Assembly (NCBI RefSeq): GCF_018219455.1
Contig: NZ_CP056122.1
Coordinates: 3,348,001 to 3,412,000 of the forward strand
DNA: 64,000 nucleotides
DNA from: Moritella sp. 5
GTDB lineage: Bacteria; Pseudomonadota; Gammaproteobacteria; Enterobacterales; Moritellaceae
Direction: 5' to 3'
The translations under genes and the position numbers were made by a program. The first letter of the stretch is position 1. The number at the start of each line of letters is the position of its first letter. The notes beneath the pieces were generated by a model that had not been told where the DNA came from, ran no database searches, and saw only the letters and a program-made list of their open reading frames with translations. This document shows, in pieces, positions 1-64,000 of the stretch.

Positions 1-762
1 TATCATGAGTCCAAACTGTCCTGCGGCAAAAAATATAGCTAACTGTTGCTTACCTAGATGAATAACCACCAGCCAATTCTCAGCCCCATTAAGGCCGTAC
101 ACAAAAATACCCGAGCAAACAATAAATGCAATATAACGATAATGCTGAATTGAAAAAGAAGCACGCTGACCTTGTAAGTGGCGGCGGAAATAGATCAACA
201 CCCCAACTGCGACTGCCGAGCTACTAATCGCACTTGATAACATCATCCCCGTGACACCATAACCAGATAAAAGTAACACTATCGACAGCGTGGTTTGTAG
301 TCCGCCTTGTACAATGGAAAAGAACATAAAGGGCAGAGCGCGATGTGTCATTCTAAAATAGCAGTACGGCACAGTGAGTAATGAGGATAAAGATAGACTA
401 ATGAGTAATAGTTGCAGATCAAATAAACGTAAGCTAACAGGTAGCCACGTCATGATCACACCACTTAAAGGTAAAGCAAGACCAAGAAATATAACCGCAC
501 ACAAGAGTGATAATCGAAAGCATTGGCGCATTACCGCCGCATTATCTTCTTGCACCTGGCTACTCGCAAAACGAAATAATACATCACCAAGCCCTAGTGT
601 CAGGAACAAACTTATCATCGACGCAATACTGACTAAAAAATTAAGCTCTCCGTATTCAACTTGCGTTAATATCCGGGTGACAATGGGCATCATAATGAAA
701 CCCAATCCTTTTAGTAGAAAGATACCAAAACCATAAATAAACATCTCTCTCAGACTATTCAT
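1..762 (-). CDS. Polysaccharide flippase (Wzx/MATE-type), 3' end cut by window edge
   Basis: The minus frame is open from an ATG at 760-762 to the left edge, giving 254 codons with no stop, so the C-terminus is missing. The translation starts MNSLREMFIYGFGIFLLKG and continues as alternating hydrophobic helices (at least six). It contains PIVTRILTQVEYGELNF, the N-terminal pattern typical of polysaccharide-biosynthesis membrane proteins of the MATE/MVF superfamily. These flip lipid-linked glycans across the inner membrane. Its ATG overlaps the stop of the upstream glycosyltransferase (ATGA), so the two are probably translationally coupled parts of one surface-polysaccharide operon. The family call is firm; the glycan is unknown. 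Confidence 0.8.
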   Translation of the reverse strand, partial: MNSLREMFIYGFGIFLLKGLGFIMMPIVTRILTQVEYGELNFLVSIASMISLFLTLGLGDVLFRFASSQVQEDNAAVMRQCFRLSLLCAVIFLGLALPLSGVIMTWLPVSLRLFDLQLLLISLSLSSLLTVPYCYFRMTHRALPFMFFSIVQGGLQTTLSIVLLLSGYGVTGMMLSSAISSSAVAVGVLIYFRRHLQGQRASFSIQHYRYIAFIVCSGIFVYGLNGAENWLVVIHLGKQQLAIFFAAGQFGLMI

Positions 763-1922
763 TTAATTCTGGTTCCTTCAATTAAATGAGATAAACGACG
801 AGCTTGTACTTGCGCGTTAAAGCATTGTTCAACGCGCTGCCTTGCTAATACTCTCATCTGTTCCCTGACATTATTTTGGCATTGCATAAAGCTTTCAATC
901 GCGAGTTTTAGCGCGATAGTATCCTTCGGCGCAACAATATAACCGGTATCTTTGGTCACTATTTCACTACAGCCCATCACATCGCTCGTGATCACAGGTA
1001 ACCCCATTGCCATCGCCTCCTTTAAGACCATAGGTTCCGTATTACGGTCCCCGTCTTCCGAAGTACAAAACGGCGCAACAAAGCCATCATAATTAGCGCC
1101 TTCCCGCCCTATCCAATGTGGAGAACGGTAACCAAGTAAGCGTACAAATTCCTTCAACTTTAGTTTTTTAACCAAGTCATATAATTGTTTTTGTGATGGC
1201 CCTTGACCTACAATATCTAAATGAGGACGTTGGTTTTCAGCAATTAAAGCAAGCGCCTGTAGAGCGTATACAATGCCTTTTTTTTCGACTAACCGACCGA
1301 CAAAAAGGAGCTCTAGTTTTTTATGGACAGGTGCAGGGTGAGCAATAAATTGAGAGAGATCAACCCCACTGTGCAAAAGATGGGTATGTTTAGCCCCTAG
1401 CCTCTCAAATGTATCAACCATACTTTGGCATACCGCAATATTAAAATCACAAGCAGATAACTTGAACTGAATATCATCATTATTCACATATACATCATGA
1501 CCATGACCAACACTCGACGTGGCAATATCAAGCCAGCGGGCTGCAACCAAGGTATAAGCCAAACTGCAATGCATAAAATGGCAATGAAAATGATCACAGC
1601 AAGACTTACTGGCAAGATAAGCCAGTTTTGCCCCATATAGCAATAATGACTTGGTTGAAATTGCATGCTGATTTTGAGCACACATCAATGCCTTGACCAT
1701 TGCGAATGGCCTTTTGGCTACAAATTTTGAGACTTCCCTATTTGACGCGCTGTTTACATCAATCACACTAACGTTTTGAGGTAATGTAATGGCTAACTCT
1801 CGCTTAATAAAACAAAATACCGTGACCCTGTGCCCCGCCTTTGCTAGGGCCTGTATCTCAGTAACAACAAACGTTTCTGAGGCAATAGGAAATTCTGGAA
1901 CAACAATCGCGATATGTTTCAT
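759..1922 (-). CDS. GT4-family glycosyltransferase
   Basis: 387 residues with the two-domain GT-B layout. The N-terminus (IAIVVPEFPIASETFVVTEI) is typical of exopolysaccharide glycosyltransferases related to WcaL. The C-terminal half carries FVGRLVEKKG, the nucleotide-sugar-domain signature, and an EX7E-type region (EPMVLKEAMAMGLPVITSD) that binds the donor phosphate and ribose in GT4 enzymes. It probably adds one sugar to a lipid-linked surface polysaccharide at the cytoplasmic face. Its stop overlaps the start of the flippase, supporting one operon. Donor and acceptor cannot be read from the sequence. Confidence 0.85.
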   Translation of the reverse strand: MKHIAIVVPEFPIASETFVVTEIQALAKAGHRVTVFCFIKRELAITLPQNVSVIDVNSASNREVSKFVAKRPFAMVKALMCAQNQHAISTKSLLLYGAKLAYLASKSCCDHFHCHFMHCSLAYTLVAARWLDIATSSVGHGHDVYVNNDDIQFKLSACDFNIAVCQSMVDTFERLGAKHTHLLHSGVDLSQFIAHPAPVHKKLELLFVGRLVEKKGIVYALQALALIAENQRPHLDIVGQGPSQKQLYDLVKKLKLKEFVRLLGYRSPHWIGREGANYDGFVAPFCTSEDGDRNTEPMVLKEAMAMGLPVITSDVMGCSEIVTKDTGYIVAPKDTIALKLAIESFMQCQNNVREQMRVLARQRVEQCFNAQVQARRLSHLIEGTRIK

Positions 1923-2051
1923 TGCGATACCTTAAGCAAAAAAGTTAACCTAAGTATAGAAATAATAATGATATTGGCATTGTGGAAGTGAATTTTAGAC
2001 TGGTCTACCGTATAATATTCTGTTTTATAGTATTAGTGAGTGTTTCTGACC

Positions 2052-2855
2052 ATGTATATTGATCCACAATGGCGCATATTAACAGTTGGTGATGGTGATC
2101 TGTCATTCTCCAATGCTTTATTTAGACACCATGCTCCGCAACACTTAACAGCAACGATTTATGATTCTCTCAACACCTTACAATCTAAGTACGGTGATGA
2201 TTTTCATCAACAACTATTAAACTGCCATTGCCAAGTTTTAACTGAGTTCGATATAACCAACCCAGAGACTTGGTCTACAGTGACTAAACATAGCTTTGAC
2301 TTGGTTATTTTTCAATTTCCATTAGTACCAGGGTTCACGTCTAAAACAGAGTTCAATGAAAAATGCGCGGGTATTGGGATCAATACGCTTAATCGTCGGC
2401 TTTTACGTCAGTTTTTGATTAATGCAAACGAACAATTGTTAGATCCCACTGGCCCACAGTTGTGTTATATCACCAGTAAAGACGTAAAACCCTATTCTGA
2501 ATGGAATATTCAACACTCGCTGATACTCAATACCGATATTAATTACTTGGGTGAAATGAATTTCGACATTGTGAACTTCCCTGGATACCGCGTACGTAAT
2601 GTCGATCGTGATAAACATGTTAAAGATACCAAAGGTATTACTTACGTATGGAGTCAACGAGCAGGGAACCAGCTTACACAAGCGCTCAGTGCCCAACTCA
2701 CGCAACCGCCAATATTAGGTGACGATTGCTGTCATTACTGTCAAGCAGGTCCATTTACATCAGACCAGCACAAACAAGCCCATGAAAGTTCACGTAAGCA
2801 CTTACGGATGAAGGACTTTGAACAGCAATGGCTTGCTGACTTACAAACAACTTAG
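2052..2855 (+). CDS. DUF2431 / BMT5-like Rossmann methyltransferase-type protein
   Basis: About 267 residues. The N-terminus WRILTVGDGDLSFSNAL is the SAM-binding-like glycine loop of the DUF2431 family, whose yeast member BMT5 methylates 25S rRNA uridine. FDLVIFQFPLVPG matches the family's strand-4 region. The C-terminus has CHYCQAGPF followed by HKQAHESSRKH, a C2H2-like zinc-finger pattern. The ATG at 2052 is chosen over an in-frame GTG at 2040 because the family starts close to the Rossmann strand. The 3' end overlaps the convergent sitD gene by 15 bp. RNA methylation is inference; bacterial members are uncharacterised as far as I know. Confidence 0.7.
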   Translation: MYIDPQWRILTVGDGDLSFSNALFRHHAPQHLTATIYDSLNTLQSKYGDDFHQQLLNCHCQVLTEFDITNPETWSTVTKHSFDLVIFQFPLVPGFTSKTEFNEKCAGIGINTLNRRLLRQFLINANEQLLDPTGPQLCYITSKDVKPYSEWNIQHSLILNTDINYLGEMNFDIVNFPGYRVRNVDRDKHVKDTKGITYVWSQRAGNQLTQALSAQLTQPPILGDDCCHYCQAGPFTSDQHKQAHESSRKHLRMKDFEQQWLADLQTT

Positions 2856-3746
2856 CTCTCCCGCTACATCACTGTGTAAATATTTTGATGCAGTTACTTT
2901 CGCCTGGTAGCTGCTATAAATAAACACCAAAATAAACGTAATACTCAATAGCATGATTATCGTCGGTGCAGGCGCACTGTCGAGGTAAAAGCTTAAATAC
3001 ACCCCTAAAAATGACGTCAGTAACGAAATCAGCAAGGCAACAAACAGCATACTTTGAAATTTATTCGTCAGTAAAAATGCAATTGCACCGGGGGCAATTA
3101 GCATCGCTATAACCAAGATCATACCCACGGCTTTTAGCGCACAGACTATAGTTAATGATAATAGCGATAACAAACCATAATGTAATACAGTTGTCGATAA
3201 ACCTATGGCTTTAGCATGTTGATGATCAAAGACAAATACCAATAGATCCTTACCTTTAATCAACATAAACGCCACGACGAGAAAGGCAACAACACCCACC
3301 TCTAAAATATCGTGCCATGTAACCCCAAGGACGTCACCAAACAGAATATGATCTAAATGGACACCAGATTCTATTTTGGTCATCAATACCAAGCCCAAAC
3401 CAAACATACTCGAAAACACGACGCCCATGACGGTATCTTCTTTCAACCGACTATTGTCTTTAATAAATCCGGTCGCTAATGCGCAAAACATTCCCGCAAC
3501 AAACGCACCAATAATATAAGGAATAGCGAGTACATAAGCGACAACCACGCCTGGCAATACCGAATGGGATATTGCATCGCCCATTAAGGACCAACCTTTT
3601 AGCACTAAGAAGCACGACAACAAAGCAGTCGGAATCGCAACTAACAACACAATAACGAATGCTTGCTGCATAAAAGTAAATGAAAAAGGCTCTAATAGTG
3701 TGTTTAATATTGTCTCAGATAATGTATCAAGTAATGTCACCATCAT
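2841..3746 (-). CDS. sitD: Mn/Fe ABC transporter permease SitD-like
   Basis: 301 residues of mostly membrane helices, of the ABC-3 permease family (ZnuB/SitC/SitD). Diagnostic stretches are LKGWSLMGDAISHSVLPGVV near residue 50 and KAVGMILVIAMLIAPGA in the second half. It is the last of four co-directional genes and starts inside the end of sitC (4-bp overlap), as expected for the second permease of a SitABCD/YfeABCD importer. With SitC it forms the inner-membrane channel for Mn(II) or Fe(II). Family call firm; metal preference is inferred from the close resemblance of the binding protein to SitA. Confidence 0.88.
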   Translation of the reverse strand: MMVTLLDTLSETILNTLLEPFSFTFMQQAFVIVLLVAIPTALLSCFLVLKGWSLMGDAISHSVLPGVVVAYVLAIPYIIGAFVAGMFCALATGFIKDNSRLKEDTVMGVVFSSMFGLGLVLMTKIESGVHLDHILFGDVLGVTWHDILEVGVVAFLVVAFMLIKGKDLLVFVFDHQHAKAIGLSTTVLHYGLLSLLSLTIVCALKAVGMILVIAMLIAPGAIAFLLTNKFQSMLFVALLISLLTSFLGVYLSFYLDSAPAPTIIMLLSITFILVFIYSSYQAKVTASKYLHSDVAGELSCL

Positions 3747-4600
3747 AGCGTCCTTATCGTTTGTCTGGCTTTATATCTAGCGGCTAGGTAGCCATGTTTG
3801 GGAGCAAATACAAACGCCAAAATAAATACTATCGCTTGCAGGACCACAATAATCCCACCCGTTGCCCCATCAATGAAATAACTTAAGTAAGCGCCAACAA
3901 ATGAGCTGACGGATCCGATGACAACACTTAATATAATCACACGTGAAAACCGATCACTTAATAAATAAGCTGTCGCACCGGGTGTCACAACCATCGCAAT
4001 CACTAAAAATGCGCCAACGGTTTGCAGTGCCGCCACTGTGCATGCACTGAGTAAGGTAAAAAAGAGGATCTTTAACGCATTTGGATTTAAACCAATGCTA
4101 CGGGCATGGTTTTCATCAAAGAAAACCACCATGAGATCCTTCCATTTTAATATTAATACAAACAGTGAAATGCCAGCGATTAAGAGTAACTGCAGTGTAT
4201 CAGCAGGGGTAATAGCCAGAATATTACCCAACACTATTGTTTGGATATTCACCGATGTCGGTGCCAGTGACACCATAAACAGACCCAAGCCAAAAAATGA
4301 GGTAAAAATTAAACCTATAATTGCGTCTTCTTTTAACTTTGTGCGTTGGTTTAAAAACAACATAGTAGTTGCCGCTAAACCACCCGAGAAAAAAGCCCCT
4401 AAAGCGAACGGTAAACCTAGCATATATGCGGCAGCAACGCCGGGAACAATCGCGTGTGATAACGCATCACCAATTAATGACCAGCCTTTCAACATAAGAT
4501 ATGCTGACAGAAAAGCACAAACACCGCCCACCAACGCACTAATAAGAATAGCATTGACCATATAGCCATAACTAAATGGCATTAATAATGTCTCTAGCAT
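3743..4600 (-). CDS. sitC: Mn/Fe ABC transporter permease SitC-like
   Basis: 285 residues, ABC-3 family permease and paralogue of the following gene. It shares the motif [19 protein letters not shown] and [18 protein letters not shown]. Multiple hydrophobic helices span the whole length. The start overlaps the end of sitB by 7 bp and its end overlaps sitD by 4 bp, so translation is coupled throughout the operon. The two permeases form the heterodimeric channel of the SitABCD metal importer. Confidence 0.88.
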
Positions 4601-5448
4601 CGCTCCCTCACAACAGACGTTTGCTCACCTTCTCCATATAGCACCACCGGTCGTTCATGATCAGAGAGTACTGTCACCTGCCTAGCATCATCATCCTCAT
4701 GGAGTTCATCACCCGCTAGAATGAAATGACGTAATACCCCACCAAAGGTTTTTTGCAGGTTATCTTGGGTAAATATATCGCGCGTTAGCCCTGCATCTAA
4801 TATGGTACGATTAATGAGCACGGTTCTGTCGCAGAATTCAGGTACAGTACCCAGATTATGTGTGGATACTAAGATAATTTTACCTTCCCCACGCAGTTCA
4901 CGTAATAACGCCATAATCTGTTCTTCCGTTTTTACATCAACCCCCGTAAAAGGTTCATCAAGTAAAATAACTTGGCTTTCTTGGGCTAATGCACGTGCTA
5001 AAAACACCCGTTTTTTTTGACCACCAGATAGCTCACCAATTTGACGATGTTTAAATTCACCCATGTTGACACGATCAAGCGCCATATTGACCTTATCGTG
5101 ATCATTTTGCTTCGCGATACGCAGCATATTCATATGTCCATAACGTCCCATCATCACGACGTCTTTGACTAAAATCGGAAAGTTCCAGTCAATTTCCTCA
5201 CTCTGTGGTACGTAAGCAACATAATTATTTTTTAACGCCTTTTTAACCGGTAAGCCCAAAATATTTACAGAGCCCTTAGCCAAAGTAACAAACCCCATTA
5301 TCGCCTTAAATAAGGTTGACTTACCGCTGCCATTTATTCCCACTAACGCTGTAATAGAACCCTTAGGTAAACTAAAGCTGGCATTAAATAATGCGGTATG
5401 ACCGTTGCGATAAGTCACGCTAATATCATTAACTTCTAATCCCATCAT
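4594..5448 (-). CDS. sitB: Mn/Fe ABC transporter ATPase SitB-like
   Basis: 284 residues. Walker A is GINGSGKST (about residues 37-45), the ABC signature is LSGGQKKR, and Walker B is [12 protein letters not shown], followed by the H-loop STHNLG. The C-terminal 40 residues are acidic and extend past the usual core. The ATG overlaps the sitA stop by one base (TAATG). A second ATG follows directly, so the start is uncertain by one codon. It powers the SitCD channel at the cytoplasmic face. Confidence 0.9.
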
Positions 5449-6362
5449 TATTGATTTAGTCCTTCTGCTATTGTACTTAGCGTGACTTTAAGCAAGTCAA
5501 TATAGGTTGGTACAGGTCCATCAATCGCGCTTAATGAATCCACATATAACACACCAGCATAGTGACTGCCGGTTTCACGCGCGACTTGCTGTGCAGGCCG
5601 AGCTGATACCGTACTTTCACTAAAAATGGCAATGATCTTATTGGCTTTGATCTCATCGATGACTTTGCGTACTTGCTGTGGTGTCCCCTGCGCATCTGCA
5701 TTGATAGGCCAAAGGTAGAGCTCTTTCAAATCATAATCACGCGTTAAATAACTGAACGCGCCCTCGCTAGTGACTAGCCAGCGTTTATCTTTCGGTAAGC
5801 TTGCAATTTTCTGCTTAAATGGCTTAACAGCTGCGAGAATCTGTGCACTGTAACGTTTGGCATTTTGGTTATAAATAGCAGTGTTCTTACTGTCATATTT
5901 AACCAGAGCTTGACGAATATTTTCAACATAAACCAAGGCATTGTCGGCAGACATCCAAGCGTGAGGATTGGGTTTTCCAGAGTAAGGTCCTTTCGCGATC
6001 CCCATCGGAACTATGCCTTCTGTGACCACAACACTAGGTACATCACGTAAGTTATAGAAAAACTTATCAAACCATAGCTCTAGATTAAGACCGTTATAGA
6101 TAATCAAATCGGCACCTTGCGCACGGCGTATATCACCCGGTGTCGTTTGGTAATTATGGATCTCTGCATCCGGCTTGGTGATGGATGTGACAATAGCAGC
6201 GTCGCCAGCAACATTTCTGGCCATATCAGCGATCACAGTAAACGTAGTGACAACTTTAAATTTATGGTCCTCTTTTAAAGAAGAATTAGCCCACACTGAC
6301 GTGGATAAAAAAAGCGAGAAAAAGAGTAGTGATGACGTAATAAAACCAAACTGACGAAGCAT
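5448..6362 (-). CDS. sitA: Mn/Fe ABC transporter periplasmic binding protein SitA-like
   Basis: About 304 residues with a cleavable signal peptide ([19 protein letters not shown]). Family landmarks of SitA/YfeA cluster A-I metal-binding proteins are all present: [13 protein letters not shown] (first metal His), NPHAWMS (second His), TSEGAFSYL (Glu) and [19 protein letters not shown] with the downstream YVDSLS Asp. It captures Mn(II) or Fe(II) in the periplasm. An ATG at 6366-6368 lies directly on an AAGGA sequence, while the in-frame ATG two codons on (6360-6362) sits six bases from it, so I prefer the latter. The leader can fold into a hairpin containing that AAGGA, and a Fur-like site lies about 65 bp upstream. 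Confidence 0.9.
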
Positions 6363-6366
6363 ATTC

Positions 6367-6409
6367 ATTCCTTGTTATTAATCCAATACCGATAATACTA
6401 ACAAGGAAT
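6367..6409 (-). promoter_or_regulatory. Leader hairpin covering the sitA ribosome binding site
   Basis: Positions 6367-6377 and 6399-6409 are perfect 11-bp inverted repeats separated by 21 bases. In the sense of sitA the 3' arm contains AAGGA and the first possible ATG. A folded leader would hide the ribosome binding site. It could instead be an operator palindrome. The pairing is seen directly; regulation is inference. Confidence 0.45.
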
Positions 6410-6427
6410 AAATAAATTCTCAATACA

Positions 6428-6446
6428 AATGAGACTTATTATCATT
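6428..6446. promoter_or_regulatory. Fur-like site upstream of sitA
   Basis: Read on the minus strand this is AATGATAATAAGTCTCATT, close to the Fur 7-1-7 pattern TGATAAT-N-ATTATCA, with an exact left half and five of seven matches on the right. It lies just 5' of the sitA leader and just after the sodX stop. Fur or a MntR/Fur-type repressor is the likely reader. Confidence 0.55.
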
Positions 6447-6754
6447 TAAATATTTATAGGTGGGGATTTAACAATAAACCAAATAACCCCAATCACTTGA
6501 TGCTGGTTTATCGGTCCCATTTCAAACGTAGATATACTGCTTTTATGCTCACCACGTAACCATAAAAACCCTTGTTCATCAATATGATCAAGGGTTTTTA
6601 TAATATCGCCATAACGGGCATGACGAACCTTAATAATTCGTCCTGGTTTTACCGATAGCAGAGAGCGCCAACAGTTAACCAAGACATAACTTCCTTCGGG
6701 AATACAAGATGACATACTCGTCCCCCGAACTCGGCTAATATGAAAACCTAGCAA
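6446..6754 (-). CDS. sodX: Nickel-SOD maturation peptidase, S26/signal-peptidase-like
   Basis: 102 residues, a compact S24/S26-type serine peptidase. VRGTSMSSCIPEG near the N-terminus holds the catalytic Ser (GTSM), and GDIIKTL about 40 residues later holds the candidate general-base Lys. The C-terminal strand QVIGVIWFIV completes the fold. The start overlaps the end of the Ni-SOD gene by 7 bp. Such peptidases are known to sit beside sodN and remove the short propeptide so the nickel hook becomes the N-terminus. No transmembrane anchor is obvious, consistent with cytoplasmic processing. Confidence 0.82.
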   Translation of the reverse strand: MLGFHISRVRGTSMSSCIPEGSYVLVNCWRSLLSVKPGRIIKVRHARYGDIIKTLDHIDEQGFLWLRGEHKSSISTFEMGPINQHQVIGVIWFIVKSPPINI

Positions 6755-7251
6755 TCGAGTTTAGGATAAACAAGTTGTTGCGCAGGTGGGTACGGTGATG
6801 TGGCAGTAAATGTGTCAACACCTTTTGTAGCCCAAAATATCTCGGCAAATCGATTAACTTTTGTTAATAAATCCAGTGTCGCGTCTTTATCTATATTCTG
6901 CTTAGCTTTAGATGCAGCGAGCATAATACTATGAGTCAACTCGTGTAGTTCTGGGAACTGCTCTAATTGCGGCTGTTTAATATAATCCCCCCAAATAACT
7001 CGAATTTCTTCTTTCACTTTTAAACCATGCACTTCTTTCTCGGTAATTAAACGTCCAAATTGCGCTTGATCATTTAAGCTGAAAGAATCTTTACAACCAA
7101 ATTCATCCAATAAATCAACCATACGTATCATTGTGAGTACAGCTAACTGCGCCGAGATAGGATCATAGATCTTGCATGGAATATCACAATGCGCAGATAC
7201 CTGACTAAATGACAATTTCTTATCCATTGCCGATACTAATTTAAATAACAT
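6748..7251 (-). CDS. sodN: Nickel-containing superoxide dismutase precursor
   Basis: 167 residues. After a 20-residue propeptide ending VSA comes HCDIPCKIYDP, the nickel hook of Ni-SOD: mature His1, Cys2 and Cys6 bind nickel, and the Pro and Tyr are conserved. The remaining ~145 residues are helical, as in the family's four-helix bundle. The ATG at 7251 has GGGAA five bases upstream. The propeptide is not a normal signal sequence, matching intracellular maturation by SodX, which overlaps it downstream. It converts superoxide to oxygen and peroxide without iron or manganese. Location beside an Mn/Fe importer and Fur-like sites suggests use under iron limitation (inference). Confidence 0.93.
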   Translation of the reverse strand: MLFKLVSAMDKKLSFSQVSAHCDIPCKIYDPISAQLAVLTMIRMVDLLDEFGCKDSFSLNDQAQFGRLITEKEVHGLKVKEEIRVIWGDYIKQPQLEQFPELHELTHSIMLAASKAKQNIDKDATLDLLTKVNRFAEIFWATKGVDTFTATSPYPPAQQLVYPKLDC

Positions 7252-7260
7252 ACTGTTCCC

Positions 7261-7470
7261 TTATTTTTCGGTTGATTTAATACGATTAGCACGACGAATA
7301 GCAAATACTGCATATCCAGCAGCCAATACAACTGGTGCGATCCAAAGTAAATGAATTAACCCTGACAGTGGATCGCTGTGATCATGTCCTGGATGTGCCA
7401 AAACCATCGGGCTCGCTAAAGTAAGGGTTAACACGGTCAGTATTTTTTGGGAGGTAAGAGATTGAGTCAT
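7261..7470 (-). CDS. Small His-rich one-helix membrane protein
   Basis: 69 residues from the ATG at 7470, which has AGGA five bases upstream; an ATG two codons earlier lies too close. A signal-like segment ends in VLA, so the predicted mature N-terminus is HPGHDHSDPL. One helix follows (LLWIAPVVLAAGYAVFA), then a basic tail. The His/Asp cluster would face the periplasm and could bind Ni or Cu. It is 9 bp upstream of sodN in the same direction and presumably co-transcribed. A role in nickel handling for Ni-SOD is inference; I do not recognise a named family. Confidence 0.65.
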   Translation of the reverse strand: MTQSLTSQKILTVLTLTLASPMVLAHPGHDHSDPLSGLIHLLWIAPVVLAAGYAVFAIRRANRIKSTEK

Positions 7471-7497
7471 AAACATCCTGTTTAATTATGATTTACA

Positions 7498-7536
7498 AAT
7501 GATAATAGTTCTTATTTATATTTGATAATCATTATT
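7498..7536. promoter_or_regulatory. Fur-like sites between the Ni-SOD operon and the NifW-like gene
   Basis: TGATAATCATTATT at 7523-7536 matches 13 of 14 bases of the core Fur consensus TGATAATCATTATC, and a second TGATAAT half-site lies at 7499-7505. They lie 30-65 bp upstream of the His-rich gene that opens the sodN operon, where a repressor would block its promoter. Iron-responsive control is inference from this match. Confidence 0.65.
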
Positions 7537-7682
7537 AAGTAAAGCACTTTTTAGATAATACTTAATACTCAGATAGAATGCTTATTTTGATCTACTTCAA
7601 TCAAAGCCCTGATTTACATTTACGCTCACCAAGCAACGTGAGAAAATGTCTACTATCACAACCAGTTAAGATACACATAGCC

Positions 7683-7973
7683 ATGCCAACAGCACCCGCC
7701 ACCAGCATTGAAGAGACATTAAAACAATTAACAAGTATCTCGGCGCTATTACACTTTTTTGATATTGGTTTTGACAGCGGCTTGATGCATGAATGGCAAG
7801 ATGATCTGCTTAAACGTTTTAACGGTTATGTGATACTAACAAAACCGCAAGATTGGTTTGATTATCGACGTTGCTTAAAAAATGCTTATTGTAAAGTGCA
7901 ACGTGGTCGACTAGACCGAAGCAGTAAAACACGTTCAGCCTGTCGCGGCTGCACATCTTGTGAAAGACGTTAA
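7683..7973 (+). CDS. NifW-like protein with Cys-rich tail
   Basis: 96 residues from the ATG at 7683; the frame is open back to an ATG at 7578 but the upstream part has no family features. LKQLTSISALLHFFDIGFD and DLLKRFNGYV, followed by YRRCLKNAYCKVQRGRL, resemble the order of motifs in NifW, the nitrogenase-protecting protein of diazotrophs. The C-terminus CRGCTSCERR has three Cys in seven residues, which could bind metal and is not typical of NifW. No nif genes are in view. Divergent from the Ni-SOD operon across Fur-like sites. Family call is tentative. Confidence 0.45.
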   Translation: MPTAPATSIEETLKQLTSISALLHFFDIGFDSGLMHEWQDDLLKRFNGYVILTKPQDWFDYRRCLKNAYCKVQRGRLDRSSKTRSACRGCTSCERR

Positions 7974-8021
7974 TGAATCACACCACGCTAACGGAAGATG
8001 ATGAGTGAACAAATTAAGGTG

Positions 8022-8636
8022 TTATTTCTTAGTACTATTTTTCCACGTAATGAATAGTGCTAAGCATAATAAAATACTACCTACTATTGCCCAGCTTTGT
8101 TGCTGATGAAGATGATAAAAATGGATAATCGCACCAAGATCGTGATAAAAGTAAGCGGGTAATACTCCAAAACAGACAATCCAGATACTGACCGCTAAAA
8201 CGTTACCTAACATAAAAAATTTGAATGGCATTTTAGCAATCCCACAACCTAAGCACATAAATTGCTTCACACCTTCAATAAATCGACTTAATACCAAGCC
8301 AAGCAGGCCATACTTTTCTATAAAGGTATGAATTTTCTGTAACCTTTGTTTCTTTATCCAATTTTTACTGCTGATAATGTGGCTAAATTTATGACCAATC
8401 ATATAACCACAAGTATTGCCAAACAGGCTTGCTCCCCAGCCTGTGAGTAATACAAGCGGCAATGACATCTGTCCTTGTGATGCCACTAAGCTGGCAACGA
8501 TCAATAACGATTGTCCCGGTGCAGGAATCCCCATACCTTCAATTGCGACCATCAGCGCTAAAATAAAGTAACCATACTCCTGTAAGAGTGGGCTCATCTC
8601 ATTAATAATATGCTGAATGTATTCCATATAGTTCAC
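8022..8636 (-). CDS. DedA-family membrane protein
   Basis: 204 residues with about five hydrophobic segments. IEGMGIPAPGQSLLIVASLVA near residue 30 and RFIEGVKQFMCLGCGIAKM near residue 115 match the two conserved DedA/SNARE-associated regions (E..G.P.PGE and R...G.R). DedA proteins act in inner-membrane lipid flipping and proton-motive-force homeostasis. It appears monocistronic. Confidence 0.83.
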   Translation of the reverse strand: MNYMEYIQHIINEMSPLLQEYGYFILALMVAIEGMGIPAPGQSLLIVASLVASQGQMSLPLVLLTGWGASLFGNTCGYMIGHKFSHIISSKNWIKKQRLQKIHTFIEKYGLLGLVLSRFIEGVKQFMCLGCGIAKMPFKFFMLGNVLAVSIWIVCFGVLPAYFYHDLGAIIHFYHLHQQQSWAIVGSILLCLALFITWKNSTKK

Positions 8637-8666
8637 TTTGATGTTAAAAGCGGGTTTAATAGTAAT

Positions 8667-8693
8667 AGGATCAAAACTAAACGTTTTGATCCT
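8667..8693 (-). terminator. Hairpin between the 8.8-kb gene and dedA
   Basis: Arms 8667-8677 and 8683-8693 are a perfect 11-bp stem around a 5-base loop. It follows the unknown secreted-protein gene and precedes dedA, both on the minus strand. No strong T-run follows, so a terminator is likely but not certain. Confidence 0.4.
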
Positions 8694-8807
8694 CAGGCTA
8701 CATTTACCCTAAGACCATTCAATATAATCAAAAGTAATAAACTTCATCTAATACAAATCATTAGGGTTATACCTATAAGCATTTTATGTCAGGATCGCCG
8801 TCATTGT

Positions 8808-9479
8808 TCATCTTCGCTTCATATCTAGCTTATGACCTAGATATTGTATCTCAATCGTTGCGTAGCCAAGGGAAACGGCTTCAAATTGTTGACTTAACAT
8901 TTTTGCATGCGCCTCATCTTTTGCTAGGAATGCAACAGAATAGATAGGGCGTGTAAGACCATTTTTTAATTTTTGGGTGTTGATGTACGAAGAAGTGACT
9001 AGTCCCGCATGATTTAAGTTAACCACAAGTTGTAAATCAACTCCTAACACGCGAGATATTTCCCTCGGCTCAATTTTATTTTGTTTCCAAGTAATTATTA
9101 CACCATAATTTTTATAAACGGGCGTTTTATCCAACCACTTCGAACCAAGCTGTTTAATATTACTAATTTTAATAAGGTTTTTTTTGTACATAGGCAGTTC
9201 TTTAAGTTTCTGCCTAACATGAGCTTCGTCATCGGCTTCAATCACAAAACGTAATAACTGAACAGTCTTACCATCAATTTTAGTTGGCATAATAAACATA
9301 TCTTTTATTTCGCCTTTGTCAATGAGCGCACCAAAAGCTAATTTTTGCTGAGGAAAAGTATCCATAACTAACTTAGCATCCATTGTATTCCATTCGAGCT
9401 CAACTCCAAAGTCATCGGCAAATGTTAACGTTGGTGCACATAGAGCTGCAATTAATGCTGTTGTTTTAAGTAGTTTCAT
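8808..9479 (-). CDS. Secreted protein of unknown function with two similar halves
   Basis: 223 residues with a signal peptide (LLKTTALIAALCAPTLTFA). Two stretches look related: WNTMDAKLVMDTF..KLAFGALIDKGEIKDMFI, and WKQNKIEPREISRVLGVDLQLVVNLNHAGLVTSSYI. Each is followed by RFVIEADDEAHVRQKL or SVAFLAKDEAHAKMLS. The repeated strand-helix pattern with DEAHxxxL resembles muconolactone-isomerase or YciI-type ferredoxin-like folds, in tandem. That suggests a periplasmic binding or small-molecule role, but no function is known to me. Confidence 0.65.
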   Translation of the reverse strand: MKLLKTTALIAALCAPTLTFADDFGVELEWNTMDAKLVMDTFPQQKLAFGALIDKGEIKDMFIMPTKIDGKTVQLLRFVIEADDEAHVRQKLKELPMYKKNLIKISNIKQLGSKWLDKTPVYKNYGVIITWKQNKIEPREISRVLGVDLQLVVNLNHAGLVTSSYINTQKLKNGLTRPIYSVAFLAKDEAHAKMLSQQFEAVSLGYATIEIQYLGHKLDMKRR

Positions 9480-9743
9480 TCATATTCCTTTACATTATTT
9501 AAGGTGAAATACCCTAGTTCACCTAGGAACCTTCACCACGACAACTTAACCATAGATGCACAAATTAGCATAGAACATAGTGAACTCATAAGATTATCCA
9601 TTTTTTCTTTGACTTATCCATTTCCACTCATAAATTCCCTACATTGCCTGCTTTAACATAGCGCTAAACATACCTTTACACAGTGATAAAAGATAACGGC
9701 AAGCTATACTTTACTAGGAGAAAACAGCTAATGAGTGGAGCGA

Positions 9744-9962
9744 ATGATGTTTTTTAAACATAGAAGCAATAACGACATGATAGAAGTAATAGGACAAGAT
9801 GATCTCACTAATCTATACCACGATAGTGTATTAGGTCGTTATCAGGTAGGTGAAGAGCAACAAGACGCTGAATCATTTAAGAAATCAGATCTCATTTTTC
9901 TATCTGGCGAAGAACTACCACGCTGCTGGACCGATCCTCATTATCGAGAACATGAGTATTAA
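9744..9962 (+). CDS. Small acidic hypothetical protein
   Basis: About 72 residues: MMFFKHRSNNDMIEVIGQ and onward, ending PRCWTDPHYREHEY. GGAG at 9737-9740 places the start at the ATG at 9744 or 9747; an in-frame GTG at 9735 overlaps the ribosome site itself. No signal or membrane helix is visible. A good terminator follows directly, supporting a real monocistronic gene. I do not recognise the family. Confidence 0.5.
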   Translation: MMFFKHRSNNDMIEVIGQDDLTNLYHDSVLGRYQVGEEQQDAESFKKSDLIFLSGEELPRCWTDPHYREHEY

Positions 9963-9969
9963 TTAAAAC

Positions 9970-9987
9970 GGGAACATCCCTGTTCCC
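9970..9987. terminator. Bidirectional terminator between the small gene and emrD
   Basis: GGGAACA (9970-9976) and TGTTCCC (9981-9987) form a 7-bp GC-rich stem with a 4-base loop. ATTTCATT follows on the plus side and TTTTAATT on the minus side, so it can end both convergent genes. Confidence 0.7.
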
Positions 9988-9998
9988 ATTTCATTCAT

Positions 9999-11219
9999 TT
10001 ATAAACTCGGTGTCATTGCTGCGTCATTCGCGAAACGACGACGAACCCAAAGCAGGCTTAACACAACCAGAACAGCAGTCACTAACATCACAGAACCAAG
10101 GTTAAATTGATCCTTTGCGCCCATTAAAGATGCAGCTAGAGTCGCAAGACCAGCTCCTAAATTTTGCATACCACCTAAAATAGCCCCCGCTGTACCTGCG
10201 TGATGTGGGAAAGGTTGAATAGCCGCGGTCGTTGCTGCAGGGAATATAATGCCAGCACCAATAAACGACACAAACCCACCACCGATCAGCGATACCACAG
10301 TAACAAGTCCAGCCATTCCCGGTATAAAGATAATCAAGGCACCAATGATCAGTGTCGCCATGCCAATATTAAATAGATGGCGTTGACCGATACGCGCTGT
10401 TAATGCTGCTGATAACCACGCACCTAGCAAATATCCCGGCAGTGGTAATACAAACAACCAGCTTACTGTGGTTGGATCGAGTTTTAACACGCTGCCGAGT
10501 AATACCCCTGCTGCCGCTTCAAATACGGCAATCCCCGCAAATGTTGCGATCAGGCAAAATACATACCCTTGAAACTGGCGATTACTCAGCACATAACTAT
10601 AACTTATCCATACGCGTTCATTACGACGATTTTCTTTAGGCAATGTTTCATCAAACATCACAAACATAGCTAATGTAACCAAGGCACCAAAAATCAGTAA
10701 AAACATATAACTGGCATGCCAATCAAACGCCATTGACAGATAACCACCAACTACAGGTGCAAGTAAAGGTGAAAAAATCACGCCCATACTCACTAAGCTA
10801 TTTGCTTTGTGTAATGATGCCCCATCATAACAATCACGCGTTACCGTCCGCGACATAGCACCCGCACAGCCCGTACCAGCACCTTGAATAAAGCTTGCCA
10901 ATAGAAACAGTTCAAAAGACGATGCAAACAGTGCGCCTAACGTACCCAGTAAAAATATCAGCATCCCCACGATTATCACCGGACGTCGACCGATACGATC
11001 CGACAATGGTCCATAGACAAACTGTGATAACCCATAAGGGATCAAATAAGCGGCCATCACAGCTTGTAAATACGTGGGCTGTACAGCAAAATCGCTTGCC
11101 ATTGCAGCGATAGAGGGCACATACATCGTTTGTGTCATTTGCCCAACAGCGGTCAGAATAATAATTAGAAATAGTAATTTTGCCATGTTGGCAGAAGACG
11201 ATTGTTGACGCACAACCAT
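9999..11219 (-). CDS. emrD: Multidrug MFS transporter EmrD
   Basis: 406 residues and 12 predicted helices. It is close to E. coli EmrD along its length: VGQMTQTMYVPSIAAMA at the start, YGLSQFVYGPLSDRIGRRPVI (the MFS motif A region), NSLVSMGVIFSPLLAPVVGG, and PFPHHAGTAGAILGGMQNLG near the C-terminus. EmrD is an inner-membrane proton antiporter exporting amphipathic drugs. It stands alone; a 15-bp palindrome lies about 57 bp upstream. Confidence 0.88.
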   Translation of the reverse strand: MVVRQQSSSANMAKLLFLIIILTAVGQMTQTMYVPSIAAMASDFAVQPTYLQAVMAAYLIPYGLSQFVYGPLSDRIGRRPVIIVGMLIFLLGTLGALFASSFELFLLASFIQGAGTGCAGAMSRTVTRDCYDGASLHKANSLVSMGVIFSPLLAPVVGGYLSMAFDWHASYMFLLIFGALVTLAMFVMFDETLPKENRRNERVWISYSYVLSNRQFQGYVFCLIATFAGIAVFEAAAGVLLGSVLKLDPTTVSWLFVLPLPGYLLGAWLSAALTARIGQRHLFNIGMATLIIGALIIFIPGMAGLVTVVSLIGGGFVSFIGAGIIFPAATTAAIQPFPHHAGTAGAILGGMQNLGAGLATLAASLMGAKDQFNLGSVMLVTAVLVVLSLLWVRRRFANDAAMTPSL

Positions 11220-11615
11220 ACCCTCACAATAAGTTAAGAATAAAAATCGGGATTTATAACTAAAAACCGTAGATTATAGAGTTAAACTCTATCTTGATTG
11301 ATAATGAAAAGATTGGTGACAGGCTAAATCCATATATACAATATCTTACTCTGCATTTCAGGCGGAATAATAATCTTGAAGACATCACAGAGCAAGTAAA
11401 AAAGAAGTATTAACACCGTAGTTTTTCACCCACAAAAACATTAGTTTATCTAATGTATAAACATACACCTATCGACCTCGTATATCTCAATGGTTTTTAA
11501 TTACTTCAACCTCGTCTTTATTGCATTGCAAGTGGCGTAAAGTCCTTCTATAATTTTAAGCTATAGCAAGGGTATGGATGCCTCTATTTACATAATCAAG
11601 ACTAAGGATAGTCAC
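11220..11615. other. Intergenic region with palindrome and short protein-like frame
   Basis: At 11277-11291 TAGAGTT-A-AACTCTA is a perfect 7-1-7 palindrome, a possible operator for emrD. A plus-strand frame without ATG runs from about 11273 to a TAA at 11411-11413 and reads like protein (including NNNLEDITEQVKKKY at its end), so it may be the tail of a lost gene. I see no other gene here. Confidence 0.3.
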
Positions 11616-13709
11616 ATGATTTTCATTTTAAAACGGTTTGCCACACCGCTAATTATCTTGGCTACGACACTTTACCTGTCAGCGTGCTCAATGAAAAAAC
11701 AACTTAATTTAATACCACCGAACCCCGTCCCTATTGCATCAACCGGCATAGCAACAGCAGGCGCAATATCCGTTGATATAACGCCTCCTCCGGGCATGGC
11801 TATGAGTGGCTATTCAGTCATGGCGAATAAAGGTGTCGGTTTCAGGACTCGCCTAAAAGCCAGAGTGATTTATATTAATGATGGTCAAGGTAATGCGACA
11901 GCATTAGTACAAACAGACCTGACCTCAGCGTCATTACTGCTGCACCATAAGGTCGCATTAGAGGTTGCTAATTCAGGGTTAAAAATAAGTGATATTGTGA
12001 TAACAGCCACACATACACATTCCGCCCCTGCAAACCATTTTGAGAATGATTTTTACAATAAGCACATGTCGAGTCAGGTAGGCTTAGACGAGCAATATTT
12101 AAACTTTTTAACTCAACAAATTAGTACAGGTATTCAACAAGCCATTTCGCAACAAAAACCAGCCAAAATAGCCACAGGTCAGCGTGATATATACGGCTAT
12201 AATCGCAACCGTTCATTGAAGGCTTATTTGTATAACAACAATATAAGTGGGATAGACCCCAAGGATCCGAACGCTAAATTTAGAGCTGTAAATCCAACAT
12301 TATCTATGATCCGTGTTGATGTAAAAGATCATTTAAACCAATTTAAACCACTTGCCGCATTTTCGAGTTTTTCGGTACACGCAACGGCATTAAGCCCTGC
12401 GGTGGAGGTTTATAATGCGGATTTATTTGCTTATGCACAAAAAGATCTGCAATGGCATATTCAAGAGCAGTACCTCACACCTTGGCCTATCGTACATGCC
12501 TTAACAACCGGAACCCAAGGAGATATGGCCCCAGCACTACCCGATCTTGGTGATAATTTATTTACACATTTTAATGTCAATTGGCCTGCCGCCAAGCGCT
12601 TAGGCAAAGGTATTGGTAAAGAATCAATTAGTTTGTTTAACGCCCTTTCATCTCAACTTACTCGCTCCATAAATATCACCACTGCAGCAAGAGAAATAAA
12701 CATTCAACACAATAACAGCATAGGTAATATCACACTTTGTAAAGCGCCTGCAGTCGGTGCGCCCGTTGCCGGAGGGGCTTATGAACGTCGAACTCCTTAC
12801 CTTGGCTTAAACCCATTCTTCCGCGGCGGTAGCGCGGTCACTCGAAGTTGGTTTTTTAATGATGGCTGTCAAGGTAATAAAGCCTATCTCGGTTATAAAT
12901 ACCCACAACAATTATTAGCGCCTATCAAGAGTTTTCCGAATACCGTTTTATTCCAGCTAATCAGAATTAACGACGCGACCATCATTCCCTTACCGTTTGA
13001 AGTCACCGCAGAAGCTGGACGACGAATAACCCGCCATGTAGTAAACGCTTTTAGCCGTGAAGATCAGCCTATTAAACATATTTGGGTGACCAGCAATGCC
13101 AATGGTTATTTTGGTTATAGCACAACACAGGAAGAGTATTTCCAGCAATTCTATGAAGGCGGACATACGTTATATGGTAAATATACAACCGCTTATCTCA
13201 GTGCCCAATTAAGCGTCCTTGCTCAGGATATGCAAAACAACATCATCAATGAGACCTTACCAATATGGCGCTATAACGTGGCCATTAAACCCACATTATC
13301 TACTCAAGAGAAAAGCACTGGACAACGAACGGTACACACCCAGCCGACTCTAAAAATGATAAGCCCCCATCATGGATCTTCACCCTCAGATAACGAAAAA
13401 GAAAACTACATAAAATTTGAATGGGTCGATGTAAACCCTGCTGAAATTTCGTTTCATCTCCCACTCGTTAAAATAGAAGAGAAACAACAGGGTAAATGGG
13501 AAGATGTCAAAAATGGACACATGCCTATTTCTGATGAAGGCTATGATATTGAAGTCCGCTATCTAGTAAGCAGTAGGCATAATATGGGGATCTACCAAGC
13601 ACGTTGGTATAATCCGATAATAGGAAATTACCGTTTTACAATTGCAGCGCGACAATCACAACCAGCGCTCTATTCAAAATTATTTAGCGTCACCAATGCA
13701 ATTAAGTAA
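11616..13709 (+). CDS. Lipoprotein with neutral-ceramidase-type domain
   Basis: About 697 residues from the ATG at 11616, which has AAGGA seven bases upstream; an ATG at 11574 has none. A lipobox (LSAC) ends the signal peptide at about residue 23, so it is membrane-anchored. The N-terminal domain opens SVDITPPPGMAMSGY and carries the Zn-ligand motif THTHSAP (residues about 131-137) and FSVHATAL, as in alkaline ceramidases. The nucleophile motif GDxSPN is replaced by GDMAPAL, so the canonical Ser is absent. A C-terminal beta-rich part with EFEWVD-like strands resembles the ceramidase Ig-like domain. It is probably an envelope hydrolase with a different substrate. Confidence 0.7.
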   Translation: MIFILKRFATPLIILATTLYLSACSMKKQLNLIPPNPVPIASTGIATAGAISVDITPPPGMAMSGYSVMANKGVGFRTRLKARVIYINDGQGNATALVQTDLTSASLLLHHKVALEVANSGLKISDIVITATHTHSAPANHFENDFYNKHMSSQVGLDEQYLNFLTQQISTGIQQAISQQKPAKIATGQRDIYGYNRNRSLKAYLYNNNISGIDPKDPNAKFRAVNPTLSMIRVDVKDHLNQFKPLAAFSSFSVHATALSPAVEVYNADLFAYAQKDLQWHIQEQYLTPWPIVHALTTGTQGDMAPALPDLGDNLFTHFNVNWPAAKRLGKGIGKESISLFNALSSQLTRSINITTAAREINIQHNNSIGNITLCKAPAVGAPVAGGAYERRTPYLGLNPFFRGGSAVTRSWFFNDGCQGNKAYLGYKYPQQLLAPIKSFPNTVLFQLIRINDATIIPLPFEVTAEAGRRITRHVVNAFSREDQPIKHIWVTSNANGYFGYSTTQEEYFQQFYEGGHTLYGKYTTAYLSAQLSVLAQDMQNNIINETLPIWRYNVAIKPTLSTQEKSTGQRTVHTQPTLKMISPHHGSSPSDNEKENYIKFEWVDVNPAEISFHLPLVKIEEKQQGKWEDVKNGHMPISDEGYDIEVRYLVSSRHNMGIYQARWYNPIIGNYRFTIAARQSQPALYSKLFSVTNAIK

Positions 13710-13824
13710 AATTAACGTGGCTTTTCTGGTTTATGCCTACCGAAAACTAGAATTTATATTAAACTCATTAAGGTAAGATGGATTATCAGTTAGGTACAAT
13801 GAAAGCCGTCACTGAGGAGATAGT

Positions 13825-14163
13825 ATGAATAATAGTGATCTAATCTTTATCGCCTTCTCTATTATTACTCTAGTTAATGTCGCACGGGCAGTGTCATCAT
13901 TACGTTGCTTGCTATATCGCATGAAAGATATTGATCCGCTGCTTTACCAACGTGTCAATGGGCGCGTATTTTTCAGTACCGAAGGTAATTACAACAAGCA
14001 GATGCAACTGTTCCATTATATTCGCCGTGATGAACATCTACATCATTTTGATGAATACTTTATCTATCGTTGTAACAAGGTTAAAAAAATATTTACTTTG
14101 GCAACTTACCTCGTCGTTTTTAATATTCTTCTCATTCCGGTGTTAATGTACCTCGATTTATAA
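13825..14163 (+). CDS. uspB: Universal stress protein B
   Basis: 112 residues, almost the length of E. coli UspB. Shared landmarks are NVARAVSSLRCLLY, DIDPLLYQRVNGRVFF, YNKQMQLF.YI and the C-terminal membrane helix after FIYRCNKVKKIF. There are two membrane helices, one at each end, with a basic cytoplasmic middle. GAGGAG lies 9 bases before the ATG. UspB is a stationary-phase, RpoS-dependent inner-membrane protein linked to ethanol tolerance in E. coli. In E. coli it neighbours uspA; here it does not. Confidence 0.88.
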   Translation: MNNSDLIFIAFSIITLVNVARAVSSLRCLLYRMKDIDPLLYQRVNGRVFFSTEGNYNKQMQLFHYIRRDEHLHHFDEYFIYRCNKVKKIFTLATYLVVFNILLIPVLMYLDL

Positions 14164-14485
14164 GTGCCCAAATGAAAATATTATCTAAATTAACTGCAAT
14201 ATCATTAATCATTGCAGTTAATTCGAGCTTCCCCCGTAAAATATCCTCGAACTACATCCCACATATAAGCGAGATCGATTAGTTAATCTATATTATAGAA
14301 ACATCGTATTGATCGTGGCAATCCACAGATTCAACAGTAATATCATTAATAATACGACTGTTTGAATTTATTATTCAAATAAATTCAGGTTAAATAACCC
14401 GTTTGTAACGGATATGTAGCAACAAATTTTAAAACTAGGTATCACCTTATATTCACAACACAACTTAATAGATAGGAAGAGTTAT
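14164..14485. other. uspB-fadD intergenic region with strong hairpin
   Basis: Positions 14188-14200 and 14211-14223 form a perfect 13-bp stem with a 10-base loop just after uspB; no T-run follows. It is the likely end of the uspB transcript. The remaining ~260 bp are AT-rich and probably hold the fadD promoter, but I could not identify a clear FadR site or -35/-10 pair. Confidence 0.4.
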
Positions 14486-16084
14486 ATGTTATCGAATGCC
14501 GCTGTAGAAAAAATCGAATTGAACGGAATCAATTGTATTGCAGATTTGATACAACAAACATGTGAAAAGTTTGCTGATAAACCAGCGTATACTTGCTTAG
14601 GAAAAACACTTACCTTTAAAGAAATTGACCGACTTTCTGCCGCTTTTGCATCTTATTTACAAAATTATACCGATCTAAAACCCGGTGATAAAATTGCAAT
14701 TCAGTTACCCAGCATCACTCAATTTCCAATTGCAGCCTATGGCGCCACACGTGCAGGATTAGTATTAGTCAATACCAACCCACTTTACACTCCAAGAGAA
14801 ATGTTACACCAGTTTAATAACTCAGAAGCCACTGCATTAGTGATCCTATCAGATCTACTCCCTGTAGCAGAAAAAGTACTGCCTGATACAAACATCAAAA
14901 CCGTGATCACTACGCACGCAGCAGACTTACTTGCACCACAAGGACAAGGCTCCGCGCAGCTAGATACTATTTCATTACTTGATGCGATTGCCCTAGGTGA
15001 AAGCAGCACTTATCAACCTGTTACGTGTAAGCTTGATGATTTAGCCATTTTACAATACACAGGTGGTACGACTGGTTTATCAAAAGGCGCAATGCTAAGT
15101 CACAGCAATGTATTAAGTAATACATTTCAAACGAAGGGTCGTTTAACCGACTTCATTACTGAAGGTGAAGAACTCCTTGTATCACCACTCCCGCTTTATC
15201 ATATTTACGCATTTAATATCACGCTACTGCTATACTTCAGCACTGGCGCTCACTCAGTATTGATTCCAAATCCACGTGACATGGTTAGTTTTATTAATTC
15301 AATTAAGACCGTCAAATTCACTGCGATTTCAGGTCTTAATACTTTATTCGTCGGCTTATGTTCTCTGCCTGAATTTAGAGATCTCGACTTCAGTCAATTA
15401 AGAATTACGACTTCTGGTGGTACAGCGTTAACTAGCTCAACCGCTAAACTATGGAAAGAAGTAACCGGATGCGATATCTGTGAAGGCTATGGATTATCTG
15501 AAACAGCACCGGTAGTTACTTTTAACCTACCAGGGCAAACTTTGATTGGTTCGATTGGATCTGCCGTACCAGGAACTGAAATTAAACTGCTTGATGAAAA
15601 TGATAAAGAAGTAGCGCCTGGAGAGGCTGGTGAATTAGCCGTTCGCGGTCCACAGGTAATGCAAGGATACTGGCGTAGTGATGATGCAACAGCAGAAGTA
15701 ATGACAAGTGATGGTTACTTCAAAACCGGTGATATTGTAGAGCGACTTGATAATGGCTATTACAAAATCGTTGACCGTAAAAAAGACATGATCATTGTGT
15801 CCGGTTTTAACGTTTACCCTAATGAAGTCGAAGAGATTTTATCTAACCACGCGGGGATCCAAGAAGCAGCTGTGATTGGCGTACCACTGGAAAAAACAGG
15901 TGAAGCCGTTAAAGCATTTATCGTCAGATCACAACAAAGCCAAGACCTTGCAGAAGAAGATGTCATTTCTCACTGTAAGGATTTCTTAACCGGGTACAAA
16001 GTGCCTAAGCAGATTGTATTTATAGATGAATTACCAAAAACAGCAGTCGGTAAGATCTTACGTCGTGAATTACGTACCGTATAA
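14486..16084 (+). CDS. fadD: Long-chain fatty acid-CoA ligase, FadD-like
   Basis: 532 residues of the adenylate-forming family. The P-loop motif is LQYTGGTTGLSKGAMLSH, then GYGLSETAPVV (A5), DGYFKTGDIV (A7) and DRKKDMIIVSGFNVYPNEVE (A8 plus the fatty-acyl-CoA-synthetase signature), ending GKILRRELR with the catalytic Lys. Overall it follows E. coli FadD closely, about 30 residues shorter. It activates long-chain fatty acids to CoA thioesters for beta-oxidation at the inner membrane. AGGAAG precedes the ATG. Paralogues often exist, so it may not be the only FadD. Confidence 0.85.
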   Translation: MLSNAAVEKIELNGINCIADLIQQTCEKFADKPAYTCLGKTLTFKEIDRLSAAFASYLQNYTDLKPGDKIAIQLPSITQFPIAAYGATRAGLVLVNTNPLYTPREMLHQFNNSEATALVILSDLLPVAEKVLPDTNIKTVITTHAADLLAPQGQGSAQLDTISLLDAIALGESSTYQPVTCKLDDLAILQYTGGTTGLSKGAMLSHSNVLSNTFQTKGRLTDFITEGEELLVSPLPLYHIYAFNITLLLYFSTGAHSVLIPNPRDMVSFINSIKTVKFTAISGLNTLFVGLCSLPEFRDLDFSQLRITTSGGTALTSSTAKLWKEVTGCDICEGYGLSETAPVVTFNLPGQTLIGSIGSAVPGTEIKLLDENDKEVAPGEAGELAVRGPQVMQGYWRSDDATAEVMTSDGYFKTGDIVERLDNGYYKIVDRKKDMIIVSGFNVYPNEVEEILSNHAGIQEAAVIGVPLEKTGEAVKAFIVRSQQSQDLAEEDVISHCKDFLTGYKVPKQIVFIDELPKTAVGKILRRELRTV

Positions 16085-16104
16085 ATAACGAAAGCTATTT
16101 TTAG

Positions 16105-16135
16105 TTAAGCACTCAACTTCAGTTTGAGTGCTTAA
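16105..16135. terminator. Hairpin between fadD and the histidine-kinase array
   Basis: Arms 16105-16116 and 16124-16135 form a perfect 12-bp stem with a 7-base loop between convergent genes. It overlaps the last codons of the histidine kinase, whose final residues differ from the other two copies here. No T-run is present. Confidence 0.4.
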
Positions 16136-17522
16136 ACTTAACGACAAACATAGCGCCACCCAACTCACTAGTGCCAATATTAATCTCCGCCTTCATTGTT
16201 TTAACTATCGTATTTACAATCGCTAAACCTAAGCCAAAACCACCCGTTTGCCGGCTTCGGCTGTTATCTAAACGTGTAAAGGCATCCAATACTTGTTCAC
16301 GTTGTAATGGTGAAATACCTTCCCCATCATCTTCAACAACAATACTGAAATATTCAGGATCATTTTTAAGGCTAAGCTTGACGGTTGAATCCGCATATAA
16401 ACACGCATTTTTCACCAAGTTATCAACAATAAGTTGCAGGTAACGAGGATTTGCATCAACCCTAACCGTATCGATATCTGAAAAGAGAGAGACATGGAAG
16501 TATTGGCGCTGGAATTCAATTTCACGTGATTGCATCAACTCACTTAAATCGACGATTTGATGTGCCGAAGAGGGTTTATGTTCAATCGTTTGTAACATCA
16601 AAATATCATTGGCCAACGCTTCCATTTCAACCGCATAACGACTTAGATCACTATGTAACTCCGCAGTGTACGAGCTATGCTCTTCATTACTCAATAATCC
16701 CATCACTAATTGAATTCGCGTTAACGGTGTGCGTAATTCATGCGCAATTGCATTGGCCATAACCTGTTGTTGATGCTGTGAGTACTGCAAGGATATCGCC
16801 ATCTCATTGAAACTTGCTGCCATTTGATTTAAGGGAGCGGGTATTTTATCGTCAACTCGCGTATCGAGCTGGCCATCTGCTAAGGCTAAACTCGCGGTGC
16901 TCAAGCGATAAACATGATCAGATATATTTTTGACCGAGGAATACAACACTAATGCGATACTCGAGAAGATAAAACCCAATAGAAATAGTTCTGGCCCACT
17001 ATCTTCCCAATCCTCTGAATCATCCATAGAATAAATCATTTCAGGATTGTCAATGATGAGTAACAAACCATCATTGTGCGGGAGGACCGCAGCAAGAAGA
17101 TCATTCTCTTCTTCGGTATGTAAATATACCCCTATCTTACCAATTTCTGCTGGTAAAAGCGGAGTATCGCTCACCTCGTTAAGATTGATTTCGTATAATA
17201 ATTCATGCTGCTGCTGATAATCAAATGCTTGTTTAGCGGTCATTTTTTTAATAGTAAAACCGGTGACTTTATTCAGTAATTCCACCGCGATGTTCCAACG
17301 GTCAGTATCTTCGACAAAATCATCGAGTAATACTGCCGTAAAACTAACGTCATGTACAAACCCAGTATCAGTATTGTCATAATAATTAATTAACATAGTA
17401 ACAAACACAATACTACCAATAATGACGGCAGTAATACTGATATACAATTTAAAAAAAAGCGTATGTGCCATATTACGGTTTATTATTCGATTAAGATTAG
17501 TAAACATATTATTGCTTAACAA
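16119..17522 (-). CDS. RstB-like sensor histidine kinase, copy 3 of a tandem array
   Basis: 467 residues: helix about 22-47, a periplasmic domain 48-178, helix about 179-197, HAMP, phospho-acceptor His261 in AHELRTPLTRI, N-box DNLVKNACLY, G1 EDDGEGIS and G2 GGFGLGLAIV. An acidic stretch (MDDSEDWEDSGPE) sits just outside the second helix. The kinase half is nearly identical at DNA level to the two upstream copies; the periplasmic half has diverged. The start is TTG at 17522 (an ATG lies five codons on), overlapping a remnant of the response-regulator tail exactly as the first kinase overlaps the real regulator. The last residues (KFKHSN) differ from the other copies. Confidence 0.85.
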   Translation of the reverse strand: MLSNNMFTNLNRIINRNMAHTLFFKLYISITAVIIGSIVFVTMLINYYDNTDTGFVHDVSFTAVLLDDFVEDTDRWNIAVELLNKVTGFTIKKMTAKQAFDYQQQHELLYEINLNEVSDTPLLPAEIGKIGVYLHTEEENDLLAAVLPHNDGLLLIIDNPEMIYSMDDSEDWEDSGPELFLLGFIFSSIALVLYSSVKNISDHVYRLSTASLALADGQLDTRVDDKIPAPLNQMAASFNEMAISLQYSQHQQQVMANAIAHELRTPLTRIQLVMGLLSNEEHSSYTAELHSDLSRYAVEMEALANDILMLQTIEHKPSSAHQIVDLSELMQSREIEFQRQYFHVSLFSDIDTVRVDANPRYLQLIVDNLVKNACLYADSTVKLSLKNDPEYFSIVVEDDGEGISPLQREQVLDAFTRLDNSRSRQTGGFGLGLAIVNTIVKTMKAEINIGTSELGGAMFVVKFKHSN

Positions 17523-17559
17523 ATAGGTAGCCCTTACAACGGATTGTTTTAGTGATTTG
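17509..17559 (-). pseudogene. Remnant of response-regulator C-terminus (17 codons)
   Basis: Read on the minus strand this gives QITKTIRCKGYLFVKQ plus a stop. The intact regulator at 20514-21218 ends QIIKTIRCKGYLFVKQ plus a stop. The frame is intact but there is no start. It shows that the duplicated unit contained the regulator's tail plus the kinase. Confidence 0.85.
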
Positions 17560-17637
17560 CGAGGGAAGTGCTATAGGCAGTGAGCAAAGCCCTAAGCGAT
17601 ACTAACAAACCTTTGCATTTAAATCACTACACCTAAA

Positions 17638-19050
17638 TTAAACAACGTGTCTAAATCTAACGACAAACATAGCGCCACCCAACTCACTGCTGCCAATATT
17701 AATCTCCGCCTTCATTGTTTTAACTATCGTATTTACAATCGCTAAACCTAAACCAAAACCACCCGTTTGCCGGCTTCGGCTGTTATCTAAACGTGTAAAG
17801 GCATCCAATACTTGTTCACGTTGTAATGGCGAAATACCTTCCCCATCATCTTCAACAACAATACTGAAATACTCAGGATCATTTTTAAGGCTAAGCTTGA
17901 CGGTTGAATCCGCATATAAACACGCATTTTTTACCAAATTATCAACTATAAGTTGCAGGTAACGAGGGTTTGCATCGACTCTAACCGTATCGATATCTGA
18001 AGAAAGCAATACTCTAGGATATTGGCGTTGAAATTCAATTTCACGTGATTGCATTAACTCACTTAAATCGACGATTTGATGCGCCGATGAAGGTTTATGT
18101 TCAATCGTTTGTAACATTAAAATATCATTAGCCAACGCTTCCATTTCAACTGTATAACGGCTTAAATCATTATGTAATTCAGTCGTATATGTACTATGTT
18201 CCTCATCACTTAATAATCCCATCACTAATTGAATTCGTGTTAACGGTGTACGTAACTCATGCGCAATTGCATTGGCCATAACCTGTTGTTGATGCTGCGA
18301 GTGCTGCAATGATATAGCCATCTCATTAAAACTTGCCGCCATCTGGTTTAACGGGGCTGGTATTTTATCGTCAACTCGAGTATCTAACTGCCCGTTTGCT
18401 AAGGCTAAACTTGCAGTGCTCAACCGATAAACGTGATCAGATATATTTTTTACTGAGGCATACAGCACCAAAGCAATACTCAAAAAGATAAAACCTAATA
18501 AAAATAGCTCAGGATAATTATCTTCCAAATCTTCAGGTCCATCTATCGGGTACGCCTCTTCTAAACGGTCAATAATGAGCAATAACCCTTCATGATGCGG
18601 AATGATAATAGCAAGACGTCCACTTTCTTCTTCATGTCGATATACATACACCCCCCATTTACCAATCCCTGCAGGTAATGGTGGGTAGTTTATATTTTGC
18701 TTTATATCAATTTCGTCCAACATTTCATGCTTTTGATGATATGCCAATGCATTTTTCACCGAGATAGTTTCAATAGTAAAACCTGTGAACCGACTCAATA
18801 AGTCTACTTCCATATTCCAATCGTCAGTACTTGCGGTAAAGTCATCAAGTAGTGTGGCAGCAAAGCTAGCATCGTGCACAAATGCATCATTATTAAGATT
18901 ATCATAGTAGTAATCCATAACTAACGAAACAATGACAATACTAGCTATAATAACAGTGCTAATACTGATATATAGCTTAAAGAAAAGCGTATTTGCCATA
19001 TTACGATTGATAGATTGTTTAAGATTAGAAAACATATTATTGTTTAACAA
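17638..19050 (-). CDS. RstB-like sensor histidine kinase, copy 2 of a tandem array
   Basis: 470 residues with the same architecture as its neighbours: two helices around a ~135-residue periplasmic sensor, HAMP, HisKA with AHELRTPLTRI, and HATPase with DNLVKNACLY, EDDGEGIS and GGFGLGLAIV. The kinase part differs from the flanking copies at only scattered positions (for example DEEHSTYTTELHND against NEEHSSYTAELHSD). The sensor has its own sequence, with IDGPEDLEDNYPE before the second helix. TTG start at 19050, overlapping a second regulator-tail remnant. It is 115 bp upstream of copy 3. Confidence 0.85.
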   Translation of the reverse strand: MLNNNMFSNLKQSINRNMANTLFFKLYISISTVIIASIVIVSLVMDYYYDNLNNDAFVHDASFAATLLDDFTASTDDWNMEVDLLSRFTGFTIETISVKNALAYHQKHEMLDEIDIKQNINYPPLPAGIGKWGVYVYRHEEESGRLAIIIPHHEGLLLIIDRLEEAYPIDGPEDLEDNYPELFLLGFIFLSIALVLYASVKNISDHVYRLSTASLALANGQLDTRVDDKIPAPLNQMAASFNEMAISLQHSQHQQQVMANAIAHELRTPLTRIQLVMGLLSDEEHSTYTTELHNDLSRYTVEMEALANDILMLQTIEHKPSSAHQIVDLSELMQSREIEFQRQYPRVLLSSDIDTVRVDANPRYLQLIVDNLVKNACLYADSTVKLSLKNDPEYFSIVVEDDGEGISPLQREQVLDAFTRLDNSRSRQTGGFGLGLAIVNTIVKTMKAEINIGSSELGGAMFVVRFRHVV

Positions 19051-19088
19051 ATAGGTAGCCCCTTACAACGAATTGTTTTAATTATTTG
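19037..19088 (-). pseudogene. Second remnant of response-regulator C-terminus, with one-base insertion
   Basis: The minus strand encodes QIIKTIRCKG, then an extra G in a G-run shifts the frame; skipping it gives YLFVKQ and the stop. It is 52 bases against 51 in the intact gene. It precedes kinase copy 2 with the same 14-bp overlap as the real regulator-kinase junction. Confidence 0.85.
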
Positions 19089-19120
19089 CTCGGGGAGTGC
19101 TATAGCCAGTGAACAAAGCC

Positions 19121-20527
19121 CTAAGCGATACTAACAACGTGCCTAAACCTAACGACAAACATAGCGCCACCCAACTCACTGCTGCCAATATTAATCTCCG
19201 CTTTCATTGTTTTAACTATCGTATTTACAATAGCTAAACCTAAACCAAAACCACCCGTTTGCCTGCTTCGGCTGTTATCTAAACGTGTAAAGGCATCCAA
19301 TACTTGTTCACGTTGTAACGGCGAAATACCTTCTCCATCATCTTCAACAATAATACTGAAATACTCAAGATCACTTTTTAGGCTAAGCTTGACGGTTGAA
19401 TCCGCATATAAACACGCATTTTTCACCAAATTATCAACTATAAGTTGCAGGTAACGAGGGTTTGCATCAACCCTAACCGTATCGACATCTGAAGAAAGCG
19501 AGACACTAGGATATTGGCGTTGAAATTCAATTTTACGTGATTGCATCAACTCACTTAAATCGACGATTTGATGCACCAATGAAGGTTTATGTTCGATCGT
19601 TTGCAACATCAAAATATCATTGGCCAACGCTTCCATTTCAACCGTGTAACGGCTTAAATCATTATGTAATTCAGTCGTATATGTACTATGTTCTTCATCA
19701 CTTAATAATCCCATCACTAATTGAATTCGCGTTAACGGTGTGCGTAACTCATGCGCAATTGCATTGGCCATAACCTGTTGTTGATGCTGTGAGTACTGCA
19801 AGGATATCGCCATCTCATTAAAACTTACCGCCATTTGATTTAAGGGGGCGGGTATGTTGTCGACAACCCTTGTATCGAGCTGACCATTTGCTAATGCCTG
19901 ACTTGCCAAACTCAATTTATAAACATGATCGGATATATTTTTCACAGCGACATACAGCACTAATGCGATACTCAAAAAGATAAAGCCCAATAATAAAAAT
20001 AAAGCATCGTTATCGTCATCAGGCCCCTCCATGGGTGCATCCATACTAGAAATAGTATCAATAATGAGTAGTGACTTGTCATAATACGGGATGATTACAG
20101 CCAAGCGTTCATCATTAGCGTTAGCGTTATCATATACATGCACGCCGCCCCTACCAATACCAATAGGTAAAGGTGGTGTATCGTTATCCTGATCAATAAC
20201 ATCCAATAATTCATGTCGTTGGTGATATTTTAATACTTCTTTCGCGGATAACGTTTGAATTGAAAAACCCGTGAATTGACTTAATAGATCCACTTCCATA
20301 TCCCAGCGTTCACTACCTTCCTCAAAATTATCCAGTAAACGTGCAACAAAATTAGCATTGTATACAAATTCAGCATTGTTAAAATAATTGTAAATGATGA
20401 TTACAAATAATACTATGCTACCAATGATTACGGTCGTAATACTGAGATACAGCTTAAAAAAAAGTGTATGACCCTTATTACGGTTTATTACTCGATTGAG
20501 ATTAGTCAATATATTATTGTTTAACAA
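19121..20527 (-). CDS. RstB-like sensor histidine kinase, copy 1 next to the regulator
   Basis: 468 residues, same domain order as the two downstream copies. The sensor holds ARLLDNFEEGSERWDMEVDLL and an acidic stretch (MEGPDDDNDA) before the second helix. H-box AHELRTPLTRI, G1 EDDGEGIS and G2 GGFGLGLAIV are intact. The TTG start at 20527 lies 14 bp inside the response-regulator gene, so translation is coupled. This copy is the likely founder of the array. It would autophosphorylate and pass phosphate to the regulator; the signal is unknown, though acidic membrane-proximal patches bind cations in PhoQ (inference). Confidence 0.87.
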   Translation of the reverse strand: MLNNNILTNLNRVINRNKGHTLFFKLYLSITTVIIGSIVLFVIIIYNYFNNAEFVYNANFVARLLDNFEEGSERWDMEVDLLSQFTGFSIQTLSAKEVLKYHQRHELLDVIDQDNDTPPLPIGIGRGGVHVYDNANANDERLAVIIPYYDKSLLIIDTISSMDAPMEGPDDDNDALFLLLGFIFLSIALVLYVAVKNISDHVYKLSLASQALANGQLDTRVVDNIPAPLNQMAVSFNEMAISLQYSQHQQQVMANAIAHELRTPLTRIQLVMGLLSDEEHSTYTTELHNDLSRYTVEMEALANDILMLQTIEHKPSLVHQIVDLSELMQSRKIEFQRQYPSVSLSSDVDTVRVDANPRYLQLIVDNLVKNACLYADSTVKLSLKSDLEYFSIIVEDDGEGISPLQREQVLDAFTRLDNSRSRQTGGFGLGLAIVNTIVKTMKAEINIGSSELGGAMFVVRFRHVVSIA

Positions 20528-21218
20528 AAAGGTAGCCCTTACAGCGAATTGTTTTGATAATTTGATACGGTGCTACATCATCTTTTATCTTTTTACGTAA
20601 ACTGGATAAGCGCATATCCAACGCTCTATCCAAGCCATCAAATTCAACCCCTTTTAATGCCTGATAACACTCATCACGACTAACAATTGTTCCCGCTTGT
20701 TTTGCTAAATATTCCAACATTTCATATTCTGCACCGGTTAAGATAATCTCTTCATTATCACGGGTAACCAAACGCTTCAATGTATCTATCGTTAACGTAC
20801 CAGTATGACTTAACGCATTATCATTTTTCTTACTTCTGCTTTCGCGGCGTAACAATGCTTCAATATGAGAGAGTAAAATATGCGGTCGTAACGGTTTATG
20901 CAGATAACCATCAGCGCCCGTATCCAACGCTGCAATCTCAGATATTTCTTCACTGCAAGCGGTAAGCATAATAATAGGCCCAGTATAAGTTTCACGACTT
21001 TGCTTACACACTTCAATACCGTTCATACCCGGCATCATAATATCTAATACCACGAGATCAGGCTGTAATCTGGCGATATCTGCGAGTCCATCTGTACCAT
21101 TATTACTGAGTGATACTTGATATCCTTTAGTGCGTAAAAACATGTCGAGAAGACGACAAATCTCTAAATCATCTTCAACAATTAAAATGTGTTTTTTGCC
21201 ATTTTCTAACATGTTCAA
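20514..21218 (-). CDS. RstA-like OmpR-family response regulator
   Basis: 234 residues. The receiver domain has EDD near residue 15, phospho-acceptor Asp in VVLDIMMPG (about residue 59), Thr in MLTACSE and Lys in LHKPLRP. The C-terminal winged helix (TLTIDTLKRLV..., LTGAEYEMLEYLAKQAG, GLDRALDMRLSSLRKKI, IIKTIRCKGYLFVKQ) follows RstA. The start may be TTG at 21218, with AAGG five bases upstream, or ATG two codons later. It is the only regulator for three kinases downstream and overlaps the first by 14 bp. Targets unknown; autoregulation is likely for the class. Confidence 0.87.
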   Translation of the reverse strand: MNMLENGKKHILIVEDDLEICRLLDMFLRTKGYQVSLSNNGTDGLADIARLQPDLVVLDIMMPGMNGIEVCKQSRETYTGPIIMLTACSEEISEIAALDTGADGYLHKPLRPHILLSHIEALLRRESRSKKNDNALSHTGTLTIDTLKRLVTRDNEEIILTGAEYEMLEYLAKQAGTIVSRDECYQALKGVEFDGLDRALDMRLSSLRKKIKDDVAPYQIIKTIRCKGYLFVKQ

Positions 21219-21745
21219 AGAAACCTTATGTCATTATAAATAAGTAAAATACAGGGATAAGAAAACACTTAAGCGCTAGGTAAGTTTAGTTCACTATCAT
21301 TTAGTCTAATGGTATGAATATTTATCAGTGCCATTGCAGTTATTACCTGAGATATGGCTATTATTTGTACCCGTGAAACGTATCGACTGCAAATATTGTA
21401 ATTTTTCGGTATAACCCAAGTATAGCGATCAAATAATAACCCTAACAATACTGTAATACTAACGAATTTGGTTATATGAATGCCTTTGCACTATGACGTA
21501 TGAATAACAACGCAATCATATAAAACAAAACGTAAGCTTTCAGTCTCTAATTTGTCAGCTTTGTCAGCTTTGTCAGTGGTAATCAAGCAGCCAGTCAATT
21601 TTTTTATAAACTACTGTAATTTTATCAGTGTTCCCCTACTTAATATCTATACAGACGGTATAATTACGCTAAAATACAATCCTAATGACCTTGGCTTTAA
21701 ATCGTGCTTGCAGAAACAGCAAGCATGCTTCAGATAAGAGTAAAC
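21219..21745. other. Intergenic region between regulator and dinG, with short tandem repeats
   Basis: About 530 bp between divergent genes, AT-rich. It holds a 9-bp unit TTTGTCAGC repeated nearly three times at 21551-21576. A 21/22-bp unit starting CATGCTT is duplicated at 21724-21744 and 21745-21766, giving two in-frame ATGs for dinG. No gene or RNA could be supported. Confidence 0.5.
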
Positions 21746-23809
21746 ATGCTTTCAGATAAGAGTAAACAAGCTATTCGTGATGTTTATCAGAACATCCGCG
21801 ATTCACTGCCTGACTTTGCAGTCCGTAAATCACAAAATATCCTTGTGGCTGAAATGGCAAAAACCCTCGCCGGTAATTTTGATAAAAATCGTCGTTTAAT
21901 TATAGCCGAAGCAGGTACAGGTACAGGTAAATCATTAGCTTATTTGATTGCAGGGATCCCACTCGCCACCGAAGCGAAAAAGACCCTAGTCATTTCAACA
22001 GCCACCATTGCACTACAAGAGCAGCTTTTGCACAAAGAACTGCCTTTCTTTCGCCGTCAATCAGGGCTTAAATTTGAGTTTGCCTTGGTGAAAGGTCGTC
22101 AGCGTTATTGCTGTGAACAAAAGCTTGCCATGCTTTCGCAAGCTGATGACCAAATAGAACTACTTGCTGACTTAGCCACAGTTCCTAAAAAACGCGATTT
22201 ACAGCTTATCAAGCGCATGTTTACGGCTTACGCAGCAGGTAAATGGAAAGGCGATATCGACAGTTGGCCCACCCAGATCCCCGGCGATATTTGGCAATTA
22301 ATTGTTTCAGACCGTCACAGTTGCAGTAAATCATTTAGCGCACACCGTAATTGCCCTTTTCATAAAGCACGTGAAGCCTTGGACCAATGTGACGTGCTCA
22401 TTGTAAATCACGCCTTATTATTAGCTGATTTAGAGCTTGGTGGCGGCATTATTCTACCAAAACCAGAAGACTGTTATTACGTACTGGATGAAGCCCATCA
22501 TTTACCACGCATTACCCGTGATTTCTCGTCAGCGCATGCTTCGGTACTCGGCGCAAAAGCCTGGTTACAGACCATGGCGGTATCAATGCGCCAACTCACG
22601 CAAACTATCGCGTCAAGCGAGATATCCGATCCGGTCACAAAACTGCTCAGTTCAATCAATACTATCAGTAAAGAACTCACCAAGGTCCACAGTTTAATGT
22701 CCGCTAACGATCGCCAATTTAGTGATGATTCTTGGCGCTTTGCTGATGGTGAACTACCAGAATCGTTAGAAGAACTGGCAGCAAACATGAATCATGAAAC
22801 CAAACGTGGCGTTAGCCAAACAGCAAAGATTGTTGATATTCTTGCCGAACAAGTAAAACAAGATCAGTTGCCACAAGTTAAAGCAAATAAACTCATTGCC
22901 GAAGTGGGTTTTTACCTGCAACGCATCGAGAATCTACATCAAGTGTGGAACATGTTGATTAAAGAAACAAAAGGCACACCACTGGCAAAATGGGTAGAGA
23001 AAAGTGGCACTCGCCAAGACGACCATATCTTTGCAGCTAGCTTGATTGATGTTGACAGTAAACTAGAACACATGTTGTGGTCGCAATGTGGCGCTGCGAT
23101 CTTGACCTCAGCAACATTAACCTCACTCGGCAACTTTAATTATTTCCGCCGCCAAGTCGGTTTATTAAATGATGAATCAGCGCAGCACCTGCAACTCGAC
23201 TCACCGTTTGAGTTTGAACAAGCAGAGCTATATATACCTAATTTAGCACTAGCACCAAATGAACAGGGTTTCACTGAGTTATTAGCAGAAAAACTCCCAA
23301 GTTTACTGCCGGACAAAAAAGCATCTTTGGTGTTGTTTAGTTCGTACCGACAAATGAATCAAGTCGCTGAAATGATTCGTAGTACAACAAAATTAGAACT
23401 ATTGGTACAAAAAGAAAGTTCACGTGCCGAACAATTACAAAAACATGCAGAAAACGTGAAAGCAAATAAAACCAGCATCTTATTTGGAACCAGTAGCTTA
23501 TCTGAGGGTCTTGATCTACCTGGGGATTTACTCACAAATTTAATTATCACTAAAATCCCATTCTCAGTGCCGACCTCCCCTGTTGAAGAAGCGCAATCGG
23601 AATGGATCACTAAATCTGGTGGAAATCCATTCATGCAGGTCTCAGTTCCCGAAGCCAGTAAAAAATTGATCCAATCTTGTGGTCGATTACTGAGAAAAGA
23701 GAAAGATTCTGGTAGAATCACGCTACTTGATCGGCGAGTTGTTAGTAAACGCTATGGACCAGCATTGCTTAATTCGCTTCCCCCTTATAAAAGAAATATA
23801 GAGTTTTGA
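21746..23809 (+). CDS. dinG: ATP-dependent DNA helicase DinG
   Basis: About 687 residues, XPD-like superfamily 2 helicase. Walker A is EAGTGTGKSLAYL and the DEAH box is YVLDEAHHLPR. Fe-S ligands are RYCCEQ, then a Cys trio in the HSCSKSF..NCPF..LDQC region, and motif III-like LTSATLTSLG follows. C-terminal LIQSCGRLLR is motif VI. I choose the ATG at 21746 (AAGAG five bases upstream); in-frame GTG 21704 and ATG 21725 lie in a duplicated leader. DinG unwinds 5'-to-3' and resolves R-loops and G-quadruplexes. The stop overlaps the next gene (TGATG). Confidence 0.9.
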   Translation: MLSDKSKQAIRDVYQNIRDSLPDFAVRKSQNILVAEMAKTLAGNFDKNRRLIIAEAGTGTGKSLAYLIAGIPLATEAKKTLVISTATIALQEQLLHKELPFFRRQSGLKFEFALVKGRQRYCCEQKLAMLSQADDQIELLADLATVPKKRDLQLIKRMFTAYAAGKWKGDIDSWPTQIPGDIWQLIVSDRHSCSKSFSAHRNCPFHKAREALDQCDVLIVNHALLLADLELGGGIILPKPEDCYYVLDEAHHLPRITRDFSSAHASVLGAKAWLQTMAVSMRQLTQTIASSEISDPVTKLLSSINTISKELTKVHSLMSANDRQFSDDSWRFADGELPESLEELAANMNHETKRGVSQTAKIVDILAEQVKQDQLPQVKANKLIAEVGFYLQRIENLHQVWNMLIKETKGTPLAKWVEKSGTRQDDHIFAASLIDVDSKLEHMLWSQCGAAILTSATLTSLGNFNYFRRQVGLLNDESAQHLQLDSPFEFEQAELYIPNLALAPNEQGFTELLAEKLPSLLPDKKASLVLFSSYRQMNQVAEMIRSTTKLELLVQKESSRAEQLQKHAENVKANKTSILFGTSSLSEGLDLPGDLLTNLIITKIPFSVPTSPVEEAQSEWITKSGGNPFMQVSVPEASKKLIQSCGRLLRKEKDSGRITLLDRRVVSKRYGPALLNSLPPYKRNIEF

Positions 23810-24588
23810 TGTTAGAACTTGGTTTAGAACCTTCGGTTTTTATAATTTTATGCAGCGTTGCGCTGGTTGCTGGTTTCATTGACGCTATTGCTGGCGGTGG
23901 TGGTTTATTAACAGTACCCGCATTACTCAGTGCAGGCCTACCACCACACCTTGCATTAGGTACCAATAAATTGGCTGCCAGTTTTGGTTCATGCGCTGCA
24001 GCAATAACCTTCTATAAGAAGCGTTTATTTAATCCCAAATTTTGGTGGCGATCATTTCTGTTTACAGCCACCGGAGCTATATGTGGTACCTTCGTAGTTA
24101 ACGTCATCAGCACCGCTTGGCTAGAGAAATTATTACCCGTCATTATTATCTTTACTGCTATCTATTCTATCTTTAGCAAAACCCAAGAACACACAGGTGA
24201 AACCTTACCTGATGACAACCCTGCACTACATAAAAAACAGGGCTTACAAGGGTGTATTATCGGCTTTTATGATGGTGTCGCAGGCCCAGGTACCGGTGCA
24301 TTTTGGACTGTATCAACAATGGCGCTGTATAAACTTAATATCCTGTTTGCCTCTGGTGTTGCTAAAGCAATGAACTTTACCAGTAACTTCACCTCGCTAC
24401 TGACCTTTATTTACCTTGGCCACATCAATTGGTACCTGGGTTTAAGCATGGGGTTATCAATTATGGTTGGTGCGATCATTGGTGCACATACAGCTATTCA
24501 TTTTGGGGCTAAGTTCATTCGCCCATTATTCATTACTGTCGTTATTATTATTGCCTTTAAGCTGGCTTATCAAGCATGGCTACAATAA
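23809..24588 (+). CDS. TSUP-family membrane transporter (TauE/SafE, YfcA-like)
   Basis: About 259 residues and eight helices. The first half has GFIDAIAGGGGLLTVPALLSAGLPPHLALGTNK and the second half GFYDGVAGPGTGAFW, the two related signature motifs of the family, close to E. coli YfcA. Members move sulfite, organosulfonates or related anions. The ATG overlaps the dinG stop, and its 3' end overlaps priC by 13 bp, so all three form a tight operon. Substrate unknown. Confidence 0.85.
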   Translation: MLELGLEPSVFIILCSVALVAGFIDAIAGGGGLLTVPALLSAGLPPHLALGTNKLAASFGSCAAAITFYKKRLFNPKFWWRSFLFTATGAICGTFVVNVISTAWLEKLLPVIIIFTAIYSIFSKTQEHTGETLPDDNPALHKKQGLQGCIIGFYDGVAGPGTGAFWTVSTMALYKLNILFASGVAKAMNFTSNFTSLLTFIYLGHINWYLGLSMGLSIMVGAIIGAHTAIHFGAKFIRPLFITVVIIIAFKLAYQAWLQ

Positions 24589-25202
24589 CCCGTCAGCAAC
24601 AACAGCTCAACCAACTCACCCAACGTATTAAACAGTTGAGTGAGTTGAGTAAGCAAGTCAACTCGAGTCACACAACGACCATCAATTATAAATTACGCGA
24701 TCGCGCCTTGTTCTACCCTGGCTTATTTATCGGTAACAGCCACGATATTCAGCAATACATGGCTGAATTAGAAAAGAGTATGACGCGTTTACAACACTAT
24801 TTTGATAAGAGTGTTGATAAACAGGCAACCAACACAAAGCAGCCAAGCTCATCGCCAGAAAATACATTATCTATAGAGGACGTGTTATTAGAAAAAGTAG
24901 CACATCAATTTAGAGCTATTAATGGCGTATTACGACAGTGTCATTTTAGGCGTGGAGAAGTCAAAGATGAGCAAACAAATTATGCTGTTATTGCGAAGAA
25001 GTTATTGCAGAAATCACACTATTTATATCAAAAATTAGCGCAACAAATAGAGTATGAACGCCGTTTGCAAGCAATGATAGATCAACAAACCGATCCACTT
25101 CAATTACAACAAACGAGGCAAAGGTTACAACGTTGTCAGGCTGCAACAGCAAAAGTCCGCCAACAGTTACAACGCTATGAACAAAAGAAAGATCTTATGT
25201 AA
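24576..25202 (+). CDS. priC: Primosomal replication protein PriC
   Basis: 208 residues, largely helical and Gln-rich. The C-terminus (YERRLQAMIDQQ...LQLQQTRQRLQRCQAATAKVRQQLQRYE) aligns with the conserved end of E. coli PriC (FERRLREMV...RLARCRHALEKIENRL). RDRALFYPGLF in the N-terminal part matches the family's F.R.LF motif. PriC restarts stalled forks by loading DnaB with DnaC. The neighbour rsmS(ybaM) is also beside priC in E. coli, which supports the call. Overlaps the transporter gene at its 5' end. Confidence 0.8.
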   Translation: MATITRQQQQLNQLTQRIKQLSELSKQVNSSHTTTINYKLRDRALFYPGLFIGNSHDIQQYMAELEKSMTRLQHYFDKSVDKQATNTKQPSSSPENTLSIEDVLLEKVAHQFRAINGVLRQCHFRRGEVKDEQTNYAVIAKKLLQKSHYLYQKLAQQIEYERRLQAMIDQQTDPLQLQQTRQRLQRCQAATAKVRQQLQRYEQKKDLM

Positions 25203-25272
25203 TAACAATTTCGTTACCAATTAAAAATCTTAATATGCAATATATAACTAAAATAAGTAAGGATTCTTTATT

Positions 25273-25437
25273 ATGTCGCTAGAAAACGCGCCAAAACATA
25301 TAAAACTTGCCGTTGACCTCATCCAACTACTTGAAGAAAGCCAACTACCGACAGAAACAGTGATCAAAGCATTGGCAATCGTACAACAAGATTTTCAACG
25401 TAAACTTGGAACTGAAACAACAAACAACGTTAGTTAA
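25273..25437 (+). CDS. rsmS: RsmS/YbaM (DUF2496) small protein
   Basis: 54 residues: [20 protein letters not shown] then [25 protein letters not shown]. This is nearly the E. coli YbaM pattern ([23 protein letters not shown]...). AAGGA lies about 10 bases upstream of the ATG. It follows priC by 70 bp, the same pairing as in E. coli. RsmS has been described as a pleiotropic regulator in soft-rot bacteria; its molecular role is unclear. Confidence 0.88.
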
Positions 25438-25498
25438 TTAGTCACTCATTAGTGAGTAAGACCAATAAGCAGTAATTGTTATCAGACAAAGTTCCAAT

Positions 25499-27670
25499 CT
25501 ATTTTGCAATTGTAACGGCGTAGTCCCCTGTTACTAATTCTTCCACAAAGCTCGACGGATTACTTTTATTACAAAGTAAATATACCTGCTGACGAGCCCG
25601 TGTTAATGCCACATAAAATAACCGGCGCTCTTCTGCATCAGGAAAACCAGACACATCAGGCTGTAATATCATCGCAAAGGGGTGGCGGGATTTATGACAA
25701 GGAAAGCCATGCTCGCCTGCTTCCATCGCTAACACTACTACATTATCGGCTTCTTGCCCTTTCGAACTATGCACCGTCATGGCTTTGATGGCTAACTGAG
25801 GGTATTGCGTGGATAACACTGTCAGCGTCTTATTATCCGGTAATTGAAAATTAAATCGAGCGAGCAATAACACTGATTTTTGCTTGCCTTCGCCTTTAAC
25901 ACTCGCCGCTATTTGCTTTAATTTTTTTTCTAACAGTAACCTTGCTGCATCATCATTTTTTTTATTTTCGCTACGCTTATTGTCACTAACCTGATAGTAA
26001 TTAACCTGTATACAGGCTTTTTTTGCTTTGCTATATGTTGTTATTTTCTTATTCATTTGCTCTGTGTTTACCATCACAAAGCCGCTCGCAACAGCACTAA
26101 TCTGGTCATTAAAGCGGAACGTAGTATCGAGTGGTAATGTACTCGTCATACCAAAATAATCACTGAAGCGTGTTGTAACCGCGATATCACTGCCTGCAAA
26201 TTGATAAATAGCCTGCCAATCATCACCAACACAGAATAATTTACTATCATCATGTTGCGTCTGTAACAGCCTGACTAGGCTCGCTCGTGCTTGAGATATA
26301 TCTTGAAATTCATCGACAAGAATATGCAGCCAAGGTGAACTAAACTGCCCATTACTCACATAATCACTTGCCTTGGTGATCATCTCATCAAAATCAATCT
26401 CATTATTTTCCGCTAAATTCGTCTGATAGTGTTCAAGTAATATAACGACGACTTCATGTGTTAATGCCGCAAAATCACTATCAGGTAACGCACTTAACCT
26501 TTTTTCAGCGCGCTCTGTGCGGGTATTTTTATACTGCATCGTTAATTCGACAAGTTGGGTTAGCAGTTTTTTATACCCACCTTTTCCTGCTAATAATCGC
26601 GTAACTTCTTGTTCATGTTTTTCACTCGGTAACTTGCCTAACCAAGCCACATAGGCATAACAATATTCACTAAACAATGCATTAAAGCCAGCATCCATCA
26701 GCAACGTCGCGATGGCCTGCTTAAAAAATTGTTGTTTCGCATTATCACTGCTCGCTAGCTTACTGATTTTCGGCTTATTCGTTTCAACTTGCTTGATAAT
26801 ATCTAACGCTAAGGCATGAAATGTTTTTACTGTGATCCTCGCGTTTGGAAGTCGCTCTTTTAAACGTATTTTCATTTCTTGTGCTGCGTCTTTTGCAAAC
26901 GCCAATATTAAGATCGTATCAGCCGTAGCTTGCTGTGACTCTAATAAATACGCACAGCGCCCTAACATGACACTGGTTTTACCACACCCAGCGCCCGCTA
27001 ATACCAAGTTAGCATCATTAGCGACAATACAGGCATCGCGTTGCTTCTCGGTAAGAGGGTGTGTTTCAAGCCTATCAAATAGGGTTTTATAGTTTTGTTT
27101 TTGCTTGTTCATTACAGCTTGATTATATTTATCTAAATTTTCGACCTGACTTTGCTGCCAAAAACGTAAATGTGCTAAGGGTAATTTAAGAGCCGCTGGG
27201 ATCTTATTAATTTGCGGTAATATTTCAAACCAATCAGCCCAAGGTAATAACCATGTCTGTAAAGCCAACCATTTTGAATGGGAAATATAGCCCTGCTCAA
27301 TCACTTGTGTGAGCTGTTGATACAGTTCGAGGATCTCGGCTTCTTTCCCCTCTAATGCACGAAAATACAACTCATCAATTAACCCTGTAACCTCAGCCTT
27401 ATCAATACCATTTAAACGAACACGCTGACTTTCCCAATTAAGTACTAAGGTATCAAAAAATGAACCACGGAAATGCTTTAGTTTAGGTTCAAACGTAGTC
27501 CAAGGATAGTGATAGGTTTGTTGCCGTTTAGTGGTAAACACAGCACCCTCGGGACAAAACGATAATGTACGGCAATTTGCACCAAATAACTGAGCAAAAG
27601 TAGAAAAAGAATAATCAGGCAATGCAGATGAACTCGATAAAAAATAATAGAGAAAACATAGCACAATCAT
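25499..27670 (-). CDS. helD: DNA helicase IV (HelD), UvrD/Rep family
   Basis: 723 residues, SF1 helicase. Walker A is LAGAGCGKTSVM (about residue 225), motif II ILVDEFQDIS, motif III VGDDWQAIYQFAGSD, motif V MTVHSSKGQEADNVVVLAM and motif VI YVALTRARQQVYLL. The order and the N-terminal non-helicase domain follow E. coli HelD. The annotated ATG adds a hydrophobic leader (MIVLCFLYYFL) absent from E. coli HelD; a TTG at 27622 could be the true start, but no ribosome site decides it. Acts 3'-to-5' in recombination and repair. Confidence 0.88.
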   Translation of the reverse strand: MIVLCFLYYFLSSSSALPDYSFSTFAQLFGANCRTLSFCPEGAVFTTKRQQTYHYPWTTFEPKLKHFRGSFFDTLVLNWESQRVRLNGIDKAEVTGLIDELYFRALEGKEAEILELYQQLTQVIEQGYISHSKWLALQTWLLPWADWFEILPQINKIPAALKLPLAHLRFWQQSQVENLDKYNQAVMNKQKQNYKTLFDRLETHPLTEKQRDACIVANDANLVLAGAGCGKTSVMLGRCAYLLESQQATADTILILAFAKDAAQEMKIRLKERLPNARITVKTFHALALDIIKQVETNKPKISKLASSDNAKQQFFKQAIATLLMDAGFNALFSEYCYAYVAWLGKLPSEKHEQEVTRLLAGKGGYKKLLTQLVELTMQYKNTRTERAEKRLSALPDSDFAALTHEVVVILLEHYQTNLAENNEIDFDEMITKASDYVSNGQFSSPWLHILVDEFQDISQARASLVRLLQTQHDDSKLFCVGDDWQAIYQFAGSDIAVTTRFSDYFGMTSTLPLDTTFRFNDQISAVASGFVMVNTEQMNKKITTYSKAKKACIQVNYYQVSDNKRSENKKNDDAARLLLEKKLKQIAASVKGEGKQKSVLLLARFNFQLPDNKTLTVLSTQYPQLAIKAMTVHSSKGQEADNVVVLAMEAGEHGFPCHKSRHPFAMILQPDVSGFPDAEERRLFYVALTRARQQVYLLCNKSNPSSFVEELVTGDYAVTIAK

Positions 27671-27720
27671 TGGTATTATTTAATACGTAGACTTAACTTT
27701 ATCGGAAATTTTCAACTTTC

Positions 27721-29112
27721 TTAACCAGCCTTGCTAAGATCGGCCGCCGCCAATTTTTCAGATAGGATCTTAGCTAGCGCCACGTTCATCGACAATAAAA
27801 TATATAAAGGCCAAGTAAAGCTCTGAGTCAAAAAGGTACCAGCCACACAAAACGCAACTAACCCAGCAAAAATACCATCATTACAGGTTACAATCGTATT
27901 ACGTTCACTCACAACTAACACACGACTACTCACTTCTGTCCGCCATAATTGTCTAAATATCACAATAATAAGTGCAATGAACAGCGCTAGACCTACAAAT
28001 CCAGTTTCACCTAAAACCTGAAACCACGTACTGTGTACCGCGTGGTTTTTTCCATCCCAGAAAGGACTAAACAAGTAATAATTAAGGTAAAAATTATTTA
28101 CCCCAACCCCTGTCAGTGGGTTTTCTACCGCCATCTCCCATGATGCGATCCACGCATAAATCCGCCCCATGGTTGATTCATCAATTCCTTTTTCTACCGC
28201 ACCTCCAGACGTACGACCTGAAATACCCGCCATCACCAGTAAGATAGGTAGTAATAGTGCACCACCCGCTAATACATATATTTTATTCTTAATTCGCTTA
28301 ACAGCAAAATACCCAGTCACCGCCATGATCCCCATCAGCCCACCACGACTTTGCGTAGCAATAATCGCCCAAAATAAAATAACGTAAGCCATTGCTAGTA
28401 ATACCCGATGCAATTTACCAATATTAGATTGCAACAGATTTGATAAAGTAAAAGACATGGGGAACAGAAGTACTAACGCTAAGTCATTAGGATCACCAAT
28501 TAATGAGCCAAATTCCCGTGAAATTGTCACTCGTGTACCTTCAACTAGACCAATACCTTGTAGCTTATTATTAATCGCTTTGAGCCCTACAACAGCCCCT
28601 GCCCCCACGTATAAATAAGTCGCAATACGAAAATGGTAAATAGTACGAACCAACCAGCAGATCGCAATTGTCATTACCCAAACTTTAATGATTACATCAG
28701 AAAAAAGCGTAAATGCAGCCTGACGGTTATACGCAAATGCGATACCAAATGCAGCCCACCCCAGAAACAAGCATACAAATGTCAGCTCTGTTGACCAATA
28801 AACCTTAATTCGATTAGTCAAATAGATATGCCAACCTAAAACAAAAAATGACATGAGAGAAAACGCCAGCGGAATACGCAACGGGATCAGTACCGGAAAG
28901 GCTTCGTGTATACGAAAATAAGAAAAAATAACAAAGGTAATTACAATATAAAATGGGATCTTCAGTAAGCTAATCAAAAACATTGGCGTAACAAGAAATA
29001 CCACAGGCACTAACCAGTTTTTAGTCTGATACCACAATAGGCCAGTAACAAGGGTTAGCATGAAGCTTAAAAATATTTGTAAACGCGGATTAACCGTATG
29101 CAGATCTATCAT
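27721..29112 (-). CDS. O-antigen ligase/polymerase-type membrane protein (Wzy_C)
   Basis: 463 residues with about 11 helices. The conserved periplasmic core is ESTMGRIYAWIASWEMAVENPLTGVGVNNFY, followed by HAVHSTWFQVLGETGFVGL, the G.G...H.....E.G pattern of the WaaL/Wzy_C family. SREFGSLIGDPNDLALVLLFP resembles proteins annotated as O-glycosylation ligases. It probably joins a lipid-linked glycan to lipid A-core or a protein. Its ribosome site (AGGG, seven bases from the ATG) lies in one arm of a hairpin at 29118-29158. Confidence 0.75.
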   Translation of the reverse strand: MIDLHTVNPRLQIFLSFMLTLVTGLLWYQTKNWLVPVVFLVTPMFLISLLKIPFYIVITFVIFSYFRIHEAFPVLIPLRIPLAFSLMSFFVLGWHIYLTNRIKVYWSTELTFVCLFLGWAAFGIAFAYNRQAAFTLFSDVIIKVWVMTIAICWLVRTIYHFRIATYLYVGAGAVVGLKAINNKLQGIGLVEGTRVTISREFGSLIGDPNDLALVLLFPMSFTLSNLLQSNIGKLHRVLLAMAYVILFWAIIATQSRGGLMGIMAVTGYFAVKRIKNKIYVLAGGALLLPILLVMAGISGRTSGGAVEKGIDESTMGRIYAWIASWEMAVENPLTGVGVNNFYLNYYLFSPFWDGKNHAVHSTWFQVLGETGFVGLALFIALIIVIFRQLWRTEVSSRVLVVSERNTIVTCNDGIFAGLVAFCVAGTFLTQSFTWPLYILLSMNVALAKILSEKLAAADLSKAG

Positions 29113-29117
29113 TAAAC

Positions 29118-29158
29118 ATCCCTGCTTATTGACCTCATTGTCTAAGTAAAGCAGGGAT
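29118..29158. promoter_or_regulatory. Inverted repeat in the divergent ligase/transferase intergenic region
   Basis: ATCCCTGCTT at 29118-29127 pairs with AAGCAGGGAT at 29149-29158 across 21 bases. In the sense of the ligase gene the 3' arm includes its AGGG ribosome site, so the leader could occlude translation. It may instead be an operator serving both divergent genes. Pairing is seen; function is inferred. Confidence 0.4.
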
Positions 29159-29166
29159 ATAAAAAA

Positions 29167-30942
29167 GTGAAGTTAACAAAGTATAAAAATATGGTTTTTT
29201 GGAGCCGATTAGATCAGAACAATTGGTTTACATACGAGAATACGACTGAATCAGAGCTTCACTTCAACTGTTATAGTCTAATATTCGATATAGTTATTGT
29301 TAACTTGGTTATATATTTAATGTCAAATAAAATACCGCTTGGTTTATCTAAAAGTCGAATATACTTAACTACTTCTATTTTTTTAATTTTAACATATTAT
29401 ATTTACATCATTGTAGATACTGCATCTTTAGGTAAAACTTTAAATTATTCTAATATAAAGTATATAATTGGGGTTCTACTTAAAGCTAGCATTAGCACTC
29501 TCTTCATTTTGATTTTATCTTCAACTTTCAAATTTAAATACCTAAACTTATTATTATTTATCATTGTCAGTATCATTTCATCAGCTATTCTATTTGTTAA
29601 AATTCAATATGGTAGCTTTGAACTTGGTAGTTATATCAGTATAATGGAAACAAATACGAAAGAAACTATAGAGCTATTTCATTCTATTGATATCCCATTC
29701 ATTGTGTTTTTTCAATTAATTATAACTCCGTTTATTTTATTTAGACTGAATCAATACCTAGGCGGTTTTAAAGTAAATTTAGTTCTTATTCTGGCCCTAA
29801 TTTTATTAATTGGTTTATCCTCATCACAAGCCAAGAATAATTCAATATTTTCAGTGTCTCTAACGGGAGAGGTTGTACTGGTCCCTATGAGTAGAGCCTA
29901 TTACATTTTATTTAATATGCCTTTATTAAAGCCAATTGCCCTATCACAATCCTATTCAAAGTTGAAAAAAATTGAAAACACTCCGATCAAAGCAGAATGG
30001 GAAGATATCATAGTTTCAAATTCATCCAATAAGAAAAATTATGTCGTTATTATTGGTGAATCAGTGCAAAAATCATCTCTATTCTCATATGGATACCATC
30101 GAAATACGACTAAACCTCTAAAAGAAACAAATGGTATGACGTTAATTTCAGATCCAATTGCGCCAGCCCCCCAAACTGGCATGGCCTTAAGTAGAATTTT
30201 AGCCATCAATGATAAGCTAAATATTAATAACAACTTGAACATTATCGACTTAGCAAATCTTTCTGGTTTTAATACATTCTGGTTTTCTAATCAAGGTCAG
30301 ATTGGGATATACGATAGCCCCATCACTAATATTGCGAAAAGGACAGATTTAACCATATTTCATAATAAGAGTTATGAACAAGCAAATTCTGATTTCGTTT
30401 TAATCGAAGATTTAGAAGCGCATTTAGATGGTAATTCAAATAATGTATACTTTCTTCATATGATTGGTTCTCATTTCGATTTTTGTGAAAGAACAAAAAA
30501 CGCAATCAAATTAGAAGATGCTTATAGAGAGCAATTGAAAGATGAGCAAAACTGTTATGATGATACTATCCTAAACACCAGCATTTTTATAAATAAAGTA
30601 GTTTCTCTGCTCGAATCTACCTCTTTAGATTATGAAATCATATATTTTTCAGATCACGGACTCGTGGATATAGAAAGAAAACCCTATAAATCTCATGGTG
30701 TGGGGAGTTTATTTCAAAGAAAAGCACTTGAAGTACCACTTATATTTATCTCAAGTAGCAAGACCAGCAGTGACATGCAAAATACAACATATTTCATGAG
30801 AGATTTCCCACACACTTTCGCAGAATGGTTAGGCGTTACAGCAACACAAATTGATTATACTAAATCAGTTTTCCACCCAAGAATAAAGCAAGAAAAATAT
30901 GCCTTGAATGACTCTTCAGAAATAATATACTTTACCAAATAG
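29167..30942 (+). CDS. Phosphoethanolamine transferase-like sulfatase-fold protein
   Basis: 591 residues: about five or six N-terminal helices (to residue ~230), then a periplasmic alkaline-phosphatase-fold domain. The metal/nucleophile motif is VIIGESVQKSS (about residue 298), with Ser where EptA has Thr. YFSDHGL (about 500) and KSHGVG carry further metal ligands. FLHMIGSHFDF fits the EptA HMxGSH motif. It probably transfers phosphoethanolamine to lipid A or another glycan. The start is GTG at 29167; an ATG follows eight codons later. The gene is clearly more AT-rich than its neighbours, suggesting transfer. Genes for a diacylglycerol kinase and an acyltransferase lie just downstream on the other strand. 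Confidence 0.78.
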   Translation: MKLTKYKNMVFWSRLDQNNWFTYENTTESELHFNCYSLIFDIVIVNLVIYLMSNKIPLGLSKSRIYLTTSIFLILTYYIYIIVDTASLGKTLNYSNIKYIIGVLLKASISTLFILILSSTFKFKYLNLLLFIIVSIISSAILFVKIQYGSFELGSYISIMETNTKETIELFHSIDIPFIVFFQLIITPFILFRLNQYLGGFKVNLVLILALILLIGLSSSQAKNNSIFSVSLTGEVVLVPMSRAYYILFNMPLLKPIALSQSYSKLKKIENTPIKAEWEDIIVSNSSNKKNYVVIIGESVQKSSLFSYGYHRNTTKPLKETNGMTLISDPIAPAPQTGMALSRILAINDKLNINNNLNIIDLANLSGFNTFWFSNQGQIGIYDSPITNIAKRTDLTIFHNKSYEQANSDFVLIEDLEAHLDGNSNNVYFLHMIGSHFDFCERTKNAIKLEDAYREQLKDEQNCYDDTILNTSIFINKVVSLLESTSLDYEIIYFSDHGLVDIERKPYKSHGVGSLFQRKALEVPLIFISSSKTSSDMQNTTYFMRDFPHTFAEWLGVTATQIDYTKSVFHPRIKQEKYALNDSSEIIYFTK

Positions 30943-30954
30943 AGATATCTAAAC

Positions 30955-30996
30955 ATAGCGTGTCTAGGCAACGAAATTATATCGTTCGCACGCTAT
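30955..30996. terminator. Hairpin between the phosphoethanolamine transferase and the acyltransferase
   Basis: ATAGCGTG (30955-30962) pairs with CACGCTAT (30989-30996); inside, AACGA and TCGTT can extend the fold. It lies between convergent genes. No clear T-run. Confidence 0.35.
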
Positions 30997-31016
30997 CTCA
31001 TCATATCGTTGTCGAT

Positions 31017-32111
31017 TTATTGTTTTAATAAACGGTGTAATTTATTATTGACCTTCAACAAAAACACCGAATAAAGCGACGCGATTGTCAAAAACAATAA
31101 ACACAATACTATGGTTATTAATTCGTTGTTGATCCCACGGGCCATGCTTTCCCAGGGCGTTCTTAAGAATCCATTAACCAAAAATAGCGGCATCGAGATC
31201 GTGCCAAAAAACATGCATATTTTGAATACTAAACTGCCCTCTTTAATGTTTTTCAATATGAAGCTAAAAATAAAGAGCAAGATAATACAAAAAAAGAAAT
31301 GACTCACTAAGAAGGCATACTCATTAAAATTGCCAGCGGCAAATGCTAAAATTGACACGCCAAACAACCAATTTGGTAAGTTAACTGGCTTATCCTGCGC
31401 TAAATAAATCCCTAAACACAATACTGGCATGTGGCCAATAACGGTAATAAAAACACTGACATTGCTATATAGATAACCGTTAGTCAGCAACGAAATAGCG
31501 ATACAGACTAAGCTTATAGCGATTAAAAATATATTTCCAAATCGTTTGAACATCGCCAATATAAATGGAAATACTAAATAAAATTGAAAAATAAACGATA
31601 AAAACCACCAAGGGCCAACTAACGATAAACCTTGATATGGATAAAAGTTATATAGCAGAGATAATTTAAAAATAAGTGGTTTTGAAAGAGGGATTAACCA
31701 TTCGGTAAACCCCATACCCTTATAAACAACATTAAAGGTGAACATAAAAATAAAATATGAAACGATTGCGAGTAAAAACATCGGATAAATTTTCACAAGG
31801 CGACTGATAATAAATTTTATATATAGCAGCTTATTTTCATTTTTCGCGTACTTTTTCATTAAGCCATAAGCACTTAAAAAGATAAATATCTGCACCCCAA
31901 AATGGCCAAAGTAACTAAATAGTGCGCGAATAATACCAGCGGGCTCAGTTAATAAAATATCAAATAAATTGAACACTTTGCCCGACGTAAATTCCATTTC
32001 ATTTTCGCTAGGGGTAGGAAAACGATGCATGAAATTATGAATAGCAATCATTAAGATACCCAAACCTTTTAAGATATTCGAATCTACCTTAGTCATGCCA
32101 TTCCAAATCAT
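31017..32111 (-). CDS. Acyltransferase family 3 membrane protein
   Basis: 364 residues with about ten helices. ILKGLGILMIAIHNFMHRF at the N-terminus carries the conserved His of the family-3 acyltransferases, and FGHFGVQIFIFLSAYGLMKKY is the usual G..GV..FF.LSG-type segment. Such enzymes O-acetylate or otherwise acylate surface sugars (OafA, NodX type). It is 45 bp downstream of dgkA on the same strand. Substrate unknown; LPS or exopolysaccharide is likely from the neighbours. Confidence 0.8.
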   Translation of the reverse strand: MIWNGMTKVDSNILKGLGILMIAIHNFMHRFPTPSENEMEFTSGKVFNLFDILLTEPAGIIRALFSYFGHFGVQIFIFLSAYGLMKKYAKNENKLLYIKFIISRLVKIYPMFLLAIVSYFIFMFTFNVVYKGMGFTEWLIPLSKPLIFKLSLLYNFYPYQGLSLVGPWWFLSFIFQFYLVFPFILAMFKRFGNIFLIAISLVCIAISLLTNGYLYSNVSVFITVIGHMPVLCLGIYLAQDKPVNLPNWLFGVSILAFAAGNFNEYAFLVSHFFFCIILLFIFSFILKNIKEGSLVFKICMFFGTISMPLFLVNGFLRTPWESMARGINNELITIVLCLLFLTIASLYSVFLLKVNNKLHRLLKQ

Positions 32112-32156
32112 ATATTTATTCCTTTTATAATATAACGAGTCGAATTATATTTTTAA

Positions 32157-32549
32157 CTATAAAACCACAATCATAAACCATACAAAGGCAGCAAGGCAGA
32201 GGCTCACAAATACTGCTGCAGAGCCTATATCTTTAGCGCGACCACTTAACTCGTGGTATTCGCAGCCAATGCGATCAACAGTGCTTTCAACCGCAGAATT
32301 CAATAACTCAACAATCAACACTAATACTAGGGTTCCAACCAATAAAATTTTCTCGACATTAGTCACATCTAACATAAAAGCGATAGGCGTAAATATCAGT
32401 AATAATAGTAATTCCTGTCTTACCCCAGACTCATATTTGAACGCTGCACGGAGCCCCTTCATCGAATAACCAGTCGCTTTAAATATTCGCTTAAAACCGG
32501 TATAACCAGGTTTTCCGCTTTGGTGATTTATAGGGGGGGATTGCTTCAT
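32157..32549 (-). CDS. dgkA: Diacylglycerol kinase
   Basis: 130 residues, three helices. ELLNSAVESTVDRIG and ELSGRAKDIGSAAVF are the catalytic signature of prokaryotic DgkA, including the essential Glu and Asn of the E..NSA motif. AGGA lies in front of the ATG. It phosphorylates diacylglycerol to phosphatidate in the inner membrane. Phosphoethanolamine transferases release diacylglycerol, and the EptA-like gene is nearby, so recycling is the likely link (inference from known eptA-dgkA pairing). Confidence 0.92.
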   Translation of the reverse strand: MKQSPPINHQSGKPGYTGFKRIFKATGYSMKGLRAAFKYESGVRQELLLLLIFTPIAFMLDVTNVEKILLVGTLVLVLIVELLNSAVESTVDRIGCEYHELSGRAKDIGSAAVFVSLCLAAFVWFMIVVL

Positions 32550-32902
32550 GAATATCCTGAATAAAATAAGTTAAATAATTGGGATAGGATACAGCAGCTA
32601 TAGAAAATTGGCCATTAGCTTAGGACACTCTGGTATTGATCCATATCGCTTAGTCTGATTAATCATTGCACTATATTAAAATGATAGATCATTTATGTTG
32701 TTAGAACATATTAAATATACTTTTAGCTAAATAGAAACTTCGTAATACTTGTTACCAATAGAAATATCGTGGTGGCTATCAATTAAAAGGATGTTACAAA
32801 CAGGGGCTAAGTTGGGGGGAGAGCCTGCTCTAGACAGGCTTAATATTAAATTAATTTGTATCAGCGGCATCAAATACCAGTTTATATACTAGCCAGTAAT
32901 GC
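32550..32902. other. Intergenic region between dgkA and the replication-like module
   Basis: About 350 bp, AT-rich. A short stem, AGCCTG (32822-32827) with CAGGCT (32835-32840), lies near the end of the P-like gene and may terminate it. I see no integrase remnant, attachment repeat or other gene. Confidence 0.3.
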
Positions 32903-33424
32903 CTATTTACTCTCAATCGCCAGTGGTATTTCTTCTAACATCATGGTGCCTTTCGTGACACCATCTGCCAGTTTTAAATATTCACGGGTAAAAATAGGGC
33001 GGAATTTATCGGCGTCCATCGCCATATAATTGTTTAATTGGCGGTATAGGGTATAGACAAAATTATCACCCGTCGCGGCACGTTCCGCAGGGCTCTTACG
33101 CTTAAATTTAAATAAGCGTTCATAGGCTTTATCGTGATCGGAGTGGCCCATTAATACGATAGACTCACGCATAATCATATCCGCAACCACAGGTAAACTA
33201 GGCGGAAAGTCATAAGGTAAACCATTGCTGCGGCGCAGTGTTGGGATCTGCTCTGCGACCTTGATAACCGCTTCAGGCGCATATTTAGAAAATGTCAGCT
33301 TCCAGATATTAAATTGTGCCGAATCGTAATCATAATTAAATGACGGAAAACTACTTGCAAGCATGGTGTACATAGTTGCAATAGCTTCGGTTTGTGGCTG
33401 AGTTAAATTAATTGTTTGTTCCAT
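32903..33424 (-). CDS. Phage lambda P-like replication protein (putative helicase loader)
   Basis: About 173 residues; the ATG at 33424 is preferred over an upstream in-frame start at 33439. The pattern MYTMLASSFPSF...FNIWKLTFSKYAPEAVIKVAEQI...YDFPPSLPVVADMIMRE follows the middle of lambda P (L.ATFP....W..AF......V......FLPSPGQFVAW). The later FVYTLYRQLNNY also fits. Lambda P binds DnaB and brings it to the origin. It lies 63 bp downstream of an O-like gene, the phage order. The match is by remembered pattern and is not strong enough to be certain. Confidence 0.5.
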   Translation of the reverse strand: MEQTINLTQPQTEAIATMYTMLASSFPSFNYDYDSAQFNIWKLTFSKYAPEAVIKVAEQIPTLRRSNGLPYDFPPSLPVVADMIMRESIVLMGHSDHDKAYERLFKFKRKSPAERAATGDNFVYTLYRQLNNYMAMDADKFRPIFTREYLKLADGVTKGTMMLEEIPLAIESK

Positions 33425-33487
33425 ACACCCTACTATCAAAATTTAGTGTTTTAAGATCCATATAGGCACTATCACTATATTAATACA

Positions 33488-34912
33488 TTAATCATCGTCA
33501 CTATCAATAAAGCCCGGATCGATGAATTGTGGTGGCAATGTTTTTAATGGCGCTGGCGTTACCGTGCGTTCATTCATCTGTGGTCGTGATTGTCCGCCGT
33601 TTTGCGCGGTCATGCCAACCGTCAACTTACTAATGCCCATATCAGCTAAGGCTTTGTTTAAGTTACTGTCTTTACGACTTGCTTTCGATACATCTTGTTT
33701 GCCATTCAGGGCTAATGATATCAGGCTATGCACACTCGTATCATCTTTGAATAATAATCCAAACGCAAAGTTAACAGATTGATAATAAGGGTCTACTTGT
33801 GCACCATCAATCGCTAATTTAAGATCGGCTTCGGTAAAGACTTCCAAACGTAATATGAGTCTGTCACGTTGCTCTGCGGTCATGCGTAAATTAATGCCGA
33901 CAGCCGTTTGCGTGCGTTCAAGCCAATAACTAAAGATCCGTAACGCGGGAGAATCAGCTTGGCTCACTTCCATACTATCAGCTAAACTAATCAGGCTCTC
34001 AATGTTACCGGAGTTAGTAAAAATATCATTAAAGTTACGGCCTTTGTTTACTAAATCACGGCGGTGTTCGACGCCATCAACAGCACGCTTAAGTTCGGTA
34101 ATAGAATGCAACATTAGCAAACTATGCAGTTTCTCAAAATGCGCTTGTTTTGGTGCAATATATTGCGACATCTGTAAGCGTTTAGAACTAAACCAATAGT
34201 CATAAACTTGCTTAATGTCCGCCATCTTTTGTGGGTCTTGCCTAATCTGATGATAGCTCGGCATAAACCCACTTTGATTCTGGATATGACGAACACCTTG
34301 ACGGCTTAGCGTTGGCTGAAAAGGCTGACGCGCTGCAGAGGACGGATTACTCACAGACTGAATACTGGATGGTGCATTCACTCGATTCACTGCTGACACA
34401 TCTTTAATATGTTGTAATTCAGAGCTATCAAGCTCATACCAATCAAAGGCAGAGTTACGGCTATTAAGTTGAATACAGAGCACCTTGATATGCTCGATAG
34501 TAAAACCTTGACGCATAAATTCATCACAGCGCACACGGAATTTACCGTTATTAAAGTTCAAGCGTTTCTGAGAGTACTCAGCCACCAAATCAAATACTTG
34601 CTGGAAATATTGTAGACTTAGATCAGGCGCAGATACAGGCACTTCAACTTGTTCTTTAAAGTCTTCATACATAATGGCGTTGTTGATGTACAAACCAGTA
34701 TCATCTTGCTGAAGATAGTTTTTATTAATCAGTTCAGTAATGCTATGCTGTTTATCTGATTGCAATGAGAAACGCGAAAAATCCGCAATGCGATCTTTAT
34801 TCTTTTTGCATAACATCCATACTAATAAGCGAAATGCAGCATCAGAAAGTGATGATGATTGCGCGATATGATCGGGCACGATAAAGTATGTGCTCTCCAT
34901 TTTTCTATTCAT
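33488..34912 (-). CDS. Phage-type replication initiator-like protein with two DnaD-type repeats
   Basis: 474 residues. The N-terminus (IVPDHIAQSSSLSDAAFRLLVWML) looks like the winged-helix start of phage replication proteins. Two repeats follow at about 235-310 and 328-400: YDYWFSSKRLQ..IAPKQAHFEKLHSLLMLHSITELKRAVDG, and FSYWLERTQTA..MTAEQRDRLILRLEVFTEADLKLAIDG. Each ends in an F..S...LISLA-type stretch. This is the layout of the C-terminal domain of phage DnaD/O-type initiators. The C-terminus is Pro-rich and acidic. Its start is 17 bp from the divergent gene at 34930. Function inferred. Confidence 0.55.
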   Translation of the reverse strand: MNRKMESTYFIVPDHIAQSSSLSDAAFRLLVWMLCKKNKDRIADFSRFSLQSDKQHSITELINKNYLQQDDTGLYINNAIMYEDFKEQVEVPVSAPDLSLQYFQQVFDLVAEYSQKRLNFNNGKFRVRCDEFMRQGFTIEHIKVLCIQLNSRNSAFDWYELDSSELQHIKDVSAVNRVNAPSSIQSVSNPSSAARQPFQPTLSRQGVRHIQNQSGFMPSYHQIRQDPQKMADIKQVYDYWFSSKRLQMSQYIAPKQAHFEKLHSLLMLHSITELKRAVDGVEHRRDLVNKGRNFNDIFTNSGNIESLISLADSMEVSQADSPALRIFSYWLERTQTAVGINLRMTAEQRDRLILRLEVFTEADLKLAIDGAQVDPYYQSVNFAFGLLFKDDTSVHSLISLALNGKQDVSKASRKDSNLNKALADMGISKLTVGMTAQNGGQSRPQMNERTVTPAPLKTLPPQFIDPGFIDSDDD

Positions 34913-34929
34913 AACTGTTTAACACCACA

Positions 34930-36105
34930 ATGCCATATTTAATTACAACTGAGCAATACGCTAATCTAAAGTCTACCATAGAAGACTTACTTGCACCTTT
35001 TGATTCCTTTGCTTTTTCAGACTTTGTTACTGTGAACCCTGTACCAGCGCTGACAGTAAAAAAAGCAGACCAACTGGTGACTGCTCAAGGTTATGAAATT
35101 ACATTAGATCTTTTGGAACAAAGTGACGAGCGATATATTATCGAAGCGTATTATGATATCACTGATAACAAAAATATCTATGCAATAAATGAATACGCAC
35201 AACCAATCAACTTATTAAAAAATCCGGGGTTTACCCGTATTTGTAGTATCTGTAATACCACGACTAATCGCAGTCAGGGTCTTATCTTCAGTCATCCGCA
35301 GCAAGGTGATTTTTGTGCACATCTAAGCTGTGTAAAAAAACGCCTGCCCGAACTAATGCCATTTGTTAATTATTTACAAAAACTACCCGCGTTAATTAGT
35401 CATCTCGATCAACTGCAAAGCAGTGTCTTTAGCCAAGTTTATTCATCCGGTGCCCCACTACGCTTATATTTAGCGATTGTTGAAGATGAAATTCGCCAAC
35501 ACGGCTTTGTCAGTAAACAGGATGCAATCCAATTCCATCATAACTTTAATCACGCAACTTATAAAAAAGCAGCCCAACGCTATCAAAAATCAGCTTATCC
35601 TAAAGACCTCAGTTTTGAGTTTGTTGAAAAAGCAATTTTGTATACCAAACAAATGAAATCCACCAGCTTAAACGACAAGTTAAAACAACTGTGTGGACAA
35701 AGTGTACTGGCAGAAAATGAACTGGCAACAGCCACTTTAATTATTTCGAACTATATCGTGAATAACCAAGGTTTGTTAAGCCATCAATCACCATTAGCAA
35801 CCGACAAAAAACTCGCATTACATAATGATGGTAGCAATATTAGTGAGGCATTACGCTTAAAAGGCAAGCTAGGTGATTATGTACGTTGCCGTATTACGGT
35901 AAATAGCTGTAAATACCAAATCGTCACCAAACGCTACGATATACGCGGTAAAGATGATACCGGCCGTGTGGTTCAGTTCAATCACAGCCAAGCAGTTACT
36001 GAAAAGTCATACATTTATATTAGTGGCTTTATTTCTAAGTTTTATCAAAATCAATACGGCTATACGGTCTCTGTATTGAAAGGGGTTAAACTGTTATCTG
36101 CTTAG
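34930..36105 (+). CDS. Unknown protein with Cys cluster and possible C-terminal OB-fold
   Basis: 391 residues, not recognised. CSICNTTTNRS...FCAHLSCVKK near residues 108-138 gives a C-x2-C...C-x4-C cluster suited to zinc binding. The last 80 residues (GDYVRCRITVNSCKYQI...RVVQFNHSQAV..SYIYISGFISKFYQN) look like successive beta strands with KF/GY turns, as in an OB-fold; that is a guess from pattern. No signal peptide or membrane helix. Divergent from the O-like gene with only 17 bp between starts, so their promoters must overlap coding DNA. A nucleic-acid role with the O/P-like pair is plausible. Confidence 0.6.
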   Translation: MPYLITTEQYANLKSTIEDLLAPFDSFAFSDFVTVNPVPALTVKKADQLVTAQGYEITLDLLEQSDERYIIEAYYDITDNKNIYAINEYAQPINLLKNPGFTRICSICNTTTNRSQGLIFSHPQQGDFCAHLSCVKKRLPELMPFVNYLQKLPALISHLDQLQSSVFSQVYSSGAPLRLYLAIVEDEIRQHGFVSKQDAIQFHHNFNHATYKKAAQRYQKSAYPKDLSFEFVEKAILYTKQMKSTSLNDKLKQLCGQSVLAENELATATLIISNYIVNNQGLLSHQSPLATDKKLALHNDGSNISEALRLKGKLGDYVRCRITVNSCKYQIVTKRYDIRGKDDTGRVVQFNHSQAVTEKSYIYISGFISKFYQNQYGYTVSVLKGVKLLSA

Positions 36106-36253
36106 CGTTACCACAAGGACAGCGACAACGTCGTCATAATGCAAGCTACCGCCATGGACTACAATCCACTACACCGCTAATAACGGTGCAGGAAAAGCAA
36201 TCCAATGACAAGACGATAGCCGCATTATCAAATAACGAAAGCAGGGATGAATT

Positions 36254-36751
36254 TTAGCTCAACATTAATCGCCACCAAATCCCAGGTAAACTGGTGAATC
36301 CGGTGGTGAACCATTTAACCTCACCATCTTTCACAATTAAGATGGTTGGGGTGACCTTCACATTCCAATCACGACCCAAGTCATAGTTTTCATCATTCAC
36401 TACATCAAAATCATACTCATGATGCTGTAAGTATTTCTTCACCCTTATCTCTTCACCAGAACTTAAGGCGACAGTCACCACCGGATAGAATTCCGATAAT
36501 GTCTCAACCGCAGGGCTAACAAAACGACACACAGGACACCAGGTTGCCCAAAAATAAACAACCACAGCTTGATCTTTACTTAACTCGGCAAGGTCAACCT
36601 GTTCTCCAGCCAATGTCATCCCAGCTAATGCTGGAATGTTATGTTTCGGAAACTCTTTCCCACGCCATACATCCACAGCCGCAGTAATAACAAGGGCTAA
36701 CAATAGAAATATCACTAATTGCTTAGTCCAACCAAGTAGCCGTTGTTTCAT
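36254..36751 (-). CDS. scsD: ScsD-like membrane-anchored thioredoxin
   Basis: 165 residues: one N-terminal helix (VIFLLLALVITAAVD), then a periplasmic thioredoxin fold with WATWCPVC (CxxC, about residues 71-74) and the cis-Pro motif VTPT. The C-terminal GFTSLPGIWWRLML is typical of ScsD/TlpA-type proteins. It follows scsC by 36 bp and completes the scsBCD set known from Salmonella copper-sensitivity suppression. Likely reduced by ScsB. Confidence 0.82.
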   Translation of the reverse strand: MKQRLLGWTKQLVIFLLLALVITAAVDVWRGKEFPKHNIPALAGMTLAGEQVDLAELSKDQAVVVYFWATWCPVCRFVSPAVETLSEFYPVVTVALSSGEEIRVKKYLQHHEYDFDVVNDENYDLGRDWNVKVTPTILIVKDGEVKWFTTGFTSLPGIWWRLMLS

Positions 36752-36787
36752 TTATTTGCTTCCTTTGATGATGAATTAATATCAACA

Positions 36788-37549
36788 CTACTTCTTACGT
36801 TGTGCCTCTAGTGCACGTTTCACTTGCTGTTTAAGCTTCTCGTAAGGCACAAGACCACCGACAATTTGATCAGCAAAGATAAGACCCGGTGTTCCAGTTA
36901 ATCCAAACTCACGCATCAAGTTCATACTACCATTAATTGTAGTTTCAACACTCGCACCCGTATTATCTACCCATTCATCAGTGCCCGTTAGTTTACCTAC
37001 TTTCTCAATAGCATCACTGTCTAAACGGCTCGGACGTGACATTAATTTTTTGTGTAACTCATCGAATTTTGCAGGTTCTTTTTCCCAAACAGTTAATGCT
37101 AGCTCAGCTGCTTCTTTAGAGCTTGGACCTAAGATTGGCACAAATTTATAGACAACACGTACTTCTGGAAATTCTTCGACTAATCGATCTAATATTGGCT
37201 CAATTTTTTTGCAGTAAGAGCAGTTGAAGTCAGTAAAGTAAGCAATGGTTAGCTTAGGATTTTCAGCGCCCATCCACGGATCCATTTTATTATTAAACAA
37301 GGCTGCATGATTATCACCTAAGCTTTGATCTTGTTGCGCTTTAACTTTTTTCTGTTCGTGAGCCTGTAGCGCAATAATTGCTTCTTTTAAGATTTCAGGA
37401 TTATTCACCAAGGTTTCTTTTACCATTTGGTTAAACTTATCTTGTTGTACAGCCGTCATATCTATTTGTTCTGGTGCTGCCCACGCCATTTGCGTCGCTA
37501 AAATAGCGGCTGAGATAGTGGTAGAAAGTGTTAATAATTTCGTTTTCAT
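36788..37549 (-). CDS. scsC: ScsC-like DsbA-family periplasmic thiol protein
   Basis: 253 residues with a signal peptide (TISAAILATQMAWA). An N-terminal helical segment (QMVKETLVNNPEILKEAI) resembles the oligomerising stalk of ScsC/BdbD-type proteins. The DsbA core has FTDFNCSYCKK (CSYC) and the cis-Pro loop GLTGTPGLIF. ScsC isomerises or protects disulfides and binds copper in other bacteria. It lies 86 bp downstream of scsB. Confidence 0.87.
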   Translation of the reverse strand: MKTKLLTLSTTISAAILATQMAWAAPEQIDMTAVQQDKFNQMVKETLVNNPEILKEAIIALQAHEQKKVKAQQDQSLGDNHAALFNNKMDPWMGAENPKLTIAYFTDFNCSYCKKIEPILDRLVEEFPEVRVVYKFVPILGPSSKEAAELALTVWEKEPAKFDELHKKLMSRPSRLDSDAIEKVGKLTGTDEWVDNTGASVETTINGSMNLMREFGLTGTPGLIFADQIVGGLVPYEKLKQQVKRALEAQRKK

Positions 37550-37635
37550 TGTTATTCCTATTTATTAAATTTGTTTCTGTATTTATTTTACGAATCGTCA
37601 TACCCCACGCATATACGCAGGGCAGAAATTAATTA

Positions 37636-39720
37636 TTATTCGCCGCTCGCTTGCTTAATTGCATTCATCACAGCATCGCCACTTAAAATGACCGGCAGTG
37701 GTATACCGTTTGGCGCCCTAGGACCATAAACAATATTGAATGGCACACCAAAACGACCGTTACTTTGTAAGTAACCCGTCACGTTTTCAGATCTTACCGT
37801 CCAATCACCTTCCATAGTTACTACATTGTCTGTTTGCAGTTTGCTATAAACTGGATCTTGTAATACGACACCTATCTTATTCGCCTTACACGTAATACAC
37901 CAATCCGCAGTGACATTCACAAATACCGTTTTACCTTCTTTGACTTGCTCATCGATACGTACAGTATCAAGATTTTGCCACACTAAGTCATCCGGTAAAC
38001 CGTTTGACCACTTGCTCGTTGTTAACGACGCAGCTAACATACCACCGCTACCAAGCAACAAACCAACACTAACGCTGATAAGTACTGCGCGTTTACCTTT
38101 AAGTTTTATCATAAAACCAATAAATACCAAGCTAACAATGCTAAACAGGCCATAAATAGCAAGTGTAGGTAAGAAACTAGACAGCAAAGTCACTAGCCAT
38201 AAACAAGTCAGCATTAATAAACCAGCAAAAACAGTTTTCACCGTTCCCATCCAGCCGCCAGGCCTAGGCAATAGACTGACAAGACTTGGGAAAGTTGCAA
38301 CTAACAACCACGGCAGAGCCATACCAATGGCTAAAGCAGTAAAGATAACAAATAAACTTAACGTATCAGCACCCAGTGCATAAGCAACCGCGGTACCCAA
38401 AAATGGTGCGCTACAAGGCGTTGCGAGTAACGTAGCGAACATACCCTGCAAGAAATACCCACGATTACTGTCATCACCCGCGGTGGCTAATTTCGTTTGT
38501 AAGTTTGACGATAAACTAAACTCAAATGCCCCTAACATGTTTAATGAGAATACAGCGGTGATAATAACCATAACCGCAATAAACCAGGGACTTTGGAATT
38601 GAATCCCCCAACCGATAGCCTGACCCGATACTTTTAATGTAAAAATGAAGGCCGCAAGTAACCAGAACGACACGATAATACCAGCCGCAGAAGCAAGAAA
38701 TTGTTGCCTTATTTTACCTTTCTCGACACTTGGCGCATCAATAATAGTGCTCAATTTCATGCCCAGAACCGGTAATACACACGGCATGATATTGAGGATT
38801 AAACCACCTAATAAAGCAAACAGTACTATTCCCATTAGAGACTGACCTGCGATAGTGACATGTCCCGCAATAACAGGCGTCGAAAACTCTAACGCTTGAG
38901 CTGAAGTGATGACGGTTAAGTTTAACGTTTTATCGATTAATTCAACGTCACCCAACCAATTACTGGCGTCGAATAGCGCAATTAAATGATCAGCTGACTC
39001 TTCAACCCTCTTTAGTTTAAAGGCCGTGTCTAAGTCTCCATCAATCAACAATCTCGGTGTTTCTCCCCAGTTATAGCCAGATATTGTCGCTTGTAATTGA
39101 CTGGTAGCGTGATCCCATACTAATTGAATCGCGTTATTATCATCCACTTTTCTCGGTACTTGAGTGATGCTTTTATTATATAAAAACATCGCGTCAGCAT
39201 CGGCTTTCAAATTTTGAATATCAACCGACATGTTAATATTATAATCAGTTAATACGCAAATATTAGTACACGAAGATAAGGTTAATTTACCCGCCAATAC
39301 CAATGGTTTATTCATGTCTTCGAACTGTAACTGCATTGGAAAGCTGACCGCATCGGTATACCCATAAGTCTCTAACCCAAGCAATGAAAAGTGTTTTGGT
39401 ACTGGCCACTGCCAATCACTGTCAACAAGGTTTTTCGACTCTTGCCAATCAATGCTTGGTGCGATACCACCTTCACCTGGTGAACGCCAGTAGGTTTTCC
39501 AGTCATCAGCAAGCTTTACTTCAAGTACAGCGGGCACTGTATTATTGGTTTTATCCACTTGCCCTGTCAGCGTAAAGCGTAACTGAATTGGTGGGTGTGA
39601 TGGGTCTTGTAACCAGCCTGTTGTTTGTGCAGAAATATTCGCGGATATAAATAGTAAACAACTCACAAATAAGGTTTTTATTGTCTTCAAATCATGTCTC
39701 CAAAAAGCAATTAAAGTCAT
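37636..39720 (-). CDS. scsB: ScsB-like DsbD-family thiol-disulfide reductase
   Basis: 694 residues. A signal sequence and periplasmic domain come first (LADDWKTYWRSPGEGGIAP is the typical ScsB N-terminal motif; SSCTNICVL holds its CxxxC). Eight helices follow with NIMPCVLPVLGMKLS and LATPCSAPFLGTA (the paired membrane Cys), then a C-terminal thioredoxin domain with TADWCITCKANK. It carries electrons from cytoplasmic thioredoxin to ScsC and ScsD. First gene of the operon unless the small gene upstream is included. Confidence 0.88.
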   Translation of the reverse strand: MTLIAFWRHDLKTIKTLFVSCLLFISANISAQTTGWLQDPSHPPIQLRFTLTGQVDKTNNTVPAVLEVKLADDWKTYWRSPGEGGIAPSIDWQESKNLVDSDWQWPVPKHFSLLGLETYGYTDAVSFPMQLQFEDMNKPLVLAGKLTLSSCTNICVLTDYNINMSVDIQNLKADADAMFLYNKSITQVPRKVDDNNAIQLVWDHATSQLQATISGYNWGETPRLLIDGDLDTAFKLKRVEESADHLIALFDASNWLGDVELIDKTLNLTVITSAQALEFSTPVIAGHVTIAGQSLMGIVLFALLGGLILNIMPCVLPVLGMKLSTIIDAPSVEKGKIRQQFLASAAGIIVSFWLLAAFIFTLKVSGQAIGWGIQFQSPWFIAVMVIITAVFSLNMLGAFEFSLSSNLQTKLATAGDDSNRGYFLQGMFATLLATPCSAPFLGTAVAYALGADTLSLFVIFTALAIGMALPWLLVATFPSLVSLLPRPGGWMGTVKTVFAGLLMLTCLWLVTLLSSFLPTLAIYGLFSIVSLVFIGFMIKLKGKRAVLISVSVGLLLGSGGMLAASLTTSKWSNGLPDDLVWQNLDTVRIDEQVKEGKTVFVNVTADWCITCKANKIGVVLQDPVYSKLQTDNVVTMEGDWTVRSENVTGYLQSNGRFGVPFNIVYGPRAPNGIPLPVILSGDAVMNAIKQASGE

Positions 39721-39879
39721 CTCGCAGATGCTTCAATACCAATTGTATTTAATGGGGCGTCGATAAAAATAATTATTCTTTTGTATACCCAAGCTATAAA
39801 CATCAATTAAATACGCTTTAATATAAAACGGTAATTAAATTTTGTATTTTAAGCTATCGCAGAGGTATATAAATAAATA

Positions 39880-40314
39880 TTACTCTTCGAATTTACACAA
39901 AATAAGGTGACGGCGTCGAGAAGGGACAAATGTATTTGCTAGATAAGTAAAGTTGAGTGGCTGACGCGTAAAATAATGACTGAATAGGATGATCATTAAA
40001 ATGACCATGACTAGCTCGTCCATATGCGTACTGGATTTTTGTAATAATTTCTCAGTCAGTTTACAGACACCGCCACTGTTATCAAGATAACTGGCATCTG
40101 TAAGTTCCGTGTTCACCACTGCGCTAAAGTCAGCACTATAATTCACACTTTCATTAGCACGAGTCTGGCTATTTAACTCAGCACTGGTTAATTGAGCACT
40201 ACTTAACACAGGTTGATTAAATGAATAAGCATTGTTAACCATACAAACAATCAAAAACGCTACTATTAACAGCAGGCTTATATTTGCGTTGTTTGTTGGT
40301 TTAGTGATGCGCAT
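39880..40314 (-). CDS. Small envelope protein upstream of scsB, possible ScsA counterpart
   Basis: 144 residues. A signal-anchor (ISLLLIVAFLIVCMVNNAYS) is followed by a Ser/Thr/Asn-rich segment, a second helix (LVMVILMIILFSHYF), and a basic end SRRRHLILCKFEE. It lies 159 bp upstream of scsB on the same strand, where scsA stands in Salmonella. Length and topology would suit, but I cannot confirm homology. The RRxHLILC-type ending resembles small proteins found beside copper-efflux operons. Confidence 0.5.
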   Translation of the reverse strand: MRITKPTNNANISLLLIVAFLIVCMVNNAYSFNQPVLSSAQLTSAELNSQTRANESVNYSADFSAVVNTELTDASYLDNSGGVCKLTEKLLQKSSTHMDELVMVILMIILFSHYFTRQPLNFTYLANTFVPSRRRHLILCKFEE

Positions 40315-40663
40315 ACATTCTTACGTTGTCATTAATCATAGGTTTTATTTTTACCGATAATCATAAAATATAACAAGTAAGACTAATTAAAATTACCCTT
40401 CTTTACGCAAATACCGCCAATAAACGGCGTAATATAATAAAATGTTGCGATGAATTTCATTAACTGCTGGTGTTTTTGTCATTTTAGCCTAGAATCCCGC
40501 CTTCTAATTCATTTCTCTTTATCCAGTGTTGATAACAAAACGTATCGCGATGATTAAGTAGAATGAAAAAGCACAAATAAGATATCCAAGCTAGTCTCAG
40601 ATAAAGCATCCTAAAGTAGTTTGGGGATATCACCACACTGAATAATCGCTAGGAAATAGACAC
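40315..40663. other. Intergenic region upstream of the DUF3622 gene
   Basis: About 350 bp, AT-rich, between divergent genes and so likely to hold both promoters. AGGA lies eight bases before the downstream ATG. I found no RNA gene, riboswitch or convincing operator. Confidence 0.3.
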
Positions 40664-40951
40664 ATGGCAAAAGGTAAAAAGTACGATTTTAATTTGGTAC
40701 TAGTAGACGGTTCTTGGACTGCTGAAATCGTGAGAAAAATAACATCTAAAAAAACAGTTGTATCAAAAAGCCAAGCGGGTTTTGCTTCAGAAGCAGAAGC
40801 ACAAGTTTGGGCTGAAACTGAATTAAAAGGTTTTTTACAAAACCAAATCGAACGTAACGCACGTCGTATTCGCCTCGTTTCAGAAAGCGTTGAAGATAAT
40901 GCAGAAGAAATCGTTGAAGAGTCTGACGAATCAGAAGAAGACGACGCTTAA
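40664..40951 (+). CDS. DUF3622 family small protein
   Basis: 95 residues. KGKKYDFNLVLVDGSWTAEIVRKITSKKTVVSK and GFASEAEAQVWAETEL match the DUF3622 family, common in Vibrio and relatives. The first ~70 residues form the conserved domain and the last ~25 are strongly acidic (EESDESEEDDA). No signal peptide; cytoplasmic. Function unknown. Confidence 0.75.
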   Translation: MAKGKKYDFNLVLVDGSWTAEIVRKITSKKTVVSKSQAGFASEAEAQVWAETELKGFLQNQIERNARRIRLVSESVEDNAEEIVEESDESEEDDA

Positions 40952-40980
40952 TATCACCCAGATATAAGCAACGCCTTACT

Positions 40981-41012
40981 GCCATCGCTAATTACGCTTA
41001 ATTAGCGATGGC
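40981..41012. terminator. Perfect 14-bp hairpin between convergent genes
   Basis: Arms 40981-40994 and 40999-41012 pair perfectly around a 4-base loop and include the stop codon of the lyase-like gene. No T-run, but strength and position fit a bidirectional terminator. A degenerate copy occurs near 43940. Confidence 0.55.
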
Positions 41013-41482
41013 CACTCAACACTAGCGCCCTCTAATACATCATGTGCATCAGGTAAGAATACCTCAAGTAATGATAACTGGTTACTCTGCCATCTAAAAT
41101 AAGAACGTCTTGCATACACTATTTCCGTTCTATCTAAACTTATCATGTCACGATCAAGCTGACTAACGTGAAAAAACATATACTCACTACGTTTTACTTT
41201 CTGCTCTGCAAATAATAATTGTTCACCCAAAGATTTATCTCCAAGCTCACAAAATTTATTCACTATCATTGGATCGTTAGATGTTAAAGAAGATCGCGCT
41301 AATATTAAACTAGACTGGTTGTTCATCAATATGCTTTGACGAAAAAACGTACTCGGATCCAACTTACCTTTTTCTTGCTCAATAATATGGAAATTGTCAC
41401 ATCTAGCTTTAAGTCGCTTGGTCAGAGACCCAGGATCATTCATATAATGAGGTACTAAGTTAACAGCAGGTACTAATTTCAT
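40988..41482 (-). CDS. Chorismate-lyase (UbiC)-like protein
   Basis: 164 residues. The order SLTKRLKARCDNFHI..., LARSSL.., LGDKSLGEQLL, YARRSYFRWQSNQLSLLEVFLPDAHD follows the UbiC/chorismate-lyase fold, in which an Arg near LGxxxLG and a C-terminal Glu bind chorismate (the E of LLEVFLP fits). It is 4 bp overlapped with an MFS gene rather than beside ubiA, so a ubiquinone role is doubtful; a related hydroxybenzoate or antibiotic-type role is possible. The LysR gene upstream may control it. Confidence 0.55.
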   Translation of the reverse strand: MKLVPAVNLVPHYMNDPGSLTKRLKARCDNFHIIEQEKGKLDPSTFFRQSILMNNQSSLILARSSLTSNDPMIVNKFCELGDKSLGEQLLFAEQKVKRSEYMFFHVSQLDRDMISLDRTEIVYARRSYFRWQSNQLSLLEVFLPDAHDVLEGASVEWPSLIKRN

Positions 41483-42681
41483 GAAAAGTCCTTCTCAAAG
41501 CAGACTTCATTCTCTTTTACGTTTAACGTCTCCTCCTTTGGCTCTTTTATATCGAGAAAACGTGCGCACAAGCATGCCGCAATAGTCGAGATCATGGCAA
41601 AGATAAGAAAAACGAGCCCTTCTGGTAGTAGCATATTTAGCTGTAAAACAAATGCACTAAGCGCCTGCCCTAAAAAGTAAGACATTACAAATCCACTCAT
41701 TAAACGAGCACGCAGTACCCTAGTACTTAACGACATGATCATATGGCTTAGCGTTGGTAGTAATAATCCAAAACCTATTCCTGAGAATACAATCGTGACA
41801 TAAGCCCGCCATTCAAATTGAGTTAGTGCAAGAAAAATTAATGCAATGGCGTAACAAGTAAAGCAAATAACCAATAACCATCGCTCACCCAACGTTGACA
41901 ACATATGCCTAAACCAATAAGCGACAATCACCGAAATCACGCTCATACCAGCCATAACTATGCCGATCATACTACTCGTTAAAGATAACGATGACACCAG
42001 TGTAAAAGGTAAATTAATAAGGATCATATAGTAAAAAAGCATACCAATTAAGCCCATTGCATAGGAAGGAAAGACCCCTTTAATATCAGATAGTGTTAAA
42101 CGTTTTTTTATCTCAGTATCCCTATGTGGAGGTATATTAATCACCTTTGCCGACATAATTAAAATGACAAAGGACAGTAAATATAGGGAAAATGGAAAAC
42201 GCCAACTGTATTCAGCTAAGCTACCGCTTAAGAGCACAAACACAATTCCACCCAGATTAACCGCGACTGATTGAAAAGAGATAAAGTCTGTACGCGATTT
42301 ACCTTGGAATGCATTTCCTATAATATGATTGATGACAGTCATGCATATCGCAATACCAATACCAAATAACAAACGAAAGTATAATAGCGCATAGATAGAG
42401 TTAAGCCATAGACCACTGCTACCAGCTGCCCCATAAATAAATAGTCCAACAAGTAACGCGTTTTTCTCTCCGACGAGCCTCATTAGCTTGTCAACAAATG
42501 GCGCTGATAATACCACTCCTATTGCAGGTAATGTCATGAGTAATGACACGCAGAACGGGTCATTAAACACCTGATTAATCTGTGTCAATGAAGGGCCTAT
42601 CGCAGCGTTCCCCATGACAAGTAAGCTACTCCCCAATAATAAACAAATTTTCATTAAGGTATTCGATTTATACGTAGACAT
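41479..42681 (-). CDS. MFS transporter
   Basis: 400 residues, 12 helices. The loop 2-3 motif reads APFVDKLMRLVGEKNALLVG, a divergent motif A. The N-terminus (LLGSSLLVMGNAAIGPSLTQI) is typical of drug:H+ antiporter members. It overlaps the lyase-like gene by 4 bp, so the two are co-translated, and is divergent from a LysR regulator. Likely an exporter of an aromatic compound or drug (inference). Confidence 0.8.
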   Translation of the reverse strand: MSTYKSNTLMKICLLLGSSLLVMGNAAIGPSLTQINQVFNDPFCVSLLMTLPAIGVVLSAPFVDKLMRLVGEKNALLVGLFIYGAAGSSGLWLNSIYALLYFRLLFGIGIAICMTVINHIIGNAFQGKSRTDFISFQSVAVNLGGIVFVLLSGSLAEYSWRFPFSLYLLSFVILIMSAKVINIPPHRDTEIKKRLTLSDIKGVFPSYAMGLIGMLFYYMILINLPFTLVSSLSLTSSMIGIVMAGMSVISVIVAYWFRHMLSTLGERWLLVICFTCYAIALIFLALTQFEWRAYVTIVFSGIGFGLLLPTLSHMIMSLSTRVLRARLMSGFVMSYFLGQALSAFVLQLNMLLPEGLVFLIFAMISTIAACLCARFLDIKEPKEETLNVKENEVCFEKDFS

Positions 42682-42999
42682 TGATTCTCTCTTTATATTG
42701 AAATCAGAATAATCAGAGAGATAAATCTAATTTATTTAATATAATTGTTTAATTTTATATTTGTAGGTATCTCTCTTCCGTGCACTATATTGATTTCGTC
42801 ATCACCGTAATAGTCTCAATAAAGCAACACAGCGTTGCTCGTTTTCAGCCTTGCTTAATAGCGTTAAATAGTTAAGATAAACTCAGGGTTAGCAGACTCA
42901 GTTCGTTAAGCAACCAATATCTATGAGTAGTTGTAGTGAGGATAAAACCTTTACACTCGTATAATACCTTCTGATTGACGCATTATGTTTAGGATAACT
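42682..42999. other. Divergent promoter region of the MFS and LysR genes
   Basis: About 300 bp between divergent genes, where a LysR protein would normally bind. No single T-N11-A palindrome stood out. No gene seen. Confidence 0.35.
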
Positions 43000-43908
43000 A
43001 TGAATTGGAATTTGAATGATTTACCTTTATTTATTGCCGTAGCTGAAACCAACAGTTTTTCAAAAGCCGCCGTACGATTAAGCATACAAAAATCAAGTGT
43101 TAGTCGTGCTATAGCCCGCTTAGAAGAGCGGCTTAATGTGAAACTCCTAGAACGTAACAATCGTTATCTTCGTCTTACTTCTGATGGAGCGCAACTGTAT
43201 CAGCAACTAAAACCATTACTCGAACAGGTTAACCTTGCTGGTGATGAGTTTTACCAAAAAGGACTTGCCGGGGAATTAAATATCGCTGTTACCTTAGCAT
43301 TTTCACGAGAAGTCATGGCACCACATTTAAATGACTTTGTTACGCGTTTTCCAGACATTCGCTTAAACATGAAAAGTACAACACGAATCTTGAGTTTGTA
43401 TGAAGACAAGTTAGATTTAGCGATCCAACTTGGTCCATTGGCGCCTTCGGGATTTTATGCTCAACATCTCGCAGATATTGAGCTTTGCTGGATGAGTTCC
43501 CCTGCCTATTTATCAGCTTATCCAGAGCTAACCAACTCCAGTTGGTTAGAAATACAAAAACATGTGCGTTATTATCATAGCCAAGAAAATTACCCTGCTA
43601 ATTTTTGTTTATTCGCACCCGATGGAAATGAATACCCTGTTACCTTCCCTATGGCAAACCAACTCGAAGATGTACTGATGGTACGCGACTCGGTCGTGGC
43701 AGGTGCAGGAATATCCCTGTTACCTGATATTTATTGTCGGAAATTAGTAAAAGAAAAGAAACTTATCAGAATTGCACCAGAAATAAAGGTTAGCCCAAAT
43801 GTGACGATTTATGCCGTCTACGCCAGTAAGAAAAGTTCATCACCACGATTAAAAACAATGCTTTCTTTTATGAACGAAATAACCACAAACTACTTGAACG
43901 ATGATTAA
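43000..43908 (+). CDS. LysR-family transcriptional regulator
   Basis: About 302 residues. The N-terminal winged helix is clear: NDLPLFIAVAETNSFSKAAVRLSIQKSSVSRAIARLEERLNV-type, followed by the LLERNNR wing and a C-terminal effector domain (GELNIAVTLAFSRE...). The ATG at 43000 has AGGA five bases upstream; an earlier in-frame ATG at 42985 has none. Divergent from the MFS/lyase-like pair, its likely target. Confidence 0.87.
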   Translation: MNWNLNDLPLFIAVAETNSFSKAAVRLSIQKSSVSRAIARLEERLNVKLLERNNRYLRLTSDGAQLYQQLKPLLEQVNLAGDEFYQKGLAGELNIAVTLAFSREVMAPHLNDFVTRFPDIRLNMKSTTRILSLYEDKLDLAIQLGPLAPSGFYAQHLADIELCWMSSPAYLSAYPELTNSSWLEIQKHVRYYHSQENYPANFCLFAPDGNEYPVTFPMANQLEDVLMVRDSVVAGAGISLLPDIYCRKLVKEKKLIRIAPEIKVSPNVTIYAVYASKKSSSPRLKTMLSFMNEITTNYLNDD

Positions 43909-43942
43909 CCATAACAGGAGACCTTCAATAAACACCTAATCA

Positions 43943-44038
43943 TTAATTATGCTTAATTAGTGATGGAAAGTCTTCTAGTGCTTGTAATACACCATCAATC
44001 CCAAACTCTGTAATCCGTCTTATGCCAACGCACCATAA
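43943..44038 (-). pseudogene. Decayed tail of a second lyase-like gene
   Basis: The minus frame between stops ends GIDGVLQALEDFPSLIKHN. The intact gene at 40988 ends DAHDVLEGASVEWPSLIKRN. DNA around it also matches (GCTTAATTAGTGATGG against GCTTAATTAGCGATGG). There is no start and nothing upstream that continues the gene. Confidence 0.5.
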
Positions 44039-44070
44039 TTAATAACCTGTTGGTATTATTCTTTTTACGT

Positions 44071-44134
44071 AATAAAGGCAATATTAGATAAAGTAAATAT
44101 CAGATATATTAATTTATCTAATATTGCCTTTATT
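44071..44134. repeat. 22-bp perfect inverted repeat
   Basis: Arms 44071-44092 and 44113-44134 are exact complements, separated by 20 AT-rich bases. It could be a very stable terminator, a processed RNA or a MITE-like fold-back element. No flanking duplication is evident. Confidence 0.75.
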
Positions 44135-44479
44135 GCTCATCACACACACAAAGACTATAAGCCAGCCCTTCCCGCTTCATATCAGAGCATTGATAAATAA
44201 CGACAATAAAGGAATGAAAAGATATGTAAGCAACAGGAAAGATACGTAAATAAACGTGAATTATAAACATTTTTTGATAAAATCCCGCCTCAAATCAGTG
44301 CCAACAAAAAATTAAAATGTCGGCACAGCCGCAATATACTAAACATTTTTTAATATGTTGCTTTGCAGAAATAGATTAAAAAACTTATATGTAATTAGAA
44401 AGCAGTAAGCGTTACTTCCAGGACGGACTAAGTTATTTAATATTTCTATATATTACTTTATTCCGAAAAAGGTTAGAAA
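44135..44479. other. Leader region of the Ig-like lipoprotein gene
   Basis: About 345 bp, AT-rich, with no open frame I can support. AAGG lies 9 bases before the downstream ATG. Together with the inverted repeat and the lyase remnant it forms a 570-bp non-coding stretch. Confidence 0.3.
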
Positions 44480-47400
44480 ATGATACGTTTTACGTCTTGG
44501 TTATTACTCTTTTGTACATTAGGTATATTAACTGCTTGTGGTGGCGGTGGTGACGGTAGCAGTAGCAGTAGCGGTAGCAGTAGCAGTAGCAGCAGTAGCG
44601 ATAGTACTGGCGAAGCACCAAAGCCTTCAGATAAAAAAACACTGACATCAATCCAGATCAATATCAAGCAAGCAACGACATTTGGTAACAATAAACACGA
44701 TATTGCAGCAGGACTTACCCAGTCATATGATGCCGTCGGTTATTATAGCGATGGCGCTACACAGGTCATAACTGATGACGTAACTTGGCAAGTCGATAAT
44801 GAAGCACTTGCAGTTATTACAAATGGTAAAGTCGAAGGACTTAAGTCCGGAATTGTAATGATCACAGCCTCAAAAGGCAATGTGATTAGCCCAAAAACAA
44901 GGCTAAGAATCACAGATGCAGTTCCTTTATCAATTAGTATTGACCTGAAAGTACATGAGATGCTCCTAGGTCAAAAACAAGATATATCATTAACCGCAAC
45001 ATTATCCGATGGCAGTATGAGTAAAGTCACTGATGATATCACTTGGATAACTTCGGCTGGGGTTGAGGTTAGCGAAGGTAAGGTAGCCGCAATGCAAGCA
45101 GGTAGCGCAACCCTAACAGGATCTTATCGTGGCTTAAGTTCAAGCATCGACTTAGTGGTAAAACCAGCGGAACTAGATAATCTCAAAATTGAAGTCAAAT
45201 CTAATGAAATAAATTTACCGAAAGGCTTAACGAAAAATATTACCGTTAAAGGGATTTATAGCAACGACGAATCTAAGGATCTAAGTGACGAAGTAACATT
45301 AGTTATTGATGATGAAAGCATCGCTCATCTCAATAAACAGGGCGAGCTAGTTGCTATCAAAGAAGGTAACACCCGTGTGCATGCTGAATACTTATCTATA
45401 CAATCACCATCTATTCCTGTTGTCGTTACAGCGGAAACATTAACAAAACTAGTGATCATTGCAGATGAAACAAAGATTATTGAAGGTCTAAATACCCAGC
45501 TTCATATTACTGGTGAATTTACCGATGGCAAACAACGCCCCTTTACAGGCAAAGTAGAGTGGTTTGTAAAAAGCATAGACACCTCAGAGAGTTCTGATAT
45601 TTTAGCCATTACTCAAGGAAAGGCCTTTGCACTTGCACCGGGTACCGTATATCTTTCAGTAAAAGTAGGTAACGTGCAAAGTAAATCGGTCCGTATCTCT
45701 GTAGTAAAAGCAAGATTACAAGAACTATTTCTAACAGTAAATACACCTAATATAGTCCCAAAACAAATAACAAAATATAAAGTTATAGGGCACTATACTA
45801 ATGGTAGCGAACAAGATGTAACAAAAAATGTGTATCTTTCATCAGACAGTGATAGTGTGAGAGTGAACCTTTCAGACGCCATTATTACCGGGAAACACCC
45901 CGGTTCAGCAAAAATCACCGCATGGACAAATCAGGTATCCAGTGACCCAATTTCCATGAAGGTAACAAAAGCTAAGCTAATAAAGTTATTGTTAACAGAC
46001 CTGAACGAAGGCCCTGCTGGCCAAACCTTTAAACCCGAGGTTTACGGGGTTTACGAATTCGATAATGATGAGATAACTGGTGCGGAAATTCATCGTAAAG
46101 TGACGCAGAATGTTACCTGGCATAGTCAGGATCCCAAGATCATTTCGGTTGATAATCAATCTTTAGTCGGTAAGACACCAGGCATCACCTCTATATGGTG
46201 TACTTTAAATGGTATAGAAAGTGATCATCACCAACTGATGGTTACCGCTGCAATACCAACAGATTTGGATATAACGCCGAAGAACACGGCAACTAATGCA
46301 GGGTATTCCGTCCTATACAAAGCTGTAGCGACATACTCTGACAACTCAAAGAAAAATGTGACAAACCAGGTTGAATGGAAAAGTTCAGATATTGAAAAAG
46401 CATCTTTTATAGGTAATACGCTCCATACCCAAAATGCTGGAAGGGTCACCATTCACGCAACATTCGGTACATTAACAGATAACGCTAGTCTTACGATTAG
46501 TGACGCTGAATTAGTGGCGCTGAATATAAACCCAGAGGAAGGTAGTATTGCTGTCGGCCAAACATATACAGTAACAGGGATTGCTACTAATAGTTTAGGT
46601 CAAAATTTTGCTCTAGATGTAAATAAATTCAACTGGCAAAGTGCTAATGAAAAAGTGCTAGCTTTAACTTCACCAGGTAAGTTCAAAGCAATGTCTGAAG
46701 GCTACTCCGAAGTTACAGCAATCGATAAAACGGGCTCAAAAGTAAAATCTTCGAGAAACTTTACTGTAGGTCCTAAAGCGTTAAAAGCTATCCTTATTAA
46801 TGCGACTTCCTTCAGGCTAATTTATGGTACTGATATGCAGCTTAGTGCAACAGGTATATACACCGACGGCACAAGTAATGACATTAGTAAGAAAGTAGAG
46901 TGGAGCAGTAGCTCTGAGGTAATAACAATTGACCAAGATGGCCTTGCTCTTGCTCGTCAGCAAGACGATACAGCCTCGTCTAGTACGGATATTACGGCTA
47001 AATTAGGTGATATTGACACCACCAAAAAATTCACTGTTAACAACATCAATGTGAGCCATAAAAGACCAGATGTCGTAAGTTTCATCACAAATAGTAGCAA
47101 TGTCCTCTTTAGCTTAACACCTTCAAAAGAAATATTGCGTATGATGGACTATAATACCTTAAACGAAGCGAATCGAGTGCGTCTAAGACCCGATCATGTC
47201 ATTTATGAGGGGCAAGGTCAGCATCCACAATTTAAGTACTTTAACTCCAACGATGAGTCTGCTACGCAGTTTTGCGAAGGCCTATCGAATGCAAGGTTCA
47301 ACGGTCGCCATAATTGGAAACTTGCGTCGGTTAAAGAACTGAAAATGTTAAGAACGATGTCATTATTCGATGAGACACTAATAGATAGTGATTATTTCAC

Positions 47401-47515
47401 CAATGCTACTAATACTAATACTATGGTTGATTTAGATGGAAATAATAATGATCCTGTCAAGACAGATCTGCCAAATGATACCCAAGGGTATGTCAGCTGC
47501 GTCTCAATAGACTAA
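44480..47515 (+). CDS. Surface lipoprotein with nine Ig-like (Big_2) repeats
   Basis: 1011 residues. A lipobox (LTAC) is followed by Gly and a poly-Ser linker of about 25 residues. Nine repeats of ~80-95 residues run to about residue 850. Each begins with an L..I.I-type strand and has a Y.D....D+T..V.W.S.D...A.I...G...G...G...+.A pattern of bacterial Ig-like group 2 domains. The C-terminal ~150 residues (ATQFCEGL...HNWKLASVKELKML...YVSCVSID) resemble DUF1566-type domains, with three Cys. It likely reaches out from the cell surface as an adhesin or carbohydrate binder. A terminator follows. Confidence 0.82.
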   Translation: MIRFTSWLLLFCTLGILTACGGGGDGSSSSSGSSSSSSSSDSTGEAPKPSDKKTLTSIQINIKQATTFGNNKHDIAAGLTQSYDAVGYYSDGATQVITDDVTWQVDNEALAVITNGKVEGLKSGIVMITASKGNVISPKTRLRITDAVPLSISIDLKVHEMLLGQKQDISLTATLSDGSMSKVTDDITWITSAGVEVSEGKVAAMQAGSATLTGSYRGLSSSIDLVVKPAELDNLKIEVKSNEINLPKGLTKNITVKGIYSNDESKDLSDEVTLVIDDESIAHLNKQGELVAIKEGNTRVHAEYLSIQSPSIPVVVTAETLTKLVIIADETKIIEGLNTQLHITGEFTDGKQRPFTGKVEWFVKSIDTSESSDILAITQGKAFALAPGTVYLSVKVGNVQSKSVRISVVKARLQELFLTVNTPNIVPKQITKYKVIGHYTNGSEQDVTKNVYLSSDSDSVRVNLSDAIITGKHPGSAKITAWTNQVSSDPISMKVTKAKLIKLLLTDLNEGPAGQTFKPEVYGVYEFDNDEITGAEIHRKVTQNVTWHSQDPKIISVDNQSLVGKTPGITSIWCTLNGIESDHHQLMVTAAIPTDLDITPKNTATNAGYSVLYKAVATYSDNSKKNVTNQVEWKSSDIEKASFIGNTLHTQNAGRVTIHATFGTLTDNASLTISDAELVALNINPEEGSIAVGQTYTVTGIATNSLGQNFALDVNKFNWQSANEKVLALTSPGKFKAMSEGYSEVTAIDKTGSKVKSSRNFTVGPKALKAILINATSFRLIYGTDMQLSATGIYTDGTSNDISKKVEWSSSSEVITIDQDGLALARQQDDTASSSTDITAKLGDIDTTKKFTVNNINVSHKRPDVVSFITNSSNVLFSLTPSKEILRMMDYNTLNEANRVRLRPDHVIYEGQGQHPQFKYFNSNDESATQFCEGLSNARFNGRHNWKLASVKELKMLRTMSLFDETLIDSDYFTNATNTNTMVDLDGNNNDPVKTDLPNDTQGYVSCVSID

Positions 47516-47558
47516 ATCATCGCCATTAACATCAGCATAGATAAAGTTGATATATGTA

Positions 47559-47592
47559 ATGCCGCTCAATTAAAATGAGCGGCATTTTATTT
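47559..47592 (+). terminator. Rho-independent terminator after the Ig-like lipoprotein
   Basis: ATGCCGCTCA (47559-47568) pairs with TGAGCGGCAT (47576-47585), loop of 7, followed by TTTATTTT. Confidence 0.85.
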
Positions 47593-47705
47593 TCATGCTT
47601 ATAATTTAATTAATAAGATCATCAATGTTGTAAACACACAATCCAAACTAATTTCTTCACCTGATGCTAAGTTGGTAAAGCGTAACGGGGAAATCCAAAG
47701 TTGCG

Positions 47706-48611
47706 TCATATAAATTGAGCTAAATCAGCTTTTAAGAACTCAATAAACACCCGGAATTTTTCAGGAAAAAATACTCGATGAGAGTATACTGCGTATAGGT
47801 TTAACGGTGCGGCCTTGGATGCAAAATTTAACTCAATGAGACTGCCATCTTTTATATGTTCATCACAAGCATGACGAGAAAGGATAGCAAAGCCAACCCC
47901 CGATAAGGCAGCCTTAAAAGCCATTTCTCCGCTGTTCACTTTAAAGTTACTAGACACACTTATGTGATGAAACTCCCCACTGTCTTTAATAAATTGCCAC
48001 GCCTTTCCTTGCAGTGCTGTCGCTGTTGTTATGCAAGGTAATGCACTAAAATCACTGATGTTACTTGGTTTACCCCATTGCTTAATAACCTTGGGCGAAG
48101 CCACAATGCAACATGGAAACTCAGCTAGTTTTTGTGCAATGTAATCACTGTCTGGTAGATCCCCCCTAGTTACAATAATTGCAATGTCGATATCCTCAAT
48201 TAAGGACTCAAATCCGGCTAAGTTCGTCGTACAGTTAATACTGATTTCAGGATATTTTAATGAAAAATCAATAATAGAATCCCCCAATAATTTGGGACCC
48301 ATTTCACTCGGAATACAGAGCCTTAGTGGGCCTTTAAGTTGCGTTTTATTGAATGTGATGTCAGATTCGAGTTGCGCTAAGGCGTCGAGTAATGCACCAG
48401 ACCGGGAATAAAGTAGCGCACCTGACTCGGTTAACCTCATATGTCGTGTACTGCGTTCAATTAAGCGGACTTGTAGCTTATCTTCTAATTGTGAAATAGT
48501 ACGACTCACGTTTGAAGATGGCATTTGTAATGCTTTTGCAGCGCCGATAAAACTGCCTTTGTCAGCCACCAAAGAAAATATTCGGAGTGAAATAAAATCA
48601 ATATTACCCAT
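47706..48611 (-). CDS. LysR-family transcriptional regulator
   Basis: 301 residues. The N-terminus has ISLRIFSLVADKGSFIGAAKAL, then SNVSRTISQLEDKLQVRLIERSTRHMRLT, the LysR winged helix. The effector domain includes GPLRLCIPSEMG and the C-terminal SGVGFAILSRHAC. It is divergent from the flavin monooxygenase gene 177 bp away, which is its likely target. Confidence 0.87.
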   Translation of the reverse strand: MGNIDFISLRIFSLVADKGSFIGAAKALQMPSSNVSRTISQLEDKLQVRLIERSTRHMRLTESGALLYSRSGALLDALAQLESDITFNKTQLKGPLRLCIPSEMGPKLLGDSIIDFSLKYPEISINCTTNLAGFESLIEDIDIAIIVTRGDLPDSDYIAQKLAEFPCCIVASPKVIKQWGKPSNISDFSALPCITTATALQGKAWQFIKDSGEFHHISVSSNFKVNSGEMAFKAALSGVGFAILSRHACDEHIKDGSLIELNFASKAAPLNLYAVYSHRVFFPEKFRVFIEFLKADLAQFI

Positions 48612-48788
48612 TACACCATCCCATTACTGATATCAATAAGTCCAACTTATACCAGCTAATAATCATAAATGATATGAATTATATTGTTTGTCATTAATAA
48701 CTATTCAGCTAAAAAAGAGATAACTGACAAGACTCATATGAGCTGAAATACACGTTTTCCCTACATTATTAGGAATAAGGACTCATTT

Positions 48789-49958
48789 ATGAAAATAGGT
48801 ATATTAGGCGGCGGTATCGGTGGATTAAGTACTGCCATTGCATTGAAGCTAGAAGGCTTTGAGGTTGATGTTTATGAACGACATAGTCGACCAAGCGAGA
48901 TTGGTGCCGGTATTGTATGCTGGCCGAATGCTTCATTTGTTTTAGACCAACTTGGAGTGTTAAGCCAAGTGGCCAAAGTGGCAGGTTCACTCAACTATAT
49001 GCATCGTTTTTCTAGCCATGGCGAACCGTTAGGCTCACTAGACATCACTCAACTAAATCAATTAATGGCATATCCTAGTTATTCTATTCTTCGTAAAGAT
49101 TTGATGGCTATATTGACTCAACGGGCTCTTGAACTGGATATCAATATACATTACCAACATGATGTAACTTCACTTTCAAATAACGATAACAACAAAGTTT
49201 GTGTGCAATTTACCAATGGTAAAAATATCGAACCAGATATCATTATTGGCGCTGATGGCCGTATGAATTCATTTGCGAGAAAGTATGTAAATGGTAATAA
49301 CGATCCTGTTTATCAGGGTTTTATTAATTGGATTGGTGTATTTGAGTGTAAAGATGAGGTTTTCACTGATCTTTCGGTTTCAGATTACTGGGGCGTTGGA
49401 GAGCGTTTCGGAATAGTACCTGTATCAAAAACAAAAGCTTATTGGGCTGGATGTGTCGTATCTAAAAATATAGACAAGGTAAACCCTGACTTGTATAAAT
49501 CCGAACTCTGTTCACTGTTTGCTAATTGGCCTGATCCTATTATGAAGATCATCAATAAAACACCTTTATCCCGAATTAATAAAATTTATGTTCATGATCA
49601 TAACCCAATAAAAATTTGGCATAAAAATAATTTGGTATTACTGGGTGATGCAGCGCATTCCGCCTTACCGACTTCTGGTCAAGGAGCTTGTCAGGCGCTG
49701 GAAGATGCATGGCACTTTGTTCATTGTTTAAAAGAAAATGTGAATGATATACCTAAGGTATTTAAGCAGTTTACCACGTTAAGAGCGGCTAAAACGTCAA
49801 AAATTACAATGGGTGGTCGCCAAGTTGCCTCATCTATTTTCAACCAAGACCAAACGTTTTGTAAACAGCGGAATTTAGCGAGTAAAAATATGGATCATAA
49901 AAGCACGGTTATTGGTATAGCTAAACTCTGGACTAACAGTTTACCTATCAATGTTTAG
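48789..49958 (+). CDS. FAD-dependent monooxygenase (salicylate-hydroxylase type)
   Basis: 389 residues. FAD motifs of class A flavoprotein monooxygenases are all present: GGGIGGLSTAIAL (GxGxxG), GADGRMNSFARKY (DG motif) and LLGDAAHSALPTSGQGACQALEDA (GD motif). AAGGA lies before the ATG. Such enzymes hydroxylate aromatic acids or related compounds using NAD(P)H. Regulated probably by the divergent LysR gene. Substrate unknown; no ring-cleavage genes adjoin it. Confidence 0.83.
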   Translation: MKIGILGGGIGGLSTAIALKLEGFEVDVYERHSRPSEIGAGIVCWPNASFVLDQLGVLSQVAKVAGSLNYMHRFSSHGEPLGSLDITQLNQLMAYPSYSILRKDLMAILTQRALELDINIHYQHDVTSLSNNDNNKVCVQFTNGKNIEPDIIIGADGRMNSFARKYVNGNNDPVYQGFINWIGVFECKDEVFTDLSVSDYWGVGERFGIVPVSKTKAYWAGCVVSKNIDKVNPDLYKSELCSLFANWPDPIMKIINKTPLSRINKIYVHDHNPIKIWHKNNLVLLGDAAHSALPTSGQGACQALEDAWHFVHCLKENVNDIPKVFKQFTTLRAAKTSKITMGGRQVASSIFNQDQTFCKQRNLASKNMDHKSTVIGIAKLWTNSLPINV

Positions 49959-50075
49959 CAGTGTCTTAAATTTCGGAGCTTAACGGTATCAGCTTGCTAA
50001 TTTTGAAGTCGTTATAACGCATACCTTTCATTACCGAATAAGAAGGCATTGTTTACTTTCGCCCTCGTTCATATC

Positions 50076-50117
50076 TCCCACCAAACCAAAGTGTTTATAC
50101 TTGCTGGTATGGTGGGA
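50076..50117. terminator. Long hairpin between the monooxygenase and the secreted-protein gene
   Basis: Arms 50076-50088 and 50105-50117 pair over 13 bp with one mismatch, and the loop can pair further (AAGT with ACTT). It lies between convergent genes. No T-run. Confidence 0.45.
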
Positions 50118-50137
50118 TAATTACGTGACAATATTAA

Positions 50138-53100
50138 TTAATCTTCAACAATAGACGCGGGTAAGGCGTATGCCCCTTTAGAGACAACTTCCTTCGCATA
50201 ATCAAACCCAATACGGAATCTAAATACACCAACACCAGCGATTGTACCCCGAGATAGTTTAGATAACGCTTTACCAGTTTTTTCTTTTAAACTCGTTATG
50301 TTAGTATTTTCAACAATACTTGTACCCGATATTCCCTCATCAGGAATATGTGGATTCGTTGTTGTATCAGCGTGAACCTGTCCTCTACTAAAGGCGCCTT
50401 TAACTTTCTCTCCTGTCGTCGCATATTTGTATTCCAATGATATTGGTAAGGTAATATTACCATCAGCCTCCACAATCATTGTAGGCTTATGGTCTAAAGC
50501 CTGAAAAGCAGTTTCCACACCTTCAAGCACATCAGACGCAGCATGGCACATAACCACGGGATCGCTATCTGATATAACCCCAGCAATGAATCCCCCAGCA
50601 CAGCCAATGACAGAGGATGCAATATCTGCAGATAGCCACCCCGCAAAGTCTTTTTTATCTTTAGTTGCAATTTCAACAAGATAACTACCAGAAAGCGGGG
50701 TTGATTTTAATGACAGTTCAGGCTTATGAATCCTACTTGGTGTTCCTTTAGTAATTTCCGTCCCCATCTTAAAAAAATCAAGTTTAACTTCAGCGGCGAC
50801 AGTGAATTTTTTTGCATAAATATTATAATCGTTCATATACTTCCAATCCGTCCCCTTCACTGAAGTTAACTGAAAAGGAAGTTTACCACTATGCTTACGC
50901 ACCATGCGCGGCGAAAGGTCCGCCCCCGCTTTTGCTAACTTGGTATTTTTAACTTTCGGTAATTTAGCAATAGAGTATTTAATCGCATCGCGAAATGCCA
51001 CCGAAACCCACATTGTTGGCATATTACAATCGGTCTCTGCATCCGTTTTACAATAGCCATTCGCTGATTTTTTCCATGGGTCACCTTTCATTGCCCCTTT
51101 CGGAGCTGAGATGACAACCTCAATATCAAATTCATCACTGACCCCCGGTAAGTCTTCGCTAGCAACGTCAAGCCCTAATCGCATCAGCCAAGAAAATTTA
51201 CCGAAACCTGCGATATGATCATTAATAGTATAATAACTTGGCCACCCTTCCAGCGTCGCGACACTACCATCTGAAAAGTGTAATGTTTCCATATCAACGT
51301 CTGTATGTTTAGGTAATTCATTTAACAAATTAGCGAAAGGAACAGTATGAAGTGACTCGTCCAATAAGACAGCATCTCTAAAGCGAGCCCCCACATCACC
51401 TGTCGATTGACATTTGTTTACTGCAATATCAAATATTTTACAACGCCAATAGTTGCCCATATGACCAAGTTCTTCAAAATAAAACTTATAGAAATCAGCA
51501 CTCCCCCTTGTAACAAAATCACTATTAAGTACGATAAATGCATGCTCATTATTATAAATGGTACCTGCTGGACGTTGACCCATTGTGCGAGAATCTCCCC
51601 AATAAGGTGTTCTTTGTTCAATATAAGCCGGGTCCGAGAAAAACTTATACAACTCATTATTAATCTTTGCTGACGTCCAGTCTGCATACTTGGCGTTTAA
51701 TTTAATAACATCGGTATAGTTTTTACCAAAAGAGTGCGCGAACAAAGATGACAGTCGATTTTCAAATTTACTGCCACCACTCGCATATTCAATGTCAATA
51801 AGAGAGCTCGGATTATAACTAAGCGGATCTGAGATATATTGTTTAAAGTTAGCATTTTCAGGCGTTAGATTATTCTGCACATTAATTTCTTCAACACTTG
51901 ATCCTTGCCAGAAATCATAATTAATAGGATCAAGCTGTGAACGTAAATCGATAATGTTTTCATAGTCCACTTTAATAAAATTTTCTTGCCCTGGATTATC
52001 TCGCCACATTCCAGCCTGACGAATGGCTTCAATCGCGTCAGAACCAAAATCATTAATCACATCAGAAACGATATCTTGCAAAGCTTCACCAATACTATGA
52101 TCGTCATTTAAATCGGACAATACATCAGTTAAAAACGTCATCACACTAGGGTTTAGTTCAGTGTCTCCCGTCTCTATCTCGACAACACCTTCAACAGCCT
52201 CACCAACTGGTCCAGCCAAGCCTAATAGCATACGCCTTAAATTAGTACCTGATGGATTATCTGCATAATCAACAATATGCTGTACTTCTCGGCCAACTAA
52301 AGGCATGTCTTCCAGTGAATTCAGAAGAATATTTCCAGGCTTAGTATCAGTCATATATTTATCAACAGCATCCAAGTATGCCTTATGTGCATCCTCTGCT
52401 TTTTGATGGTATGCCTCTTTAAGCAACTTTAGATCGGCTAATGCACTACTTTCTTCCTTTAATAAAGCTGAAAAATGGGTTGCATCTGCAGTCGCCCAAT
52501 CCGTATGTAATTTGTGATAATCCATAGCACGGCCTATATCAACTTGTACGCTCACTTCATTAAGCTTAGCGTCTCGCTCATTCTTAAGGTTTTCCCATAC
52601 ATTATATGCATCATTATATTGCCCAGTAAGTATCCCACATGCTATTAAAGCTGGAATATTCCACCATCCAGTGGCACATACCAAATCCCGTGTTTTTTTT
52701 AATTCATTCTTTTTATTCTCTAGCGCTAATATGCGGTTAGGGTAATCATTATCTATATCTACCTTTAACAGGTCATGGTCCAACATCTGACTGAATAAGC
52801 GATCCATATGTGTTTCTTTTGTATCAATCATGGACTGTAATGTTCGCTTTGTTTCTGCATGTTCTGTATTGAGTAATTCTTTACACCAATTACCTTCAGT
52901 GCCATCATTAAAATTAATCTGATCTTGACTCGTGCAAATTAATGGCTTTGCTATTTGTATAATTTCGGGATAATCATTAATGTTAGTTCCTTCTTCAAGC
53001 CAAGTTTGACCTAGGTATACCCAACTTCGTATCTCATTAGACCTTATTGTTTTCATCTGGCTGTTGGGGATATGTACATTAACTGAATATGTCGATGTAA

Positions 53101-53770
53101 CATCAATGACGATACTTTTCCCTTGGGCACTCTTAGGCAAAGAGATATTTCCCGTCCATGCTCCATCCCTCATATGTAATGTAACTTCATCAACATCTTC
53201 AAAATAGGTAGCCAATTTAGCTGCATTATTTTCCAAACTACGTAGCGTTACATTATCATCAATCTTTTTGTACTTTGAGTAATCAGGTAAGCTGACACAC
53301 TGTTTACCGTCAATCGAATAACATTGTAAATCCCCCTTAATATTTTTTGAGTACCATAATGATTGACCTAAACTGGTCGCATCTATCCATTTAGTTTCCT
53401 TATTGATAGCAATTTTACAAGGAGAGTCGAGAACATCATAACCTGTCACACCAAAGGTATTTTCATAGTTAACAACCCGCTCTCTAGGGGTGAAACTGTT
53501 ACTTGAACCGCATTCAAGGATAGTGAGTTCTTGGTAATCAATATCTTTTACCGATACATCTATCGTCAAAAGGTCATCATAGGTAAGTAATCCGATCTCC
53601 CCAGTCTCCTCCATGACGCTATAAAGAAAGCTTTTACCTGTTACATATGAGGTTGCTTTTTTTATATCTAAATATTCAAAATTTGTTTCTGATGTAGAAA
53701 AAGATGACGATGTGGCAGGATTCGAACAAAAAAGAACAGCAGGTAATACTAATAAATGTTTTAAATTCAT
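50138..53770 (-). CDS. Very large secreted protein of unknown function
   Basis: About 1210 residues with a signal peptide (LLVLPAVLFCSNPATSS). GGAG five bases before the second of two adjacent ATGs favours the start at 53770. The N-terminal 250 residues are beta-rich with Cys pairs; LHMRDGAWTGNISLP recalls the N-terminal beta domain of StcE/TagA-type secreted proteins. A helical, coiled-coil-like stretch follows (about 300-480), then LLGLAGPVGEAVEGVVEI. Around residue 760 FYFEELGHMGNYWRC resembles a zinc-protease motif but lacks the first His. Near residue 1090 a Gly/Ala-rich hydrophobic segment with two Cys appears. Possibly a toxin-like or surface factor; no assignment is safe. Confidence 0.7.
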   Translation of the reverse strand: MNLKHLLVLPAVLFCSNPATSSSFSTSETNFEYLDIKKATSYVTGKSFLYSVMEETGEIGLLTYDDLLTIDVSVKDIDYQELTILECGSSNSFTPRERVVNYENTFGVTGYDVLDSPCKIAINKETKWIDATSLGQSLWYSKNIKGDLQCYSIDGKQCVSLPDYSKYKKIDDNVTLRSLENNAAKLATYFEDVDEVTLHMRDGAWTGNISLPKSAQGKSIVIDVTSTYSVNVHIPNSQMKTIRSNEIRSWVYLGQTWLEEGTNINDYPEIIQIAKPLICTSQDQINFNDGTEGNWCKELLNTEHAETKRTLQSMIDTKETHMDRLFSQMLDHDLLKVDIDNDYPNRILALENKKNELKKTRDLVCATGWWNIPALIACGILTGQYNDAYNVWENLKNERDAKLNEVSVQVDIGRAMDYHKLHTDWATADATHFSALLKEESSALADLKLLKEAYHQKAEDAHKAYLDAVDKYMTDTKPGNILLNSLEDMPLVGREVQHIVDYADNPSGTNLRRMLLGLAGPVGEAVEGVVEIETGDTELNPSVMTFLTDVLSDLNDDHSIGEALQDIVSDVINDFGSDAIEAIRQAGMWRDNPGQENFIKVDYENIIDLRSQLDPINYDFWQGSSVEEINVQNNLTPENANFKQYISDPLSYNPSSLIDIEYASGGSKFENRLSSLFAHSFGKNYTDVIKLNAKYADWTSAKINNELYKFFSDPAYIEQRTPYWGDSRTMGQRPAGTIYNNEHAFIVLNSDFVTRGSADFYKFYFEELGHMGNYWRCKIFDIAVNKCQSTGDVGARFRDAVLLDESLHTVPFANLLNELPKHTDVDMETLHFSDGSVATLEGWPSYYTINDHIAGFGKFSWLMRLGLDVASEDLPGVSDEFDIEVVISAPKGAMKGDPWKKSANGYCKTDAETDCNMPTMWVSVAFRDAIKYSIAKLPKVKNTKLAKAGADLSPRMVRKHSGKLPFQLTSVKGTDWKYMNDYNIYAKKFTVAAEVKLDFFKMGTEITKGTPSRIHKPELSLKSTPLSGSYLVEIATKDKKDFAGWLSADIASSVIGCAGGFIAGVISDSDPVVMCHAASDVLEGVETAFQALDHKPTMIVEADGNITLPISLEYKYATTGEKVKGAFSRGQVHADTTTNPHIPDEGISGTSIVENTNITSLKEKTGKALSKLSRGTIAGVGVFRFRIGFDYAKEVVSKGAYALPASIVED

Positions 53771-54012
53771 CATAACTCCATGTAAAGTTAAATCATAAGC
53801 TTCCGTATTGAATACGGTACAAACCTACAACCTCAACATTACACCGGCGCTACATAAAAACACCTTTACACAACCTTTTCATTACTTTACCGTACTGTTT
53901 TTATTGATTCTCGCAATACGATACCATCAACAAAATACTTGCGGTCTTACTTTTGCTATCTGTACTGTCGGCTATGTTTACACTGTGATAAATAAGCTAT
54001 ACGCCTCCCTAT

Positions 54013-54351
54013 TTAAAAACGAGATAAATCGAGTGTAATGGGGGCGCCTAACCATTGCACATATTCGGTGTGGTCGAGCAAGTCATCGCCTGTTACAGCA
54101 TGTAACAATACTGATACCCCTTGCCTATGTTCAATACACCAAGGTACAAATACATCAAAATCGTCTGCAGTGAAAGAGGCTTGAAAGCTCCACTGTGGAT
54201 GCGGTCCTACTGGTTTGGTATTGAAGTTACCGACATATAAACCCAATTCTTCATTGATGCTTGTTCGTAATGCTTGTGCATGTACTCGTGATGATTCATC
54301 AAAATAAAAATGTGCATGATAATTATCATGACCATTAACGGGCGTATCCAT
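54013..54351 (-). CDS. DOPA 4,5-dioxygenase family protein
   Basis: 112 residues, the usual length. NYHAHFYFD (HxHxYF), GPHPQWSFQASF and SVLLHAVTGDD match the conserved His-containing motifs of DOPA 4,5-dioxygenase-like proteins, which bind Fe(II). Bacterial members are mostly uncharacterised and some open catechol rings extradiol-style. Stands alone. Confidence 0.8.
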   Translation of the reverse strand: MDTPVNGHDNYHAHFYFDESSRVHAQALRTSINEELGLYVGNFNTKPVGPHPQWSFQASFTADDFDVFVPWCIEHRQGVSVLLHAVTGDDLLDHTEYVQWLGAPITLDLSRF

Positions 54352-54593
54352 AAATACCTCATAAAACAGTGCTATAAATTGGCTTATAAAACAAAAGATT
54401 CAACATAACACAATTACTGTATTGCTGAATACGACCTTTACTTTCTTCACATTCGACATAAATAACGCAACAAAATACAGCACGCAGACTCACAAAATAA
54501 CGTTTATTTACAGTATTTTACACTCTATCGATGCTTTACATTATTTACCTTTAATTTACTGGTCATCGATGTTTATTTTAGTATAAGATAGCG

Positions 54594-54612
54594 AATACGA
54601 ACAATTATCATT
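54594..54612. promoter_or_regulatory. Possible Fur site upstream of vctP
   Basis: The minus strand reads AATGATAATTGTTCGTATT, with an exact AATGATAAT half and a poor second half, 15 bp before the start codon. The context (ferric-siderophore uptake) makes Fur control likely. Confidence 0.4.
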
Positions 54613-54627
54613 TGGATTCCCATTAAT

Positions 54628-55533
54628 ATGAAACGAACAGTTGTAGCTACTTTATTTGGTTTATTATTCTCTGCTAATGCTTTATCTGAAACGATCACAG
54701 TCTCTCATCAACTCGGTAAAACAACATTAGACACTAAACCTGAACGTGTTGTCGTGATAGGCACGGGTACACTAGACGCCCTAGACTATTTTGGTATTAA
54801 GCCGGTTGCATTGAGTAAAGCGACAACGATGCCAGATTATTTATTGAAATATAAAGCGAAAGAGTTCGCGTCGTCAGGTAGCTTAAACGAACCTGATTTT
54901 GAAACTATCTACATGCAAAAACCAGACGTAATTATTATTGGTTCTCGCGCTGCCGAATCTTACAAAGAACTATCCAAAATTGCCCCAACAGTGATGTTTG
55001 CACCTGAATCAAACGGCTATTGGCAAAGCACCCAGAAACAATGGCGTATGCTCGCTGACATCTTTGAAATCCAACCTAAAGTTGAAGCAAAGATCGCCAG
55101 TGTTGACTCTCTGATCTCCGAAATTGCCAACTACAACAAAACCAACCACGTTAAAGCATTAACGGTAATGAGTGCAGGCGGTAATATCACTACGTTTGGT
55201 GCACAGTCTCGTTTCTCTGCTATTTACCGTGATTTTGGTTTCCAAGAAGCCGTGCCGAACATTAAAGAGTCTCGTCATGGCGATTTGATCTCGTATGAGT
55301 TCATCAGCAACGTAAATCCAGCTAACCTGTTCATTATCGACAAAGACAAACTGATTAATAAAGACAAAAGCCGTACCCGCGAAGAATTTGCTAATCCCTT
55401 GGTTAAATCAACCACGGCTTATAAAAATAACAACCTAAATTACCTTGATATTAACGCCTGGTACATAGCCCTTTCAGGTGTCACTGCAACCGATAAAATG
55501 ATCCAAGATATGCAGAAATCACGCGCACTGTAA
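54628..55533 (+). CDS. vctP: Ferric-siderophore binding protein VctP-like
   Basis: 301 residues with a signal peptide (ATLFGLLFSANALS). VVVIGTGTLDALDYFGIKPVALSKATTMPDYL and EPDFETIYMQKPDVIIIGSRAAESY are typical of VctP/FatB/CeuE catecholate-siderophore binding proteins (FepB-like fold). The end TTAYKNNNLNYLDINAWYIA also fits. It delivers iron-siderophore complexes to the permeases encoded directly downstream. Confidence 0.85.
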   Translation: MKRTVVATLFGLLFSANALSETITVSHQLGKTTLDTKPERVVVIGTGTLDALDYFGIKPVALSKATTMPDYLLKYKAKEFASSGSLNEPDFETIYMQKPDVIIIGSRAAESYKELSKIAPTVMFAPESNGYWQSTQKQWRMLADIFEIQPKVEAKIASVDSLISEIANYNKTNHVKALTVMSAGGNITTFGAQSRFSAIYRDFGFQEAVPNIKESRHGDLISYEFISNVNPANLFIIDKDKLINKDKSRTREEFANPLVKSTTAYKNNNLNYLDINAWYIALSGVTATDKMIQDMQKSRAL

Positions 55534-55545
55534 TTGAGGTTTACC

Positions 55546-56481
55546 TTGAAAAAGTTACTCTTTGTGCTGGTATTACTCAGCATTGCATCGGTATTTATTG
55601 GCGTGGCAGACTTATCGTTAGCGGCCATTTTAGCTGGCGATACTGATGCCATTGAATTATTGTTAATCAGTCGCCTCCCCCGCTTACTCGCTATCTTACT
55701 CTCGGGGGCAGGGCTGAGTATTGCCGGGCTTATCATGCAGCAAATCAGTCAGAACCGATTTGCGTCACCATCGACATCTGGCACCATTGAATGTGCCATG
55801 CTCGGCTATGTATTAAGTTTAGTCTTTCTCGGCCATGGTGACAGCTTACTGCTTATTTTTGGCATGGCGATCGCCGGTACATTGCTGTTTATTCAGTTTA
55901 TCCATCGCATTCAATTTAAGAATGCCATCTATGTGCCATTAATCGGTATCATATTTGGTAATGTGGTGTCTTCTGCTGCTACCTTTATCGCCTATAAATA
56001 TGATGCAGTGCAAAACCTGTCAGCCTGGACGGTGGCTAACTTTGCCAGCATCCTGCAGGGTAACTATGAACTGCTTTATATCGCCCTACCTATCTCCATT
56101 ATTAGCTATTGGTATGCAACCCGTTTATCTGCGGTAGGCATGGGTAAAGACTTCGCCACCAATATTGGTTTGAATTACAAACAGGTACTCTTCATCGGTA
56201 TTCTACTTGTGTCTGTGATGTCAGCTTCTGTGGTGATGATTGTCGGTCAACTGCCTTTCTTAGGTCTGATCGTGCCGAATTTAGTGGCGCAATTCTACGG
56301 TGATAATTTACGTAAAAATATTCCACTGACGGCTATTATCGGCGCGATTTTAATTTTACTTTGTGATGTGATTGGTCGCGTGATCATCTTCCCTTACGAG
56401 ATCCCAATTTCGATGATCATCAGCATGCTTGGTGGCGTAGTATTTATCTTCTTTATTGTAAAGGGGAAGCAAAATGTCTGA
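55546..56481 (+). CDS. vctD: Siderophore ABC permease VctD-like
   Basis: About 311 residues, FecCD family. The TTG at 55546 has GAGG six bases upstream and gives KKLLFVLVLL; a TTG at 55534 lies in that ribosome site. Landmarks are RLPRLLAILLSGAGLSIAGLIMQQI and the G.LPFLGLIVPNLVAQFYG segment that contacts the ATPase. It overlaps the next permease by 8 bp and follows vctP by 12 bp. Confidence 0.86.
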   Translation: MKKLLFVLVLLSIASVFIGVADLSLAAILAGDTDAIELLLISRLPRLLAILLSGAGLSIAGLIMQQISQNRFASPSTSGTIECAMLGYVLSLVFLGHGDSLLLIFGMAIAGTLLFIQFIHRIQFKNAIYVPLIGIIFGNVVSSAATFIAYKYDAVQNLSAWTVANFASILQGNYELLYIALPISIISYWYATRLSAVGMGKDFATNIGLNYKQVLFIGILLVSVMSASVVMIVGQLPFLGLIVPNLVAQFYGDNLRKNIPLTAIIGAILILLCDVIGRVIIFPYEIPISMIISMLGGVVFIFFIVKGKQNV

Positions 56482-57430
56482 TTCAATGAAGCTAGCCGGA
56501 CTGGCTGTTATCACCCTTGTCTTTACCTTTTTATTCATCGGTGTTGGTTTAGATGCCTCGAATTATGAATACTTTTTATCACGCCGCGTGCCGAAAGTAT
56601 TCGCCATGATCATCGCCAGTATTGCCATCGCTCAGTCATCACTGGTGTTTCAAACCATTACCCATAATCGTATTTTGACCCCAAGTATTATGGGTTTTGA
56701 TGCCTTATATTTACTCACCCAAGTTCTGGTTGTGGTTATCTTTGGTGGTTTTAGTGTATTGCTATTAAACCCCTTTGTTAACTTTGCCTTATCAGTCGCA
56801 ATCATGGTGGGGTTTTCGTTATTACTGTTTGGCTTTTATTTTCGCAACAATAATGGCGAGGGCAACGTTATCACGTTATTGCTGCTCGGGGTTATCTTCG
56901 GCCAGCTGTTTAGCAATGTTTCATCATTTTTCATGATGTTGGTTGATCCCAATGACTTCTTAACGATTCAATCAAGCATGTTTGCAAGTTTTAACAATGT
57001 GAACCAAGAACTGGTTTATTTATGTATTGTGCCATTGTTTGTGGTCAGTGCTTTACTATTCAAATTAGCCCCTGTGTTAGATGTATTTTGGCTAGACAAT
57101 GACAATGCGATTAGCTTAGGCGTTGATACTCGTCGTGTCACCAAGCAAGTATTAATACTGGTGGCAATCATGATCTCGTTATCCACCGCCTTAGTCGGTC
57201 CCGTGATGTTCTTTGGCTTGCTCGTGGCAAATTTAACTAAAGAATTCTTCCATACTTACCGCCATCACACGCTGCTTATTGCCAGCAGTTTAATGGCTAT
57301 GTCGATATTGTTATCGGGACAATGGATTGTCGAAAACGTCTTTAGCTTTTCAACCACGCTCAGTGTGGTAATCAATTTTGTGGGTGGTTTGTACTTCTTA
57401 TCACTGCTCGTTCGACAAAAAATTCACTAG
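56474..57430 (+). CDS. vctG: Siderophore ABC permease VctG-like
   Basis: 318 residues, FecCD family. It starts inside the end of vctD (8-bp overlap). SRRVPKVFAMIIASIAIAQSSLVFQTI is the family's R+P+..A.+..G.....Q motif with the Gly altered, and VGPVMFFGLLVANLTKEFF is the ATPase-coupling loop. Pairs with VctD to form the channel. Confidence 0.86.
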   Translation: MSDSMKLAGLAVITLVFTFLFIGVGLDASNYEYFLSRRVPKVFAMIIASIAIAQSSLVFQTITHNRILTPSIMGFDALYLLTQVLVVVIFGGFSVLLLNPFVNFALSVAIMVGFSLLLFGFYFRNNNGEGNVITLLLLGVIFGQLFSNVSSFFMMLVDPNDFLTIQSSMFASFNNVNQELVYLCIVPLFVVSALLFKLAPVLDVFWLDNDNAISLGVDTRRVTKQVLILVAIMISLSTALVGPVMFFGLLVANLTKEFFHTYRHHTLLIASSLMAMSILLSGQWIVENVFSFSTTLSVVINFVGGLYFLSLLVRQKIH

Positions 57431-57466
57431 CCTTGCGCTTTAATAAAGTAAGTAGGATACCTAAAC

Positions 57467-58228
57467 GTGATTTCATTAACTAATTTATCTAAAGCCTTTG
57501 GCCAGCACAAAGTTGTCGATCAAGCTTCCGCCTCTTTCATTAAAGGTGAAGTCACGGCAATCATTGGCCCGAACGGCGCGGGGAAAAGTACCGTATTGTC
57601 GATGGCAAGTCGCTTATTAAATAAAGACAGTGGTAGTGTCATTATCGACAATCAAGACATATTAGATTGGGATACCAAAGCACTGGCGAAAAAGCTCGCG
57701 GTATTACGTCAGTCTAACAATCTCAACATGCGTTTTACAGTACGAGAATTAGTGGCTTTTGGGCGCTATCCTTATAGTCAGGGGAAGCTAACAAGCAACG
57801 ACAATGACGTGATTGATAAAGCGATTGGCTATTTAGATTTAACACTAATCGAAAACAAGTACCTTGATCAGCTCAGTGGTGGTCAACGTCAACTCGCCTT
57901 TATCGCGATGGTCGTGGCTCAAGATACCGATTATGTATTTTTGGATGAACCATTGAACAATCTCGACATCAAACATTCATTACAGATCATGAAAAACATC
58001 AAAACCTTGGCTCATGAATTAGGTAAAGCAGTTGTTATTGTGATCCATGATATCAACTTCGCATCTTGTTATTCAGACAATATCGTGGCGCTTAAGCAAG
58101 GCAAGGTTGTCGCGAACGGGTCAGTCGCAGAGATCATTAACCAAAAAACATTATCAGCGATTTACGACACTGATTTTGATATTCACGAAATCAACGGTAA
58201 GCGTATTTGTATGTACTACGGGCAATAA
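57467..58228 (+). CDS. vctC: Siderophore ABC ATPase VctC-like
   Basis: 253 residues. Walker A GPNGAGKST, Q-loop AVLRQSN, signature LSGGQRQL, Walker B YVFLDEPLNNLD and H-loop VIHDINFA are intact. GRYPYSQGKLT is the usual FepC/FhuC-type pre-signature motif. The start is GTG at 57467, 36 bp after vctG. It energises siderophore import. Confidence 0.88.
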   Translation: MISLTNLSKAFGQHKVVDQASASFIKGEVTAIIGPNGAGKSTVLSMASRLLNKDSGSVIIDNQDILDWDTKALAKKLAVLRQSNNLNMRFTVRELVAFGRYPYSQGKLTSNDNDVIDKAIGYLDLTLIENKYLDQLSGGQRQLAFIAMVVAQDTDYVFLDEPLNNLDIKHSLQIMKNIKTLAHELGKAVVIVIHDINFASCYSDNIVALKQGKVVANGSVAEIINQKTLSAIYDTDFDIHEINGKRICMYYGQ

Positions 58229-58250
58229 CCGAATTATTAAGGATATAAAA

Positions 58251-59090
58251 ATGAGTAAGAAACCAAGCACCAGAGTATTAACCGTAATAGACAGCCAGCA
58301 ATTGACGTCTAACATGCAGCGCATTAGCTTTCAGGCTGACGACCTGTCTGACTTCCCCTCTGATGCAGCAGGTGGCTACATTAAGCTACTTTTTACCGAG
58401 CTAGGTAACACTGACATTTCACAACTAGCGACAGATGAACGTCCAAAAATGCGCACTTATACCATCCGTCATTTACGTCAAGCCCTCAATCAATTAGATG
58501 TTGATTTCGTGCGTCATGAACACTTAAACATGAGTGATAATAGCAAGGATTGTAACAGCAGCATTGGTGGCTTTGCCGCAGCGTGGTCACAGTCTGTGAG
58601 TATCGGTGATATGATCTCAATAGCTGGACCAGGGATGATTAAACCAGTCAATGTTGATACCGATTGGTACTTCTTAGTCGCAGACATGACAGGTCTCCCA
58701 GCCTTGTCTGCACAACTCACTAAGCTACCAAGAATCGCCAGTGGTTATGCGGTTATCGAAATTAACCATCAAGATGACAAGCAAACCTTAGTCAAACCCG
58801 AGGGTATCAACGTTATTTGGGTTGTCGCCAATGAAGCTAAGACAAACTTACTGGCTCAAGTGAAAGCGTTAACGTGGCAGCAAGGCGAGGTGTCGGTTTG
58901 GTGCGCTTGTGAGTTTTCAGATATGCGTGCGCTACGTGTTTACTTTAGAAATGACAAATCCGTCGATAAAGATAATATTTATATCAGTAGTTATTGGAAA
59001 ACAGGTTGCACTGAAGATGGCCATAAAATTGCCAAACGTGATGACAACGAAGCTGAAGACTCTTTAGCTAAAGAACGTGTACAGTCATAG
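58251..59090 (+). CDS. Siderophore-interacting FAD reductase (SIP family, ViuB-like)
   Basis: 279 residues from the ATG at 58251, which has AAGGA seven bases upstream. RPKMRTYTIRHLR is the FAD-binding RxYT motif, SIAGPG follows, and the C-terminal SSYWKTGCTEDGHKIAKRDD is the family ending. Such proteins reduce Fe(III) in imported siderophores in the cytoplasm. Last gene of the vct-like operon, 22 bp after vctC; a terminator follows. Confidence 0.88.
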   Translation: MSKKPSTRVLTVIDSQQLTSNMQRISFQADDLSDFPSDAAGGYIKLLFTELGNTDISQLATDERPKMRTYTIRHLRQALNQLDVDFVRHEHLNMSDNSKDCNSSIGGFAAAWSQSVSIGDMISIAGPGMIKPVNVDTDWYFLVADMTGLPALSAQLTKLPRIASGYAVIEINHQDDKQTLVKPEGINVIWVVANEAKTNLLAQVKALTWQQGEVSVWCACEFSDMRALRVYFRNDKSVDKDNIYISSYWKTGCTEDGHKIAKRDDNEAEDSLAKERVQS

Positions 59091-59160
59091 TCCGGTTTTC
59101 CCATACTATCTTTGCCTAAATATCGCTGAAAATTCCCCTTTCAGTCATTTTCGAGTAAAC

Positions 59161-59192
59161 TAGCCCGGTTTGTATCTTTCTAACACGGGCTA
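59161..59192 (+). terminator. Terminator of the siderophore operon
   Basis: TAGCCCG (59161-59167) pairs with CGGGCTA (59186-59192), with TGT/ACA able to extend it, followed by AAATTATTTT. The TTG start of the LRR kinase lies inside the T-rich tail. Confidence 0.7.
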
Positions 59193-59199
59193 AATTATT

Positions 59200-60438
59200 T
59201 TGCATACTCTATCTCAGCTAAAATCTGGTGAATTAACAGGTATTAAGCGTTTATCATTATCAGAAAACCTGACTGTTTTCCCACTTGAGATCTTGTCATT
59301 GGCTGACAGCTTAGAGATTCTCGATTTATCAAATAACCACTTAACAAGCTTACCAACAGAGATTCTCCAATTAACTAAGTTGAAGATCTTGTTTGCATCA
59401 AACAATCAATTTGTAACGCTACCAGAAGTACTTGGCCAATGCCCGAACTTAGAAATGGTCGGCTTTAAATCGAACCAAATTAACCAAGTACCTGAAGCCT
59501 CTCTACCAACAAAATTACGTTGGTTGATCCTAACGGATAACCGAATTGAAGTATTACCAGATTCATTAGGCGAACGTCCACGTTTACAAAAGCTAGCTCT
59601 TGCGGGTAACTGTTTGACTGAGTTACCTCAGACTATGTCTCAGTGTCATAACCTTGAACTGGTACGTATTTCAGCTAACCGCCTAACAGCATGTCCCGAA
59701 CAGTTGTTTGGCCTGCCGAAACTAGCTTGGCTTGCATTCTCGGGCAACCCATTTAGCCAGTCTGATGTATCGATTGATAACGTGCCGCAATTAGCATCAT
59801 CAAGCTATACATTACAAAACGTACTGGGACAAGGCGCATCAGGCGTGATCTCAAAAGCCGTTTGGAATGAGCAACAAACGCAATTCCCTGATGAGATTGC
59901 AGTTAAAGTATTCAAAGGTGAAGTCACCAGTGACGGTTACCCTGAAGATGAGTTACAAGCTTGCTTGAAAGTCGGTAACCACCCTAGCCTAGTACAATCG
60001 CTTGCACAGGTAAAAGAGGACGGCTACTTAGCCCTGATCATGAACTTGATTCCTGCGCACTATGCAAACTTAGGTCTACCACCATGCCTCAACAGCTGTA
60101 CACGTGATACCTTCCCAACAGACTTTAGCTTGTCGATTGTACAAATTGGTAAGATAGTCGCACAGATGGAAGACGTGTTTACCCATTTACACGACAACCA
60201 AGTTTGTCACGGCGATCTGTACGCACACAATACACTGTTTGATGTGGGTGCTAATATCATCTTTGGTGATTTTGGTGCAGCGACTATGTATCACATGCTA
60301 ACAGACACGCAACAAGCGCAAGTGAAACAAATTGAACACCGTGCGCTACTGCATTTTGTTGATGATTTATTAAGTGTTTGTATTCAAGAAGACCAAGAAA
60401 GTGACGAGTTTAAACGCCTTAAGCAGCGCACTAATTAA
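59200..60438 (+). CDS. Leucine-rich-repeat protein with Ser/Thr kinase-like domain
   Basis: 412 residues. The N-terminal half (about 10-190) has seven or so LRRs of 21-24 residues (LEILDLSNNHLTSLPTEI, LRWLILTDNRIEVLPDSL). The C-terminal half is kinase-like: G-loop GQGASGVI (about 210), Lys in IAVKVF, HGDLYAHN (about 336, HGD for HRD) and GDFGAAT (about 355, DFG). The start HTLSQLKSGELTGIKRL matches what I recall of Pseudomonas and Vibrio members of this LRR-kinase family, so the TTG at 59200 is accepted although it has no ribosome site and lies in the preceding terminator's tail. Likely a cytosolic kinase; targets unknown. Confidence 0.8.
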   Translation: MHTLSQLKSGELTGIKRLSLSENLTVFPLEILSLADSLEILDLSNNHLTSLPTEILQLTKLKILFASNNQFVTLPEVLGQCPNLEMVGFKSNQINQVPEASLPTKLRWLILTDNRIEVLPDSLGERPRLQKLALAGNCLTELPQTMSQCHNLELVRISANRLTACPEQLFGLPKLAWLAFSGNPFSQSDVSIDNVPQLASSSYTLQNVLGQGASGVISKAVWNEQQTQFPDEIAVKVFKGEVTSDGYPEDELQACLKVGNHPSLVQSLAQVKEDGYLALIMNLIPAHYANLGLPPCLNSCTRDTFPTDFSLSIVQIGKIVAQMEDVFTHLHDNQVCHGDLYAHNTLFDVGANIIFGDFGAATMYHMLTDTQQAQVKQIEHRALLHFVDDLLSVCIQEDQESDEFKRLKQRTN

Positions 60439-60448
60439 AGATTATTAT

Positions 60449-60495
60449 GCCCGTTTCCAGCATCAAGATAACAAATTGGCTGATGTTAAACGGGC
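60449..60495. terminator. Hairpin between the LRR kinase and yccF
   Basis: GCCCGTTT (60449-60456) pairs with AAACGGGC (60488-60495); an inner AGCATCA/TGATGTT pairing extends it. It lies between convergent genes. Confidence 0.5.
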
Positions 60496-60515
60496 TATCA
60501 AATAATAACGATTAT

Positions 60516-60956
60516 TTATAGCTTAAACTTAGCGTTCTTATAACGCGCCATTGCCGCCACGTCTTTATCCACAATTGTTTGCCCTATTGGTGCAAGTGAG
60601 ATAACTGCTAATTTCAAATGCTGTAGGGCAAATGGAATACCAATAATCGTAACGAAGCATGCGGCCGCAGACATCACATGGCCGATTGCCAGCCAAACAC
60701 CCGCAAAGATGAACCACAACGCATTACCGATAAAACCAAAGCTACCGGTACCGATATCTTCAGCGCGCGTTAATTCATCGCGGAATATAGCTTCTTTACC
60801 AAATGGAAAAAATGAGAAGCCCGCGATAACAAAGCAAGATCGTCCCCAAGGGATGCCAACAATACTGATAAACGCTAATAGACCAAATAAAACCCATGCA
60901 AGTCCCATGACAGCGCCACCAAACAGAAACCAGATTATGTTACCAATTGTTCTCAT
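60516..60956 (-). CDS. yccF: YccF family inner-membrane protein
   Basis: 146 residues, close to E. coli YccF (148). Two similar halves each have I.GIP-type turns: ISIVGIPWGRSCFVIAGFSFFPFGKEAI and VTIIGIPFALQHLKLAVISLAPIGQTIV. About four helices. Function unknown. A 16-bp palindrome lies 110 bp upstream. Confidence 0.87.
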   Translation of the reverse strand: MRTIGNIIWFLFGGAVMGLAWVLFGLLAFISIVGIPWGRSCFVIAGFSFFPFGKEAIFRDELTRAEDIGTGSFGFIGNALWFIFAGVWLAIGHVMSAAACFVTIIGIPFALQHLKLAVISLAPIGQTIVDKDVAAMARYKNAKFKL

Positions 60957-61065
60957 GTTATCGCCCTACATCCGCTTAATCTAAATTAATCACAGTACAT
61001 CAGCATTCGACTACAAAAGAACATTTAAATTCAAGATTTATGACCTAACCTAGATAATTTCAGCT

Positions 61066-61081
61066 TTCATTATATAATGAA
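61066..61081. promoter_or_regulatory. 16-bp perfect palindrome upstream of yccF
   Basis: TTCATTATATAATGAA reads the same on both strands. It lies between yccF and yddG, possibly an operator for yccF. AT-rich, so chance is possible. Confidence 0.3.
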
Positions 61082-61183
61082 GGCCTGAAATACCACCAAG
61101 GTATAAGGCTCCAGTAACTTATAAACCCGATTTTTGGTAGCAACTTACCGCACCTAAATTCTGATATTTAGTTAAAATAACTA

Positions 61184-62122
61184 TTAATTAGATTCCATTT
61201 GCGTCCTCATAACAGGTTTTTCACGCGTCAACCACCAGCAAATTAACGACGCTATCGTAACCATTACAACCCCCTCCCAGAATTTAGTCGTCAACTCTAT
61301 ATTTAATATCATTGCAGAAAAGAAGGTCGATAAAATTGGCGTAAAATAAGAGATCGTAGCTAAAAAGACCATGTTGCCGCCGATAATACCGATATTCCAC
61401 AGCGCATAACCACTGCCCATCACGATACCCGCAAGTAACAAGTCAAACGTAGCTTCAGTCGTAAATACCATGGTAGGTTCATTGCTTATCAAATATTTAA
61501 TCCAAAGTGCAATCGCAGTACCAATGAAGAACCAAGTAATACCATTCATACCATTGGCGAGCTTCTTCGTTATGTTGCAATACAACGCCCAAATGAACGC
61601 CCCAAAGAACGCCATTGAATAACTCGCAGGGTTGGTCGCTATATTACTGCTTAATTGACTAATCGAAATACCATCATCACCACCCACGGTCCATGCGACA
61701 CCGAAAAATGACAGGGCAATAGCAGGGTAAAGTAGCTTGTTAACGGGTTTATCACTGATAAATACCGCGAGCAAGACCGTTAACGATGGCCACAAGTAGT
61801 TAATTACGCCCATTTCTACCGCTTGGGTGCGGTTATTTGCCATTCCTAATGCCAAAGATAAGCAGATTTCATAACTGACAAACAGTCCACCGCCAATAAG
61901 TAAATAGCGAGGAGGAAAGCTTTTAAGCTTAGGAGCGCCTAAAACAATCAGCAAAAATACAGAGCTGACAGTGTAAATCATCGCAGCACCGCCAATGGGA
62001 CCTAACTGCTCGGCAACATTACGGATTAGCCCAACAATAGTGCTCCAAAGTAAAATAGCGAGACAACCAGCAAGGGTGAACTTATGGGAATTAATCAAGT
62101 AAATACCTTTAAAATATTTCAA
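61184..62122 (-). CDS. yddG: Aromatic amino acid exporter YddG (DMT family)
   Basis: 312 residues and ten helices. LLWSTIVGLIRNVAEQLGPIGGAAMIYTVS, LFVSYEICLSLALGMA, VGVINYLWPSLTVLLAV-like and NITKKLANGMNGITWFF follow E. coli YddG closely. YddG exports aromatic amino acids. The ATG at 62122 adds about 15 residues before the first helix. Confidence 0.85.
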   Translation of the reverse strand: MKYFKGIYLINSHKFTLAGCLAILLWSTIVGLIRNVAEQLGPIGGAAMIYTVSSVFLLIVLGAPKLKSFPPRYLLIGGGLFVSYEICLSLALGMANNRTQAVEMGVINYLWPSLTVLLAVFISDKPVNKLLYPAIALSFFGVAWTVGGDDGISISQLSSNIATNPASYSMAFFGAFIWALYCNITKKLANGMNGITWFFIGTAIALWIKYLISNEPTMVFTTEATFDLLLAGIVMGSGYALWNIGIIGGNMVFLATISYFTPILSTFFSAMILNIELTTKFWEGVVMVTIASLICWWLTREKPVMRTQMESN

Positions 62123-62284
62123 TCATGGATAGTAAAGTCAAACAATGACTAGCATGCACTTATTATTTGAATCTAAGCTACTTTTCTTGGTACAAGAGTA
62201 ATAAAATATAGGGGGATTTAATATTGGTTTGAATAGCAGAGATATTCCTCGCATCACGAAAGATGCGAGAAACATAATTTATTA

Positions 62285-62563
62285 TTAGCTACGGCTAGTA
62301 ACTTCTAATAAATGATAACCGAATTGTGTTTTCACTGGACCTTGAACTGTATTTACAGGCGCTGAAAATACAACTTTATCGAACTCAGGAACCATCATAC
62401 CAGGACCAAACTGACCTAAATCACCGCCGTTAGCGCTTGAAGGACAGTTTGAATTTTGCTTTGCAACGTCAGCAAAATCAGCACCAGCTTCAATTTGTGC
62501 CTTTAGTTCATTACACTTTGCTTCGTCGTCTACTAAAATGTGTCGTGCAGTTGCTAGAGCCAT
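62285..62563 (-). CDS. ppiC: Peptidyl-prolyl isomerase PpiC (parvulin)
   Basis: 92 residues, a single parvulin domain with no signal peptide. ATARHILVDDEAKC, ADFADVAKQNSNCPSSANGGDLGQFGPGMMVPEFDKV and TQFGYHLLEVTSR match E. coli PpiC (93 residues). The active-site His and Cys positions are kept. Cytoplasmic prolyl isomerase. Confidence 0.93.
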   Translation of the reverse strand: MALATARHILVDDEAKCNELKAQIEAGADFADVAKQNSNCPSSANGGDLGQFGPGMMVPEFDKVVFSAPVNTVQGPVKTQFGYHLLEVTSRS

Positions 62564-62656
62564 GTTTTTTTCCTTTGTTTTACTAGGTGGTATAAATTAA
62601 AATCAGTGTAAGACAAAAAAATAAAAAAGGCGAGAAATGGTTAATAGCATCCTCTA

Positions 62657-64000
62657 CTATTTAACTAAATCACGGTCATAACTTAACCTTTTAGCTGCAT
62701 CTAGAGTAAGCATTTGCATGAAGGCTTTGGTCTCATAATCGTTACCGACGGGAGCACCTCCAGTCCCTCCACCGCTACCAAACACATTCGTCGGTACTTG
62801 CCGTTTCGCATAAGCTTGCGCCCACAACTGTTGGATTTTTATTTCTGCGTCTAACTTTTGCGCTAACGCATTATCAGCCTGTAAAATCACTTCTTTTTGA
62901 TATGCCTCTGCGTCAGCCAGTGTGCGCTGAGTTTTAGCTTCGACAATAGCTTTTTCGAAATTAATTTGTGCTGTTTCACGATGAATTTCCGCTTCTGCTT
63001 TTAACTTCTCAGCACTCGTAATAGCCAGTTGTTTATCCGTTTCAGCTTCTGTAGTTTTTTGGATTTGATCCACTTTTGATTGCGCTTGTCGTTCAGCAAC
63101 TTCACGCTCACCACGTGCGATAACCAATAAACGCTGCTCTTCTTCTTGCACACGCTGTTCGCGTGCAATCGCTCTATCAGCCGATGCTTTTTGTTTCAAT
63201 TGCATACGCTCGATAAATTTCTGGTTTGGATTCATATCAGTAATTAATGCGGATACTACCGTGATACCAAAATCGGTAAATCGTTGGGTTTTACGCTGTG
63301 GTAAGCCATCAGAATCAAGTACCTTACGAACCACAAATATCGTTTTTGTATCTTCACCATATTCTTCCTGCTCACTACCTAATGCAGCGTTCGCAGACGC
63401 AGAAGCTGTTTTCATAGATCTAACAACCACTTCTTCACGTTTTACTAAATAAATACCATTATTCATTTGATGTTCGAATTCAGAATTAAACTCAGTGCGT
63501 CCACCAGCGTAGTATTCTTCGGCAGTCATTAATGAGGCATTAGCTTGTAATGTTTCCTTAAAAGCAGGTAGTAAGGCAGTTCGTAGCAAGTTTTCAGGAG
63601 AACGATACTCATGGGCTAACTTGAGGAACCCTTCTTCATCAGAAGGTATAGAAAATCGCACAGTGGCTTCCGCTTTCGCATCCACTTGATCTAAAAACAT
63701 GATACTCATTGGCGGTAAACTTGCAGACGCTGAATCTTGGTCTTTTTCAGCCGTAATGGCATGTTTAATTGCCCCCGAAGCCGCCTGAACTGTCATCGCA
63801 CGTTTCCAAGCATTATAGCGGCCAAATGGATAAAATTTATAACCAATTTCAGTCACTACAGCTTCGTTACCCGTTACCGTTCGTACATGATAGATGTATC
63901 CCGGTTCGGCATAAAAAAATGATTGTGAAACTACATATAGCATGATCGATAAAATCACCCCACCCAGTGTACCTTTAGCTATTTTTGACCTTATTTCTGC
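62657..64000 (-). CDS. SPFH/band-7 domain membrane protein, 5' end cut by window edge
   Basis: At least 447 codons. The frame stays open to the right edge: 14 codons precede the first internal start (GTG at 63958), and they complete the membrane helix (GTLGGVILSIMLYVVSQSFF). The real start is probably outside. The SPFH domain spans about the first 250 residues of the visible part, with ATVRFSIPSDEEG and LRTALLPAFKETLQ. A long charged coiled coil (AIAREQRVQEEEQRL..., AEKLKAEAEIHRETAQ) follows, and a Gly-rich segment ends near KAFMQML. It probably scaffolds membrane microdomains, flotillin-like. Confidence 0.75.
   Translation of the reverse strand, partial: AEIRSKIAKGTLGGVILSIMLYVVSQSFFYAEPGYIYHVRTVTGNEAVVTEIGYKFYPFGRYNAWKRAMTVQAASGAIKHAITAEKDQDSASASLPPMSIMFLDQVDAKAEATVRFSIPSDEEGFLKLAHEYRSPENLLRTALLPAFKETLQANASLMTAEEYYAGGRTEFNSEFEHQMNNGIYLVKREEVVVRSMKTASASANAALGSEQEEYGEDTKTIFVVRKVLDSDGLPQRKTQRFTDFGITVVSALITDMNPNQKFIERMQLKQKASADRAIAREQRVQEEEQRLLVIARGEREVAERQAQSKVDQIQKTTEAETDKQLAITSAEKLKAEAEIHRETAQINFEKAIVEAKTQRTLADAEAYQKEVILQADNALAQKLDAEIKIQQLWAQAYAKRQVPTNVFGSGGGTGGAPVGNDYETKAFMQMLTLDAAKRLSYDRDLVK

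What the first reader, a model, noticed from the sequence alone, without database searches (positions are those of the whole stretch)
16119..21218. One response regulator feeding three tandem histidine kinases with near-identical cores and divergent sensors
Three full-length RstB-like kinases follow a single RstA-like regulator on the same strand. From HAMP onward the three proteins and their DNA are almost identical, while the periplasmic domains differ widely in sequence. This is the pattern expected if three inputs converge on one regulator and the cores are kept alike by recent duplication or gene conversion. All catalytic motifs look intact in each copy.
Basis: partly seen in the sequence, partly recalled or inferred. 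Interest (0 to 1): 0.75.

Follow-up and report, generated by a model that had tools for sequence, protein, structure and literature searches.

The report
One regulator, three mosaic sensor kinases
A marine bacterium carries three side-by-side sensor proteins whose outer, sensing halves have drifted far apart while their inner, signalling halves have stayed almost the same, at least partly through gene conversion, apparently so that three different inputs can feed one gene regulator.

Summary
On the minus strand one OmpR-type regulator (20514-21218) is followed by three intact kinases: HK1 19121-20527, HK2 17638-19050, HK3 16119-17522. A second Moritella genome (JT01) has the same array, so it is no assembly error; the other 9 of 11 genus genomes have one kinase.

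Corrections. Sensors are homologous (51-58%). DNA near-identity starts after the HAMP. 'Recent duplication' does not fit the sensors: paralogue pS is 0.64-0.75 there, 0.04-0.30 in the cores. HK1 and HK3 sensors pair by position across the two species, while HK1 and HK2 cores group by genome (AU tests reject the alternatives, p<=3e-14): gene conversion around a protected sensor. HK3's core is homogenised less recently.

Both gaps are scars: a lipoprotein-gene start joined to the regulator's tail. So lipoprotein-regulator-kinase modules were probably repeated and the spare regulators deleted, leaving one regulator with three kinases. HK2 has the ancestral-type sensor; HK1 and HK3 are the divergent ones.

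Convergence on one regulator is inferred; no biochemistry was available. A new variant of a known kind.

The parts
20514..21218 (-). OmpR/PhoB-type response regulator (RstA-like), the only one in the array
   Evidence: orthologue in all 10 other genus genomes held (89-97% identity)
19121..20527 (-). HK1, divergent-sensor kinase; overlap with the RR ORF suggests translational coupling; its last residues (VSIA) read into the lipoprotein-start remnant
17638..19050 (-). HK2, kinase with the ancestral-type sensor (66-81% to the nine single kinases)
16119..17522 (-). HK3, second divergent-sensor kinase
20012..20401 (-). HK1 periplasmic sensor region (about residues 43-172): divergent island
18520..18924 (-). 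HK2 periplasmic sensor region (about residues 43-177)
17001..17396 (-). HK3 periplasmic sensor region (about residues 43-174): divergent island
19121..19801 (-). HK1 homogenised DHp + ATPase core
17638..18309 (-). HK2 homogenised DHp + ATPase core
16119..16790 (-). HK3 DHp + ATPase core (homogenised, less recently; short divergent patches)
19048..19141 (-). Scar HK1-HK2: lipoprotein-gene start remnant + regulator-tail remnant carrying the kinase start region
17520..17658 (-). Scar HK2-HK3: same composition, with the lipoprotein ATG (MQRFVSIA) still readable
21333..21469 (-). Decayed remnant of the lipoprotein gene upstream of the regulator; the well-supported piece is 21333-21419 (E 3e-6), the rest is weak (E 0.26)

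Best explanation
A two-component module (lipoprotein - regulator - kinase) was repeated in tandem, probably in the ancestor of a three-species Moritella group. Spare lipoprotein and regulator copies were then deleted, leaving one regulator with three kinases in two species and with one kinase in the third (G009). The three periplasmic sensors diverged; HK2 kept the ancestral type, HK1 and HK3 moved further at protein level. Recombination between copies has kept the DHp-ATPase cores alike, for HK1 and HK2 separately in each species, and in G005 also the start region of HK1 and HK2. [Supported by comparison; the module repeat is the simplest reading of the scars.] Mechanistically, three kinases with different sensor faces and nearly the same signalling face should phosphorylate and dephosphorylate the same regulator, which then integrates three inputs; HK1 is probably translationally coupled to the regulator, and HK2 and HK3 start from retained copies of the regulator's 3' end. 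[Inferred.] Ligands are unknown.
For: RR present in 11 of 11 genus genomes; three kinases in 2 of 11, one in 9 of 11. Sensor identity by position G000/G005: 85, 79, 88%; the nine single kinases are 66-81% to HK2, 52-60% to HK1, 55-64% to HK3. Paralogue pS: sensors 0.64-0.75, cores 0.04-0.30; G000/G005 background RR 0.27, helicase 0.20, acyl-CoA ligase 0.14. AU tests: four of four within-genome sensor clades rejected (p 4e-33 to 6e-67); HK1 and HK3 sensor pairs 100/100 and 100/99; core HK1 and HK2 orthologue clades rejected (2.8e-14, 2.6e-66); G000 HK1+HK2 (100/98) and G005 HK1+HK2 (100/99) supported in the core. Informative sites HK1/HK2 from codon 261 on: 27 concerted, 1 orthologous, 0 cross; codons 41-200: 1, 100, 2 (my sums). 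Scars match lipoprotein start and RR tail above all 1000 shuffles in 4 of 4 gaps. Intact lipoprotein follows the kinase in G009 and precedes the regulator in five other congeners. DHp: HK1 = HK2 over 64 residues, HK3 differs at five.
Against: No expression, binding or phosphotransfer data. The HK2 sensors of G000 and G005 do not form an exclusive pair: they group with G009's kinase (83/97), the pair being neither in the best tree nor rejected (p 0.108), and G000 HK2's sensor is more diverged from G005 HK2 (pS 0.38) than HK1 or HK3 are (0.14-0.15). HK3's core is not shown to be converted since the split: site patterns from codon 261 on are 3:9:5 (HK1/HK3) and 5:8:3 (HK2/HK3) concerted:orthologous:cross; the three-core clades of each genome are neither supported nor rejected (p 0.10, 0.09). 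The start region is not homogenised in G000 HK1/HK2 (63-87%). The lipoprotein matches of the G005 scars are only just above the best shuffle (32 vs 27, 29 vs 26). Eight of ten congeners have one kinase and a ninth, G009, seems to have lost the extras, so the extra inputs are dispensable.
Confidence: 0.72

Rival explanations
1. Recent triplication followed by very rapid (positive) selection on the sensors only, with no gene conversion.
For: Cores are nearly identical; sensor pN is high (0.28-0.32 between G000 paralogues); HK1 and HK3 have long stems in the sensor tree.
Against: Selection on protein does not by itself raise synonymous change: sensor pS is 0.64-0.75 but core pS 0.04-0.30 in the same genes. 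HK1 and HK3 sensors predate the G000/G005 split, yet HK1 and HK2 cores group within genomes. Pairwise NG86 dN/dS in the periplasmic part is below 1 in the pairs where it is defined.
Confidence: 0.05
2. Sensor import: diverged sensor segments were swapped in from kinases of other bacteria onto copies of one kinase.
For: Sharp boundaries between divergent and near-identical DNA; sensor divergence as great as between species groups.
Against: HK1 sensor matched in 11 of 394 order genomes, all of the genus, at E<=1e-3; HK3 sensor in 1 of 369 class genomes, the own one. The seven sensors of the three-species group stand together in the DNA tree, though weakly (83/97; protein tree neutral, p 0.46). 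Import from within the genus is not excluded.
Confidence: 0.12
3. Decaying redundancy: tandem duplicates kept alike by frequent recombination and on the way to loss, as in G009, with no selected three-input function.
For: Only 2 of 11 genomes have the array; G009 has one kinase; recombination between near-identical cores easily deletes copies.
Against: All three ORFs are intact in both species, with sensor dN/dS of 0.20-0.48 between orthologues, which indicates constraint on each sensor since the split.
Confidence: 0.18
4. Negative or modulatory sensors: HK1 and/or HK3 act mainly as phosphatases or as inhibitory heterodimer partners of HK2 rather than as independent kinases.
For: Nearly identical DHp regions should allow cross-dimers and all keep the HELRT motif (its role in phosphatase activity recalled).
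Against: No direct evidence; kinase motifs are also intact.
Confidence: 0.2

Closest known systems
RstB/RstA two-component system (NCBIfam NF007898 / NF007977)
   Same: Best-ranked family for HK cores and RR; RR-HK operon with a membrane HAMP/HisKA kinase.
   Different: Far below equivalog cut-offs; the match starts after the sensor; three kinases per regulator; own genome has a second RstAB-like pair.
CpxA (closest solved cytoplasmic structure by sequence, 4biu)
   Same: HAMP-DHp-CA part, E = 8.5e-34 over profile positions 209-464.
   Different: Only the core is related at sequence level; no CpxP-like partner was looked for.
Several-kinases-to-one-regulator networks arising by kinase duplication
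   Same: A review says that duplication of one gene of the operon gives pathways with more than one kinase (PMC8895600, passages read).
   Different: Here whole modules were probably repeated and spare regulators lost, with scars still legible, and cores are homogenised while sensors are not.
Duplicated EnvZ/OmpR systems that become insulated (PMC9208753, abstract and passages read)
   Same: Starts from the same kind of event, duplication of an RR-HK operon.
   Different: There a few mutations separate the pathways; here regulator copies are gone and kinase interfaces stay alike, the opposite outcome.

Membership tests
RstB/RstA equivalog | Curated NCBIfam scores (RstA 330 bits, RstB 478 bits) | tested here: not met
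   RR 193.8; HK1 191.2, HK2 183.3, HK3 179.8 bits, each still the best-ranked family
RstB/RstA equivalog | RstB-type periplasmic sensor | tested here: not met
   NCBIfam RstB match begins at residue 178, 182 and 179, after the sensor; a remote fold relation was not tested
RstB/RstA equivalog | RstA-box (consensus recalled) near the operon | tested here: not met
   6 matches with up to 2 mismatches in 64 kb against 10.9 expected, none inside 16119-21700
Orthodox HisKA-type transmembrane histidine kinase | HAMP, HisKA and HATPase_c with intact motifs | tested here: met
   (HAMP under its cut-off)
Several-kinases-to-one-regulator network | One regulator gene with several adjacent co-directional kinases sharing the DHp region | tested here: met
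Several-kinases-to-one-regulator network | Each kinase phosphorylates the same regulator | not testable with these tools
   needs phosphotransfer assays
Tandem paralogues in concerted evolution | Paralogues within a genome closer than orthologues between genomes at the DNA level | tested here: met
   met for HK1/HK2 cores in both genomes; not shown for HK3; HK1 and HK3 sensors show the opposite
Assembly artefact | Array confined to one assembly | tested here: not met
   same array in G005/JT01; copies differ throughout the sensors

The most novel reading that the evidence does not exclude
The near-identical DHp and ATPase halves allow the three kinases to form mixed dimers, so three genes make up to six receptor species (three homo-, three heterodimers) with combined sensor faces. 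Gene conversion is selected because it preserves this cross-compatibility: a natural case of active anti-insulation, in which a fixed signalling chassis carries a diversifying sensor cassette between recombining flanks.
Probability: 0.2. Interest if true: 0.78.

Novelty: new variant of a known kind. Interest (0 to 1): 0.5.

Why it matters
Duplicated two-component systems are usually discussed as becoming insulated from each other. This locus points to another outcome, with sequence traces of each step: repeat the module, delete the spare regulators, let the sensors diverge, keep the kinase cores interchangeable. Congeners with one kinase and an ancestral-type sensor are natural controls, so one can test whether convergence onto one regulator is selected and whether heterodimers matter.

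Tried and rejected
Artefact: rejected, since a second genome has the same array. Recent duplication with fast sensors: rejected on synonymous sites. Sensor import from other genera: no donor in the 394 order genomes (HK1 sensor) or 369 class genomes (HK3 sensor) sampled; import from within the genus not excluded. RstA-box search: below chance. Promoter and terminator scan: 16 and 3 found against 23.0 and 4.2 in shuffles, uninformative. Structure prediction of HK1 and HK2 with nine-row alignments gave mean pLDDT 54.7 and 55.0; I did not search with these models and take from them only a weak hint of an alpha-alpha-beta-alpha-beta topology in the sensor. Independent deletion of the spare regulators in the two species was considered because the scar junctions differ, but a small later deletion in G005 would explain it too, so it is not claimed. 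The order survey with HK2 scored only four candidates per genome at E<=1e-38, so it does not exclude similar arrays elsewhere; no survey of tandem kinase arrays in general was made. Literature: eight searches, listings with titles and starts of abstracts seen; passages read only in PMC9208753 and PMC8895600. Judged from titles and abstract starts, nothing on this locus or on concerted evolution of kinase cores appeared (searches returned no paper), which is not proof of absence from print.
Full report
OBSERVATION. The window lies in a single-contig genome (4,991,674 bp, window = C1:3348001-3412000). All four genes are on the minus strand: regulator 20514-21218, HK1 19121-20527, HK2 17638-19050, HK3 16119-17522. 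Domains are ordinary: Response_reg + Trans_reg_C, and HAMP (under its cut-off), HisKA, HATPase_c. The genome has 31 HisKA matches; the only ones within 2 kb of each other are these three.

WHERE IT IS FOUND. An orthologous regulator (89-97% identical) exists in all 10 other genomes held for the genus, flanked by the same helicase and acyl-CoA ligase genes. G000 (the window) and G005 have three kinases; the other nine, including the close relative G009, have one. Contig lengths link G005 to Moritella sp. JT01, G004 to PE36, G007 to DT_65 and G001 to M. dasanensis.

MOSAIC. Sensors compared by position between G000 and G005 share 85% (HK1), 79% (HK2) and 88% (HK3). Within a genome the three sensors share 51-66%. 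The nine single kinases are 66-81% identical to G000 HK2, but 52-60% to HK1 and 55-64% to HK3: HK2 is the ancestral type. Nonsynonymous difference from three single kinases (G010, G003, G001) is 0.13-0.18 for the HK2 sensors but 0.23-0.30 for HK1 and HK3, at similar pS. In the core (HAMP onward) paralogues share 90-95%, orthologues 92-94%, and the three-species group against other species 73-82%. Synonymous differences tell the history: sensor paralogues pS 0.64-0.75, near saturation; core paralogues 0.04-0.30; background between the two species 0.14-0.27. Low synonymous change in the core argues against protein constraint as the cause of its identity.

GENE CONVERSION. In the quartet of HK1 and HK2 from both genomes, informative sites from codon 261 on are 27 concerted, 1 orthologous, 0 cross; in codons 41-200 they are 1, 100 and 2 (my sums over its 20-codon windows). 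AU tests reject HK1 and HK2 orthologue clades in the core (p 2.8e-14 and 2.6e-66) and the four within-genome clades tested in the sensor (p 4e-33 to 6e-67). In the sensor the HK1 pair (100/100) and HK3 pair (100/99) are clear; the HK2 pair is not exclusive, since G009's kinase joins it (83/97; pair p 0.108). HK3's core is different: it is much closer to its paralogues than its sensor is (pS 0.17-0.30 vs 0.64-0.75 in the two genomes), but site patterns show no conversion since the split (3:9:5 and 5:8:3), the HK3 core pair is in the best tree with weak support (46/82), and the within-genome three-core clades are neither supported nor rejected (p 0.10, 0.09). The first 25 or so codons are homogenised in G005 HK1/HK2 (93-100% DNA identity) but not in G000 HK1/HK2 (63-87%). 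TM2 + HAMP is divergent in five of the six within-genome pairs (pS 0.53-0.68) and homogenised only in G005 HK2/HK3 (0.22).

SCARS. In the window the HK2-HK3 gap holds the first codons of a lipoprotein gene (MQRFVSIA) and the last part of the regulator gene; the HK1-HK2 gap holds the same pieces, and HK1's last residues read into the lipoprotein remnant. The two G005 gaps hold a lipoprotein signal-peptide piece and a regulator tail with another junction. Local alignment scores exceed all 1000 shuffles in 4 of 4 gaps for both templates; for the lipoprotein in G005 the margin is small (32 vs 27, 29 vs 26). The intact lipoprotein (about 400-570 aa, weak sub-cut-off RTX calcium-binding match in the three proteins scanned) stands just upstream of the regulator in G003, G006, G007, G008 and G010, and just after the kinase in G009. 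Decayed pieces lie upstream of the regulator in G000, G005 and G009, and as a second copy in G008 and, weakly (E 0.05), G006; none was listed at this place in G001, G002 and G004. The simplest reading: lipoprotein-regulator-kinase modules were repeated, then lipoprotein and regulator were lost between kinases. The retained regulator tail carries the presumed ribosome-binding site and TTG start of the next kinase (sequence reading, inference). Whether the loss happened once or in each lineage is open.

AGE. The seven kinases of the three-species group stand together in the sensor DNA tree (83/97, not starred; protein tree neutral, p 0.46). So the duplication probably lies on the stem of that group, and G009 later lost the HK1 and HK3 types. 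An older duplication with more losses is not excluded, since synonymous sites are saturated. One irregularity: G000 HK2's sensor is further from G005 HK2 (pS 0.38) than G005 HK2 is from G009 (0.17).

FUNCTION. Sensor dN/dS between orthologues is 0.45 (HK1), 0.20 (HK2), 0.48 (HK3) (NG86, periplasmic part), against 0.12-0.19 in their cores: faster, but below 1, so each sensor is under constraint. The DHp region is identical in HK1 and HK2 over 64 residues and differs at five in HK3. With only one regulator in the array, common docking on it is the expected result; it is inferred. In all 15 kinases compared the 32 residues before TM2 are acidic (7-13 D+E against 0-2 K+R), reminiscent of cation-sensing surfaces such as PhoQ's (recalled), a lead only.

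KNOWN. RstB and RstA are the best-ranked families but far below their cut-offs, and the sensor is outside the match. A review already states that duplication within an operon can give more than one kinase per pathway (PMC8895600, passages), and work on duplicated EnvZ/OmpR studies how copies become insulated (PMC9208753, abstract and passages). What seems unusual here is the combination: loss of spare regulators with legible scars, and conversion of cores in two species around protected sensors. I rate it a new variant of a known kind.

Noticed in passing
L040:6963-8162 (G009); L043:2501-4207 (G006); window 21333-21469: A lipoprotein with weak RTX-like calcium-binding match travels with the regulator-kinase pair in this genus (not searched outside it), in a 400-aa form and a 570-aa form with an extra N-terminal part; decayed in the window, with more distant paralogues elsewhere in the genome (C1:2205833-2207008, C1:3681616-3682179).
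   Followed up: partly
L144:1563-3588 (G000:C1:1398062-1400087): A second RstAB-like regulator-kinase pair in the same genome (regulator 46% identical); its RstA/RstB scores (174.0, 169.6 bits) are slightly lower than those of the array.
   Followed up: partly
window 16108-16133: Perfect 10-bp inverted repeat (seen by eye) at the end of HK3, between the convergent ends of HK3 and the acyl-CoA ligase gene; the terminator scan did not list it.
   Followed up: no
G009 HK (L040:5408-6847) and G005 HK2 (L082:7001-8422), segment before TM2: The acidic stretch before TM2 carries extra residues in these two kinases compared with the others (alignment).
   Followed up: no
window 16119-21218, starts of the four ORFs: TTG is the first start codon of all four ORFs; the kinases share a putative AAGGG ribosome-binding site that lies inside the regulator's last codons or their remnants (sequence reading); HK2 and HK3 also have an ATG at codon 6.
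   Followed up: partly
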